From: an archaeon | GTDB lineage: Archaea > EX4484-52 > WAPT01 | DNA length: 41,573 bases | Assembly (NCBI GenBank): GCA_029258795.1 | Contig: JAPDKB010000006.1 | Location: forward strand, 1-41,573 | Direction of reading: 5' to 3' | Shown here: piece by piece, positions 1 to 41,573 of the stretch | How the letters are laid out: each line of letters starts with the position of its first letter | How positions within the stretch are numbered: position 1 is the stretch's first letter | Program-made: the position numbers and the translations under genes | The notes under the pieces: generated by a model | The model's database searches: none | Seen by the model: only the letters and a program-made list of their open reading frames with translations | What the model was told of the DNA's origin: nothing

Positions 1-129
1 GCAGGGATAAAGAGGATAATATACAAGGAAGGCTATCCTGATGAATTCTCAAAGGAAATACTCAAACAGGCGGGTATTGAGGTTCTCAAATACGAGGAGG
101 TTCTGGGGAAGGAATACACGGAACCCTGA
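1..129 (+). CDS. Deoxycytidylate deaminase-like protein, C-terminal fragment
   Basis: Frame 1 is open from the first base to a TGA at 127-129, giving 42 residues of a protein that begins outside the window. The visible tail has the pattern IKRIIYKEGYPDEFSKEIL followed by AGIEVLKYEEV. I recognise this as the end of ComEB/dCMP deaminase family zinc enzymes, where a YxEGYPD motif precedes a helix and a final strand. The zinc-binding HxE and CxxC motifs lie upstream and cannot be checked. The family deaminates dCMP to dUMP for dTMP synthesis. The gene ends just before the promoter of the next operon. The assignment rests on a short stretch and is moderate. Confidence 0.6.
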   Translation, partial: AGIKRIIYKEGYPDEFSKEILKQAGIEVLKYEEVLGKEYTEP

Positions 130-135
130 CTTTGC

Positions 136-163
136 TTGACATACCCCCTCCACCCTTTATAAT
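136..163 (+). promoter_or_regulatory. Sigma-70-type promoter for the polysaccharide operon
   Basis: TTGACA at 136-141, a 16-nt spacer, then TATAAT at 158-163: both hexamers are perfect consensus. The ATG of the next gene at 173 is only 9 nt after the -10 box and has no Shine-Dalgarno sequence, so transcription would start about 0-3 nt before the start codon (leaderless or nearly so). Confidence 0.8.
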
Positions 164-172
164 CTCCCTGAA

Positions 173-1264
173 ATGAGAAGATTTTTTGAACTCGTAAAAA
201 AAGAACTCAAGGTCTTCCTGTGGGTGGATGGGGTGCTTTTTGCCCTTGGGCTGGCCCTCTGTTTTCTTGTGCCACATGTATACACAGCCTCCGCAACCTT
301 TACTGTTGAGGCACCAAAGGTATGGCAACTGGAAGCAACACCCTTCCTTTCTATCCCCTCCCTCATTCCACGACCTCCCACGAGTTACCTTGAGGTTTAT
401 GCAGCTGCAACCACTCCATGGGTAATGGACAGGGTGATAGAGCGTGAGAATTTAAAGGAACATTATGGGAAGAAATCCCTGGAGGACACCCGGAAGGAAT
501 ATCTTCTTCGGATGAGCATAAAGGTAAAAGATGATGGGTTTGCTATTCTGGAATACAGAGACAGAAGTCCGGAAAAGGCATGCAGGGTATGTAACCAGAT
601 TCTGAAAACCATGAACGACTTCTATTGCCAGCACAAGTCCTCCCATTATTCCGAATGCGTGGGTTTTTTGAAAAGTGCAAAAGAAAGCCTTAAAAAGGAG
701 ATAAAAATTCTGGAGGATTCATTGGACTTGATATGCACAAAATATAATTTCTTTCCGGATATATCTTCGTTGGAGGAAATAAAAGAAATCTCCAGGGAAT
801 GGAGAGAAAATATAATATGGAAAGAGCTCCGGTATCGTTATTATCTTTACAAAAATCCGAAAAGTCCTGAAACGAAAAGAGCAAAGGAAGAACTGGATTT
901 ACTTTATCGGGGATGGATTGATGTAAATCTCACAGGGATAAGACACATAAGCTGGCTATTCCCTGTCCAGGATACACTCTCTCAACTTTTCCTCCGCCTC
1001 GCAAGATTCTCTCTTTTAGAAACAATGAAAAGAGAGATTTACGCATTTATTGAAATACAACTCAACCGCGCTATCTTTCAGAAAGATAAAACCATCCCCA
1101 TGATACATGTTATAGACCCACCTGTGATACCTGAAAAAAGGTCATTCCCCAAAAGAAAACAGATGATGATGGGGTTTTTCATTATTGCAATGACCTTTAA
1201 TCTCCTCTGGCTTGGAAGAAAAGAAATCCCGGAGTGGTTCCGGCTAAACCAGGAGGAAGGATGA
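173..1264 (+). CDS. Wzz/GumC-like polysaccharide chain-length or export protein
   Basis: A 363-residue protein with a membrane segment near the N terminus (about residues 18-40, WVDGVLFALGLALCFLVPHV) and a second near the C terminus (about 333-350, MMMGFFIIAMTFNLLWLG). The middle is a long, charged, helix-rich periplasmic region. The two-membrane-segment topology with a Pro-rich stretch (PPVIPEKRSFPKRK) just before the second segment is the hallmark of the Wzz/GumC chain-length determinant family, which controls glycan chain length at the inner membrane. No C-terminal tyrosine-kinase domain is present. It is the first gene of a nine-gene operon; its TGA overlaps the ATG of the next gene by 4 bases. 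The start follows a consensus promoter by 9 nt without a ribosome-binding site. Confidence 0.75.
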   Translation: MRRFFELVKKELKVFLWVDGVLFALGLALCFLVPHVYTASATFTVEAPKVWQLEATPFLSIPSLIPRPPTSYLEVYAAATTPWVMDRVIERENLKEHYGKKSLEDTRKEYLLRMSIKVKDDGFAILEYRDRSPEKACRVCNQILKTMNDFYCQHKSSHYSECVGFLKSAKESLKKEIKILEDSLDLICTKYNFFPDISSLEEIKEISREWRENIIWKELRYRYYLYKNPKSPETKRAKEELDLLYRGWIDVNLTGIRHISWLFPVQDTLSQLFLRLARFSLLETMKREIYAFIEIQLNRAIFQKDKTIPMIHVIDPPVIPEKRSFPKRKQMMMGFFIIAMTFNLLWLGRKEIPEWFRLNQEEG

Positions 1265-2418
1265 GAAAGGAATTCCTTGTATTCGGGAGCCCTCTCATAG
1301 AGGAAGAGGAAATAAAGGAGGTTGTCCATTCTCTCCGCACCGCATGGCTTGGAACAGGACCAAAGGTTGAGCGTTTTGAGGAGATGTTCAGGGAGTACAA
1401 GGGCGTTAAATACGCAATGGCTCTTTACTCCTGCACTGCATGTCTGCATCTTTCGATGCGTGTTCTGGGAATAGAAAAGGGGGATGAGGTAATTGTTCCA
1501 ACCCTAACATTTGCAGCAACTGCAAATGCTGTTGTCAATGCTGGGGGGAAGCCTGTTTTTGTGGATGTTGAAAGGGATACGATGAACATATCTCCTGAGG
1601 AAATAAGGAAACATATAACCCCGAAAACAAGGGCGATAATTCCCGTCCACTTTGCCGGGCGACCGTGCAACATGGATGAGATAATGGAGATAGCAAGGGA
1701 ATACAATCTTTATGTTGTTGAGGACTGTGCACATGCAATAGAAGGTGAATATCACGGAAAAAAAACAGGAACTTTTGGGGATATAGGATGCTTCAGTTTT
1801 TACGCAACCAAGAACATAACCACCGGAGAAGGCGGTATGGCAATAACCAGCAATGAGGAATACGCAAATAAGATAAAGGTTCTTGCAATTCACGGATTGA
1901 GCAAACATGCATGGAGAAGGTTCAAGGACGAAGGATACAGGCACTACTATGTGGTTGAGGCAGGATTTAAATACAACATGATGGACATCCAGGCGGCAAT
2001 AGGAATCCATCAACTTCCCAGGATAGAGAAATACTGGAGAAGAAGAAAGGAAATATGGGAAAGATACAACGAGGCATTCAGGGACCTTCCTGTTATAACC
2101 CCGCTTCCCCCGGAACCGGATACAAAACACTCTTTTCACCTCTACACACTCCTTCTAAAACTTGAGGATATATCCATAAACAGGGACGAATTCTTACAGG
2201 AGATGACCAGAAGAAACATAGGTGTGGGAGTGCATTACATAGCCCTTCACCTTCATCCCTATTATCAGCGTGAGTTTGGATATAAAAAGGGACAGTTTCC
2301 AAATGCGGAGTGGATATCCGAGAGAACGGTCTCAATCCCCCTTTCTCCAAAACTAACGGATGAGGATGTTGAGGATGTGATATGGGCGGTAAGGGATATA
2401 CTGGAGAAAAAGGGATAA
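1261..2418 (+). CDS. DegT/DnrJ/EryC1/StrS family PLP-dependent sugar aminotransferase
   Basis: A 385-residue protein starting at the ATG at 1261, which overlaps the previous stop and is preceded by GGAGGAAGG; an in-frame ATG at 1234 would lack this ribosome-binding site. Family hallmarks are the N-terminal TAWLGTGPKVERFEE, the cofactor-binding VVEDCAHAI (Asp155) and the FSFYATKNITTGEGGM segment, whose Lys184 should form the PLP aldimine. The C-terminal HSFHLYTLLL and VHYIALHLHPYY segments are also typical. Members transaminate nucleotide-linked 3- or 4-keto sugars to make amino sugars for LPS O-antigen or capsule. Length is typical. The exact sugar cannot be told from sequence; no partner dehydratase lies in the window. 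Confidence 0.88.
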   Translation: MRKEFLVFGSPLIEEEEIKEVVHSLRTAWLGTGPKVERFEEMFREYKGVKYAMALYSCTACLHLSMRVLGIEKGDEVIVPTLTFAATANAVVNAGGKPVFVDVERDTMNISPEEIRKHITPKTRAIIPVHFAGRPCNMDEIMEIAREYNLYVVEDCAHAIEGEYHGKKTGTFGDIGCFSFYATKNITTGEGGMAITSNEEYANKIKVLAIHGLSKHAWRRFKDEGYRHYYVVEAGFKYNMMDIQAAIGIHQLPRIEKYWRRRKEIWERYNEAFRDLPVITPLPPEPDTKHSFHLYTLLLKLEDISINRDEFLQEMTRRNIGVGVHYIALHLHPYYQREFGYKKGQFPNAEWISERTVSIPLSPKLTDEDVEDVIWAVRDILEKKG

Positions 2419-3545
2419 AGTACGCAGCACATCTTGTTTACCGGTATCTTCCCGTGACAGAGAACTGGATTTACTCCATGGTATCCCGGATGAAGAGATA
2501 CCATGGGGTATTTCTTGCAACCCGCACCGAGAACCTGGATAAATTTCCATGGGACCCTGTTGTTGCGGTAAGAGAAAAGTCCCTACCGTATCAGGTGATT
2601 GAAAAACTGCATAAGGAATGGTTTGGATACTTCAGGCTCCATCTTCAGGCAATAGAAAAATACAGGGTTTCTCTCATCCACGCACACTTTGGAACAAGAG
2701 GCTACTATGGACTTCCACTTGCAAGAAAATCCCAACTTCCTTACCTTGTTACCTTCTATGGATATGATGTATCCGCTGTTCCGGGAAAAAGGGGCTGGAG
2801 GGAAAGATACCGGATTCTTTTTGATGAGGCAACTTTATTTTTAACAGAAGGACCGCACCTGAAAAACTGCCTTATTGAACTGGGATGTCCTGAAGAAAAG
2901 GTTGTGGTCCATCATCTCGGGGTTGACCCGGAGAAGATACCCTTTAAGGAAAGAAAACCTGAAAAAACAATAAGAATTCTCATGGCTGGAGGGTTTGTTG
3001 AAAAGAAGGGAATTCATCTTGGAATCCGCGCCTTTGATAAACTGAAGGAAAGGGACACCGAACTCTGGGTGGTGGGATGGTACCGGAAGGATGAACCCAG
3101 GCATGCAAGGGGTGCCTCCCTTATCTTTTCTGCATTTAAGGAGGCAAAAAAGAAAGACAAAATAAAGTTTCTGGGTTATTTATCCTATCAGGAATACATG
3201 CGAGTTCTTGAAAAATGCCACATCCTGCTTGCTCCAAGCCTCACGGCATCGGATGGGGATACCGAAGGGGGTGCTCCTGTGGTTCTTCTTGATGCAATGG
3301 CTTCAGGAATGCCTGTTGTTTCAACCCTTCATGCAGATATACCGGAGGTTGTCGTGGATGGTGAGACCGGATTCCTTGTTCCAGAAAAGGATGTGGATGC
3401 GCTTGTTGAGGCACTTGAAAAAATGATAAACGCTCCCTCCTTATGGAAGAAAATGGGAAAAAAGGGAAGGCAGAGGATAGAAAAGGAGTTCAATGTAAAC
3501 ATTCAGGCAGAAAGGCTTGAAAGGATCTATGATAGATACGCGTAA
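2382..3545 (+). CDS. GT4-family glycosyltransferase
   Basis: A 387-residue GT-B fold glycosyltransferase. The N-terminal domain has HLVYRYLPVTENWIYSMV and LIHAHFGTRGYYGLPLA. The C-terminal domain has the nucleotide-sugar region LMAGGFVEKKGIHLGIRAF and the EGGAPVVLLDAMASGMPVV signature (the E-x7-E equivalent region) followed by HADIPEVVVDGETGFLVP, typical of GT4 retaining enzymes related to WcaL-type colanic acid transferases. The start at 2382 lies 37 bases inside the previous gene. Homology of the first 30 residues with family N termini supports it over the ATG near 2478. It should act at the cytoplasmic face of the inner membrane adding one sugar to the lipid-linked repeat; donor and acceptor are unknown. 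Confidence 0.82.
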   Translation: MGGKGYTGEKGIKYAAHLVYRYLPVTENWIYSMVSRMKRYHGVFLATRTENLDKFPWDPVVAVREKSLPYQVIEKLHKEWFGYFRLHLQAIEKYRVSLIHAHFGTRGYYGLPLARKSQLPYLVTFYGYDVSAVPGKRGWRERYRILFDEATLFLTEGPHLKNCLIELGCPEEKVVVHHLGVDPEKIPFKERKPEKTIRILMAGGFVEKKGIHLGIRAFDKLKERDTELWVVGWYRKDEPRHARGASLIFSAFKEAKKKDKIKFLGYLSYQEYMRVLEKCHILLAPSLTASDGDTEGGAPVVLLDAMASGMPVVSTLHADIPEVVVDGETGFLVPEKDVDALVEALEKMINAPSLWKKMGKKGRQRIEKEFNVNIQAERLERIYDRYA

Positions 3546-4533
3546 GCCCCTTCTTGTCCTTGATGTCTATGGAATAGGGGATGTGGTTATGAGCATCCCC
3601 GCACTTTACAGTATAAAAAGAGAAACAAAGGGGAAGGTTGTGGTTGCGGTGAGGGGTGAGACAGAGGGAAAGGTTTTGGGAATGTGCCGGTACCGCTGGG
3701 GAGACGGGATGGTAAAGCTGAGGGAGGGGAGAGTGAGGGCGGCTGGAAGAATAAGAAGAGAAAAAATAAACATGGTGATTTCACTCGGGATAAATCCTGC
3801 AAAAACGGTTGCCTTTTCTTTTGCATCCGGAATATTTCAGATTTACGGGGCGCATCCCTACCGCAGAAAAAAGGGACTCACTACCCTTCCCTACAAGCTT
3901 TTTCTCCCAAATCCCGGCCGTCTGCATAAGGAAGACCTTTACCTTGAACTTTTGAGAAAACTCGGTTTTAATCCCGAAATTCCCGAAAAGCCCTGGATTT
4001 CCCCACCATTTTTTGAAGACCTCCATGAATACCTGAAAAAACTCAAAAAAAAGCATAAAAGATTGATTGCCCTTCATGTTGAATCTGTAAGGAGAGAAAA
4101 GGAATGGCCTCTCCATCATCAGAGAAGATGGATTGAAATGATGAAAAAGGATTTCGGTGTGGTTCTTGTGGGAAAAGGGAAAAAGGATATCGGGAAAATT
4201 CTGGGGGTGGAGGAGGGAGACTTCGTAGATAAACTCACCCTTGAGGAGACATCATTTGTGATAAATGAGGTGGATATACTCATTGGTGGGGATACCGGGC
4301 TCATGCACATAGGTGAGGCTCTCTCAAAGCCAATGGTTGTTCTCTTTGGTCCCACCCATCCTGAGATCACAGCCCCCAGGGGAGAGAGGATAAAAATAAT
4401 AAAAAAAGACCTCCCATGCTCACCCTGCCATTATGGAAGATACACAAACTGCAGAAATCCCGTGTGCATGCAGGAAATAACCCCGGAAGAGGTGAGGGAT
4501 GCCTGCTATGAGATTGCGAATACTTTACATTGA
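3529..4533 (+). CDS. GT9 heptosyltransferase-family protein
   Basis: A 334-residue protein beginning MIDTRKPLLVLDVYGIGDVV. The GIGDVVMSIPAL motif near the N terminus and the IGGDTGLMHIGEALSKP plus VVLFGPTHPE block near residue 255-285 are diagnostic of the GT9 (ADP-heptose:LPS heptosyltransferase, WaaC/WaaF/WaaQ) family. A Cys-rich tail (PCSPCHYGRYTNC...C) is a common feature of GT9 proteins outside Proteobacteria. The ATG at 3529 follows AAAGGA by a few bases and overlaps the previous gene by 17 bases; a TTG at 3517 is a poorer start. Whether heptose is the true donor is not shown by sequence. Confidence 0.83.
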   Translation: MIDTRKPLLVLDVYGIGDVVMSIPALYSIKRETKGKVVVAVRGETEGKVLGMCRYRWGDGMVKLREGRVRAAGRIRREKINMVISLGINPAKTVAFSFASGIFQIYGAHPYRRKKGLTTLPYKLFLPNPGRLHKEDLYLELLRKLGFNPEIPEKPWISPPFFEDLHEYLKKLKKKHKRLIALHVESVRREKEWPLHHQRRWIEMMKKDFGVVLVGKGKKDIGKILGVEEGDFVDKLTLEETSFVINEVDILIGGDTGLMHIGEALSKPMVVLFGPTHPEITAPRGERIKIIKKDLPCSPCHYGRYTNCRNPVCMQEITPEEVRDACYEIANTLH

Positions 4534-5662
4534 CATAAATCCGGTTGTTTCATCCCCTGAAAGAAGACTGAAACTCATATTTGAGCATTTCAAAAAGCAC
4601 CATTGTGCATTTATGATTGCAAGAAAGGGAGAGGTTTCGTCTTTTTTAAAAAGCACCTTCTCCTTATCCCTTCCTCCCTTTCACTCTCTGAAGTTCAAGA
4701 GAAAAAGAGGAAGACTATGGCTTCCAGAGTTTAAAGCGTTCCTTTCACACGCACAGACATTTTTCAGGATTTACAAAACTGCGAGGAACCTTGATGTGGA
4801 TGTTATACATACAACGGGATTTTACTCTGCGATTCATGCGGCTTTGCTTGGAGGGATAAAAAAGATTCCTGTTGTATGGCATCTGGTTGACTTCTGGCCC
4901 CTGAGGGGAATTCCAAACCGTCTCGTGGTTAGGTTGCTTCTTAAGGATACAAAAAAAATAGCAATATCAGAAAGCATAAAAGGGGCTTTTGAAAGAAGTG
5001 GTTTTGGGAGGGTGGAGGTGGTTTACGGAGGAAATATTGATGGATTCTTCCCGGAGCCCAAGAAGAAAGCAAGGAAGAAATTAAACCTTCCGGATGGATT
5101 TCTTGTTGGATACTCAGGTAAGATATTCCCCGGGGACAAAAAGGGGATAAAAACCCTTCTCCATGCATTCTCCATGCTCCCTGAAAAAAGGAATGCATAT
5201 CTTGTTCTGTGCGGTGAATTTGTGGAGGGATATGAGAAAAACTTCCGGGAAGATGTGAAAGAAGCAGGGATTGATGGAAGGGTTATTCAGTTTTCTCTCC
5301 CACCGGATAAGATGAGATACTTTTTCAGTGCGGTTGATGTTACGGTTCTTGTTTCTGAAAAGGAGGAAGGCCTGGGAATGTCCCTTGTGGAATCCCTTGC
5401 GTGTGAAACTCCTGTTATAGGAAGTAAAGCAGGAGGGATTGAGGAGGTTGTGAAAGACAGAGAGACCGGAATACTTGTTCCACCAAAGGACCATGAGTCT
5501 CTGAAAAATGCATTGCTTTTCATGATGGAAAATCCTGAAAAAAGAAAAAAGATGGGGAAGAAAGGAAGGGAAGATGTTCTTTTGAGGTTTTCTCCTGAAA
5601 GGATGTTAAAAAGGATAGAGGAGATATACCATGAGGTTCTCAGTGAGAGAGGCAGGGCTTGA
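4508..5662 (+). CDS. GT4-family glycosyltransferase
   Basis: A 384-residue GT-B glycosyltransferase. N-terminal landmarks are LDVDVIHTTGFYSAIHAALL and VVWHLVDFWPL; the C-terminal nucleotide-sugar domain has VGYSGKIFPGDKKGIKTLL, the EKEEGLGMSLVESLACETPV block with the family Glu residues, and KAGGIEEVVKDRETGILVPP. The chosen ATG at 4508 has GAGGTGAGGG about 9 nt upstream; an ATG at 4499 sits right against that sequence and is less likely. The gene overlaps the GT9 gene by 26 bases and the next gene by 32, so translation is coupled. It probably adds another residue to the polysaccharide or LPS core; specificity is unknown. Confidence 0.82.
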   Translation: MRLRILYIDINPVVSSPERRLKLIFEHFKKHHCAFMIARKGEVSSFLKSTFSLSLPPFHSLKFKRKRGRLWLPEFKAFLSHAQTFFRIYKTARNLDVDVIHTTGFYSAIHAALLGGIKKIPVVWHLVDFWPLRGIPNRLVVRLLLKDTKKIAISESIKGAFERSGFGRVEVVYGGNIDGFFPEPKKKARKKLNLPDGFLVGYSGKIFPGDKKGIKTLLHAFSMLPEKRNAYLVLCGEFVEGYEKNFREDVKEAGIDGRVIQFSLPPDKMRYFFSAVDVTVLVSEKEEGLGMSLVESLACETPVIGSKAGGIEEVVKDRETGILVPPKDHESLKNALLFMMENPEKRKKMGKKGREDVLLRFSPERMLKRIEEIYHEVLSERGRA

Positions 5663-6548
5663 GGAATGGAGAGAATTTACTGAAAAATCAGAAAAGGCAA
5701 CTTTTTTCCACACCCCGGAGTGGTTCCAGGTGTGGGGAAGATACATGGGGATAAAATCCTTTCCTGCTCTTTTTGAGTTTGACGACGGGAAGAAGATTCT
5801 TTTGCCTCTCGGAATAAGAAGAAAAAAAACATACAAACTCTTTATTTCCTCTCCAGGAGGAACATATGGAGGATGGATTTCTACCGATGAACTCTCCTCC
5901 GAGCATGTTTTTTCCATATTTGAGTGGCTGAAGAGACACTACTTTATCCTGAGATTGAATCCATACGATGAACTTCAGCACAGGATTCCCGCAGAGCATG
6001 ATATAACCCAGGTTATCCCCCTTGATGAAAGATTTGAGGATATAGAAAGAAAGTGGAGGCAGAGCATAATGAGAAAGGTAAGGAAGGCAGAGAGGGAGGG
6101 TGTTCGGGTGAAAAAAATGGAGGAAGAGAAGGGGTGGAGGGAGTATTACGGGGTTTATCTTTCTTCTCTTGAAAGATGGGGAAAGCACGCAACATCCAGA
6201 TATTCCTGGAAACTTTTTGAGATTCTGAAAGATACGCCGGGAGTGGAACTGTGGTGTGCGGAATATGATGGAAAAATTGTGGCGGGAGCTGTAGTGGTTT
6301 ATGACAGACACAGGGCAATATACTGGCATGGGGCATCCCTTTCAGAATATCTCCATTTGAGGCCCGTGAATTTGCTCATGTTTTCCCTCATTATGGATGC
6401 AAGAAAGAGAGGCAAACTCTACTTTGACTTTAATCCGAGCGGAGGGCATGAAGGGGTTTTGAGGTTCAAACGCAGTTTTTATCCGCACGAACTTCCTTCA
6501 GGGATTATAAGGAGGGAACCATGGTGGAGAAGGTTTTTAAAAGGATAA
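5631..6548 (+). CDS. FemAB-like GNAT-fold acyltransferase
   Basis: A 305-residue protein with the features of the FemAB/Acetyltransf_6 group: an early FHTPEWFQVWGRYMG segment and a middle basic region (WRQSIMRKVRKAEREGVRV) where family members have the RNIRKAxR pattern. The C-terminal part has VAGAVVVYDRHRAIYWHGAS and YFDFNPSGGHEGVLRFKRSF, matching the YDFGG..GLxxFKxxF end of FemAB-like proteins. In peptidoglycan systems these use aminoacyl-tRNA; in exopolysaccharide clusters relatives are thought to acylate sugars. The location inside a glycan operon favours the latter, which is inference. Confidence 0.75.
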   Translation: MRFSVREAGLEEWREFTEKSEKATFFHTPEWFQVWGRYMGIKSFPALFEFDDGKKILLPLGIRRKKTYKLFISSPGGTYGGWISTDELSSEHVFSIFEWLKRHYFILRLNPYDELQHRIPAEHDITQVIPLDERFEDIERKWRQSIMRKVRKAEREGVRVKKMEEEKGWREYYGVYLSSLERWGKHATSRYSWKLFEILKDTPGVELWCAEYDGKIVAGAVVVYDRHRAIYWHGASLSEYLHLRPVNLLMFSLIMDARKRGKLYFDFNPSGGHEGVLRFKRSFYPHELPSGIIRREPWWRRFLKG

Positions 6549-7441
6549 GAAACTTTCTGAGGCTTGTTGCAGGAGTTCCTGAGGCATACCTGCTCACGAC
6601 TGCAAAGGACCCGGGTTCTCCCCAGTTTTTCATAACGGGTTTGCCAAGGACGGGAACCACCCTTGTCTATCAGTATCTTGTTCACCGACTCCATCTTGCA
6701 TATTTCACAAACGGGGCTGGAATCCCGGTATTTACCCTCTCTCCGGTCTGTGTTACCTGGTTTCAGATACACACCCATCCTCCGTATTATTCTGATTTCA
6801 AAAGCAAATTCGGGAAGGTTCGGGGCTATGTTGCTCCCAGGGAGGCGGGAGGAGTTTGGGCCAGATTTTTTGACCTTGAAAACTATGAAACCATTGATGA
6901 TATGAAATTTCATGAAATTGAGATACTCAAAAGAACGGTATGGAAACTCCAGAACATATTTGGAAACGCACCCTTTGTTAATAAAAATGTCAAGCATATG
7001 TTAAGGATAGAACCTCTTTCCCGCATCTTCCCGCAGGCTTATTTTATTGTGGTTGAGAGGGACCCTGAGGATGTTGCATTGTCCATTCTTTATGCAAGAA
7101 AAAATGCCGGAGGAATTGAGCACTGGTGGTCGGTGAGACCTCCTGATTATGAAAAAATAAAAAATTTATCCCCCCTTGAGCAGATTGCCCATCAGGTTTT
7201 ATCCCTGAGAAAAAAACTCATGGAGGATTTAGAACCAATAAAAGAAAGGATGTTTTTTATTCATTATTGTGAATTCTGTGAGGACCCTGAAAGTGTTGTT
7301 ATGTGGGTATGCAGAAAATCTCACGTAAAGGAAAAACATGGACCGGTCCAGAGGTTTGGATTCAGGAAGAGACAGCCCCGTACCGAGGAGGAAAAAGAAC
7401 TTGTGAAACTGGTCAAAGAACTGGAGGAAAGGTATGGATAA
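6521..7441 (+). CDS. Sulfotransferase-family protein
   Basis: A 306-residue protein with the PAPS-binding P-loop-like motif FITGLPRTGTT (Gly40 to Thr47) near the N terminus and the second PAPS-binding segment YFIVVERDPEDVALSILYARK about residues 170-190, which together define the Sulfotransfer_3-like family. The ATG at 6521 has a strong Shine-Dalgarno (AAGGAGGG, 4-5 nt upstream) and overlaps the acyltransferase gene by 28 bases. The family transfers sulfate from PAPS to hydroxyls of sugars or lipids. In this operon the likely acceptor is a polysaccharide sugar, which would give a sulfated surface glycan. No PAPS-synthesis genes are in the window. Confidence 0.8.
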   Translation: MVEKVFKRIRNFLRLVAGVPEAYLLTTAKDPGSPQFFITGLPRTGTTLVYQYLVHRLHLAYFTNGAGIPVFTLSPVCVTWFQIHTHPPYYSDFKSKFGKVRGYVAPREAGGVWARFFDLENYETIDDMKFHEIEILKRTVWKLQNIFGNAPFVNKNVKHMLRIEPLSRIFPQAYFIVVERDPEDVALSILYARKNAGGIEHWWSVRPPDYEKIKNLSPLEQIAHQVLSLRKKLMEDLEPIKERMFFIHYCEFCEDPESVVMWVCRKSHVKEKHGPVQRFGFRKRQPRTEEEKELVKLVKELEERYG

Positions 7442-8096
7442 GAGAAAATATTATGCCTTTTATCCCATCTTCTCCCCTGCCTTTGCGGTTATGAGAATAG
7501 CGGGGAAGAAAATAGAGGAGTATGCGAAGCAGTATCTTGGAGGAAGAATGCTGGATGCGGGATGTGGTGATAGAAGGAAAAGTCATCTTGTGGGGAGATA
7601 TGTAAAAGAATATGTGGGAATGGATATAAAAAAGAAAAAGGTGGATGTTGCAGGTACTCTTTACTCTCTGCCTTTTAAGGAGGGGAGTTTCGATTCCGTC
7701 CTCTGCACCTCGGTTCTTGAGCATCTCAATAAGCCAGAAAAGGCACTCAGGGAAATTTACAGGGTGCTGAGGCATGGAGGAAATGCAGTATTCACCGTTC
7801 CTCTTTTCTGGCATCTTCATGAGGAGCCTCACGATTACTACCGGTTTACCCGATACGCCCTTGAGAATATCTTTAAAGACGCAGGATTTGAAATAAATAA
7901 GATAGAGCCCCTTTCCGGTTTCTGGACGACCTTCCTTTGTGAGTTTCTCTACTACCTCAAAGAGACACTTGGAGGAAAAAATCCTGTTTATTGTGTTTTT
8001 GCGTTATTTTTGAATCCCTTAATCATGTTGCTTCATCCTCTGGACCGCTCCTTCAAGTTCACCTGGCTTTATATAGTTTCGGTGAGGAAGCCATGA
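7434..8096 (+). CDS. Class I SAM-dependent methyltransferase
   Basis: A 220-residue Rossmann-fold methyltransferase of the Methyltransf_11 type. Motif I is MLDAGCGD (Asp41-Gly45), followed by YVGMDIK at the end of strand 2, LPFKEGSFDSVLCTSVLEHL (motifs II/III) and EIYRVLRHGG before the last core strands. A hydrophobic C-terminal section (FALFLNPLIMLLHPL) could touch the membrane or a lipid-linked substrate. It overlaps the sulfotransferase gene by 8 bases and the flippase gene by 4. Its likely role is methyl capping or decoration of a glycan residue, inferred from context only. Confidence 0.82.
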   Translation: MDKRKYYAFYPIFSPAFAVMRIAGKKIEEYAKQYLGGRMLDAGCGDRRKSHLVGRYVKEYVGMDIKKKKVDVAGTLYSLPFKEGSFDSVLCTSVLEHLNKPEKALREIYRVLRHGGNAVFTVPLFWHLHEEPHDYYRFTRYALENIFKDAGFEINKIEPLSGFWTTFLCEFLYYLKETLGGKNPVYCVFALFLNPLIMLLHPLDRSFKFTWLYIVSVRKP

Positions 8097-9550
8097 AGGA
8101 CATAAAGAAAGAGGCGATAAGAGGAATAAGGTGGAGTGCACTTTCGATGGTGGTGGGGCTTTTTCTGAGAATGGGTGCCCTTGCTGTTCTTGCAAGGGTT
8201 CTTGACCCTGCAGTTTTTGGTGTAATGAGCATGCTCATGGTTGTTGTAAGCATAATAAAGATTTTTGCAGACATGGGAATGAGCGGTGCATTCATACATT
8301 ATCAGGAGGTAACCCATGAAGAACTGTCAACATTTTTCTGGGTGAACATTATTTCTGGTTTTGTCCTCTGGATTATAAGCTTTGCAATCTCTCCCCTGGT
8401 TGCACTTTACTACCACATGGAATCCTTGAGGTTTTACCTTCCTTTGCTTGGAGTAAGTTTTATACTCTATGCTCCGGGGATTGAGTACAGGGTTCTTTTG
8501 CAGAAGGAACTGAGAATGAAGCCCATTTCTCTTATTGAGATTGCGACCGAGAGCGTAACCTATGCAATGATAATAGTGCTTGCTTTAAGAGGGTTTGGTA
8601 TATTCAGTCTCATTGCAGGGGAACTGTTCCGTGCGTTTTTCCTTTCGCTTCTTCTGTTCCTTTACGGAAAAAGGGAATGGATGCCTTCCTTCACCTTCTT
8701 CCTTCCCTCCATGGGAAGGTTTTTCCGGTTTGGTGCCTATCAGATGGGAGAGAGGACAATAAGGCTTGTGAACCAGAACCTTGACTATCTTATAATTGGT
8801 CGTTATCTTGGTGCAACCCCTCTTGGTTACTATTCTCTTGCATACAATATAATGCTTAAACCCATGCAGAGGGTAAATCCGGTAATAACAAGGGTTGCAT
8901 TTCCTGCACTCTCCAAGTTTCAGGACGACGATGCAACGATAAAAAGGTATTTTTTAAAGATGATAAATCTCATTTCATTTTACAGTTTTCCATTATATGC
9001 ATGCCTCATTGCAGTTGCACATCCTCTTGTTTTAACCCTGTACGGTCCGGGATGGGAACCCACCGCAAGGGTTCTTGTCCCTCTCTCCATGCTTGGAATG
9101 CTCTATGCAATAGGTAATCCAATGGGAAGCCTTCTGCTTGCAAAGGGAAGGGCGGATATTGGCTTCTGGCTCAACTTTTATCAAACCTTCGTGCTTATCT
9201 TCGCACTTAGAGTGGGTTCCTTCTGGGGAATAGAAGGGGTTGCATGGACGCTGTTTTTTTCAACTCTTTTTATTTTCGTTCCCGTTGGTTTCTGGGTGAG
9301 GAAAAAAGTTGTGGGGATGGGTGTCTTTGAGTACATAAAGCAAACCCTATCCCCCCTTACCTTCTCTGTAATATCCTGCCTCATCACATGGGGTGTGGGA
9401 AAATTTCTCTTTTTTTCTTCCCACCCCCTGACCCTGATTGTTCTCCTGGTGGTATTTCTTATCTCCTATTTTGTTCAGGTATTTTCGCTGGAAAGGGAAA
9501 GATTTATGGGATACGTAAAACTGTTCCTTGCTTTCAGAGAGACCTTTTAA
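8093..9550 (+). CDS. Wzx-like lipopolysaccharide/polysaccharide flippase (MOP superfamily)
   Basis: A 485-residue integral membrane protein with about 12-14 hydrophobic segments spread along its length. The N terminus (KKEAIRGIRWSALSMVVGLFLRMG then LARVLDPAVFGVMSMLMVV) and the YLGATPLGYYSLAYNI segment near the middle are typical of Wzx/WzxC-like O-antigen and colanic acid translocases. The start at 8093 overlaps the previous stop as ATGA; in-frame codons upstream lie within the methyltransferase gene and encode no membrane segment. It would move the lipid-linked repeat unit across the inner membrane. No Wzy polymerase is seen here. The gene closes the operon. Confidence 0.87.
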   Translation: MKDIKKEAIRGIRWSALSMVVGLFLRMGALAVLARVLDPAVFGVMSMLMVVVSIIKIFADMGMSGAFIHYQEVTHEELSTFFWVNIISGFVLWIISFAISPLVALYYHMESLRFYLPLLGVSFILYAPGIEYRVLLQKELRMKPISLIEIATESVTYAMIIVLALRGFGIFSLIAGELFRAFFLSLLLFLYGKREWMPSFTFFLPSMGRFFRFGAYQMGERTIRLVNQNLDYLIIGRYLGATPLGYYSLAYNIMLKPMQRVNPVITRVAFPALSKFQDDDATIKRYFLKMINLISFYSFPLYACLIAVAHPLVLTLYGPGWEPTARVLVPLSMLGMLYAIGNPMGSLLLAKGRADIGFWLNFYQTFVLIFALRVGSFWGIEGVAWTLFFSTLFIFVPVGFWVRKKVVGMGVFEYIKQTLSPLTFSVISCLITWGVGKFLFFSSHPLTLIVLLVVFLISYFVQVFSLERERFMGYVKLFLAFRETF

Positions 9551-9648
9551 ACTGGAAGAATTGACATGAATAGAGTTAATATGCACATCCGCATCCGGGA
9601 AGGGATATCCACAGAAGACACAAAATTTTCATGGCTCCCATCTTGTGC

Positions 9649-9677
9649 TTGACATTTTGTTTTCATTCCTTTAAAAT
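9649..9677 (+). promoter_or_regulatory. Promoter of the lyase/hydro-lyase operon
   Basis: TTGACA at 9649-9654, 17-nt spacer, TAAAAT at 9672-9677. The transcript would have a short leader of roughly 17 nt carrying AGGAGGAAAGGG just before the ATG at 9701. Confidence 0.75.
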
Positions 9678-9700
9678 TTCTCAAAAAAAGGAGGAAAGGG

Positions 9701-10591
9701 ATGAAGAAGTCAACGCTTTTGAAGAAGATGATCCTGGAAAGGAAAGGGCTTGTTGTTCCAGGAGCCCATGATTGTATATCTGCAAAACTCATTGAAAAGG
9801 CAGGATTCAAGGCACTCCAGGTAAGCGGGTTTGGTCTTTCAGCAACCTACCTCGGAAAGCCTGATGTTGGATTGCTTACCTTCACAGAGGTCCTCTGGTT
9901 CACAAAGAACATAGTTGATGCAGTGGATATTCCTGTCATGGCGGATGGGGATACAGGATATGGAAATGCACTCAACGCAAGAAGGACCATTGAGGAATTC
10001 ATAAAAATAGGTGCCGCTGGAATGAACATTGAGGACCAGGTATTCCCAAAACGCTGCGGGCATCTTGAAGGAAAACAGATAATCCCCATGGAGGAAATGG
10101 TTCTGAAAATAGAGGCAATAAAGGAGGTGAGGGACAGGCTTGACCCCGACTTTGTTATAAACGCAAGAACGGATGCAATTGCAGTTGCAGGGATAGATGA
10201 GGCAATAAAGAGGGGAAATGCATATGCAAAGGCAGGTGCAGACCTCATATTCGTTGAGGCGCCAAGAAGCGTTGAGGAGATAAGAAGGGCAGTCAAGGAG
10301 ATAGATGCCCCGGTGAGCATTAATCTTTTTGATGCGGTGAAGGGAGGGAAAACTCCGCTTGTTGCAATAGAAGAGTTGAGGGATATGGGGGTTGCCAGAA
10401 TAAGTATCCCCGTTGGTCCTCTCTTTGCATCCGTTAAAGGGCTTATGAACTATCTTGATGCGATAAAAGGAGACAAACTCGCAGAGGGAAGGTTTGACCT
10501 GGTTATTGACTTTGACGAGTTCAAGAAACTCGTTGGATTTCCCGAGTACAGGGAACTTGAAAGAAAATACCTTCCAAAGTTTGTGGAGTGA
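9701..10591 (+). CDS. PEP mutase/isocitrate lyase superfamily lyase (methylisocitrate or 2,3-dimethylmalate lyase type)
   Basis: A 296-residue TIM-barrel protein. Motifs in order: VPGAHDCISAKL, SGFGLSATYLGKPDVGLLT, ADGDTGYG (metal-binding Asp82/Asp84), MNIEDQ (Glu111-Asp112) and KRCGH (117-121) with catalytic Cys119, then INARTDA. The KRCGH cysteine marks a C-C bond lyase rather than a PEP phosphonomutase. Family members cleave 2-methylisocitrate or 2,3-dimethylmalate to pyruvate plus succinate or propionate, in the cytoplasm. The next two genes are the two subunits of an aconitase-type hydro-lyase that could supply or consume the hydroxy-diacid. No methylcitrate synthase is present. The substrate is unresolved. 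Confidence 0.85.
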   Translation: MKKSTLLKKMILERKGLVVPGAHDCISAKLIEKAGFKALQVSGFGLSATYLGKPDVGLLTFTEVLWFTKNIVDAVDIPVMADGDTGYGNALNARRTIEEFIKIGAAGMNIEDQVFPKRCGHLEGKQIIPMEEMVLKIEAIKEVRDRLDPDFVINARTDAIAVAGIDEAIKRGNAYAKAGADLIFVEAPRSVEEIRRAVKEIDAPVSINLFDAVKGGKTPLVAIEELRDMGVARISIPVGPLFASVKGLMNYLDAIKGDKLAEGRFDLVIDFDEFKKLVGFPEYRELERKYLPKFVE

Positions 10592-10594
10592 ACC

Positions 10595-11854
10595 ATGACC
10601 ATAGCAGAAAAAATCCTTGCAAAGGCATCGGGTAAAAAGGAGGTAAATCCCGGAGAGATAGTGATTGCGAAGGTTGATGTTGCAATGTCCCATGAAAACG
10701 GGAGGATGGTGAAGAAGGCGTTTGAGAAGATAGGGATAAAGAAGGTTTGGGACCCTGAAAAGATAGTGATAATATTTGACCATCGTATTCCCGCAGAGTC
10801 CGAAAAGACCGCAAACCTTCACAAGGAAATGAGGGAGTTCGTGCGGGAGCAGGGAATAGTGAACTTCTTTGATATAAACACCGGAATATGCCATCAGGTT
10901 CTTGCGGAAAAGGGATTTTCAAGACCGGGAATAGTCCTCATAGGAACAGACTCCCACACCACAACCGCCGGAGCATTTGGGGCATTTTCAACGGGTGTTG
11001 GTGCAACGGATATGGCGGGTGTTTGGGCAACGGGGGAGATATGGCTCAGGGTTCCTTCAACCATAAAGATAGTGATAAATGGAAAACTCCCCCCGGGTGT
11101 CTCTGCAAAGGATGTTATTCTTTACATAATAGGGCAGAAGGGAATAGATGGGGCGGATTACCGCTCGGTGGAATTCCATGGGGAAACCGTGCGTGAGATG
11201 AGTATAGCATCAAGGATGGTTCTCTCCAACCTCTCCATGGAGATGGGGGCAAAGGTCGCCTTTGTTCCTCCTGACGAAAAGACCCTTGAATACGTGAAGG
11301 CAAGGACCCGGTATCCATACGAGGTTGTATTGCCCGATGAGGATGCGGAGTATGAGGATGTCTGGGAGTTTGATGTTTCAAACCTCTCTCCCCAGATTGC
11401 ATGTCCTCATACGGTTGACAATGTGAAGCCTATTGAGGAGGTTGAGGGAATAGAGGTTCATCAGGCAGTTATCGGCTCATGTACCAATGGAAGACTTGAG
11501 GATTTGAGAGTTGCGGCTGAGATACTTAAGGGAAGAAAGGTTCATAAAAATACAAGATTGCTTGTCATTCCTGCATCATGGGAGATATATAAACAGGCAA
11601 TGAAAGAAGGAATACTTGAAGTACTGATAGATGCGGGTGCGGTTATCCTCAATCCCGGATGTGGTCCATGCGTGGGTGCGCATGAGGGAATCCTCGGGAA
11701 GGGAGAGGTTGCAATCTCCTCAACAAACAGGAACTTCAGGGGAAGGATGGGAAGTCCTGAGTCCCTCATCTACCTGGGTTCACCCGCAACCGTTGCCGCA
11801 TCCGCAGTTGAGGGCAAAATAACAGACCCAAGGAAATACCTTGGAGGTAAGTGA
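10595..11854 (+). CDS. Aconitase-family hydro-lyase large subunit (LeuC/HacA/DmdA type)
   Basis: A 419-residue protein of the short two-subunit type. It has IIFDHRIPAES, LIGTDSHTTTAGAFGAFSTGVGATD, the [4Fe-4S] ligands Cys296 (GSCTNG), Cys356 and Cys359 (GCGPC) and the terminal NRNFRGRMGSP. Length and motifs fit the isopropylmalate/homoaconitate/dimethylmaleate hydratase group. It starts 3 bases after the lyase gene with GGAG upstream, and its stop overlaps the small subunit start. Candidates are 3-isopropylmalate or citramalate isomerase, homoaconitase, or dimethylmaleate hydratase; the neighbouring Cys-dependent lyase makes the last attractive, but this is inference. Confidence 0.88.
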   Translation: MTIAEKILAKASGKKEVNPGEIVIAKVDVAMSHENGRMVKKAFEKIGIKKVWDPEKIVIIFDHRIPAESEKTANLHKEMREFVREQGIVNFFDINTGICHQVLAEKGFSRPGIVLIGTDSHTTTAGAFGAFSTGVGATDMAGVWATGEIWLRVPSTIKIVINGKLPPGVSAKDVILYIIGQKGIDGADYRSVEFHGETVREMSIASRMVLSNLSMEMGAKVAFVPPDEKTLEYVKARTRYPYEVVLPDEDAEYEDVWEFDVSNLSPQIACPHTVDNVKPIEEVEGIEVHQAVIGSCTNGRLEDLRVAAEILKGRKVHKNTRLLVIPASWEIYKQAMKEGILEVLIDAGAVILNPGCGPCVGAHEGILGKGEVAISSTNRNFRGRMGSPESLIYLGSPATVAASAVEGKITDPRKYLGGK

Positions 11855-12360
11855 TGGAAAAGATAAGAGGAAGGGTATGGAAGTTTGGGGATAAGATAGA
11901 CACCGATGTTATATATCCTGGAAGATATTTAAAGATAACGGACCCGGAGGAGACTGCAAAGCACTGCTTTGAAACGGTCTATCCCTGGTTCATGGAGAAG
12001 GCAAAGCCCGGAGACATAATCGTTGCCGGGAAGTTCTTTGGATGCGGTTCATCAAGGGAACAGGCAGCAACGTGCCTCAAATACTTTGGAATTGGTGCAA
12101 TAGTTGCAGAGTCTTTCGCAAGGATATACTACCGGAATGCCATAAACCTGGGGCTTCCAATAGTTGTATGCCCTGGAATAACACGGCATGTTGAAGAAGG
12201 AGATATAATAGAGATAGACATGGAAAAAGGAGTGATAAAGAACGAGAGGACAGGAGAGGAGATAACCTTTACACCGCTTCCTGACTTCGTTCTTGACATC
12301 TTCAGAAAAGGAGGACTCATACCGTACCTGAGGGAGAAACTCGTTGATAAAACCCCTTGA
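11854..12360 (+). CDS. Aconitase-family hydro-lyase small subunit (LeuD/HacB/DmdB type)
   Basis: A 168-residue swivel-domain protein: DKIDTDVIYPGRYLKITDP near the N terminus, then FFGCGSSREQAATCLKYFG and AESFARIYYRNAINLGLP. The start at 11854 (TGATG overlap with the large subunit) has GGAGG 6 nt upstream; a GTG at 11851 is too close. The loop YLKI (about residues 27-30) sits where the substrate-recognition loop of archaeal-type isopropylmalate isomerase and homoaconitase is found (homoaconitase has a basic YLRT there). The Lys here may contact an extra carboxylate. The TTGA of its stop region forms part of the next promoter. Confidence 0.87.
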   Translation: MEKIRGRVWKFGDKIDTDVIYPGRYLKITDPEETAKHCFETVYPWFMEKAKPGDIIVAGKFFGCGSSREQAATCLKYFGIGAIVAESFARIYYRNAINLGLPIVVCPGITRHVEEGDIIEIDMEKGVIKNERTGEEITFTPLPDFVLDIFRKGGLIPYLREKLVDKTP

Positions 12361-12385
12361 CAAATGAAGACTTATGTGCTATATT
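12357..12385 (+). promoter_or_regulatory. Promoter of the pil operon
   Basis: TTGACA at 12357-12362 overlaps the stop codon of the preceding gene; 17-nt spacer; TATATT at 12380-12385. The leader of about 25 nt carries GGAAGGGGGAAG before the ATG at 12417. Confidence 0.8.
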
Positions 12386-12416
12386 TAAAGTAAATCTTTA
12401 AAATGGAAGGGGGAAG

Positions 12417-13454
12417 ATGTTTGGTAAAAGAAAAAGAACAAGTGTAGGTATTGATGTTGGCAGTTCCCTCATAAAGGTTGTGGAGCTGGAGGGTATACCG
12501 AAAAATCCGAAAATAGTCAGGTTTGGAATGACGTCCCTTCCCTCTCATGCGATAGTGGATGGGGATATAATGGACAGAGAGGCTGTTATAGATGCGATAA
12601 AGTCCCTCATTGAGAGTCTTGGGATTGAGGAAACCGAGGTGGTGAGTGCAGTTCCAGGAAGAGGGGTTATAGTCAAGAAAATACAGATGGACAGGATGAA
12701 GGAGAGTGAGGCAGAGGAGCAGATAAAGTGGGTTGCCGAGCAGTACATTTCATTTCCGATAGATGAGGTTGTTATAGACTTTGAGATACTCAATCCCGAG
12801 GTTGGAGAGGACCAGATGGAGGTTCTGCTTGTTGCGGCAAAGAAGGAGATGGTTGAGGGGAGGCTTTCTCTTTTGAGAGAGGCAGGACTTGAGCCTATAA
12901 TTCTTGATGTTCCCGCATTCGCCATTCAGAATGTGTATGAGTTCAACTACGAACCCGACCCTCAGGAGCTCATAGGAATGATTCATGTTGGGGCACAGTT
13001 TACAAACATAACCTTCATTCAGGGTCCTGTGAATCACTTTACAAGGGACATCCCCACTTCTTTAACCACCCTCTCCCAGAATTTGCAGCGCGAACTTGGT
13101 CTTCCCTCTGAGGAAACATTTGCTCTTATAAGGGGAGAGGGACTTGAGAATGTTGACCAGGCCTCCTTTAAGATGGCGGTGAACAACTTTTTTGAGGATA
13201 TAGCCGTGGGAATAGAAAGGGTTCTTCCCTATCTTCCGGAAGGGGTTGAAAGGGTTCAGCGTATTGTCCTGAGTGGAGGAGGAGCACTGTTACCAGAATT
13301 ACCTGAGTTCCTTAAAGAGAGGTTTGGTGCAGAGGTAGAAATTCTTGATCCTTTCAAAAAGATAGAATACGAGGAGGGAATCTTCGAGACCGAACCTGCA
13401 AAGATAGCCCCCATAGCCGCCCTTTCCATAGGACTTGCCATAAGGGGGGAGTAA
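12417..13454 (+). CDS. pilM: Type IV pilus assembly protein PilM
   Basis: A 345-residue actin-like ATPase. The phosphate-1 motif is SVGIDVGSSLIKVVEL near residue 8, and the C-terminal adenosine motif region is RIVLSGGGALLPELPEFL. The middle has AVPGRGVIVKKIQMDRM and the EQIKWVAEQYISFPIDEV segment characteristic of PilM. PilM sits on the cytoplasmic side and binds the N-terminal INLIP peptide of PilN, found in the next gene. Length is typical and the pilN ATG follows the stop directly. With pilNOPQ it forms the alignment complex of type IV pili; pilin and motor ATPase genes are elsewhere. Confidence 0.92.
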   Translation: MFGKRKRTSVGIDVGSSLIKVVELEGIPKNPKIVRFGMTSLPSHAIVDGDIMDREAVIDAIKSLIESLGIEETEVVSAVPGRGVIVKKIQMDRMKESEAEEQIKWVAEQYISFPIDEVVIDFEILNPEVGEDQMEVLLVAAKKEMVEGRLSLLREAGLEPIILDVPAFAIQNVYEFNYEPDPQELIGMIHVGAQFTNITFIQGPVNHFTRDIPTSLTTLSQNLQRELGLPSEETFALIRGEGLENVDQASFKMAVNNFFEDIAVGIERVLPYLPEGVERVQRIVLSGGGALLPELPEFLKERFGAEVEILDPFKKIEYEEGIFETEPAKIAPIAALSIGLAIRGE

Positions 13455-14066
13455 ATGGTAAGAATAAACCTCATACCAAAGGAAGAAAGGGTAAAGAGGG
13501 TAAAGAAAAGGGTTCCCACCCGGCGAAAGGTGGCAATTCCTGCGGGGATTGATGTATATGCCGGTATAGGTTTTGTAATCATTACCCTTATTATCGCAAT
13601 AGTAGGTCATGCCAGGTTAACCAGAAAGATAACAGACCTCAATAATAAAATCGCAGCGGCAAAGGAAGAGCTGAAGAAACTGAAAAAGGAAGTGCAGCTT
13701 GTAAACAATCTCACGAAGGAAAGGGAGAAGCTCATGGTGCTTGTGGATATGGTGAAGGAACTCAACAAAGAAAGGGCTCTGAGATTTTATTTCCTTCAGG
13801 AAATGTTAAGGATATTGCCTGAGTACGTATGGCTTACATCTCTTAACGAAAAGGAACGTTCAGTGAGCCTTTCCGGAATCACATTTTCCAACCTGATAGT
13901 TGCCGATTTTATGGAGCGGATGATGAAGTCTCCCTATTTTCAGGATGTGGAGCTCATTGAGTTGAAAAAAACAGAGATAGAAGGGCATGAGGTCACGAAC
14001 TTTACAATAACTGCAAAGCTTGTATTCCCGGGAATCAGAAAGGAGGAGCATGATGGCAAAACCTGA
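13455..14066 (+). CDS. pilN: Type IV pilus assembly protein PilN
   Basis: A 203-residue protein with the PilM-binding motif INLIPKEER at residues 4-12, a basic stretch, one membrane segment (about 34-54, AGIGFVIITLIIAIVGHA), then a coiled coil (LNNKIAAAKEELKKLKKEV) and a ferredoxin-like periplasmic domain. This is the standard PilN architecture. The ATG is immediately after the pilM stop. It bridges cytoplasmic PilM and periplasmic PilO. It overlaps pilO by 14 bases. Confidence 0.9.
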   Translation: MVRINLIPKEERVKRVKKRVPTRRKVAIPAGIDVYAGIGFVIITLIIAIVGHARLTRKITDLNNKIAAAKEELKKLKKEVQLVNNLTKEREKLMVLVDMVKELNKERALRFYFLQEMLRILPEYVWLTSLNEKERSVSLSGITFSNLIVADFMERMMKSPYFQDVELIELKKTEIEGHEVTNFTITAKLVFPGIRKEEHDGKT

Positions 14067-14640
14067 TATATCCAGAAACCTTCTTATCCTTATAGGTGTG
14101 GGGGTGATTATTCTCGTGGGATATTACTTTATGGACCATTCAAAGAAAAAGAAGGAAATAAAGAGACTTGAAAAAATACACAGTGCATATGCGGAGTCCT
14201 TAAGGGTTGCAAGAGAAACTGCAGCAAGGCTTGAGGAGGTTCAGAGACAGTATGAGATTGTAAAACTCCAGCATCGGAAGGCACAGGAGATGCTGCCAAA
14301 GGAGGAGAATATACCCGATGTTCTGAGGTCCCTTACCAGGGTTGGGGCTGCATCTGGTGTTAATTTTCTTCTTTTCAAAAAGGAGCAGAAGGAATCAAAG
14401 GGAAAGTATGCGGTCATTCCCATCTCCATACAGGTTTCCGGTTCTTATCATGAGATAGCAAGGTTTCTTGCAGCTATAAACAATCTTCCCAGGATTGTAA
14501 ATGTTGAGAATCTCACCCTGGCTCCTGGAAGAGAGGGAGGGGTTACCGCCTCCTTCCTTGCAAAAACATACATTGCAACGGAGGTTACCGGTGAGAAGAA
14601 ACCCAAAAAGAAGAAGAAAAAGAAAAGGAAGAAGGGTTAG
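14053..14640 (+). CDS. pilO: Type IV pilus assembly protein PilO with a poly-Lys tail
   Basis: A 195-residue bitopic protein: membrane segment at about residues 8-26 (LLILIGVGVIILVGYYFM), coiled coil to about residue 80, then a periplasmic ferredoxin-like domain containing the PilO-type VSGSYHEIARFLAAINNLPRI. Two adjacent ATGs exist; 14053 is 6 nt from GGAGG and 14050 only 3 nt. The C terminus is an extreme basic tail (KKPKKKKKKKRKKG). The same bases, read in another frame, encode the basic signal-peptide region of PilP. PilO pairs with PilN in the alignment subcomplex. Confidence 0.88.
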   Translation: MAKPDISRNLLILIGVGVIILVGYYFMDHSKKKKEIKRLEKIHSAYAESLRVARETAARLEEVQRQYEIVKLQHRKAQEMLPKEENIPDVLRSLTRVGAASGVNFLLFKKEQKESKGKYAVIPISIQVSGSYHEIARFLAAINNLPRIVNVENLTLAPGREGGVTASFLAKTYIATEVTGEKKPKKKKKKKRKKG

Positions 14641-15193
14641 TATTTTGCTTCTCCCTCTTTTGGGGTTGCTGGTGGGCTGCGGGAATGGTGGAAAGGGGGA
14701 GAAGGTCATGGAACGCATAATCAAGGGGTTTTCTCCAACCGTTGCAGCAGAGGAAAAAGTGGGGGTGAAGGCAGAGGTTGCAGCTGTTGCAAATCCAGGA
14801 AAGAAAAAAGGTAAAAAGGAAGAGAAAAAGGAGGAGGTCCCACTGGATACCCTTGATATTGAAAGGGCTCTTCTCTGGGAGAAGGTTAGCTATAATTCTT
14901 ACGGGAAGAGGGACCCGTTTGAGCCTTTGATAAAGCCGGGTAAGGAGGAGGTTCAGACCGGGCTCAATCTTGAAGGCGCAAAACTCATAGGAATTCTGTG
15001 GGGTTCAAAAGGATATCTTGCTCTTGTAAAAGACAGGGGTGGAAAAGGATACGTTCTGAGAGAAGGGGATAAAATTCAGGGTGGATGGGTTTCCAGGATA
15101 ACCTCAAATTCCGTCACCTTTGTGGTCGTTCAGTTTGGAATAAGGTCAGAGGTAACCCTGAAATTAAAAGAAAAAGGTGAGGTGTCCCGATGA
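14591..15193 (+). CDS. pilP: Type IV pilus lipoprotein PilP
   Basis: A 200-residue protein. I place the start at GTG 14591, inside pilO, because GGAGG lies exactly 6 nt upstream (14580-14584). This start gives a complete lipoprotein signal peptide: basic n-region (RRNPKRRRKRKGRR), hydrophobic core SILLLPLLGLL and lipobox LVGC with the lipidated Cys30. Starting at the TTG at 14645 would leave no basic region. The mature part has a Lys/Glu linker and the PilP signature YGKRDPFEPLIKP, followed by a small beta domain (AKLIGILWG.KGYLALVK, GYVLREGDKI). PilP connects PilNO to the PilQ secretin. The 50-base overlap with pilO is unusual. Confidence 0.87.
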   Translation: MRRNPKRRRKRKGRRVSILLLPLLGLLVGCGNGGKGEKVMERIIKGFSPTVAAEEKVGVKAEVAAVANPGKKKGKKEEKKEEVPLDTLDIERALLWEKVSYNSYGKRDPFEPLIKPGKEEVQTGLNLEGAKLIGILWGSKGYLALVKDRGGKGYVLREGDKIQGGWVSRITSNSVTFVVVQFGIRSEVTLKLKEKGEVSR

Positions 15194-16755
15194 GAAAAAC
15201 AATACTTATCTCTTTCATCTTTCTTGCCCTCTATGGTGTGAGTCTCCAGGACATAGTGATAAAGCCGGGAGAGGAAGGGACAGAGGTGCTTCTCTCCCTT
15301 GATGGACATGTGAGTTATACCGACTTCACGATAGGTGAGAAGATAGTGCTTGACCTTCTTGAAGTTACCTCTGCATTTGATGGGGCTGCCTTTGAGGTGG
15401 GACGAGGAGGAGTAAAGACAATAACCCTTTCACCTGTTCCCTCTGCAAATCTTCTCAGGGTGGTGATTACGGGTGAGTCCGCATACACCTACACAGTGAA
15501 TATGGTTGATGGTGGGGTTCTTCTTGTTCTGAATACAGGACAGAAGGATTTTGAGGAGTGGAGGGCAAGTGGTTCTTCCTATAACCCACCTCCCCGTGAG
15601 GAGAAGGTGGCAGTTCCAGAAGATCATTCCGCACTTATATCCCTTGACCTTGAAAATGCAGACCTTCTCACAGTCCTCAGGTCCATAGCAGATTATGCAG
15701 GAATGAACCTGGTGGTGGGAGAAGGGATAAAAGGTAATGTTACCGTGAGGCTTGTGAACGTTCCATGGGAGCGTGCCCTCTCTCTTATCCTGAAATCAAA
15801 GGGCTACACCTATATCATTGAGGGAAATGTTATAAGAGTGGGAACGGGAGAGCAATTTGCAAAGGAAAGGGAGGCAAGAGAGCTTGCAGAGCCTCTTGTG
15901 AGGAAAGTTTACAGGCTGGAATTTGCAAAACCAAAGGAACTGGAAGGGATTATAAAGCCGATCCTTAGTAAGAGGGGAACGATAAATATAGACGAAAGAA
16001 CCAACTCTCTTATCGTAACCGATATTGACTCAAGGCAGCGCGAGGTGGAGGAACTCATAAGCCTTCTTGATACCGAAACACCGCAGGTTGAAATACAGGT
16101 GAAGGTGGTGGATATTGACAGGGATGTTGTTCAGGAACTTGGAATTGACTGGAGTGTTGTAAATCTTACATTTGGGGATGTAACCGGTTCTGTTGTGAGA
16201 GGAGCCCCTGTGGAGCTTGCGGAGTACTCCGGAATAGCACTCAACCTTGCGACCCTCCGTTCCTTTGCAAAACTCACATCCATAATAACCGCACTGGAAC
16301 AGGAAAACAAACTCAATGTCCTTGCAAACCCAAGGATTGTAACGACGAACAACAGAAAGGCGAGCATATTTGGTGGAAAGAGGATAGCAATTCCTGTAAC
16401 AAGTCCCCAGACCGGAGTTACCTACGAATGGACATCCGCCGGTATAAAGCTTGATGTGGTTCCTCACATAAACTCTGCAAATGAAATCCTGCTTGAACTT
16501 GTTGCAGAACTGAGTGAGATGCAGGCCACGGATGTTATAACCGAAACAAAAGCAGAGACCGAGGCGCTTGTAAAGGATGGTGAGACCCTGGTAATTGGAG
16601 GATTCATACACTACACGGAAACCATGGGGGAGGAAGGGGTTCCAATTTTAAGGAACCTTCCTCTCATAGGCAGGCTTTTCAAACGAACAACAAAGGAAAA
16701 GAAGGAAAGAGAAGTCCTCATATTCCTCACGCCCCATATAGTCAAGAGATATTGA
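15190..16755 (+). CDS. pilQ: Type IV pilus secretin PilQ
   Basis: A 521-residue outer membrane secretin with a signal peptide of about 20 residues (RKTILISFIFLALYGVSLQ). Domains in order: one AMIN-like beta domain (about 25-120), an STN/N0 domain (ISLDLENADLLTVLRSIADY and VNVPWERALSLILKSKGY), a secretin N1 domain (VYRLEFAKPKELEGIIKPIL, NIDERTNSLIVTD) and the C-terminal secretin domain (VEIQVKVVDIDRDVVQELGI through VPILRNLPLIGRLFK and EREVLIFLTPHIV). These are textbook PilQ blocks. It is short for PilQ because only one AMIN domain is seen. ATG overlaps the pilP stop. It supports a diderm envelope. Confidence 0.93.
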   Translation: MRKTILISFIFLALYGVSLQDIVIKPGEEGTEVLLSLDGHVSYTDFTIGEKIVLDLLEVTSAFDGAAFEVGRGGVKTITLSPVPSANLLRVVITGESAYTYTVNMVDGGVLLVLNTGQKDFEEWRASGSSYNPPPREEKVAVPEDHSALISLDLENADLLTVLRSIADYAGMNLVVGEGIKGNVTVRLVNVPWERALSLILKSKGYTYIIEGNVIRVGTGEQFAKEREARELAEPLVRKVYRLEFAKPKELEGIIKPILSKRGTINIDERTNSLIVTDIDSRQREVEELISLLDTETPQVEIQVKVVDIDRDVVQELGIDWSVVNLTFGDVTGSVVRGAPVELAEYSGIALNLATLRSFAKLTSIITALEQENKLNVLANPRIVTTNNRKASIFGGKRIAIPVTSPQTGVTYEWTSAGIKLDVVPHINSANEILLELVAELSEMQATDVITETKAETEALVKDGETLVIGGFIHYTETMGEEGVPILRNLPLIGRLFKRTTKEKKEREVLIFLTPHIVKRY

Positions 16756-16760
16756 AATAG

Positions 16761-18953
16761 ATGCTATCACGCATCCTTTTAGGATTTTTTCTCCTTTCCT
16801 TCCTCTCTTCCTTTTACTTTCTCCTGAAGGAGGCGGGGGAGGAAAGGAGGCGTCTTTTCACAGGTATCTTTTTAGTCCTTATTTTCATCTTTCTCTTCCC
16901 ATCACAGGTTACCTTTCTTGTTTTCGAGAATCAGCCCGTCAAAAACTTTGGAGGGGTTGCAGGATACAGGGTCTCTGAGTTTTTATTTGAACAGTTTGGA
17001 TTTCCCTCTTTTCTTATTCCCTTTCTTTTTCTCCTTGGCGCGATTTCAGTCTTTCTTCGTTCCCTGAGACTTTTCTTCCACATGAGTTCTGTTTTGCTTG
17101 CCCTTTTTCTTTTTCTCCTCTTTGCTGGAAGACAGGGAGAAACAGGAAAGGGGGTTGATGAGTTTTTGAAAAACACGGCTGGATTTGTTCGCTTTCTCAT
17201 TTACCTTTTTGTTCTTTTCTCCCCTGTGCTTGTGTTTGTGAAAAAGAGAAAAGAAAGGATTCCTCCTGAGCCAGAAAAGAGGAAGGAAAAGAAGAAAAGG
17301 GAGAGAAAGAAGAGGGAGAGGAAGATAGAGGAAAAGAAGGAAGAGAAAGAAATTCCTGTGGAGGAGAAAAACCTTAGAGATGAGATACTTTCCCTGCTCC
17401 ACGACCCGGTGAGGGTTGAGGAAATTTCAAAGGAGGAAGCGGAAAGACTTGGAAAGCTCATTGAGGAGAAACTTGAGAACTTCAAGATAAGGGGGAAAAT
17501 AGTGGATTACATCTCGGGTCCCGTCATTACCCGATTTGAATACGAACCCGCTCCTGAAATAAAGGCTTCCTCTGTTATTTCCCGTGCGGACGATGTTGCA
17601 ATGGCGATAAAGGCACCGAAGGTGAGAATGTCCATGATATCGGGAAAAGGGGCGATAGGTATTGAGGTTCCGAATAAAAGAAGGGAGATAGTTTACATAA
17701 AGGAACTCTTAACCCATCCTGAATATGAAAGGGATAAGCATCCTCTTTTTATACCCCTCGGAAAGGACATAACAGGAAAACCTTACTACGAAAGAATAGA
17801 CGGAATGCCGCATCTTTTGGTTGCCGGGGCAACGGGTTCGGGTAAAAGTGTTTTTATACATTCGGTAATCACGAGCATTCTATTCCGCGCCGGATCTCAG
17901 GATGTGAAGTTTTTGCTTGTTGATCCCAAAAGAATAGAACTTTCAATCTACAACGGAATACCCCATCTTGTAAGACCTGTTGTTGTTGAGCCAAGGGAGG
18001 CGGTTGAGGTTCTCAAAGAATCAATAGAGTGGATGGAGTACCGGTACAGGGAACTCGGGAAGGCAAGTGTGAGGGATATTGAGGGTTACAATAAAAAGAT
18101 GAAGGAAAAAATGCCATACATACTCATAATCATAGACGAACTTGCCGACCTCATGATGGTTGCAGGAAGAGAGATAGAGCACTGCCTTGTAAGGCTTGCA
18201 CAGATGGCAAGGGCTGTCGGGATTCATCTTGTTGTTGCAACCCAGAGACCATCTGTGAATGTCATAACCGGATTGATAAAGGCAAACTTCCCTGCCAGAA
18301 TTTCCTTTCAGGTTGTCTCCAGGGCGGATTCAAGGACGATACTTGATGAAATAGGGGCCGAGAAACTGCTTGGAAAGGGGGATATGCTCTACCGTTCTCC
18401 CAGGGGGGATGAATTGATGAGGCTCCACGGTGCGTTCGTGTCTGTTGAGGAGGCACTTGGGATAAGGAATCTTTTTGCAGGAGAATGGTTGAAGAAACTG
18501 CTTGGTGGAAGGATAGATAAGGTAAATGAGGTTGTGAGATTGATAATTGAGGAGGACATGATAGATGTTATCTCCGACCCTGGAATTCCGGGAAGTGAGG
18601 AGAGGATAGAGGCATTCTGCAGATTTGCCGAAAATGAAGTTGGCATACCGGCAGAAGAACTGAAACAGGTGCTTGAGGAGGTGGAGTACTATCCCGGTAT
18701 AGAGGAGATGCAGCATGTGAAGAAAGAGAGGAAAGAAGGTGAGGAGGGTGAGGAGGAGGAGAGGGACCCATTGTTTGAGGAGGCGAAGAGGATTGTCATA
18801 CAGTACCAGACAGCGTCAATTTCTCTTCTGCAGCGCAAACTCAAGATAGGTTATGCACGGGCAGGCAGGCTTATAGACCAGCTGGAGAAGGCGGGAATAG
18901 TTGGACCTTACCGGGGCTCAAAGTCAAGAGAGGTTCTTATAAAGGGAGAATGA
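16761..18953 (+). CDS. ftsK: DNA translocase FtsK/SpoIIIE
   Basis: A 730-residue protein with four N-terminal membrane segments within the first 155 residues, then a highly charged Lys/Glu/Arg linker (about 160-205), the FtsK alpha domain, and the RecA-like beta domain with Walker A GATGSGKS (356-363) and Walker B ILIIIDELADL (Asp459-Glu460). The LVVATQRPSVNVITGLIKANFP segment is highly conserved in FtsK. The C-terminal gamma winged helix (DPLFEEAKRIVIQYQTASIS, LLQRKLKIGYARAGRLIDQL) reads polar KOPS-type sequences. It pumps DNA at the division septum. It lies 5 bases after pilQ, so is probably cotranscribed. Confidence 0.95.
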   Translation: MLSRILLGFFLLSFLSSFYFLLKEAGEERRRLFTGIFLVLIFIFLFPSQVTFLVFENQPVKNFGGVAGYRVSEFLFEQFGFPSFLIPFLFLLGAISVFLRSLRLFFHMSSVLLALFLFLLFAGRQGETGKGVDEFLKNTAGFVRFLIYLFVLFSPVLVFVKKRKERIPPEPEKRKEKKKRERKKRERKIEEKKEEKEIPVEEKNLRDEILSLLHDPVRVEEISKEEAERLGKLIEEKLENFKIRGKIVDYISGPVITRFEYEPAPEIKASSVISRADDVAMAIKAPKVRMSMISGKGAIGIEVPNKRREIVYIKELLTHPEYERDKHPLFIPLGKDITGKPYYERIDGMPHLLVAGATGSGKSVFIHSVITSILFRAGSQDVKFLLVDPKRIELSIYNGIPHLVRPVVVEPREAVEVLKESIEWMEYRYRELGKASVRDIEGYNKKMKEKMPYILIIIDELADLMMVAGREIEHCLVRLAQMARAVGIHLVVATQRPSVNVITGLIKANFPARISFQVVSRADSRTILDEIGAEKLLGKGDMLYRSPRGDELMRLHGAFVSVEEALGIRNLFAGEWLKKLLGGRIDKVNEVVRLIIEEDMIDVISDPGIPGSEERIEAFCRFAENEVGIPAEELKQVLEEVEYYPGIEEMQHVKKERKEGEEGEEEERDPLFEEAKRIVIQYQTASISLLQRKLKIGYARAGRLIDQLEKAGIVGPYRGSKSREVLIKGE

Positions 18954-19420
18954 TGGTATTCTTATTTTTCCTCCTTCATGAGGTTGAGAGAAAATTTGAA
19001 AATGTAAATCTCTTCTCTGCATCCTTTGTTGAAACTGTTGACGCAACCGTATTCAGGGGGAAGTTCTGGATAGGGAGGGATTCATTCAGGGTGGATGTTT
19101 ATGAGCCCGATACCCAGTGGATATTTGGGAAGGATACGGTTTACGTTCTCTTCTCCGATGGTGAACTCCAGGCTCTTCCCGATTTTCCTTCCCTTTCCGG
19201 TATTTTTTATAACTTCAGAAAACACTTCACGGTGAGGGAAGAGAAGGACAAGCTTCTGCTTATCCCCCCTGATACCTCCTGCAGGGTTGAGGTTTATTTC
19301 TCTCCCGATTTTCTTCCCCGGAAACTTGTTGTCAAAACGGATGGAAGATACACATTTCATCTTTTTGATGTGAGGTTAAATCCAGGGAGGGTGAGGTTTA
19401 AGGTGTTGAAAAACCCCTGA
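18953..19420 (+). CDS. LolA-like outer-membrane lipoprotein carrier
   Basis: A protein of about 155 residues with a very short hydrophobic N terminus (VFLFFLLHE) that would be its signal peptide. It then has VNLFSASFVETV, FRGKFWIGRDSFRVDVYEPDTQWIFGKDTVYVL and a series of amphipathic strands ending RKLVVKTDGRYTFHLFDVRLNP. The strand pattern and the F.G.F.I...FR...P..Q......VY pattern fit the half-barrel of LolA/LolA-like carriers that shuttle lipoproteins across the periplasm. ATGATG occurs at the ftsK stop; the second ATG has better spacing from GGGAG. Position after ftsK is common for lolA. Sequence similarity is weak by eye, hence moderate confidence. Confidence 0.68.
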   Translation: MVFLFFLLHEVERKFENVNLFSASFVETVDATVFRGKFWIGRDSFRVDVYEPDTQWIFGKDTVYVLFSDGELQALPDFPSLSGIFYNFRKHFTVREEKDKLLLIPPDTSCRVEVYFSPDFLPRKLVVKTDGRYTFHLFDVRLNPGRVRFKVLKNP

Positions 19421-19433
19421 ATTCCTCTATAAT
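19406..19433 (+). promoter_or_regulatory. Internal promoter for alr, likely leaderless
   Basis: TTGAAA at 19406-19411, 16-nt spacer, TATAAT at 19428-19433. The ATG at 19441 follows the -10 box by 7 nt, so the transcript would begin at or within a base of the start codon. No Shine-Dalgarno is present. Confidence 0.65.
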
Positions 19434-19440
19434 GAACCCC

Positions 19441-20514
19441 ATGAGACCCTCTTTTATTGAGATAAACCTGAGAAACCTGAGGGAAAACGTGAGAAAAGTC
19501 AAGGAAATGACCACGAGCAAAATCCTTGCTGTGGTCAAGGCAGATGCATACGGGCATGGGGCGGTGAAGGTCTCGCAGGTCCTGGAGAAGGAGGGGATAG
19601 AGTGGTTTGGAGTGGGAATTGTTGAGGAGGGAGCCGAACTCAGGGAGAACGGGATAAAGGGAAACATAGTCCTCCTCTCCCAGGAGTTTCCCGAAAGGAT
19701 AAAGAAGATTCTGGAATACAATCTCATTCCCTGTGTATCGGACCTTTCCTTCCTTCACGACCTTGAAAGAGAGGCAAAAAAGAAGAATAAAAAAGTCCCC
19801 TTTTTCCTCTTCCTGGATACCGGAATGGGAAGATATGGTATCCTTCCTCAGGAACTTCCTTCCTTCCTTGAAAAAATCTCCTCCTTTTCCTCTGTTGAAA
19901 TGCTTGGAATTATGTCCCATTTTCCATCTGCGGATACAGACCCTGAATACACAAAAAAACAACTCTCAAAGTTCCTGGAGATAACCGAAAAATTCTCCAA
20001 TAACCTGATAAGGTGCATGGGAAACTCCTCTGCATTTTTAAAACTTCCCGAATCCCACCTTAATATGGTGAGACTTGGAATCCTGCTTTACGGAATACCT
20101 CCATTTCCCATGGAAAATCACGGGTTCAAACCGGTTATGCACATAAAGAGCAGGATAGCATTCATAAAGGAATTGCCGAAAGGCTCAGGGGTGAGTTATG
20201 GAAGAACATGCATACTTGAGAAGCCAGCAAAAATAGCGGTTGTTCCCATAGGATACGCAGATGGATACGACAGACATCTATCAAATCGTGGATGGATGAT
20301 GATAAGAGGTAAAAAGGCACCCATAAAGGGTGTTGTTACAATGGATGCAACCATGGTTGATGTTACTCACATAGAGGGGGTAAGGCCAGGAGATGAGGTA
20401 ATTGTGATGGACGATGGTATAGATGCCTGGACCCTTGCGCGCCTTGCCGGAACCGTTCCGTACGAGATAGTATCAAGGATGGGAAAGAGACTTCCCAGGA
20501 ATTACATTGAATGA
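19441..20514 (+). CDS. alr: Alanine racemase
   Basis: A 357-residue fold type III PLP enzyme converting L-alanine to D-alanine for peptidoglycan. The N-terminal FIEINLRNLRENV leads to AVVKADAYGHGA with PLP Lys33. GSGVSYGRT carries the second catalytic base Tyr253, and VPIGYADGYDRHLSNRG and GVVTMDATMVDVTH are also diagnostic. An earlier in-frame ATG at 19432 lies inside the -10 hexamer TATAAT, so the promoter-derived message would start at the ATG at 19441; I use that. The stop overlaps the next gene as ATGA. Confidence 0.93.
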   Translation: MRPSFIEINLRNLRENVRKVKEMTTSKILAVVKADAYGHGAVKVSQVLEKEGIEWFGVGIVEEGAELRENGIKGNIVLLSQEFPERIKKILEYNLIPCVSDLSFLHDLEREAKKKNKKVPFFLFLDTGMGRYGILPQELPSFLEKISSFSSVEMLGIMSHFPSADTDPEYTKKQLSKFLEITEKFSNNLIRCMGNSSAFLKLPESHLNMVRLGILLYGIPPFPMENHGFKPVMHIKSRIAFIKELPKGSGVSYGRTCILEKPAKIAVVPIGYADGYDRHLSNRGWMMIRGKKAPIKGVVTMDATMVDVTHIEGVRPGDEVIVMDDGIDAWTLARLAGTVPYEIVSRMGKRLPRNYIE

Positions 20515-22391
20515 TTCTCCTTTTTCTCCTCTCAGACACACTGAGTGTGAAATATAAAGCAGAGAGAATAGAATACATTGTTTCCCCAAGAAAGGTTGTC
20601 CTTACAGGTAATGCAAGGATAGACTACGGGAAACTTTATTTAACCGCAGATACCATTGTTTACCTTCCTCAGGATAAGAAACTCATAGCCTGGGGGCATC
20701 CTTTTTTGTTTGATGGAGAGAGGGAGATATACGCAGAGAGGATGGTTTACGACCTTGAGGAGAAAACAGGATGGATTTTCAATGCACGTGCTAAGGTTGA
20801 AAAGGGATACCTCTATGCAAAAAAGGCAAAGTACATAAAGGATGAGAAGGTTATAAAGATAAAGGGAGGATACTTCACAACATGTGAACTTGACCCTCCA
20901 CACTACTACTTTTACTCAACCTACATGAGAGTGAACATAAACGACATGGTCATAGCAAGACCTGTTATTTTGCTTGTTCAGGACATTCCCCTTTTCTGGC
21001 TTCCATTCTGGTATTTTCCCATTAAGAAGGAACGCTCAAGCGGGCTTTTGCCCTTCAAGATAGGGAAGTCATCAACATGTGGAAGATACCTGAAGGGCTA
21101 CTATTACCTTGTCCTGGGTCCCCATGCCGATGCAACCCTGGGGGCTGAACTTTATGAGAAGAAGGGCATTATGGGTTCCCTTGAGGCAAGGTGGCTTCTT
21201 TCAAGAGAGATACTTGATGGAAACATGAATGCAAGATATGTGAGGGAGAAAGATACGGGTAAAAGAAGGTGGGAGCTCAATCTTAATCATGCAAGCAGGT
21301 TTCTTCTGGGAGCAAGACTCAAGGCAAATGCCTCACTCAGAAGTGATAAGAAGTTTATAACCGATTATTATTCCGATACCGTTGAGGTGTTTAAAACCCA
21401 CAAAGAATGGGAGGTTTCCCTTTCAAGAAGAATAGGAAGATTTTCAGGAAACCTTGTTTTTGACTATGACGAATCACCTGAGGGTATTGTTAAAAAGAAA
21501 TTTCCAGAGTTTTTTCTTTCCATTCCCACTTATACCTTTGGCCCCATTCATATAAGTTCCTCTTTCAGATTCCTGAGAAACGAAAGTGATGAGCGCATAA
21601 CATCTTATTCAGTTTCCCCTTCCTTCACCCGTTCTTTGTTTCGCTATTTTCCTCTGAGCTTTTCAGGAGAGTATCGCGGAGAATACCATGTTTTTCAGGA
21701 TACCTCGTTCCTTAAAGACGAAAAAAGCGTGAGAGCATCCATAAGAACCACATTCTACGGGCTCTCAAACTTTGGCATTTACCCTTTTGAACGCTTCAGG
21801 TCGGTTTACACCCCTTCTGTTTCCTTCTCCTATTCCTTCCCTTCACAAACCTCACCCTGGGGAAAGAAGACATTTGGATGGTCTTTGAGGTACGTTCTTC
21901 AGGCAAAAAGGGAGGATAAAAAATACGACCTTTTAACCGCAAACTTTTCCGGAAGCTATCTTTTTGAGGACACCACATGGAGTGATATCCAGGTCTCCAT
22001 GACAACAGGGATGGAAAATCTGAGAGGAGAATTGAGTGGAAAAATAAAAAAGGGAGATTTTACCCTGCAGAAGTTTTCTTTAAGGATAAAATTCAGGGAC
22101 TGGAATGCTGACCTTTCCTGGAATCCCAAAACCCCTGCCTTCACCGGAGGTCTGTCCGGCAGGTTAAAACTCACCCCACGATGGACGGGAAACTTTACCG
22201 GAAGATATGACTTCCTTGAGGGAGAACTCGTATCCGCAAGGCTTTCTTTGACGAGGGACCTGCACTGCTGGGAACTCCGTCTCTCCTGGAATATGATGGG
22301 TGAGAACCAGAACCTTGAAATATCCCTGCATCTCAAACGCATACCCGAGATAAAGATAGAGAAAGGGATTTTTGAGGAGCTCCTTCCGTGA
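20511..22391 (+). CDS. lptD: LptD-like LPS-assembly outer membrane protein
   Basis: A 626-residue protein. Residues about 12-110 form an OstA/LptA-like jellyroll (VKYKAERIEYIVSPRKVVLT, YGKLYLTADTIVYLP, KVIKIKGGYFTTCELDPPHY). The segment VILLVQDIPLFWLPFWYFPI then KKERSSGLLPFKIG is the conserved LptD barrel entry. The remainder is rows of alternating aromatic strands typical of an outer membrane barrel. It would insert LPS at the cell surface together with LptE. The signal peptide is extremely short (MILLFLLSDTLS). Coupled by a 4-bp overlap to alr. Shorter than E. coli LptD but in range for other phyla. Confidence 0.82.
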   Translation: MILLFLLSDTLSVKYKAERIEYIVSPRKVVLTGNARIDYGKLYLTADTIVYLPQDKKLIAWGHPFLFDGEREIYAERMVYDLEEKTGWIFNARAKVEKGYLYAKKAKYIKDEKVIKIKGGYFTTCELDPPHYYFYSTYMRVNINDMVIARPVILLVQDIPLFWLPFWYFPIKKERSSGLLPFKIGKSSTCGRYLKGYYYLVLGPHADATLGAELYEKKGIMGSLEARWLLSREILDGNMNARYVREKDTGKRRWELNLNHASRFLLGARLKANASLRSDKKFITDYYSDTVEVFKTHKEWEVSLSRRIGRFSGNLVFDYDESPEGIVKKKFPEFFLSIPTYTFGPIHISSSFRFLRNESDERITSYSVSPSFTRSLFRYFPLSFSGEYRGEYHVFQDTSFLKDEKSVRASIRTTFYGLSNFGIYPFERFRSVYTPSVSFSYSFPSQTSPWGKKTFGWSLRYVLQAKREDKKYDLLTANFSGSYLFEDTTWSDIQVSMTTGMENLRGELSGKIKKGDFTLQKFSLRIKFRDWNADLSWNPKTPAFTGGLSGRLKLTPRWTGNFTGRYDFLEGELVSARLSLTRDLHCWELRLSWNMMGENQNLEISLHLKRIPEIKIEKGIFEELLP

Positions 22392-22439
22392 TGTCTCAAT
22401 GAAAGGGGAGCTTTCCTTTGAAAAAACACAAAAAAAGAC

Positions 22440-22467
22440 TTGACAAATTCAGAAATTCTGTTAAATT
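22440..22467 (+). promoter_or_regulatory. Promoter of the HU gene
   Basis: TTGACA at 22440-22445, 16-nt spacer, TAAATT at 22462-22467. A leader of about 30 nt ends with a very strong Shine-Dalgarno AAAGGAGGTGAAGGA before the ATG at 22504, as expected for an abundant protein. Confidence 0.7.
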
Positions 22468-22503
22468 AAGGATAGAAAACCATAAAAGAAAGGAGGTGAA
22501 GGA

Positions 22504-22785
22504 ATGAACAAGAGAGACATGATCGATCTCGTTGCAAAGGAGGCAGGGATTACCAAAAAGCAGGCTGACAGGGCAATCACCGCATTGCTCGACGGAATCA
22601 AGAAGGCGCTGAAGAAGGGGGACAGGGTTACATTCGTCGGCTTCGGAACATTCCTCACCAGGAAGAGGGCACCGAGGAAGGCGAGGAACCCCAGAACCGG
22701 AAAAGAAATCAATATTCCTGCAAAGGTTGTTCCGGTCTTCAGAGCCGGTTCCGATCTGAAGAAGGCGGTGGCGAAGAAGAAGTAA
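22504..22785 (+). CDS. hup: HU-family DNA-binding protein
   Basis: A 93-residue basic protein: NKRDMIDLVAKEAGITKKQA (dimerisation helices), then GDRVTFVGFGTFLTRKR and the DNA-binding arm RAPRKARNPRTGKEINIPAK ending in FRAGSDLKKAV. This is a full-length HU with the RNPRTGKEI arm motif that intercalates prolines into bent DNA. It has its own consensus promoter, a strong ribosome-binding site and an intrinsic terminator directly after, so is a monocistronic, highly expressed gene. Confidence 0.97.
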   Translation: MNKRDMIDLVAKEAGITKKQADRAITALLDGIKKALKKGDRVTFVGFGTFLTRKRAPRKARNPRTGKEINIPAKVVPVFRAGSDLKKAVAKKK

Positions 22786-22794
22786 AAGGTTTCA

Positions 22795-22826
22795 GGGGGT
22801 GGGTTTCCCCACCCCCTTTTTATTTT
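22795..22826 (+). terminator. Intrinsic terminator after HU
   Basis: GGGGGTGGG (22795-22803), loop TTTC, CCCACCCCC (22808-22816), then TTTTTATTTTT. Perfect 9-bp GC stem plus T-tract. The next gene starts 13 bases beyond, with no visible promoter, so readthrough may feed it. Confidence 0.95.
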
Positions 22827-22838
22827 TGAGGAGGGATT

Positions 22839-23180
22839 ATGGTTGCAAGCCTTTTTTCCATAATTGCCGCATCCCTTGTCATAGAAAGGGTTGTTGAGCA
22901 GATTGCCGAATTTATTCCCAGAAAGAGAAGGAAGAGAATAACCTGGATAATCTCAACCATTATTGCCCTTCTTTTTACCTTTGGTGCAAAGGCAGGGATA
23001 TTTCAGGAACTCGGACTCCTTAAAGAGGGATATCCCTGGGTTCCTTACCTGGACTACTTCTTAACCGGATTGCTCATAGGAGGGGGGACTGAGCCCGTCC
23101 ACTCGGTTGTTCATGGACTTGAAAAGAAAAAGGAGGAGCTGAAATACAGGGCAGAGAGGGCAAAGAAAGATGCGTCTTGA
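22839..23180 (+). CDS. Small membrane protein of unknown function
   Basis: A 113-residue protein with GAGGAGGGA 4-5 nt before the ATG. An N-terminal hydrophobic helix (ASLFSIIAASLVIERVVEQI) is followed by a basic RKRRKR loop, a second membrane segment (WIISTIIALLFTFGAKAGI), and a third, amphipathic segment with Gly-rich LTGLLIGGGTEPVHSVVHGL. The tail is charged and helical (KKKEELKYRAERAKKD). I do not recognise the family with confidence; the size and topology resemble phage-holin-like or small envelope proteins. It overlaps thiL by 11 bases, so it is translated as part of that operon. Confidence 0.7.
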   Translation: MVASLFSIIAASLVIERVVEQIAEFIPRKRRKRITWIISTIIALLFTFGAKAGIFQELGLLKEGYPWVPYLDYFLTGLLIGGGTEPVHSVVHGLEKKKEELKYRAERAKKDAS

Positions 23181-24081
23181 AGAGAGAGGGGAGAGGGGGT
23201 TAGTTGAAATTATAAAAAAACTCTGGAAGGTAAAAAGTGAATGGGTTGAGGAGGGAATAGGAGACGACTGTGCAGTTTTAAAAAACGGGTTTATTTTCAC
23301 CATGGATTCCTTTGTTGAGGGAACCCATTTTTACTATGAGGTTTATCCTCCTCATGAGCTTGGATACATGACCCTTGCCGCATCCCTTTCCGACATCGCA
23401 GCAATGGCAGGGGAGCCCCTTTGTTTCTTTTTAACCCTCTGCCTGTGGAAGGACCTTCCTGAGGAGTGGGTTACAAATCTTCTGGATGGGATGCAGGAAC
23501 TTGCAGAGAAGTATTCATGTGAACTTGCAGGCGGTGAGACGGTTGCAGGGGATGAGATAGCAATAACCATTGGTGTTCTGGGAAGAGCGGAAAAGCCCGT
23601 AAGAAGAAAGGGAAGAAGGATAGGGGATTACGTTTACGTTACAGGAATTCCAGGGCGGTCATATCTTGGCAGGCTTGCACTTTATAATGAGATAGAGACA
23701 GAACTTGTGATGTGTCACTTAAGACCTGAACCCAGGATAAGGGAGGCGAGGATGCTTGTTGAGAGATACACGATAACATCAATGATTGATGTCTCAGATG
23801 GAGTCCTCATAGACCTTTCAAGGCTTGAGGGAGAGGGAGGAATTTATCTTGAAAGTTCCCTCTTCCCCACCGATCCCGAGATTGAGAGACTCTGCGATGT
23901 ATTCCTTGAAGACCCGGTGGATGTCTTCCTTCGCGGTGGAGAGGATTACGAACTGCTCTTTACCTCCCCTGATGAGATAGGGTTTCCATGGGTTAAAAAG
24001 ATAGGGGTTGTCAGGGAGGGAGAAGGTATTTATATTGATGATAAACCCACGGAGGTGAAGGGTTATGAGCACTTCTGTTGA
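23170..24081 (+). CDS. thiL: Thiamine-monophosphate kinase
   Basis: A 303-residue member of the ThiL/PurM ATP-grasp-like superfamily. N-terminal GIGDDCAVL, then TMDSFVEGTHF, YMTLAASLSDIAAMAGEP with the magnesium-binding Asp, AGGETV, and VTGIPGRSYLGRLAL. The later IDVSDGVLIDLSRL and LRGGEDYELLFTSP are strongly diagnostic for ThiL. It phosphorylates thiamine monophosphate to the diphosphate cofactor. One departure is GGETV in place of the common GGDTV. It overlaps the genes on both sides by 11 and 17 bases. Confidence 0.93.
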   Translation: MRLEERGERGLVEIIKKLWKVKSEWVEEGIGDDCAVLKNGFIFTMDSFVEGTHFYYEVYPPHELGYMTLAASLSDIAAMAGEPLCFFLTLCLWKDLPEEWVTNLLDGMQELAEKYSCELAGGETVAGDEIAITIGVLGRAEKPVRRKGRRIGDYVYVTGIPGRSYLGRLALYNEIETELVMCHLRPEPRIREARMLVERYTITSMIDVSDGVLIDLSRLEGEGGIYLESSLFPTDPEIERLCDVFLEDPVDVFLRGGEDYELLFTSPDEIGFPWVKKIGVVREGEGIYIDDKPTEVKGYEHFC

Positions 24082-26662
24082 GTTTGTAAGACCCCATGAG
24101 AATATATTTGAGAAATTAGAATCCCTTGATTTATCCTTCAGGGATGCCGTGGTTTTCCCCAACGAGCGTTCAAGGTTCTACTTCAGGGAATTTTACCTGA
24201 AAAAGAAGGAGGGTGTTTTACCTTCCCTTTTTACCATGGAGGAATTTCTCTCATTTCTTTCCGGGAAGGTTCCCACAGACCAGGAGAACTCCCTTGGAAT
24301 ATTGATGGATATTCATCCCTCTGGTTCCTTTTCCATTTCCCTTGCCTACGCAGAGAAGTTGCTTGAATTTTTCAATGAAATAGATGCAGGGATGGTTGGA
24401 TGGGATGAGATAGAGTGGGTTGCCGAATACGAGCCCTGGAAGAGGTTCATGGATGAGGTGAGAAAGATATATGAGGAGTATAAAAACAGAATGAGGGAGA
24501 AGGAATGGGTGGATAAGGGGGATGTTTACAGGGAGGCAATCAAGGGGGTTGAGAAGGCAAGAAGACACTTTGAAAGAATAATCTTTGTTAACCCTCTTGC
24601 ACTCACGACTGCTGAGCGAAGAATAATCCGGTCCGTTCCATCCATCATACTCCTCCAGACCCTTGTGAGTGAGGAGGATAGGATTCCGGGAAGACCGTTT
24701 CACCATCACCACCGTTTGCTGAAGTATCTCGGGAAGGAGATTCCATCCTTTGAGTTTGAGGCGAGGGCAGCCATTGAGGTTTATGAGGGGGAGGACAGGC
24801 ACGGGCTTCTTTCCATGATGGAGCATGCACTTTTATGCGCAATGGATGCCAATATACCCCCTGAGAAGGTGGGGATTATCCTTCCTGACCCCTCCTATGC
24901 GAGGGTTATTTCCGAAAGGATAATGGAAAGGTATGGAATAAAGTGCAACCTCACGATGGGACTTCCATTCATGGAAACTCCTCTTTACAGTTTGCTGGAT
25001 ACGATTTTTACTCTTGTTGAGACCGAAAAGGATGGAAAGTTAAGGAAGGACGACCTTCTGGAACTCTTTTCCCATCCCTACTTCTACGCAAGAAAGGACC
25101 TGAAGGATAGAATAGAAAAGGTGAAAAAGAACCTGGAGGAGACGTACATTCCTCCGGATGCCATAGGTGACAGTATTCTTCAGTCCGAGGTTGTTTCCGT
25201 GCTTGATTGTGTAAGAAAAAAGAGGACCCTGCGCGAACTTTACGATGGGCTTCTTTCCTTAATAACCGTTCTTGAACGCGAACTTGAAATTCCTCCTGGG
25301 TATCCCCATGCCGATGGATTCAATGTTCTTACCCGTCATCTTGTGAGGGTTAAGGATACGGAACTCGGAAGGTTCAGCGTTGAGCAGGAAAAATCTTTTG
25401 AATTTTTAAGGGAAATCCTTTCAGGTTTGAGAATCCACAAGTTTGGTGAGCCCTTTAAGGGGGTCCAGATAATGGGTGTTCTTGAGTCAAGGCTTATACC
25501 ATTTGAGGTTGTTGTTGTTCCCCTGATGAACGAGGGATACTTCCCCTCACCCAGGAAAAAAGAACTCTTCCTTCCCGATGATGCAAGGGGGAGGATAAAT
25601 GAGCGTGCAGGAGAGGATAAACTTGAACTCCAGCGCCACCGGGATTCCACCTTTTCCTATTTCTTTCATGTATGGCTTTCCGGTGCAAAAAAACTTTACC
25701 TGGGATATGTGAAGGAGGAAAAGAAGAGCACACCGAGCAGGTTTGTTGAGCAGGTTACGCTCGGGCTTTATGGGGAGGAGGTGAAGCCTGTAAAGGTGGG
25801 TTATGAGGGAGGGGAGATAAAAAAGAGGGAGAGGTTTTTTGAGAGGAGGATAATAAATCCTGATGAGTTTGAATTTTCACCAACCCGCATAGACCTCTAC
25901 TTCCAGTGCCCGTACAGATTTTATCTTGAGTATGTTCTCGGGATAAGGGAGGAAAAGGAAGAGGAGGAGCTTGAGGGGAAAGGTCTTGGAAAACTCGTCC
26001 ATGAGACACTTCAGAGGTTTTATTCAGAGATAAGAGAGGGACCTCCTGAGGATGGAAAAAGGCTGTTTGAGATATTTGAGGAACTTTTCAGGAGGGATTA
26101 TCCCGTTCCATCTGGAAGAACACTTTTGAGAAAGGAACTTGTAAAAGAGAGACTCAGGATGTTTGTTGAGGAGGAGAAAAAGAGGAAGCCCTTTAAGGTT
26201 CTTATGCTGGAGAGGAGCATCACCACCCAAACGGGAAGGTTCAGGATTAAAGGGGTTGTGGACAGGGTGGATGAGGAGGATGGGAGGTTTGTGGTTATAG
26301 ATTACAAGACCGGTTATCAGGTTAAGACTCCCCTTTCCTTCACTCCGGATGACAGAGAGGATTTGAGGAACGGGAAAAGGAGTGTTCAGCTGGATACCTA
26401 TCTTTATCTTCTTTCAAAGAGGGGTGAGGTTGACCCGGATAGAACGGAGGTGAGGTTTTACAGTTTCAGGGAGAACAAATATCTTGAAAAGAGGTTTACA
26501 AAATATGGAAGTAAGAGGGAAGTGGAACTTTTTGAAGGGTTTTTGATTTCTGTTCTTGAGGAGATAGTGGATGAAAACAATCCCTTTGAACCAAACTATG
26601 AATCAAACCTCTGTGATTCCTGTCCATATGCTGCACTTTGCAGGAGGTGGGAGTATGTATAG
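24065..26662 (+). CDS. AddB-like helicase/exonuclease subunit with Fe-S PD-(D/E)XK nuclease
   Basis: An 865-residue protein. The N-terminal two thirds resemble an inactivated UvrD-type helicase as in AddB (VVFPNERSRFYFREF early, a GVLESRLIPFEVVVVPLMNEG segment about 475-495, but no clear Walker A). The C terminus is a RecB-type nuclease: SPTRIDLYFQCPYRFYLEYV, GLGKLVHETLQRFY, VVDRVDEEDGRFVVIDYKTG with catalytic Asp746 and Lys748. Four cysteines (615, 850, 853, 859) have the C-x-C-xx-C-xxxxx-C arrangement that ligates the AddB [4Fe-4S] cluster. Partner of the next gene, which overlaps by 8 bases. Together they process double-strand breaks for recombination. Confidence 0.85.
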   Translation: MSTSVEFVRPHENIFEKLESLDLSFRDAVVFPNERSRFYFREFYLKKKEGVLPSLFTMEEFLSFLSGKVPTDQENSLGILMDIHPSGSFSISLAYAEKLLEFFNEIDAGMVGWDEIEWVAEYEPWKRFMDEVRKIYEEYKNRMREKEWVDKGDVYREAIKGVEKARRHFERIIFVNPLALTTAERRIIRSVPSIILLQTLVSEEDRIPGRPFHHHHRLLKYLGKEIPSFEFEARAAIEVYEGEDRHGLLSMMEHALLCAMDANIPPEKVGIILPDPSYARVISERIMERYGIKCNLTMGLPFMETPLYSLLDTIFTLVETEKDGKLRKDDLLELFSHPYFYARKDLKDRIEKVKKNLEETYIPPDAIGDSILQSEVVSVLDCVRKKRTLRELYDGLLSLITVLERELEIPPGYPHADGFNVLTRHLVRVKDTELGRFSVEQEKSFEFLREILSGLRIHKFGEPFKGVQIMGVLESRLIPFEVVVVPLMNEGYFPSPRKKELFLPDDARGRINERAGEDKLELQRHRDSTFSYFFHVWLSGAKKLYLGYVKEEKKSTPSRFVEQVTLGLYGEEVKPVKVGYEGGEIKKRERFFERRIINPDEFEFSPTRIDLYFQCPYRFYLEYVLGIREEKEEEELEGKGLGKLVHETLQRFYSEIREGPPEDGKRLFEIFEELFRRDYPVPSGRTLLRKELVKERLRMFVEEEKKRKPFKVLMLERSITTQTGRFRIKGVVDRVDEEDGRFVVIDYKTGYQVKTPLSFTPDDREDLRNGKRSVQLDTYLYLLSKRGEVDPDRTEVRFYSFRENKYLEKRFTKYGSKREVELFEGFLISVLEEIVDENNPFEPNYESNLCDSCPYAALCRRWEYV

Positions 26663-29150
26663 GATGGCATACGAGGCATCCGCAGGAGCAGGGAAAACCA
26701 GGATTTTGACCCAGAAGTATGTTGAGACCCTGAGAAAGATAAGGGAGCACTTCCCCATCCTGGCAATAACATTCACAAACGAGGCGGCAAATGAGATGAA
26801 GGAGAGGGTTGTGAGGATTTTGAAGGAGGAGGGGGAGGATGAACTTTTGAAAAAGGTTCTTGAGGAGTATTCTTTACTGAGAATACAGACAATAGATTCC
26901 TTTCTCACCCATGCCCTTGCCGTTTTTTCACTTGAGCAGGGTATCCCTCCGGGCTTTGATATAATGGTGGAAGAGGAGGGGGCAGAGGAGAAGCAGGCTT
27001 TGTGGGATGAGTTCTTTGAGGAGGTTTTTAATAATCCGGGGTTGAGGAACGAGGTTATGGAGATTGTGAGGAGGAAGGGGGAGGAGGGAGGAAGTTTCAG
27101 GGTGGATGGGGAGATAGAAAAGGCAGTTCACGGGATAATGGAGAAAGAAATATTCTTCGGGGATGGGGAGGAGATGCTCAGAAGAATTGAGCACTGTGAG
27201 TTTGAGGGGAAGGAGAGAGAGGTTATTTTGAGGATGCTTCCTTTTATGAGAATATACCTTGAATTTTCCAGAAGGTTCAGGGAAAGAAAGAAGGAGAAGA
27301 ATCTTGTTGATTTTAACGACATAGTGAAGTGGGTGAGAGAGATACTCAAAGAAGGGGAGATTCCTTATTTCTATTACCGAATAGGCGGGAAGATAGGGTA
27401 TGTTCTCATAGATGAGTTCCAGGATACATCCCGCCTCCAGTGGGAGGCGTTGAAACCCATAGTGGAGAATGTTCTTTCTGAGGGTGGGGGATTTCTTTAT
27501 GTTGGAGACCCGAAACAGGCAATCTACGGGTTCAGAGGAGGGGAGAGCAGGCTGTTTTACGAGGTGAAGGATGAATTTCCGCACGATATCAAACACGAAT
27601 TTCTGCCTGAAAATCACCGCTCACGGAAGGAAATAGTGGAGTTTCTGAACGAACTTACAGGATACTGGTTTGAGGGAACTGACCCCCAGATTCCCCGGAG
27701 GGGGGAGGGTGGATATGTGGAGATAAATCTGGAGGATATTCCACCTGAGGAATGGCTGGTTGAGAGGATAAAGAAGGTTCATGATGAGGGCATTCCGTAT
27801 TCCTCAATCATGTGTCTTCTGAGAAATCATTCCAAAATTCGCGAGATGAGTGCGGCTCTGAGAAAAGCAGGAATTCCATGTGTGAGTGGAAAGAGCGTTT
27901 CCATACTTGAGGAGCAGGCGGTAAAAGAAATCCTTGCGCTCTTAAAGGTTATCGTTGACCCGGAAGACCGAGTAAGTGAGTCTGTATTTCTGCATTCTCC
28001 CTTTGTTAAGGGTGGAGAAGATGCAGAGGATAGGATAAAAAAGGCAAGAGATATGGAGAAGGAGAGTTCCGTTTACAGGCTCATAAGCCGTGTGCTTGAG
28101 CTCCTGAATGCAGAGGAGGTCTATCCTGAGTCAGTTCCTGCCTTCCAGAGATTGCTTGAGGCTGCTCTTGATTTTGAAAAGAGCGGTGGTTCAACCACAA
28201 GAAGGTTTATTGAGTATCTTGAGTGGCATAGAGACAAATATACTCTTCCATCCTATGTGAAAAAAGAGGGTGTAAGGATGATGACCATGCACAGTGCAAA
28301 GGGACTTGAGGCAGATGTTGTTTTTGTTGTTTTACCCTGGAAAATGGGAGGGACTCAGGAGAGGATGAAGTATATAAAGGATGAGGATATCTTCTGGTAT
28401 GGAACCAGTGGGGACTGCAGAAGTTTATATGAAAGATGGAAAAAAGAGCAGCTCGAAGAGGAGAAGAGGGTATGGTATGTTGCCTTTTCAAGGGCTCGTG
28501 AAAGGCTTTATGTGAAGGGAATTTTTGATAAGTTGAGGAAAGACGGTAAAAAAATGCGGTGTCCTTTAGTGAACGACCTTCTTAAGGATTTCATGCAGGG
28601 TGAAAAAGTGAGGGTGTGGGGCAAGGAGGTTCCCATTGAGATAGAAAAACCTGAGGAGGAGATAGTTTCTTTCAGGATAAAAGAGGTAAAAAAAGGATAT
28701 GCCGGAAGGCTTGAGGTGAGGGATGACGAACTCCTTGAACCCTCGGTAGTTGAGCGTGAACTTGAGGGTGAAAGGATACATGAGGTTTTGAGGTTCTTTA
28801 CCTTCTTAGAGGATGAGAATCCTGAAGAACTTCCATCCTGTGTAAGGGAGGTTGTGGAAAAACCCGAGCTTTCCTTCATTTTCTCAAGGGAGGGGAGGGA
28901 GAAGAGAGTTTACAATGAAAAGGAGATCTGTTATAAGAAGGGTATTCTGCGTCCTGACAGGGTTGTGTGGGATGGCGAGAGGATTTATGTTGTTGATTAC
29001 AAGACAGGAAGCATATCGGATGAGGACCGCAAAACCCTTTCCCTTTACGGAGCCACCCTTTCTTCTCTCTTCCCCGACATGAAAGTCTCCCTCTACTTCC
29101 TCCACCTCCCATCAGGAGAACTTGAAGAGTTATCCAAGGAGGAGGAATGA
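26655..29150 (+). CDS. AddA/RecB-like UvrD-family helicase-nuclease
   Basis: An 831-residue protein beginning MYRMAYEASAGAGKT, with an AGGAGGTGGGAGT ribosome-binding site. SF1A helicase motifs are complete: Walker A ASAGAGKT (8-15), LAITFTNEAANEMKERV (Ia), LIDEFQDTSRLQW (II), VGDPKQAIYGFRGGE (III), ENHRSRKEIVEFL (IV), MMTMHSAKGLEADVVFV (V) and VWYVAFSRARERLYV (VI). The C terminus has RPDRVVWDGERIYVVDYKTG with catalytic Asp781 and Lys783 of a RecB nuclease. It is well below the roughly 1,200 residues of Bacillus AddA, so is a compact version. An ATG at 26664 is an alternative start. Confidence 0.88.
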   Translation: MYRMAYEASAGAGKTRILTQKYVETLRKIREHFPILAITFTNEAANEMKERVVRILKEEGEDELLKKVLEEYSLLRIQTIDSFLTHALAVFSLEQGIPPGFDIMVEEEGAEEKQALWDEFFEEVFNNPGLRNEVMEIVRRKGEEGGSFRVDGEIEKAVHGIMEKEIFFGDGEEMLRRIEHCEFEGKEREVILRMLPFMRIYLEFSRRFRERKKEKNLVDFNDIVKWVREILKEGEIPYFYYRIGGKIGYVLIDEFQDTSRLQWEALKPIVENVLSEGGGFLYVGDPKQAIYGFRGGESRLFYEVKDEFPHDIKHEFLPENHRSRKEIVEFLNELTGYWFEGTDPQIPRRGEGGYVEINLEDIPPEEWLVERIKKVHDEGIPYSSIMCLLRNHSKIREMSAALRKAGIPCVSGKSVSILEEQAVKEILALLKVIVDPEDRVSESVFLHSPFVKGGEDAEDRIKKARDMEKESSVYRLISRVLELLNAEEVYPESVPAFQRLLEAALDFEKSGGSTTRRFIEYLEWHRDKYTLPSYVKKEGVRMMTMHSAKGLEADVVFVVLPWKMGGTQERMKYIKDEDIFWYGTSGDCRSLYERWKKEQLEEEKRVWYVAFSRARERLYVKGIFDKLRKDGKKMRCPLVNDLLKDFMQGEKVRVWGKEVPIEIEKPEEEIVSFRIKEVKKGYAGRLEVRDDELLEPSVVERELEGERIHEVLRFFTFLEDENPEELPSCVREVVEKPELSFIFSREGREKRVYNEKEICYKKGILRPDRVVWDGERIYVVDYKTGSISDEDRKTLSLYGATLSSLFPDMKVSLYFLHLPSGELEELSKEEE

Positions 29151-29602
29151 AAGGGTTAATCAGGGATGTTTTCGATGCTCTTTTCAAGATAAAGGTGGAT
29201 GACCTGAAGGGATGGGAGGATACGCACCTGACAGACACGATGTGTGAGAGGATAAAGGAATGTCTTCCTGAAGGTATTGATGTAAGGCATACGCATATTT
29301 CCGGGTCTTCATTTTATGGTAAAGGCTTCTATCCTGACATAGTGGTGGAAAAGGATAGTATAAAAATTGCGATAGAGATAAAACTAATAAATAAATTTCA
29401 GAATCCTGCCCCTACAAGACAAATTGCGGCAGGGATTGGTCAGTGTTTGGTCTATACCTGGTGCGGGTATGACTCTGCCTTTCTTTTTGTAATAGACCAC
29501 TGCGGGGTTCTGAAACGAGAAAATCCCGAACTTTTATTTGAAAAATTCCTCTGGCATCACCACAAAATAAAGGTTGTTATAAGAAAATTTCCACATTATT
29601 AA
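29147..29602 (+). CDS. Small PD-(D/E)XK nuclease-like protein
   Basis: A 151-residue protein whose ATG overlaps the addA stop by 4 bases. The core is FYPDIVVEKDSIKIAIEIKL: Pro63-Asp64 on one strand and Glu77-Ile-Lys79 on the next, the exact PD-...-(D/E)XK spacing of restriction-endonuclease-fold nucleases. It is followed by a helix RQIAAGIGQCLVYTWCGYD and a strand SAFLFVIDHCG, as expected for that fold. I do not recognise a named family. Tight coupling to addAB suggests a DNA repair or nuclease accessory role, though it may equally be a stand-alone hypothetical carried at the operon end. Confidence 0.72.
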   Translation: MKGLIRDVFDALFKIKVDDLKGWEDTHLTDTMCERIKECLPEGIDVRHTHISGSSFYGKGFYPDIVVEKDSIKIAIEIKLINKFQNPAPTRQIAAGIGQCLVYTWCGYDSAFLFVIDHCGVLKRENPELLFEKFLWHHHKIKVVIRKFPHY

Positions 29603-29947
29603 GGAGCAAATGCATCCTTTCTCACCCTAAATCGGCTCTTTGTCAAAAATGACTGACTTTGAGATGGTGTTTAACGACGTTTTTCAGGTTTTGGTGTGTT
29701 GCTTGACTTTTGATATTTGATTACTCATCCTCAATTGGGGTTGGAAAAGAGATAAAAATAATAAAAGAGGCTTAAAAATGAAATACAGAAACAATGGGTC
29801 TCTTTCTCATGAAGATATCAGGTGTAAAATTTCCAGGGTTGAGCCTGCGGGTGAGAGTTGAAAAACCCGAGCGCACCTCAGGGGGTTATCTTCTTTATGC
29901 CTGGTTTCTTTTTATGGTAATGCTTCCGAGATTGATGGGAGATGTTT
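29603..29947. other. Convergent intergenic region
   Basis: 345 bases between the end of the addAB operon and the end of the minus-strand nifX-like gene. It holds a minus-strand terminator at 29861-29882 and is otherwise AT-rich and without convincing genes. A 27-codon frame at 29778-29861 and a 66-codon frame at 29794-29994 exist, but the longer one runs through the terminator and into the opposing gene, so I do not call either. Confidence 0.6.
29861..29882 (-). terminator. Intrinsic terminator of the arsR-nifX-like operon
   Basis: Read on the minus strand: CCTGAG, loop GTGCG, CTCGGG, then TTTTT. Six base pairs with one U-G wobble, 65 bases past the stop of the nifX-like gene. Confidence 0.65.
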
Positions 29948-30424
29948 TTATTTACCTTCCAGTTTTCTCACTCTTTCATTTAATTCTGCAATAACTTTTC
30001 TCAGGTGCATGACCTCCTTTTTCAGTCGCTCTATCTCTTCATATTCACGTCCTTCCTTATGTGTTTCTAAATGCGTCTGTTCTGATGAAGGAGGAACCTC
30101 AACATCTCCTTTTATAACCTGTTCAACAATATCTCTGATCTTGCCGTAAACACCTGCAAAAGGTCTAACACCAAGCTGGGCAAACCATTCCTGTGCCCTT
30201 GGACCCATTCCCCCTGCGAACACCATATTTGCTCCTTTACCTGCTATATACCGGGGAATTTCTCCCGGATTGTGTGATTGGGCACCAGGGTTTGGTTCAA
30301 CAAAAACATTTTTTACCTCATTTCCTTCAATTTCAACAAATGTATAGAAAGGACATCTTCCAAAATGATAACTCACAACACTATCAAGTCCTCTATCATC
30401 ATCCGATGCAAAGGCGAGTATCAT
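29948..30424 (-). CDS. NifX/NifB-type Fe-Mo cofactor-binding domain protein
   Basis: A 158-residue protein. Residues 1-105 are a dinitrogenase iron-molybdenum cofactor-binding domain (PF02579 type): MILAFASDDDRGLDSVVSYHFGRCPFYTFVEI shows the usual start, single Cys and hydrophobic strand, then IPRYIAGKGANMVFAGGMGPRAQEWFAQLGVRPF. A C-terminal coiled coil (YEEIERLKKEVMHLRKVIAELNE) is added. The ATG is preceded by AGGAGGTATC. There are no nitrogenase genes here; in non-fixers such proteins are thought to handle metal or Fe-S cofactors. It is cotranscribed with the ArsR-type regulator 60 bases upstream and ends at its own terminator. Confidence 0.88.
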   Translation of the reverse strand: MILAFASDDDRGLDSVVSYHFGRCPFYTFVEIEGNEVKNVFVEPNPGAQSHNPGEIPRYIAGKGANMVFAGGMGPRAQEWFAQLGVRPFAGVYGKIRDIVEQVIKGDVEVPPSSEQTHLETHKEGREYEEIERLKKEVMHLRKVIAELNERVRKLEGK

Positions 30425-30484
30425 GATACCTCCTTTGTTTCGTTTATTTCGTTGGTCTCGTTGCTGCCAACAACCATCTTTATC

Positions 30485-30805
30485 TTAATATCTGTTTCTC
30501 TTTTTGGCAATTTTCTCGGCATCTTTAATCAGGTTCAGCACATCGTCAGAGCTCAGTCTGTAATACACCTCTGCACCTTTTTTCCTGCTTACGACCAACC
30601 CTGCCATTTGAAGAATTGCAAGGTGGCGTGAGACAACGGATGGGTGGATAGAAAACAAGGAGGCAATCTCAGAGACATTCTGTTCTCCATATTTTAATGC
30701 TTCAAGGATATGTATTCTGTGCTCACAGGCAAGCGCCTTAAAAATCACCGTCCTTGAGTCGCCAGCACCGTATTTCCAATGTTTCATATTTGCATATCTG
30801 TGCAT
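30485..30805 (-). CDS. ArsR-family winged-helix transcriptional regulator
   Basis: A 106-residue protein: TVIFKALACEHRIHILEALKYGEQNVSEIASLFSIHPSVVSRHLAILQMAGLV then RKKGAEVYYRLSSDDVLNLI. This is the ArsR HTH with ALACEHR (one Cys in the position of sensor-type ELCVC motifs), recognition helix PSVVSRHLAIL and the beta wing. The ATG at 30805 sits 6 nt after its own -10 box, giving a leaderless message, which also supports this start over the ATG at 30787. It probably represses its own promoter and the downstream nifX-like gene in response to a metal or redox signal; the ligand is unknown. Confidence 0.88.
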   Translation of the reverse strand: MHRYANMKHWKYGAGDSRTVIFKALACEHRIHILEALKYGEQNVSEIASLFSIHPSVVSRHLAILQMAGLVVSRKKGAEVYYRLSSDDVLNLIKDAEKIAKKRNRY

Positions 30806-30811
30806 GTGCGT

Positions 30812-30839
30812 AATATAACATTAAATTTTGTGCTGTCAA
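30812..30839 (-). promoter_or_regulatory. Leaderless promoter of arsR-like gene
   Basis: Minus strand: TTGACA (30839-30834), 16-nt spacer, TATATT (30817-30812), then 6 nt to the ATG at 30805. No Shine-Dalgarno. Confidence 0.75.
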
Positions 30840-30845
30840 GGGGTA

Positions 30846-30890
30846 ATTCAGGATTATTTGGAAAAATATTTAATTCTTCGTATCCTGAAT
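30846..30890. repeat. Inverted repeat near the arsR promoter
   Basis: ATTCAGGAT at 30846-30854 and its exact complement ATCCTGAAT at 30882-30890, separated by 27 AT-rich bases. It lies immediately upstream of the arsR -35 box, so may be a regulator-binding site. Confidence 0.6.
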
Positions 30891-31005
30891 GGAGGTATTT
30901 ATCGGCTGTCCTGCTTTTATGACCTGTGGCACAGCCTCGGTTTGCTCCTTACATCTTTTTCATCTCCTTCTCTGGAGGAAGAAGATAAAGAGAGAACGCC
31001 GGTGA
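30889..31005 (+). CDS. Possible 38-residue Cys-containing small peptide (doubtful)
   Basis: ATG at 30889 to TGA at 31003-31005. The product would begin MEVFIGCPAFMTCGTASVC, continue with a hydrophobic HLFHLLLW stretch and end in the basic RKKIKRERR. It has three cysteines and one potential membrane helix, opposite to an ArsR regulator with a metal-type partner, which makes it worth noting. There is no Shine-Dalgarno and only a poor promoter (TTGGAA-17-TATCCT). Chance is a real possibility. Confidence 0.15.
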   Translation: MEVFIGCPAFMTCGTASVCSLHLFHLLLWRKKIKRERR

Positions 31006-31014
31006 AAGGGTGAT

Positions 31015-31040
31015 TGTCAGCAGTGAGACGCAAGCTGACA
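31015..31040. repeat. Inverted repeat (possible hairpin)
   Basis: TGTCAGC at 31015-31021 and GCTGACA at 31034-31040, perfect 7-bp arms with a 12-base loop; no T-tract follows, so it is not a standard terminator. Confidence 0.55.
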
Positions 31041-31274
31041 GCTGATTCCTCTGGGGTTTTGAGACAAACTCAGCAATCTGCCCTGAGATTCCGGTCTTTT
31101 AGGAGCCTGTCAGGTATAAGGTAAGCATACTCCAGAACCCATAACCCCGGAACCGCATCCACAAAAGCCCTCCTCCAACACCTTAAAGAAAAGTGATAAC
31201 AATCTCCTGCCCATTTTACATTCTATGGCCTCCTTTTACTTGACTTTTTATTTGAAAGGAGGTAAGAATTAAAT

Positions 31275-32948
31275 ATGAAAATGAGAAAGAGCTTTTTATT
31301 ATTCTTAATTTTACCAGTATGTATCACCTTATTGCTTTCACGGATATATTATCTCCTCACCCCTTTATTACTTGCTTTTATTATTGATGCTTTATCCTCT
31401 TCTGATATTTCCAGTTTCCGATTATGCTTTCCCATACTTCTTTTTTCTTCCTTAATTCTTGCACTGAGTTATCCTCTTGGTTCATTCCTCTTGGGAATGT
31501 TCAGAGAAAATCTTATTTATAGCACACGCATGCAGGTAGTGAAGGTATTTTCCCGTGGAGATTTTTCTGCGGTTTCAACCTGTGGAAGCGGAAATTTTGT
31601 TTCTGTTCTCGATACGGATATCCCGGTTTTCTTTTCTTTTCTTACAGAGCGATTGTTTCAACTTCCTTTTGACCTTGCAATGTCTTTCTTTGTTATTTTT
31701 CTCTTTTTCAAAATATCCCCTTTCTTTGCAGGACTTCTTCTTTCCTTTGGCATTATCATAACGATTCTTTCCCACGTATCATCCCGGAGACTGAGGGAAA
31801 AGTCTCATGGAGCTCAGGTAGCAAAGGGGAGACTGAGGCAGTTTTTAACCGAAACTTTGAGAGGGATATGGGTAGTCAAGGCGATGTGTGCTGAAAGATG
31901 GAGAAAGAAAGGATTTGAAAAACTTCAGGAAAGAGAAACAGAGAAATCTCTGGAAAGGCACCTTTTCAGCGGGTTTGTAATGCTCTGGAATCATTCAGGA
32001 GCAAGGGTAATAGCGCTTGCCATTCTTCTTGCAGGAGGAATTGCAATGCTTGATGGAAAGATTAGTTTGGGAATGCTGTTCTTTTATCTCACGGTTGGTC
32101 CTCTTGTTTTCTCTCCCTTTTATTATTTCATTTCTCTTGTTAGGGACTACCGCATCTCCTCCGGGGCTTATCGTCGCATCTTTTCCATGCTGAATATCCC
32201 TACCGAGTTTTCTGGTTCTGGTGGTTGGGTTGGTGGGAGGATTGAATTTAAGGATATCTGGTTTTCGTATGGGGATGAGTGGGTGCTTAAGGGTGTAAGT
32301 TTTGCGGTTGAGCCTGGGGAGCATGTTGCTCTGGTTGGCAGGAGTGGGGCTGGTAAAAGTACTCTTGTCAATTTGCTTTTGAGGTTCTATGAACCTCAGA
32401 GGGGTAAGATAAGGGTTGGAGGGATGGATGTGAGGGATATAGATCTTGGGGTTTTGAGGGGCAGGATAGGCATGGTTCCTCAGGATGTTTTTATATTTTC
32501 CGGGACTTTGAGGGAGAATATTCTTATGGGGATGGATGTTGATGAGGAGAGGCTTGAGAAGGTGATAAGGATGGCGGGGATTGACAGGATACTGGAGAAG
32601 TTGCCGGAGGGCTTGGATTCTGTGGTGGGTGAGGGGGGATACGGTCTTTCTGGTGGTGAGAGGCAGAGGGTTGGTATAGCGAGGGTTTTATTGAGGGAGC
32701 CTGAGGTGGTGATATTTGATGAGGCTATGAGTGCTCTGGATTCTTATTCTGAAATGAAGATAAAAGAATTTATTGAGGATTGGGGTAAGGGCAGGACTTT
32801 TGTGGTGATAGCGCACAGGTGGTCAACGGTGAGGGATTTTCCTTCGGTTCTTTTTCTGCATGAAGGCAGGGTGATAAAAAGCACCCATGAGGAATTGATG
32901 AGAATAAAAGAATACAGAGAAATGTTCAAAGGAGAGGAGGGGAAATGA
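31275..32948 (+). CDS. ABC exporter half-transporter (MsbA/LmrA-like)
   Basis: A 557-residue fused membrane/ATPase protein. The first about 290 residues have roughly six hydrophobic segments, starting LLFLILPVCITLLLSRIYYL. The nucleotide-binding domain begins IEFKDIWFSYGDEWVLKGVS, with Walker A GRSGAGKST (355-363), Q-loop VPQDVFIFSGTLRENIL, signature YGLSGGERQRVGIAR (LSGGE 458-462), Walker B VVIFDEAMSALD (Asp482, catalytic Glu483) and H-loop VIAHRW. It should work as a homodimer exporting a lipid, peptide or drug. AGGAGG lies a rather long 13 nt before the ATG. The stop overlaps the next gene as ATGA, so the two are partners. Confidence 0.9.
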   Translation: MKMRKSFLLFLILPVCITLLLSRIYYLLTPLLLAFIIDALSSSDISSFRLCFPILLFSSLILALSYPLGSFLLGMFRENLIYSTRMQVVKVFSRGDFSAVSTCGSGNFVSVLDTDIPVFFSFLTERLFQLPFDLAMSFFVIFLFFKISPFFAGLLLSFGIIITILSHVSSRRLREKSHGAQVAKGRLRQFLTETLRGIWVVKAMCAERWRKKGFEKLQERETEKSLERHLFSGFVMLWNHSGARVIALAILLAGGIAMLDGKISLGMLFFYLTVGPLVFSPFYYFISLVRDYRISSGAYRRIFSMLNIPTEFSGSGGWVGGRIEFKDIWFSYGDEWVLKGVSFAVEPGEHVALVGRSGAGKSTLVNLLLRFYEPQRGKIRVGGMDVRDIDLGVLRGRIGMVPQDVFIFSGTLRENILMGMDVDEERLEKVIRMAGIDRILEKLPEGLDSVVGEGGYGLSGGERQRVGIARVLLREPEVVIFDEAMSALDSYSEMKIKEFIEDWGKGRTFVVIAHRWSTVRDFPSVLFLHEGRVIKSTHEELMRIKEYREMFKGEEGK

Positions 32949-33319
32949 AAAAGATAATGATAATATCCATGGTTCTTTTTGTTATTGTTCTTTCTCTTTC
33001 CTTTCTTTTCTTTTATCTTCTTTTCTCCATAAAAGTGGAGGAAGAGATCGAGGTAAATGCTGAGGTTAAGGAAGGCAGATTCTGGTGTGAGATCCCTGAA
33101 ACATGGAGGTTAAAAGAAGGGGATACCCTGAGGGTTGAATGTGGGAATAAAATTTTGCGAGGAATGATAGTAAAAAAGAGAGAGGCTCAAACTTTAATCT
33201 CGGTTCCACTCCCTGATACTTCACTTTCCCTAATCCTGCATTCTTCCCCCTTTCCCATTGGTAAAAAAATATTCCTTCTCTACCTCCAGCGCCTTGGGCC
33301 TCGTAAGTATTCCAGATAG
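32945..33319 (+). CDS. Small membrane-anchored protein, partner of the ABC exporter
   Basis: A 124-residue protein: one N-terminal membrane segment (about 4-30, IISMVLFVIVLSLSFLFFYLL), then an extracytoplasmic part of short beta strands (IKVEEEIEVNAEV, GDTLRVECGNKILRGMIVKK, TLISVPLPDTSLSLIL). The GDTLRVE...GMIVKK strand pair recalls the beta-barrel piece of HlyD-type adaptor proteins, but the coiled-coil and lipoyl domains are absent, so this is only a resemblance. Overlaps the transporter gene by 4 bases. Function unknown; probably works with the transporter. Confidence 0.7.
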   Translation: MKKIMIISMVLFVIVLSLSFLFFYLLFSIKVEEEIEVNAEVKEGRFWCEIPETWRLKEGDTLRVECGNKILRGMIVKKREAQTLISVPLPDTSLSLILHSSPFPIGKKIFLLYLQRLGPRKYSR

Positions 33320-33519
33320 ACCGTGCATACATGAATTACACAAGATTATTCGCCTATTAATTTGGGTTTTTCTCTATGTTTTGTCAGAAATTTTTCATTT
33401 TTTCCGTAAAAATTCGGGTGTTTGCCAAGAATTATTGATGATCTTCGAGATATATGTTTTTAACATGGTTTCATCTCCTTTCTTATTCATAGCCAAGTTT
33501 GTATGAATTGAGTTTTCCC

Positions 33520-33548
33520 TTGACAAAATACGACCTGCTTGTTATATT
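33520..33548 (+). promoter_or_regulatory. Promoter of the restriction-modification operon
   Basis: TTGACA at 33520-33525, 17-nt spacer, TATATT at 33543-33548. The leader of about 60 nt carries AAAGGAGGG before hsdM. The 200 bases before it (33320-33519) are AT-rich and hold nothing I can name. Confidence 0.8.
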
Positions 33549-33601
33549 TAGATAAGCATTAAGTATGTAAACTTATCTTTTTGGTGGGGGAAGCGCAGGT
33601 C
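33532..33601. repeat. Nested inverted repeats at the hsdM promoter and leader
   Basis: Outer pair GACCTGC (33532-33538, in the promoter spacer) with GCAGGTC (33595-33601). Inner pair AGATAAG (33550-33556, at the expected transcription start) with CTTATCT (33572-33578), followed by TTTT. Could be operator sites or a leader hairpin/attenuator. Confidence 0.5.
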
Positions 33602-33617
33602 AAGAAAGGAGGGAATG

Positions 33618-35375
33618 ATGCTGCCGAGATGGCTTGAAAGGAGGTATGGGGTTTTGTGGGAGGAGTTTGGGGAAAGGGAGTTCAGGTTTGAGGAGGCGAA
33701 GAGGGTGTTGCTGGAGCAAATGGAGGATGATGAGGAGCAGGTGAATGCCATCCTCAATGAACTCAAAAAGAGGGGGGTGCTGGAGGTAAAGGCGGACCCG
33801 GAGGATGCGAGGAAGAAGATTTACAGATTGAAGAGCAGGGAGAAAATAGTTTCTCAATTGCTTCTTTTCAATGAGGAGAAACTCACAAGGGGAGAACTGG
33901 AGGCACTTTTAAAGAGAGCCGCAGACTTGATAAGAACCAGAGTGGATTACACGTTCATACTCGTTCTCTTATTTTACAAAAGGATTTGCGACAAGTGGAA
34001 AAAGGAATACGAGGAGGCATACCGGGAGGCACTGCAGGATGGGTTGAGTAAAGAGGAGGCGGAAAAGGAGGCAAAAAGCACCGCATACCACGATTTTGAT
34101 ATTCCAGAAGAATATCTGTGGGATAACCTGAGAAAAAATCCTGCAGAACTGCCTGAGAGATTCTCCTCTGCAATGAAAGCCCTTGCCGAGAAAAATCCGG
34201 ACCTGAGGGATGTTTTTGAGAATATTGATTTTATACAGTTCACCCAGAGCAGGGAAAATGCGGAAATTTTGAGACAACTTGTGGAACTCTTCAGTTCCCG
34301 TTCCCTTCACAATGTCTCCCCCGATATCCTGGGGGATGCATACGAGTGGATACTCCGATACTTTGCACCACAGAAGGCAAAAGAGGGGGAGGTTTACACT
34401 CCAAGAGAGGTGATAAAACTCATGGTGGAAATCCTTGACCCCATTCCCCACGAAAGGGTTTACGACCCTGCATGTGGTTCAGGAGGAATGCTTATTGTCG
34501 CGTATAAGCACGTGGAGGAGGAGAGGGGAAAGAGCGAGGCGGACAAACTCTTTCTTTACGGTGAAGAGATAAACCCGAAGACCCTTGCACTGGCAAGAAT
34601 GAACCTTTATATACACGAGATAAAAAATGCACAGTTGAGGCAGGGGGATACACTCCTCCGCCCGAAGTTTAAAGAAAAGTTTGATGTTATCATCACAAAT
34701 CCACCCTGGAACCAGAAGGGATACGATGAAAAAACACTCAAAAAGGGAGAATTCTGGAAAGAAAGATTTAAATATGGATTCCCGGCAAAGCAGTCCGCAG
34801 ACTGGGCATGGATACAGCATCTCATAGCATCTGCGAAAGAGAAAGGAAGAATAGGGGTTGTGATTGACAACGGGGCGCTTTTCAGGGGAGGGAAGGAGAA
34901 GGTTATAAGAAGCGGGGTTATTGAGGATGACCTGATTGAATGCGTGGTACTGCTTCCTGAAAAACTCTTTTACAACACGGGAGCGCCGGGAGCGATAATA
35001 ATTTTAAACATGGACAAACCCGAAGAGAGAAGGAATAAAATCCTTTTCATAAACGCAAGCAGGGAATACGAACAGCATCCTGAGGTGAGGAAGTTAAACA
35101 GACTGGGGGATAAGCACATCGAAAAAATCGTTGAGGCATACCGGAAGTTTGCAGAGATTGAGGGATTTTCAAGACCTGTCCCTGTGGAGGAAATAAAGGA
35201 GAATGATTACAACCTCAACGTAACCCTCTACGTCTTCCCGGAAGAGGATGAAGAACCCATAGACGTTTCCTCCGAATGGAAGGAACTCCAGAAACTTGAG
35301 ACCGAACTTGAAAAACTGGAAGAAAAAATCAAAAACCACCTCCACGAACTGGAATACCTGAAAGATGAGGAATGA
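33618..35375 (+). CDS. hsdM: Type I restriction-modification DNA methyltransferase subunit HsdM with an N-terminal winged-helix extension
   Basis: About 585 residues. Residues 1-75 look like a winged helix (FRFEEAKRVLLEQ, NAILNELKKRGVLEVKADP, then KKIYRL). After this comes the HsdM N-terminal helical domain (LKRAADLIRTRVDYTFILVLLFYKRICDKW) and the N6-adenine methyltransferase core: GEVYTPREVIKLMVEIL, SAM motif I YDPACGSGGML (about 282-292), catalytic NPPW (about 361-364), and KLFYNTGAPGAIIILN. A C-terminal coiled coil (LQKLETELEKLEEKIKNHL) probably contacts HsdS. Of the two ATGs, 33618 is better spaced from GGAGG. HsdS lies 5.3 kb downstream; no HsdR is in the window. Confidence 0.93.
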   Translation: MLPRWLERRYGVLWEEFGEREFRFEEAKRVLLEQMEDDEEQVNAILNELKKRGVLEVKADPEDARKKIYRLKSREKIVSQLLLFNEEKLTRGELEALLKRAADLIRTRVDYTFILVLLFYKRICDKWKKEYEEAYREALQDGLSKEEAEKEAKSTAYHDFDIPEEYLWDNLRKNPAELPERFSSAMKALAEKNPDLRDVFENIDFIQFTQSRENAEILRQLVELFSSRSLHNVSPDILGDAYEWILRYFAPQKAKEGEVYTPREVIKLMVEILDPIPHERVYDPACGSGGMLIVAYKHVEEERGKSEADKLFLYGEEINPKTLALARMNLYIHEIKNAQLRQGDTLLRPKFKEKFDVIITNPPWNQKGYDEKTLKKGEFWKERFKYGFPAKQSADWAWIQHLIASAKEKGRIGVVIDNGALFRGGKEKVIRSGVIEDDLIECVVLLPEKLFYNTGAPGAIIILNMDKPEERRNKILFINASREYEQHPEVRKLNRLGDKHIEKIVEAYRKFAEIEGFSRPVPVEEIKENDYNLNVTLYVFPEEDEEPIDVSSEWKELQKLETELEKLEEKIKNHLHELEYLKDEE

Positions 35376-35379
35376 AAAA

Positions 35380-35420
35380 TTAGGACTTGAAATACTAAAG
35401 ATTAGGATATAAGATACTAA
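35380..35420 (+). repeat. Imperfect direct repeat overlapping a promoter
   Basis: Two 19-base copies, TTAGGACTTGAAATACTAA (35380-35398) and TTAGGATATAAGATACTAA (35402-35420), match at 15 of 19 positions with a 22-base period. They cover the -35 and -10 boxes of the next gene, so they may be operator copies on one helix face, or a simple degenerate intergenic repeat. Confidence 0.6.
35387..35415 (+). promoter_or_regulatory. Leaderless promoter of the nucleotidyltransferase gene
   Basis: TTGAAA at 35387-35392, 17-nt spacer, TAAGAT at 35410-35415, then 6 nt to the ATG at 35422. No Shine-Dalgarno is present. Confidence 0.55.
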
Positions 35421-35421
35421 T

Positions 35422-36015
35422 ATGAAACTGGGTAAGGAGAATGTAGATAGAATATTTAAGGCACTTGAGAGGCAGATTGAAATCCACGGGGGAAAACCGG
35501 TCTCCCTTGTGGTTATAGGTGGAACTGCGCTTGTGGTTCAGGAAGTTACTTCCCGAACTACCAGGGATGTGGACATACTGGGAGAGGCGATTGAAAAAGA
35601 GGGAAGAGTAGAAATTCGGAAAATGGAGGAGATTCCCGAATTTTTGAAAAAGGCGGCGGCTGTGGTTCAGAGAGATTTTAATCTTCCGGAGAACTGGCTC
35701 AATACCGGTCCTGCATCTCAAATAGATCTTGGGCTGCCTCCAGGATTTGAATCAAGGCTTGTGAGAAAGAAGTACGGAGATTATCTCACGGTGTATTTTG
35801 CCTCCAGGATTGATCTTATACATTTCAAACTTTTCGCTGCTGTGGATAGGGGTGGATACCATGTTGAGGATTTAAAACTGCTCAATCCTTCAGAGGAAGA
35901 AATGGAACAGGCGGCAAGATGGGTTTTAACACATGATGTCTCTCCAGAATTTCGAGAAATTCTTAAACAATGTCTCAAGGAGTTGGGATATGGAAAAGTC
36001 ACTGAAAGAATTTAA
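35422..36015 (+). CDS. Nucleotidyltransferase-fold protein (DUF6036/AbiEii-like)
   Basis: A 197-residue protein. The N-terminal half has PVSLVVIGGTALVVQEVTSRT then TRDVDIL: the GG-T-x-L motif (33-37) plus the D-x-D pair Asp49/Asp51, typical of the polymerase-beta nucleotidyltransferase fold. The later IDLGLPPG and YFASRIDLIHFKLFAAVDR with DDL-like VEDLKLL match the DUF6036 and AbiEii-like minimal groups. Such proteins are often one half of a two-gene module whose partner has a winged helix, as here. It could modify tRNA or protein; activity is unproven. It overlaps the next gene by 26 bases. Confidence 0.75.
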   Translation: MKLGKENVDRIFKALERQIEIHGGKPVSLVVIGGTALVVQEVTSRTTRDVDILGEAIEKEGRVEIRKMEEIPEFLKKAAAVVQRDFNLPENWLNTGPASQIDLGLPPGFESRLVRKKYGDYLTVYFASRIDLIHFKLFAAVDRGGYHVEDLKLLNPSEEEMEQAARWVLTHDVSPEFREILKQCLKELGYGKVTERI

Positions 36016-36922
36016 ATCTCGCTTTATTGACCTTCTTCTGGAGGTCATGTGGAGGCAGTGGACGGCTCTCGGGATTGCCTCCCATGTGGAACCGGAGGAT
36101 AAGTGGTTGATAGACCCTGAGGCGCTTCTTTTTGGTGTGTTTTTTGTCCGTGATAGGGACAAAAGGCTTTTTGAGGCTGTGGAGGAGTGGGTTCGTGAAA
36201 ATCACAGGTTTATAAGCACCGCGCGAATGAAAAAAATAGAGAAAAGTATTTATGGCAGGGCTTTCAGGCATGATTTTATTAGGAAATGGGAAGATGCAAA
36301 GTATATTCGTTTATATTACACTCATGTTATATCCACACAGAGAGAAAATAAAGCAAAAGAAATTCTTGCCCCTGTTTCTCTCCTTCACCCCCCTCTTCTT
36401 CGTCTCCGGTTAAGAGAAATCTTGGGCCAAAATCCACGAGTGGAAATTCTCATATACTTCTTATACCATGATACCGGAAATTCTCTCTCCATTGCAAAGG
36501 AGGTTTTTCTTGACCAGAAGTCCGTTTATAATGTGCTTGAAGCCTGGGTAAAGGTGGGGATGCTTGAAAAGGTGGGAGGGAAGAAAAAGGGATATCGTAT
36601 AAATTCAGAGGCAAGAAAAACATGGTTAAAAATACTCGGGCTCAATAGACTTCCCTCCTATCTCAACTGGGGAAGGCTTTATATTTCACTCTCAATAATC
36701 CTCAAAGCCCTTGAAACTCCTCCATGGAATAAAGATGTTTATCTTCTTTCCTCTCTATTTCGTGATCTTTATGGTGAAATTAAGGAAACAGCAGGAGAGA
36801 TATCCACTCCCCCCTCACCTGAACTTTATCAGGGAGAGGAATTTTTTGAGCCTTTCTCCCGATACCTCATCGGACTTCTGGAAGGAATTATGGGAAAGAA
36901 GAAAAAGAGAGAAAAGATATGA
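35990..36922 (+). CDS. Winged-helix protein paired with the nucleotidyltransferase
   Basis: A 310-residue protein starting at ATG 35990 with AAGGAG 7 nt upstream. The N-terminal half is mainly helical (SLKEFKSRFIDLLLEVMWRQ, WLIDPEALLFGVFFV). Residues about 155-220 form a winged helix: ILIYFLYHDTGNSLSIAKEVFLDQKSVYNVLEAWVKVGMLEKV with the basic wing GGKKKGYRIN. The LIDPEALLF segment is typical of helical proteins encoded next to DUF6036 nucleotidyltransferases. I infer an antitoxin or regulatory role for the pair; I do not recognise a named family. It ends 7 bases before the first of two palindromes. Confidence 0.6.
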   Translation: MEKSLKEFKSRFIDLLLEVMWRQWTALGIASHVEPEDKWLIDPEALLFGVFFVRDRDKRLFEAVEEWVRENHRFISTARMKKIEKSIYGRAFRHDFIRKWEDAKYIRLYYTHVISTQRENKAKEILAPVSLLHPPLLRLRLREILGQNPRVEILIYFLYHDTGNSLSIAKEVFLDQKSVYNVLEAWVKVGMLEKVGGKKKGYRINSEARKTWLKILGLNRLPSYLNWGRLYISLSIILKALETPPWNKDVYLLSSLFRDLYGEIKETAGEISTPPSPELYQGEEFFEPFSRYLIGLLEGIMGKKKKREKI

Positions 36923-36928
36923 ATGCTC

Positions 36929-36990
36929 TAAGTCAGACTTTCCTGACTTACAGAGGGAGAAACCTTTCTAAGTCAGAGAATCCTGACTTA
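36929..36990. repeat. Two perfect palindromes, 40-base period, upstream of the KAP gene
   Basis: TAAGTCAG (36929-36936), six bases, CTGACTTA (36943-36950); then the same arms again at 36969-36976 and 36983-36990. Flanking AGAGGGA/GAGGGAAA is also repeated, so the copied unit is about 30 bases. They lie 40 bases ahead of the KAP promoter -35 box: likely dimer-binding operator sites or small hairpin elements. Confidence 0.85.
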
Positions 36991-37029
36991 GAGGGAAAGA
37001 AAACTCTGTGGAAAAACTCATGGAAAGAC

Positions 37030-37058
37030 TTGAAAGAGGTGAGGCATTCTAATAAAAT
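37030..37058 (+). promoter_or_regulatory. Promoter of the KAP NTPase gene
   Basis: TTGAAA at 37030-37035, 17-nt spacer, TAAAAT at 37053-37058. The leader of about 23 nt carries GGAAGGAAAGAG before the ATG at 37088. Confidence 0.7.
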
Positions 37059-37087
37059 TAAAAAGAAAAGTTACTGGAAGGAAAGAG

Positions 37088-38950
37088 ATGGGTAAAGAGA
37101 ATAAAAAAGTCAGATTTCTTCATGATGTACCGATAGATAGGGATGAATTAGGAGTTCATTCTCGCCTTGCGAATGTACTGAAGGAGATGATAAAAGATGT
37201 GACAGATGATTCAAAAAGACGCTCTGGAAATAGGCTTAAAAATGTCATTGGGTTATTTGGCGTATGGGGTTCTGGAAAGTCAACGTTAATTAAGATATTG
37301 GAAAATAAAATAAAAAATAAAGGCAAAATTTTTGTATTCGATTCCTGGTCACATAAAGACGAGTTTATAAAGCGGGCTTTTCTTATCAATCTGGCAGAAT
37401 TTCTCCAATTAGGGGATATTTCTTTAAAGAAATTTTTAGAATTGCAGAAAGAAAATGAAGAAGATAAAGATATTACAGTAAAAAATTATTTAATCTCAAA
37501 AATTTCTCAACAGAAAATTACAAAAAAGAACGCCCCCAAAATTTCTATCTCGCTTTTCTTGGTAATTTCTTTATTGATACTTACTTCATTGAGTAATTTA
37601 TTAGCAAATCTATGTTCTTTTGCTACTCCTAAAACAATTACTGGCATAGAAGTAGGAGTTATAATAATAACATCTATAATTTTATATGGAATCTTCCGAA
37701 GAAAAAAAGAATGCTTTTCTTCTATAATTGCACCCTTTGTGTCAGGGACATTGGACGTTGAAACTTCACAAATTACTTCACAAACGATGGAATTCACAAA
37801 CTACGAGTTTCAGAGATTGTTTAAATTCTTGATTTCGGAATATTTTAAAAAAGAATCTTTGGACTCTCTAATCATTGTTTTTGATAATTTGGATAGGGTA
37901 GATGATGAAACAGTTTTAAAATTTCTTTCAATAATACATTCATTAGTAGAAAGTAAAAAAGAGAAAGATTTTGAAAATAAAATAGTTTTTATTGTGCCTA
38001 TCGATAAACAACGTCTTCTTTCCATTTTCAATAAGATGGCAACAGAAAATGAAAAATCTACATTTGCTGAAGACTTCGTGGAGAAAATGTTTCCTTATTC
38101 TGTTGAAATTCCCAATATAAAGCAGTCAAAATGGAGAGATTTCTTCAAAAATAAATTCAAAGAGGCCTTTTATGGTGTTAAAAGAAAGCATATGGATTTA
38201 GATTTAGAAGTCATTATTCGAATATTTCTTGCAGGAATTGAGGAAAGCAACGAAAATCTTACTCCCCGAGAAATTATATATTTCATCAATCATATAGTAT
38301 CAAATTATCTTTATTGGGGAAATAAGATAGATATAAAGCATCAAGCAACGTATGTGGCACTTTGTAAATACCAACCTCAAATAATATATGAACTGCAAAG
38401 GGGAGAGAGGAGTTTTATGGAGCACAATGAAATTATTAAAAAAGTGCTGGATTATACCTCTTCGGACGCTCTATTCAAAGATCTGCTTAAACAGATCTTC
38501 AAGACAGAAAGAGTACATAGTATTCTTTACAAAGATAAATGTGCTAAATATTTTGAGGAAGGGGATATTGAAAATGCGCGAAATTTGGTTTCCAAAATTG
38601 GGGATCCCTCTTCTATAAAAGAAATATGGGAAAGCGTATTAGAAGATGCAGAAGAAGGACTAAAATCTGATATAAGAATTTTGGGGAATATAGCCTATGT
38701 TTTCTCCGTGCTTTGTGAAGAAGAAAAGGTTTGTGGAGAAGCAAAGGAAGAAAACATATTACAGATATTGAGGAGCCGATTAAAAGAACTGATAAGAAAT
38801 AGAGAGGCAATATATACGAGTCTTGATGCAACGGCAGGAAAAGGAATAAAGTGGCTGCTATTAGCAGAAGAAGAGAAAAAAATAAAAATGTTGATAGCGA
38901 AGTTGTTAGATGCTTTTATAGAAGAAGCTGAAAGAAGGGAGGCGTCATGA
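37088..38950 (+). CDS. KAP-family P-loop NTPase with two inserted membrane segments
   Basis: A 620-residue protein. Walker A is LFGVWGSGKST (Gly58-Thr66), followed by FDSWSHKDEFIKRAFLINLA, typical of KAP proteins. Between Walker A and B lie two hydrophobic segments (about 152-178, SISLFLVISLLILTSLSNLL, and about 184-204, EVGVIIITSIILYGIF), the KAP hallmark. Walker B is LIIVFDNLDRVDDE (Asp266, Asp269), then IVFIVPIDKQRLLSIF and the LTPREIIYFINHIV lid region. The C-terminal 200 residues are helical. KAP NTPases are membrane-associated STAND-like ATPases found in phage-defence islands. Codons are AT-rich compared with hsdM. It overlaps the next gene by 4 bases. Confidence 0.88.
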   Translation: MGKENKKVRFLHDVPIDRDELGVHSRLANVLKEMIKDVTDDSKRRSGNRLKNVIGLFGVWGSGKSTLIKILENKIKNKGKIFVFDSWSHKDEFIKRAFLINLAEFLQLGDISLKKFLELQKENEEDKDITVKNYLISKISQQKITKKNAPKISISLFLVISLLILTSLSNLLANLCSFATPKTITGIEVGVIIITSIILYGIFRRKKECFSSIIAPFVSGTLDVETSQITSQTMEFTNYEFQRLFKFLISEYFKKESLDSLIIVFDNLDRVDDETVLKFLSIIHSLVESKKEKDFENKIVFIVPIDKQRLLSIFNKMATENEKSTFAEDFVEKMFPYSVEIPNIKQSKWRDFFKNKFKEAFYGVKRKHMDLDLEVIIRIFLAGIEESNENLTPREIIYFINHIVSNYLYWGNKIDIKHQATYVALCKYQPQIIYELQRGERSFMEHNEIIKKVLDYTSSDALFKDLLKQIFKTERVHSILYKDKCAKYFEEGDIENARNLVSKIGDPSSIKEIWESVLEDAEEGLKSDIRILGNIAYVFSVLCEEEKVCGEAKEENILQILRSRLKELIRNREAIYTSLDATAGKGIKWLLLAEEEKKIKMLIAKLLDAFIEEAERREAS

Positions 38951-40710
38951 GTGAAAGATTTAAAAAAATGGCCGAGGGAATAAAAGAAATTTTAAGGGAT
39001 AAGGCATTACGAGATATTTTTAAGGATGTATTAAAAGAGAAGAGAAAAAACTTGGATGATACTGTATTTGAAAAAGTGTATAAGGAATTATACTCTACTT
39101 TGGAACTTCTCGGCGATGAAGATATCTTGAGTGAAATCTTTGATGAAGAAGTGGTGAGCCGGTTTATGGATATAGTGATTAAACGAGTAAAAAATACTAC
39201 TTTACAATCATCAGAGATTGATTTTATTGATGAATACGATACAAAAATTTTATGTAATGAAAAAATTATTGAAGGGAAGGATTTTCTGGCTAAGAAATAT
39301 GACCTTTTTATAGAGACTTTTAAATCATTTATTATAAAAGAGTTGATATCTAAGATTTTTACTCTGTCACAATCTCCTGGAGCGAAAAAGTTTATTACTA
39401 ATAAGCCATTACTTGAAATACTTTATTTTGTCACATTATACTTATATTCTTTAGACAAAGTAGATTTACTAAAGAAACACAAAAATCTATATGAGTATGT
39501 TTTATTTGAACATTTTATTCTTTCTAAAAGGCTAACAGATAATAAAATAGAAAACGATGTAGCAATAATTATTTCCATCTTGTGGATTTTGTTACATAAA
39601 GAAATCGACTTAAACTTAAATGGTAATGTGGATTTACGACAAGACGGATACAGAGAGCGTACAAGATTTTCTATAAAGGCATTGCTTTCTCAGATTTTTT
39701 CTAAAGTTTTGCGGATGGAAGAAGAAAAGATAATCTATTACCTGACAAAACTCGTTGATTTGAATCTCTTATATAAATTTCTTGATGGACTGGAAAAATT
39801 TGAAATTAATGAGGAGATTAAAGAAAAATTTGCAAGATGCACGATTACGGTTTTAGAAAATATCAATACACAAAGCGCCATTTCAGATAGCCATATAGAA
39901 ATTCTTACTGATTTTCATAAATTTTTCTATAGTAAAGCAAGAGAAAAATATGAGTCTTTATTAAAAGCACTATGCGATAATAATAAATATAAACCTGTTT
40001 TTGAAAAAATCATATTAAACAATTTATTAAAAGAAGATGTCGAAATATTATGGGAAGAATCCCTGCTATTCTTACTGCGAACGAGTATTGGAAATAATTT
40101 ATTAAGTACAAAAACAATGAGAAAAGAAATAATAAAATTTTTGCAGCAAAGGGTACAGGAAATAAAAGGTCTTTTTGATGAAGAAGAGGAGCATTACATC
40201 TATTTAGTGATACAGGAATTAATAAAGAACTACAATGAAAATTTAAATTTAACATTTACAGGTTTTGGTACAAAACTATTAAAATATATTGAAGATTTTG
40301 TTATGTCTAAAACTACCACCGAAATGTGGCCTATAGTGGAGTTTGTACTTTCACATTTGGAAAATATTTTCAGCTCAAAGGATATTGAAAACTTTATTCA
40401 CCAATTTTTGGGTTTAATAACAGAAAAGTTCGACTCTTTAAACATACAGAATGTGAAACAAATATTAGAAAAAATTCAAAAATATATTTCCCGAAAAATC
40501 CTACAGGAATATTTACAAAAATTAGGAAGAAAACTGATCGCCCAAGAATTTCCTCGGGAAGGAATCAGACTTTTTAGAAAACTATTAGAAATTGCAAAAA
40601 GATTTAAAGATACTATAAATCTAAGGGGAAACCTGAAAACTTATCTGCAAAATCACCCTGAGGATGAGGAATGTCATAAACTTCTAAATATGCTGGAGAA
40701 AAAATCATGA
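38947..40710 (+). CDS. Large helical protein of unknown function, partner of the KAP NTPase
   Basis: A 587-residue protein, translationally coupled (ATGA) to both the KAP gene before and hsdS after. Composition is dominated by Lys, Glu, Leu, Ile and Phe, and nearly all of it looks alpha-helical, possibly as HEAT-like or TPR-like repeats (for example KNLDDTVFEKVYKELYSTLE, VEFVLSHLENIF, GRKLIAQEFPREGIRLFRKL). I see no catalytic motif, signal peptide or membrane segment. Local GC is low (20 of 60 bases at 39361-39420, against 29 of 60 at 12841-12900), suggesting acquisition from another source. It could be a sensor or scaffold for the KAP ATPase; this is inference. Confidence 0.75.
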   Translation: MSERFKKMAEGIKEILRDKALRDIFKDVLKEKRKNLDDTVFEKVYKELYSTLELLGDEDILSEIFDEEVVSRFMDIVIKRVKNTTLQSSEIDFIDEYDTKILCNEKIIEGKDFLAKKYDLFIETFKSFIIKELISKIFTLSQSPGAKKFITNKPLLEILYFVTLYLYSLDKVDLLKKHKNLYEYVLFEHFILSKRLTDNKIENDVAIIISILWILLHKEIDLNLNGNVDLRQDGYRERTRFSIKALLSQIFSKVLRMEEEKIIYYLTKLVDLNLLYKFLDGLEKFEINEEIKEKFARCTITVLENINTQSAISDSHIEILTDFHKFFYSKAREKYESLLKALCDNNKYKPVFEKIILNNLLKEDVEILWEESLLFLLRTSIGNNLLSTKTMRKEIIKFLQQRVQEIKGLFDEEEEHYIYLVIQELIKNYNENLNLTFTGFGTKLLKYIEDFVMSKTTTEMWPIVEFVLSHLENIFSSKDIENFIHQFLGLITEKFDSLNIQNVKQILEKIQKYISRKILQEYLQKLGRKLIAQEFPREGIRLFRKLLEIAKRFKDTINLRGNLKTYLQNHPEDEECHKLLNMLEKKS

Positions 40711-41573
40711 GGAATATGAGATTTGGGCCTTGGGAAAAGATAAAATTAGGAAAAATAATAGAAATTGTGAAAGGGAAAAAAGTTCGTCTTGTCTCTTGTC
40801 AACAGAATTTCGTTACCATGCCATATCTTACAACAGAGTATTTAAGAACCGGAACCCCTAATCAGTTTGTATTAAATCCTGAAGAAGGAATTATTGTGGA
40901 AAAGAAAGATATACTGCTACTATGGGACGGTTCTAATGCTGGTGAGTTTTTCTTATTCTCGGGTGAAAAAGGCATCTTATCTTCTACAATGTGCAAACTG
41001 CTTATTAAAGAAAAAGTCGAAAAGTTGTTTTTTTACTATCTTTTGAAATTTTATGTAGAAGGACGTTTAAAGTTACAAACAAAAGGTACAGGTATTCCCC
41101 ATGTGGATCGTAATACTTTTATGGAAATTCTCATCCCCCTTCCTCCTCTCCCTGAGCAAAAGAAAATTGCGGAGATACTGGGGGATGTGGATGAGGCGAT
41201 TGAGAAGGTGGAGAAGATTATTGAGAAAACGGAAAGAATTAAAAAAGGATTGATGCGCGAACTCCTGACCCGTGGAACAGGACATAAAGAGTTTAAAAAG
41301 ACAGAAATAGGAACGATACCGAAGGAGTGGAAGGTGGTGAGATTGGGGGAGGTGATAACCGATATTCTTACGGGAGCCACTCCTTTACGAACTGAAAGGA
41401 AATATTGGGTGAATGGGAAAATCCCTTGGTTGACAAATAATGAAGTGGAAGACAACAAAATCAATTATATTTACGACACACGAGAGAAAATTACTGATAT
41501 TGCTTTAAAAGAAACAAATGTAAAACTCATTCCCGAAAACTCCTTAATTCTTTCTCTTACTGCTTCGGTAGGA
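40707..41573 (+). CDS. hsdS: Type I restriction-modification specificity subunit HsdS (truncated by window end)
   Basis: An open frame of 289 codons runs off the window. It starts at ATG 40707, overlapping the previous stop. Target recognition domain 1 spans about residues 5-150 (PWEKIKLGKIIEIVKGKKV, VEKKDILLLWDGSNAGEFFL, GTGIPHVDRNTFMEILIPL), then the conserved region PLPPLPEQKKIAEILGDVDE with its coiled coil IEKVEKIIEKTERIKKGLMRELLTRG. Domain 2 begins at IGTIPKEWKVVRLGEV. This two-domain layout is classical HsdS. Domain 1 is AT-rich while the conserved region is GC-richer, a sign of domain exchange. It sets the DNA recognition sequence for HsdM. Confidence 0.93.
   Translation, partial: MRNMRFGPWEKIKLGKIIEIVKGKKVRLVSCQQNFVTMPYLTTEYLRTGTPNQFVLNPEEGIIVEKKDILLLWDGSNAGEFFLFSGEKGILSSTMCKLLIKEKVEKLFFYYLLKFYVEGRLKLQTKGTGIPHVDRNTFMEILIPLPPLPEQKKIAEILGDVDEAIEKVEKIIEKTERIKKGLMRELLTRGTGHKEFKKTEIGTIPKEWKVVRLGEVITDILTGATPLRTERKYWVNGKIPWLTNNEVEDNKINYIYDTREKITDIALKETNVKLIPENSLILSLTASVG

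Follow-up and report, generated by a model that had tools for sequence, protein, structure and literature searches.

A two-gene KAP-family NTPase, probably a split long KAP, directly before hsdS in a type I restriction-modification locus

The window, the whole stretch of 41,573 nt that was analysed, ends in components of a type I restriction-modification (RM) system, of which hsdM is present and hsdS is present up to the contig end. Directly before hsdS lie a gene for a KAP-family NTPase and a gene for an all-helical protein. The features of the locus are the following.

33615..35375, + strand: hsdM, type I N6-adenine methylase, 586 aa (Pfam N6_Mtase, E-value 1e-114; HsdM_N, 6e-17; PADLOC MTase_I, 8e-110)
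35422..36015, + strand: DUF6036 nucleotidyltransferase, 197 aa, between hsdM and the KAP gene (Pfam DUF6036, 3e-10, over the cut-off; AbiEii weak)
35933..36922, + strand: 329-aa HTH protein (TrmB-like HTH, E-value 0.002, below the cut-off)
36929..36990, no strand: two exact palindromes TAAGTCAG-N6-CTGACTTA, 40 bp apart (0.1 expected)
37030..37058, + strand: promoter-like TTGAAA-17-TAAAAT before the KAP gene (10/12 matches; a consensus match only)
37088..38950, + strand: KAP-family P-loop NTPase, 620 aa, very probable N-terminal part of a split KAP (Pfam KAP_NTPase, 3e-21)
37259..37285, + strand: Walker A, residues 58-66, GVWGSGKST (invariant family columns)
37541..37699, + strand: two predicted transmembrane helices, residues ~152-172 and ~184-204 (19-residue hydropathy maxima 2.3 and 2.1)
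37868..37900, + strand: Walker B region, residues 261-271, LIIVFDNLDRV (D266, N267, D269 and R270 invariant)
38947..40710, + strand: all-helical 587-aa protein, ARM/HEAT-like solenoid, very probable C-terminal part of a split KAP (AlphaFold2; homolog L123:10978-12705; long-KAP profile match)
40707..41573, + strand: hsdS, ending with the contig (Pfam Methylase_S, 1e-32)

A preliminary description of this DNA had given the KAP and 587-aa genes these coordinates, with overlaps of 4 bases between the two and with hsdS. Both overlaps are indeed present and consist of ATGA (38947-38950 and 40707-40710), and Shine-Dalgarno-like sequences are found at the starts of all three genes. As judged from the sequence, the KAP-helical pair is coupled to hsdS. 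The description had further placed the pair between hsdM and hsdS, translated within the restriction operon. This holds on the hsdS side, which the pair directly precedes and overlaps, but towards hsdM two more genes, a gap and a promoter-like site intervene. A promoter-like TTGACA-17-TATATT (33520-33548) also precedes hsdM. The gap of 165 bp separating the 329-aa HTH gene from the KAP gene holds both the palindromes and the second promoter-like site, so that the KAP gene may be transcribed separately from hsdM. The palindromes are a possible operator; they occur neither elsewhere in the bin nor ahead of the second split pair described below. The DUF6036 nucleotidyltransferase gene overlaps the HTH gene (35422-36922), the start of which is uncertain, a plausible in-frame ATG lying about 57 bp downstream; these two genes between hsdM and the KAP gene may form a separate toxin-antitoxin-like or defence pair. 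The GC content drops from about 0.44 to 0.31-0.35 across the KAP gene, the helical gene and hsdS, and this stretch may therefore have arrived separately from hsdM.

The contig stops inside hsdS and no hsdR is visible beside it; the sole HSDR_N of the bin is in another RM locus, on contig C1. The bin has a second type I locus (L011:1878-11946, G000:C1) with an hsdM 48% identical to that of the window, a 368-aa and a 487-aa gene of unknown identity separating hsdM from hsdS, and a 322-aa gene preceding hsdR. The slot after hsdM may thus carry variable cargo.

The window corresponds to the whole of contig C8, which encodes an FtsK with a gamma domain, LptD, PilQ and LPS glycosyltransferases. As read from the sequences, contig C1 of the same bin encodes an archaeal-type EF-2, and the relatives of the bin encode ABCE1-like proteins. 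Four genomes examined from the clade of the bin lack this FtsK. Contig C8 is most likely a mis-binned contig from a diderm bacterium in an otherwise archaeal bin. Searches among the relatives of the bin carry no weight, because the contig would be bacterial and the clade the wrong one.

The KAP_NTPase domain exhibits 76.3 bits against a Pfam cut-off of 20. The Walker A motif (58-66), the Walker B Asp266 and the two membrane insertions that had been read in this protein are borne out: the motifs fall on invariant columns, with the family-invariant residues G58, W60-S65, D266, N267, D269, R270, R394 and N401 all kept, and two hydrophobic stretches (residues ~147-173 and ~183-205) both lie between Walker A and Walker B. 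In an alignment with the 1118-column profile of long KAPs, the window KAP covers columns 10-585.

Nearly every intact KAP relative is one continuous chain of 1,045-1,239 aa whose C-terminal half is helical, and the shorter relatives are, as far as seen, contig-edge or broken copies. The two window proteins (620 + 587 aa) add up to the length of one such chain, with the same parts in the same order in two genes instead of one. The preliminary description had recognised no motif in the 587-aa protein, and we likewise found no confident match in Pfam, NCBIfam or PADLOC, which speaks against a housekeeping identity; the protein is nevertheless probably the split-off C-terminal half of a KAP. Motif scans of viral contigs returned no close relatives, and those of genome contigs and of plasmids returned none for the helical protein.

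Among 395 genomes from a single phylum, a second two-gene KAP was detected (L123), of 639 and 575 aa. Its KAP is 35% identical to the window KAP (E-values 5e-70 and 2e-74), and its 575-aa partner (L123:10978-12705) follows almost without a gap. The alignment of the 575-aa and 587-aa proteins is collinear over the full length (BLASTP E-value 1.6e-9), with a score of 245 against 74 +/- 11 for shuffled sequences, none of 1000 of which reaches it (Z 15). By these comparisons the 575-aa protein is a true homolog of the window helical protein. A tree of the NTPase domains places the two split KAPs as sisters (support 0.99), with the long KAP L027 next to them (0.80). A single gene fission is therefore likely, and the simplest history of the two-gene form is that a long KAP was divided once and has stayed so. 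Upstream of the second pair are genes for a DpdE/DrmD-like SNF2 helicase and a DrmMI-like methylase, and downstream a gene for a DEAD/MZB helicase. The two pairs are the only split pairs known, and both adjoin methylation systems.

With the 587-aa protein as a single sequence, hhalign finds no match to the long-KAP profile (probability 0.9%); the C-terminal half of L027 alone, the nearest long KAP in the set, is also weak (5.4%). A rank test, in which 36 C-terminal halves of KAPs competed with 77 other proteins, puts the former closer to the 587-aa protein (p 9e-5; p 0.27 with the sequence reversed). The L123 homolog (h2) reversed scored alone above background in this test, from which it follows that helix-rich composition contributes to it. 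A two-sequence profile built from the window solenoid and the L123 solenoid gives a global, full-length alignment with the C-terminal half of the long KAPs, a set from which L027 was left out, with a probability of 86% and an E-value of 5.8e-7; the reversed control gives 0.2%. The local-mode match is weaker (26%; reversed, 0.9%). Both solenoids are moreover collinear with the C-terminus of the unsplit sister L027, a score reached by 0/1500 shuffles for each. As the single-sequence search fails and reversed h2 scores, the two-sequence profile is the main evidence for homology of the C-terminal part.

The AlphaFold2 model of the 587-aa protein is all helical and of low confidence (mean pLDDT 57, pTM 0.45), against a pLDDT of 78 for a model of the long KAP L080. 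In fold searches, both models weakly match generic ARM/HEAT solenoids with low TM-scores. That generic solenoids score alike, and that single-sequence hhalign finds no match, would suit a helical protein of other origin that replaced the KAP C-terminal half. We hold such a replacement to be very unlikely, in view of the full-length fit of the two-sequence profile with its low reversed control, the collinear match to L027 and the lengths that add up. The window KAP and the helical protein are thus very probably the split halves of a long KAP, as far as sequence comparison can tell. A frameshift or broken gene was considered and rejected: the open frame of the helical gene extends just five codons ahead of its ATG, a ribosome-binding site precedes each of the two genes, and the second pair, which has diverged from this one, has the two-gene form as well.

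The gene neighbourhoods of KAPs were surveyed in 80 loci, which came from scanning 84,980 species under the guidance of a profile. Two peptide patterns served to select these loci, and their flanks are uneven. Same-strand neighbours within 150 bp were counted as operon mates. A DNA methylase, of type I, II, IIG, III or DISARM-like systems, shares the KAP operon in 13/35 non-redundant loci. Three type I operons (L070, of Kangiella type; L080, of Alteromonas type; L092) exhibit the order hsdM-hsdS-KAP-hsdR. One-chain KAPs also follow type III mod-res pairs (L030, L035, L072, L084; directly in the last three), lie beside MmeI/Eco57I type IIG-like enzymes (L032, L034, L079), and occur with an EcoRV-type endonuclease and a D12 methylase (L031), with a DNA methylase (L100) and with a DISARM-like set (L095). 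In a Pfam scan (49/60 operon mates) methylases were common, and among the families listed for the 77 other genes of the KAP loci there was none. When the methylases already found were used as queries against all 4,102 ORFs of these loci, methylases turned up in KAP operons only. Fisher's test of 13/60 against 0/77 yields 1e-5, or 0.004 if four were missed; its control consists of other genes of the same loci, and defence genes in general cluster as well.

The survey thus confirms that KAP genes recur in RM operons, the two-gene form occurring in one unrelated genome. A fixed KAP/helical pair within type I operons, as the preliminary description had it, is upheld as far as the pair recurs at L123 beside methylation defence genes, but its position is not fixed: the slot between hsdM and hsdS was not found elsewhere, and the one-chain KAPs of the three type I operons lie between hsdS and hsdR. 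Two outcomes that the description had set against its reading, a housekeeping family for the helical protein and a pair found mostly apart and away from defence genes, were not observed. Two further observations concern individual loci. Upstream of the Alcanivorax hsdM-hsdS-KAP-hsdR operon, at L092:394-2083, lie an AbiEii-type toxin gene and its partner; the KAP gene of this locus has no match in E. coli genomes. A near-identical 1084-aa KAP, apparently carried by one mobile element, is found in many Bacteroidales species (L039-L064, L101, L102), with some of the copies broken.

A functional link between the KAP pair and the methylation system appears fairly probable to us. The competing reading is that the split pair is an independent defence unit merely located in an RM operon. 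Most KAP loci have no RM genes nearby, a KAP system is described as acting by itself (see Tmn below; PMC11846954), the GC content of the KAP-helical-hsdS stretch is below that of hsdM, and the pair has its own promoter-like site and palindromes. Against this stand the 4-bp overlap with hsdS, the sharing of operons between methylases of several kinds and KAPs of separate clades, and the methylation systems adjoining both known split pairs. We judge this independence to be a distinctly less likely, though serious, alternative.

Among known systems, Tmn of E. coli is a single-gene KAP NTPase with two transmembrane domains that acts against phages including T2 and P1; how it does so is described as unexplored (PMC11846954). 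Compared by description, the window pair resembles it in being a KAP-family NTPase with two transmembrane segments, Tmn being an anti-phage defence; it differs in that Tmn is a system on its own, whereas the window encodes two chains, within an RM operon. QatA (of qatABCD) and PifA share the KAP-type P-loop and are the best PADLOC matches of the window KAP (PifA 4e-10, QatA 3e-7), but the matches are short and N-terminal, and no qatBCD genes are seen in the window. Membership of Qat was rejected, the QatA equivalog scoring 22.7 bits against a cut-off of 600. PrrC, the product of an accessory gene that lies within the EcoprrI type IC locus, fires upon inhibition of the restriction enzyme (PMC12707154). 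It offers an analogy only, that of an accessory gene within a type I RM operon, since PrrC is an anticodon nuclease and the window has a membrane KAP. The neighbours of the L123 pair and of L095 resemble DrmMI and DpdE/DrmD of DISARM; the window by contrast has type I hsd genes, and the models used do not recognise KAP as a DISARM component. HsdM- and HsdS-like genes with an NTPase, and a weak mad8 match, recall MADS, membership of which was rejected (MAD2, 83.8 against a cut-off of 720; MAD5, 19.6 against 400).

With Tmn as a membrane KAP defence and PrrC as a guardian embedded in a type I locus, our preference is for a guardian or backup effector at the membrane, in which the solenoid would act as sensor or adaptor. 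Our main reading, to which we give a probability of about one half, is that the split Tmn-like KAP pair is one functional unit, an accessory, second-line membrane guardian of a methylation-based defence operon. Fission of a Tmn-like KAP would have given two chains, one an NTPase anchored in the membrane by two transmembrane helices, the other an alpha-solenoid. Translational coupling would make both chains together, and these would rejoin as a complex. The solenoid would then sense a restriction-linked trigger; candidates include a restriction complex that is engaged or inhibited, DNA breaks and phage proteins. In response the KAP domain, probably oligomeric and located at the inner membrane, would consume NTP and halt the infected cell, thereby backing up restriction. 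A membrane effector as the output of the pair is a tentative part of this proposal, and so is the abortive action linked to methylation state that the preliminary description had suggested. Alternatively, the pair might tether the restriction complex to the inner membrane, the entry site of phage DNA, and aid translocation or cleavage instead of killing the cell. Transmembrane helices in the NTPase with a solenoid suited to protein binding, a gene order mixed with the hsd genes, and the type III and DISARM-like neighbours would all fit such tethering; the many KAPs without RM genes do not, and we consider it quite unlikely.

KAP defence genes and guardians embedded in RM systems are already known. 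In the openly licensed papers searched we found no description of KAP genes as components of RM operons and none of a two-chain KAP; the two-chain form and the recurrence of KAPs across RM types do not seem to have been described. As a broader and rather doubtful extension, KAP membrane NTPases of one or two chains might be a general guardian module that type I, II, IIG, III and DISARM-like operons would have acquired on many occasions. Such a module would detect when the methylation system fails or is attacked and respond with a shutdown of the cell at the membrane, the solenoid serving as an exchangeable sensor. If KAP NTPases do partner RM systems, their trigger becomes testable, with phages carrying or lacking anti-restriction genes and with methylated versus unmethylated DNA. 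The two-chain form separates the NTPase from the solenoid, so that sensing and output can be tested singly, and it may ease structural work.
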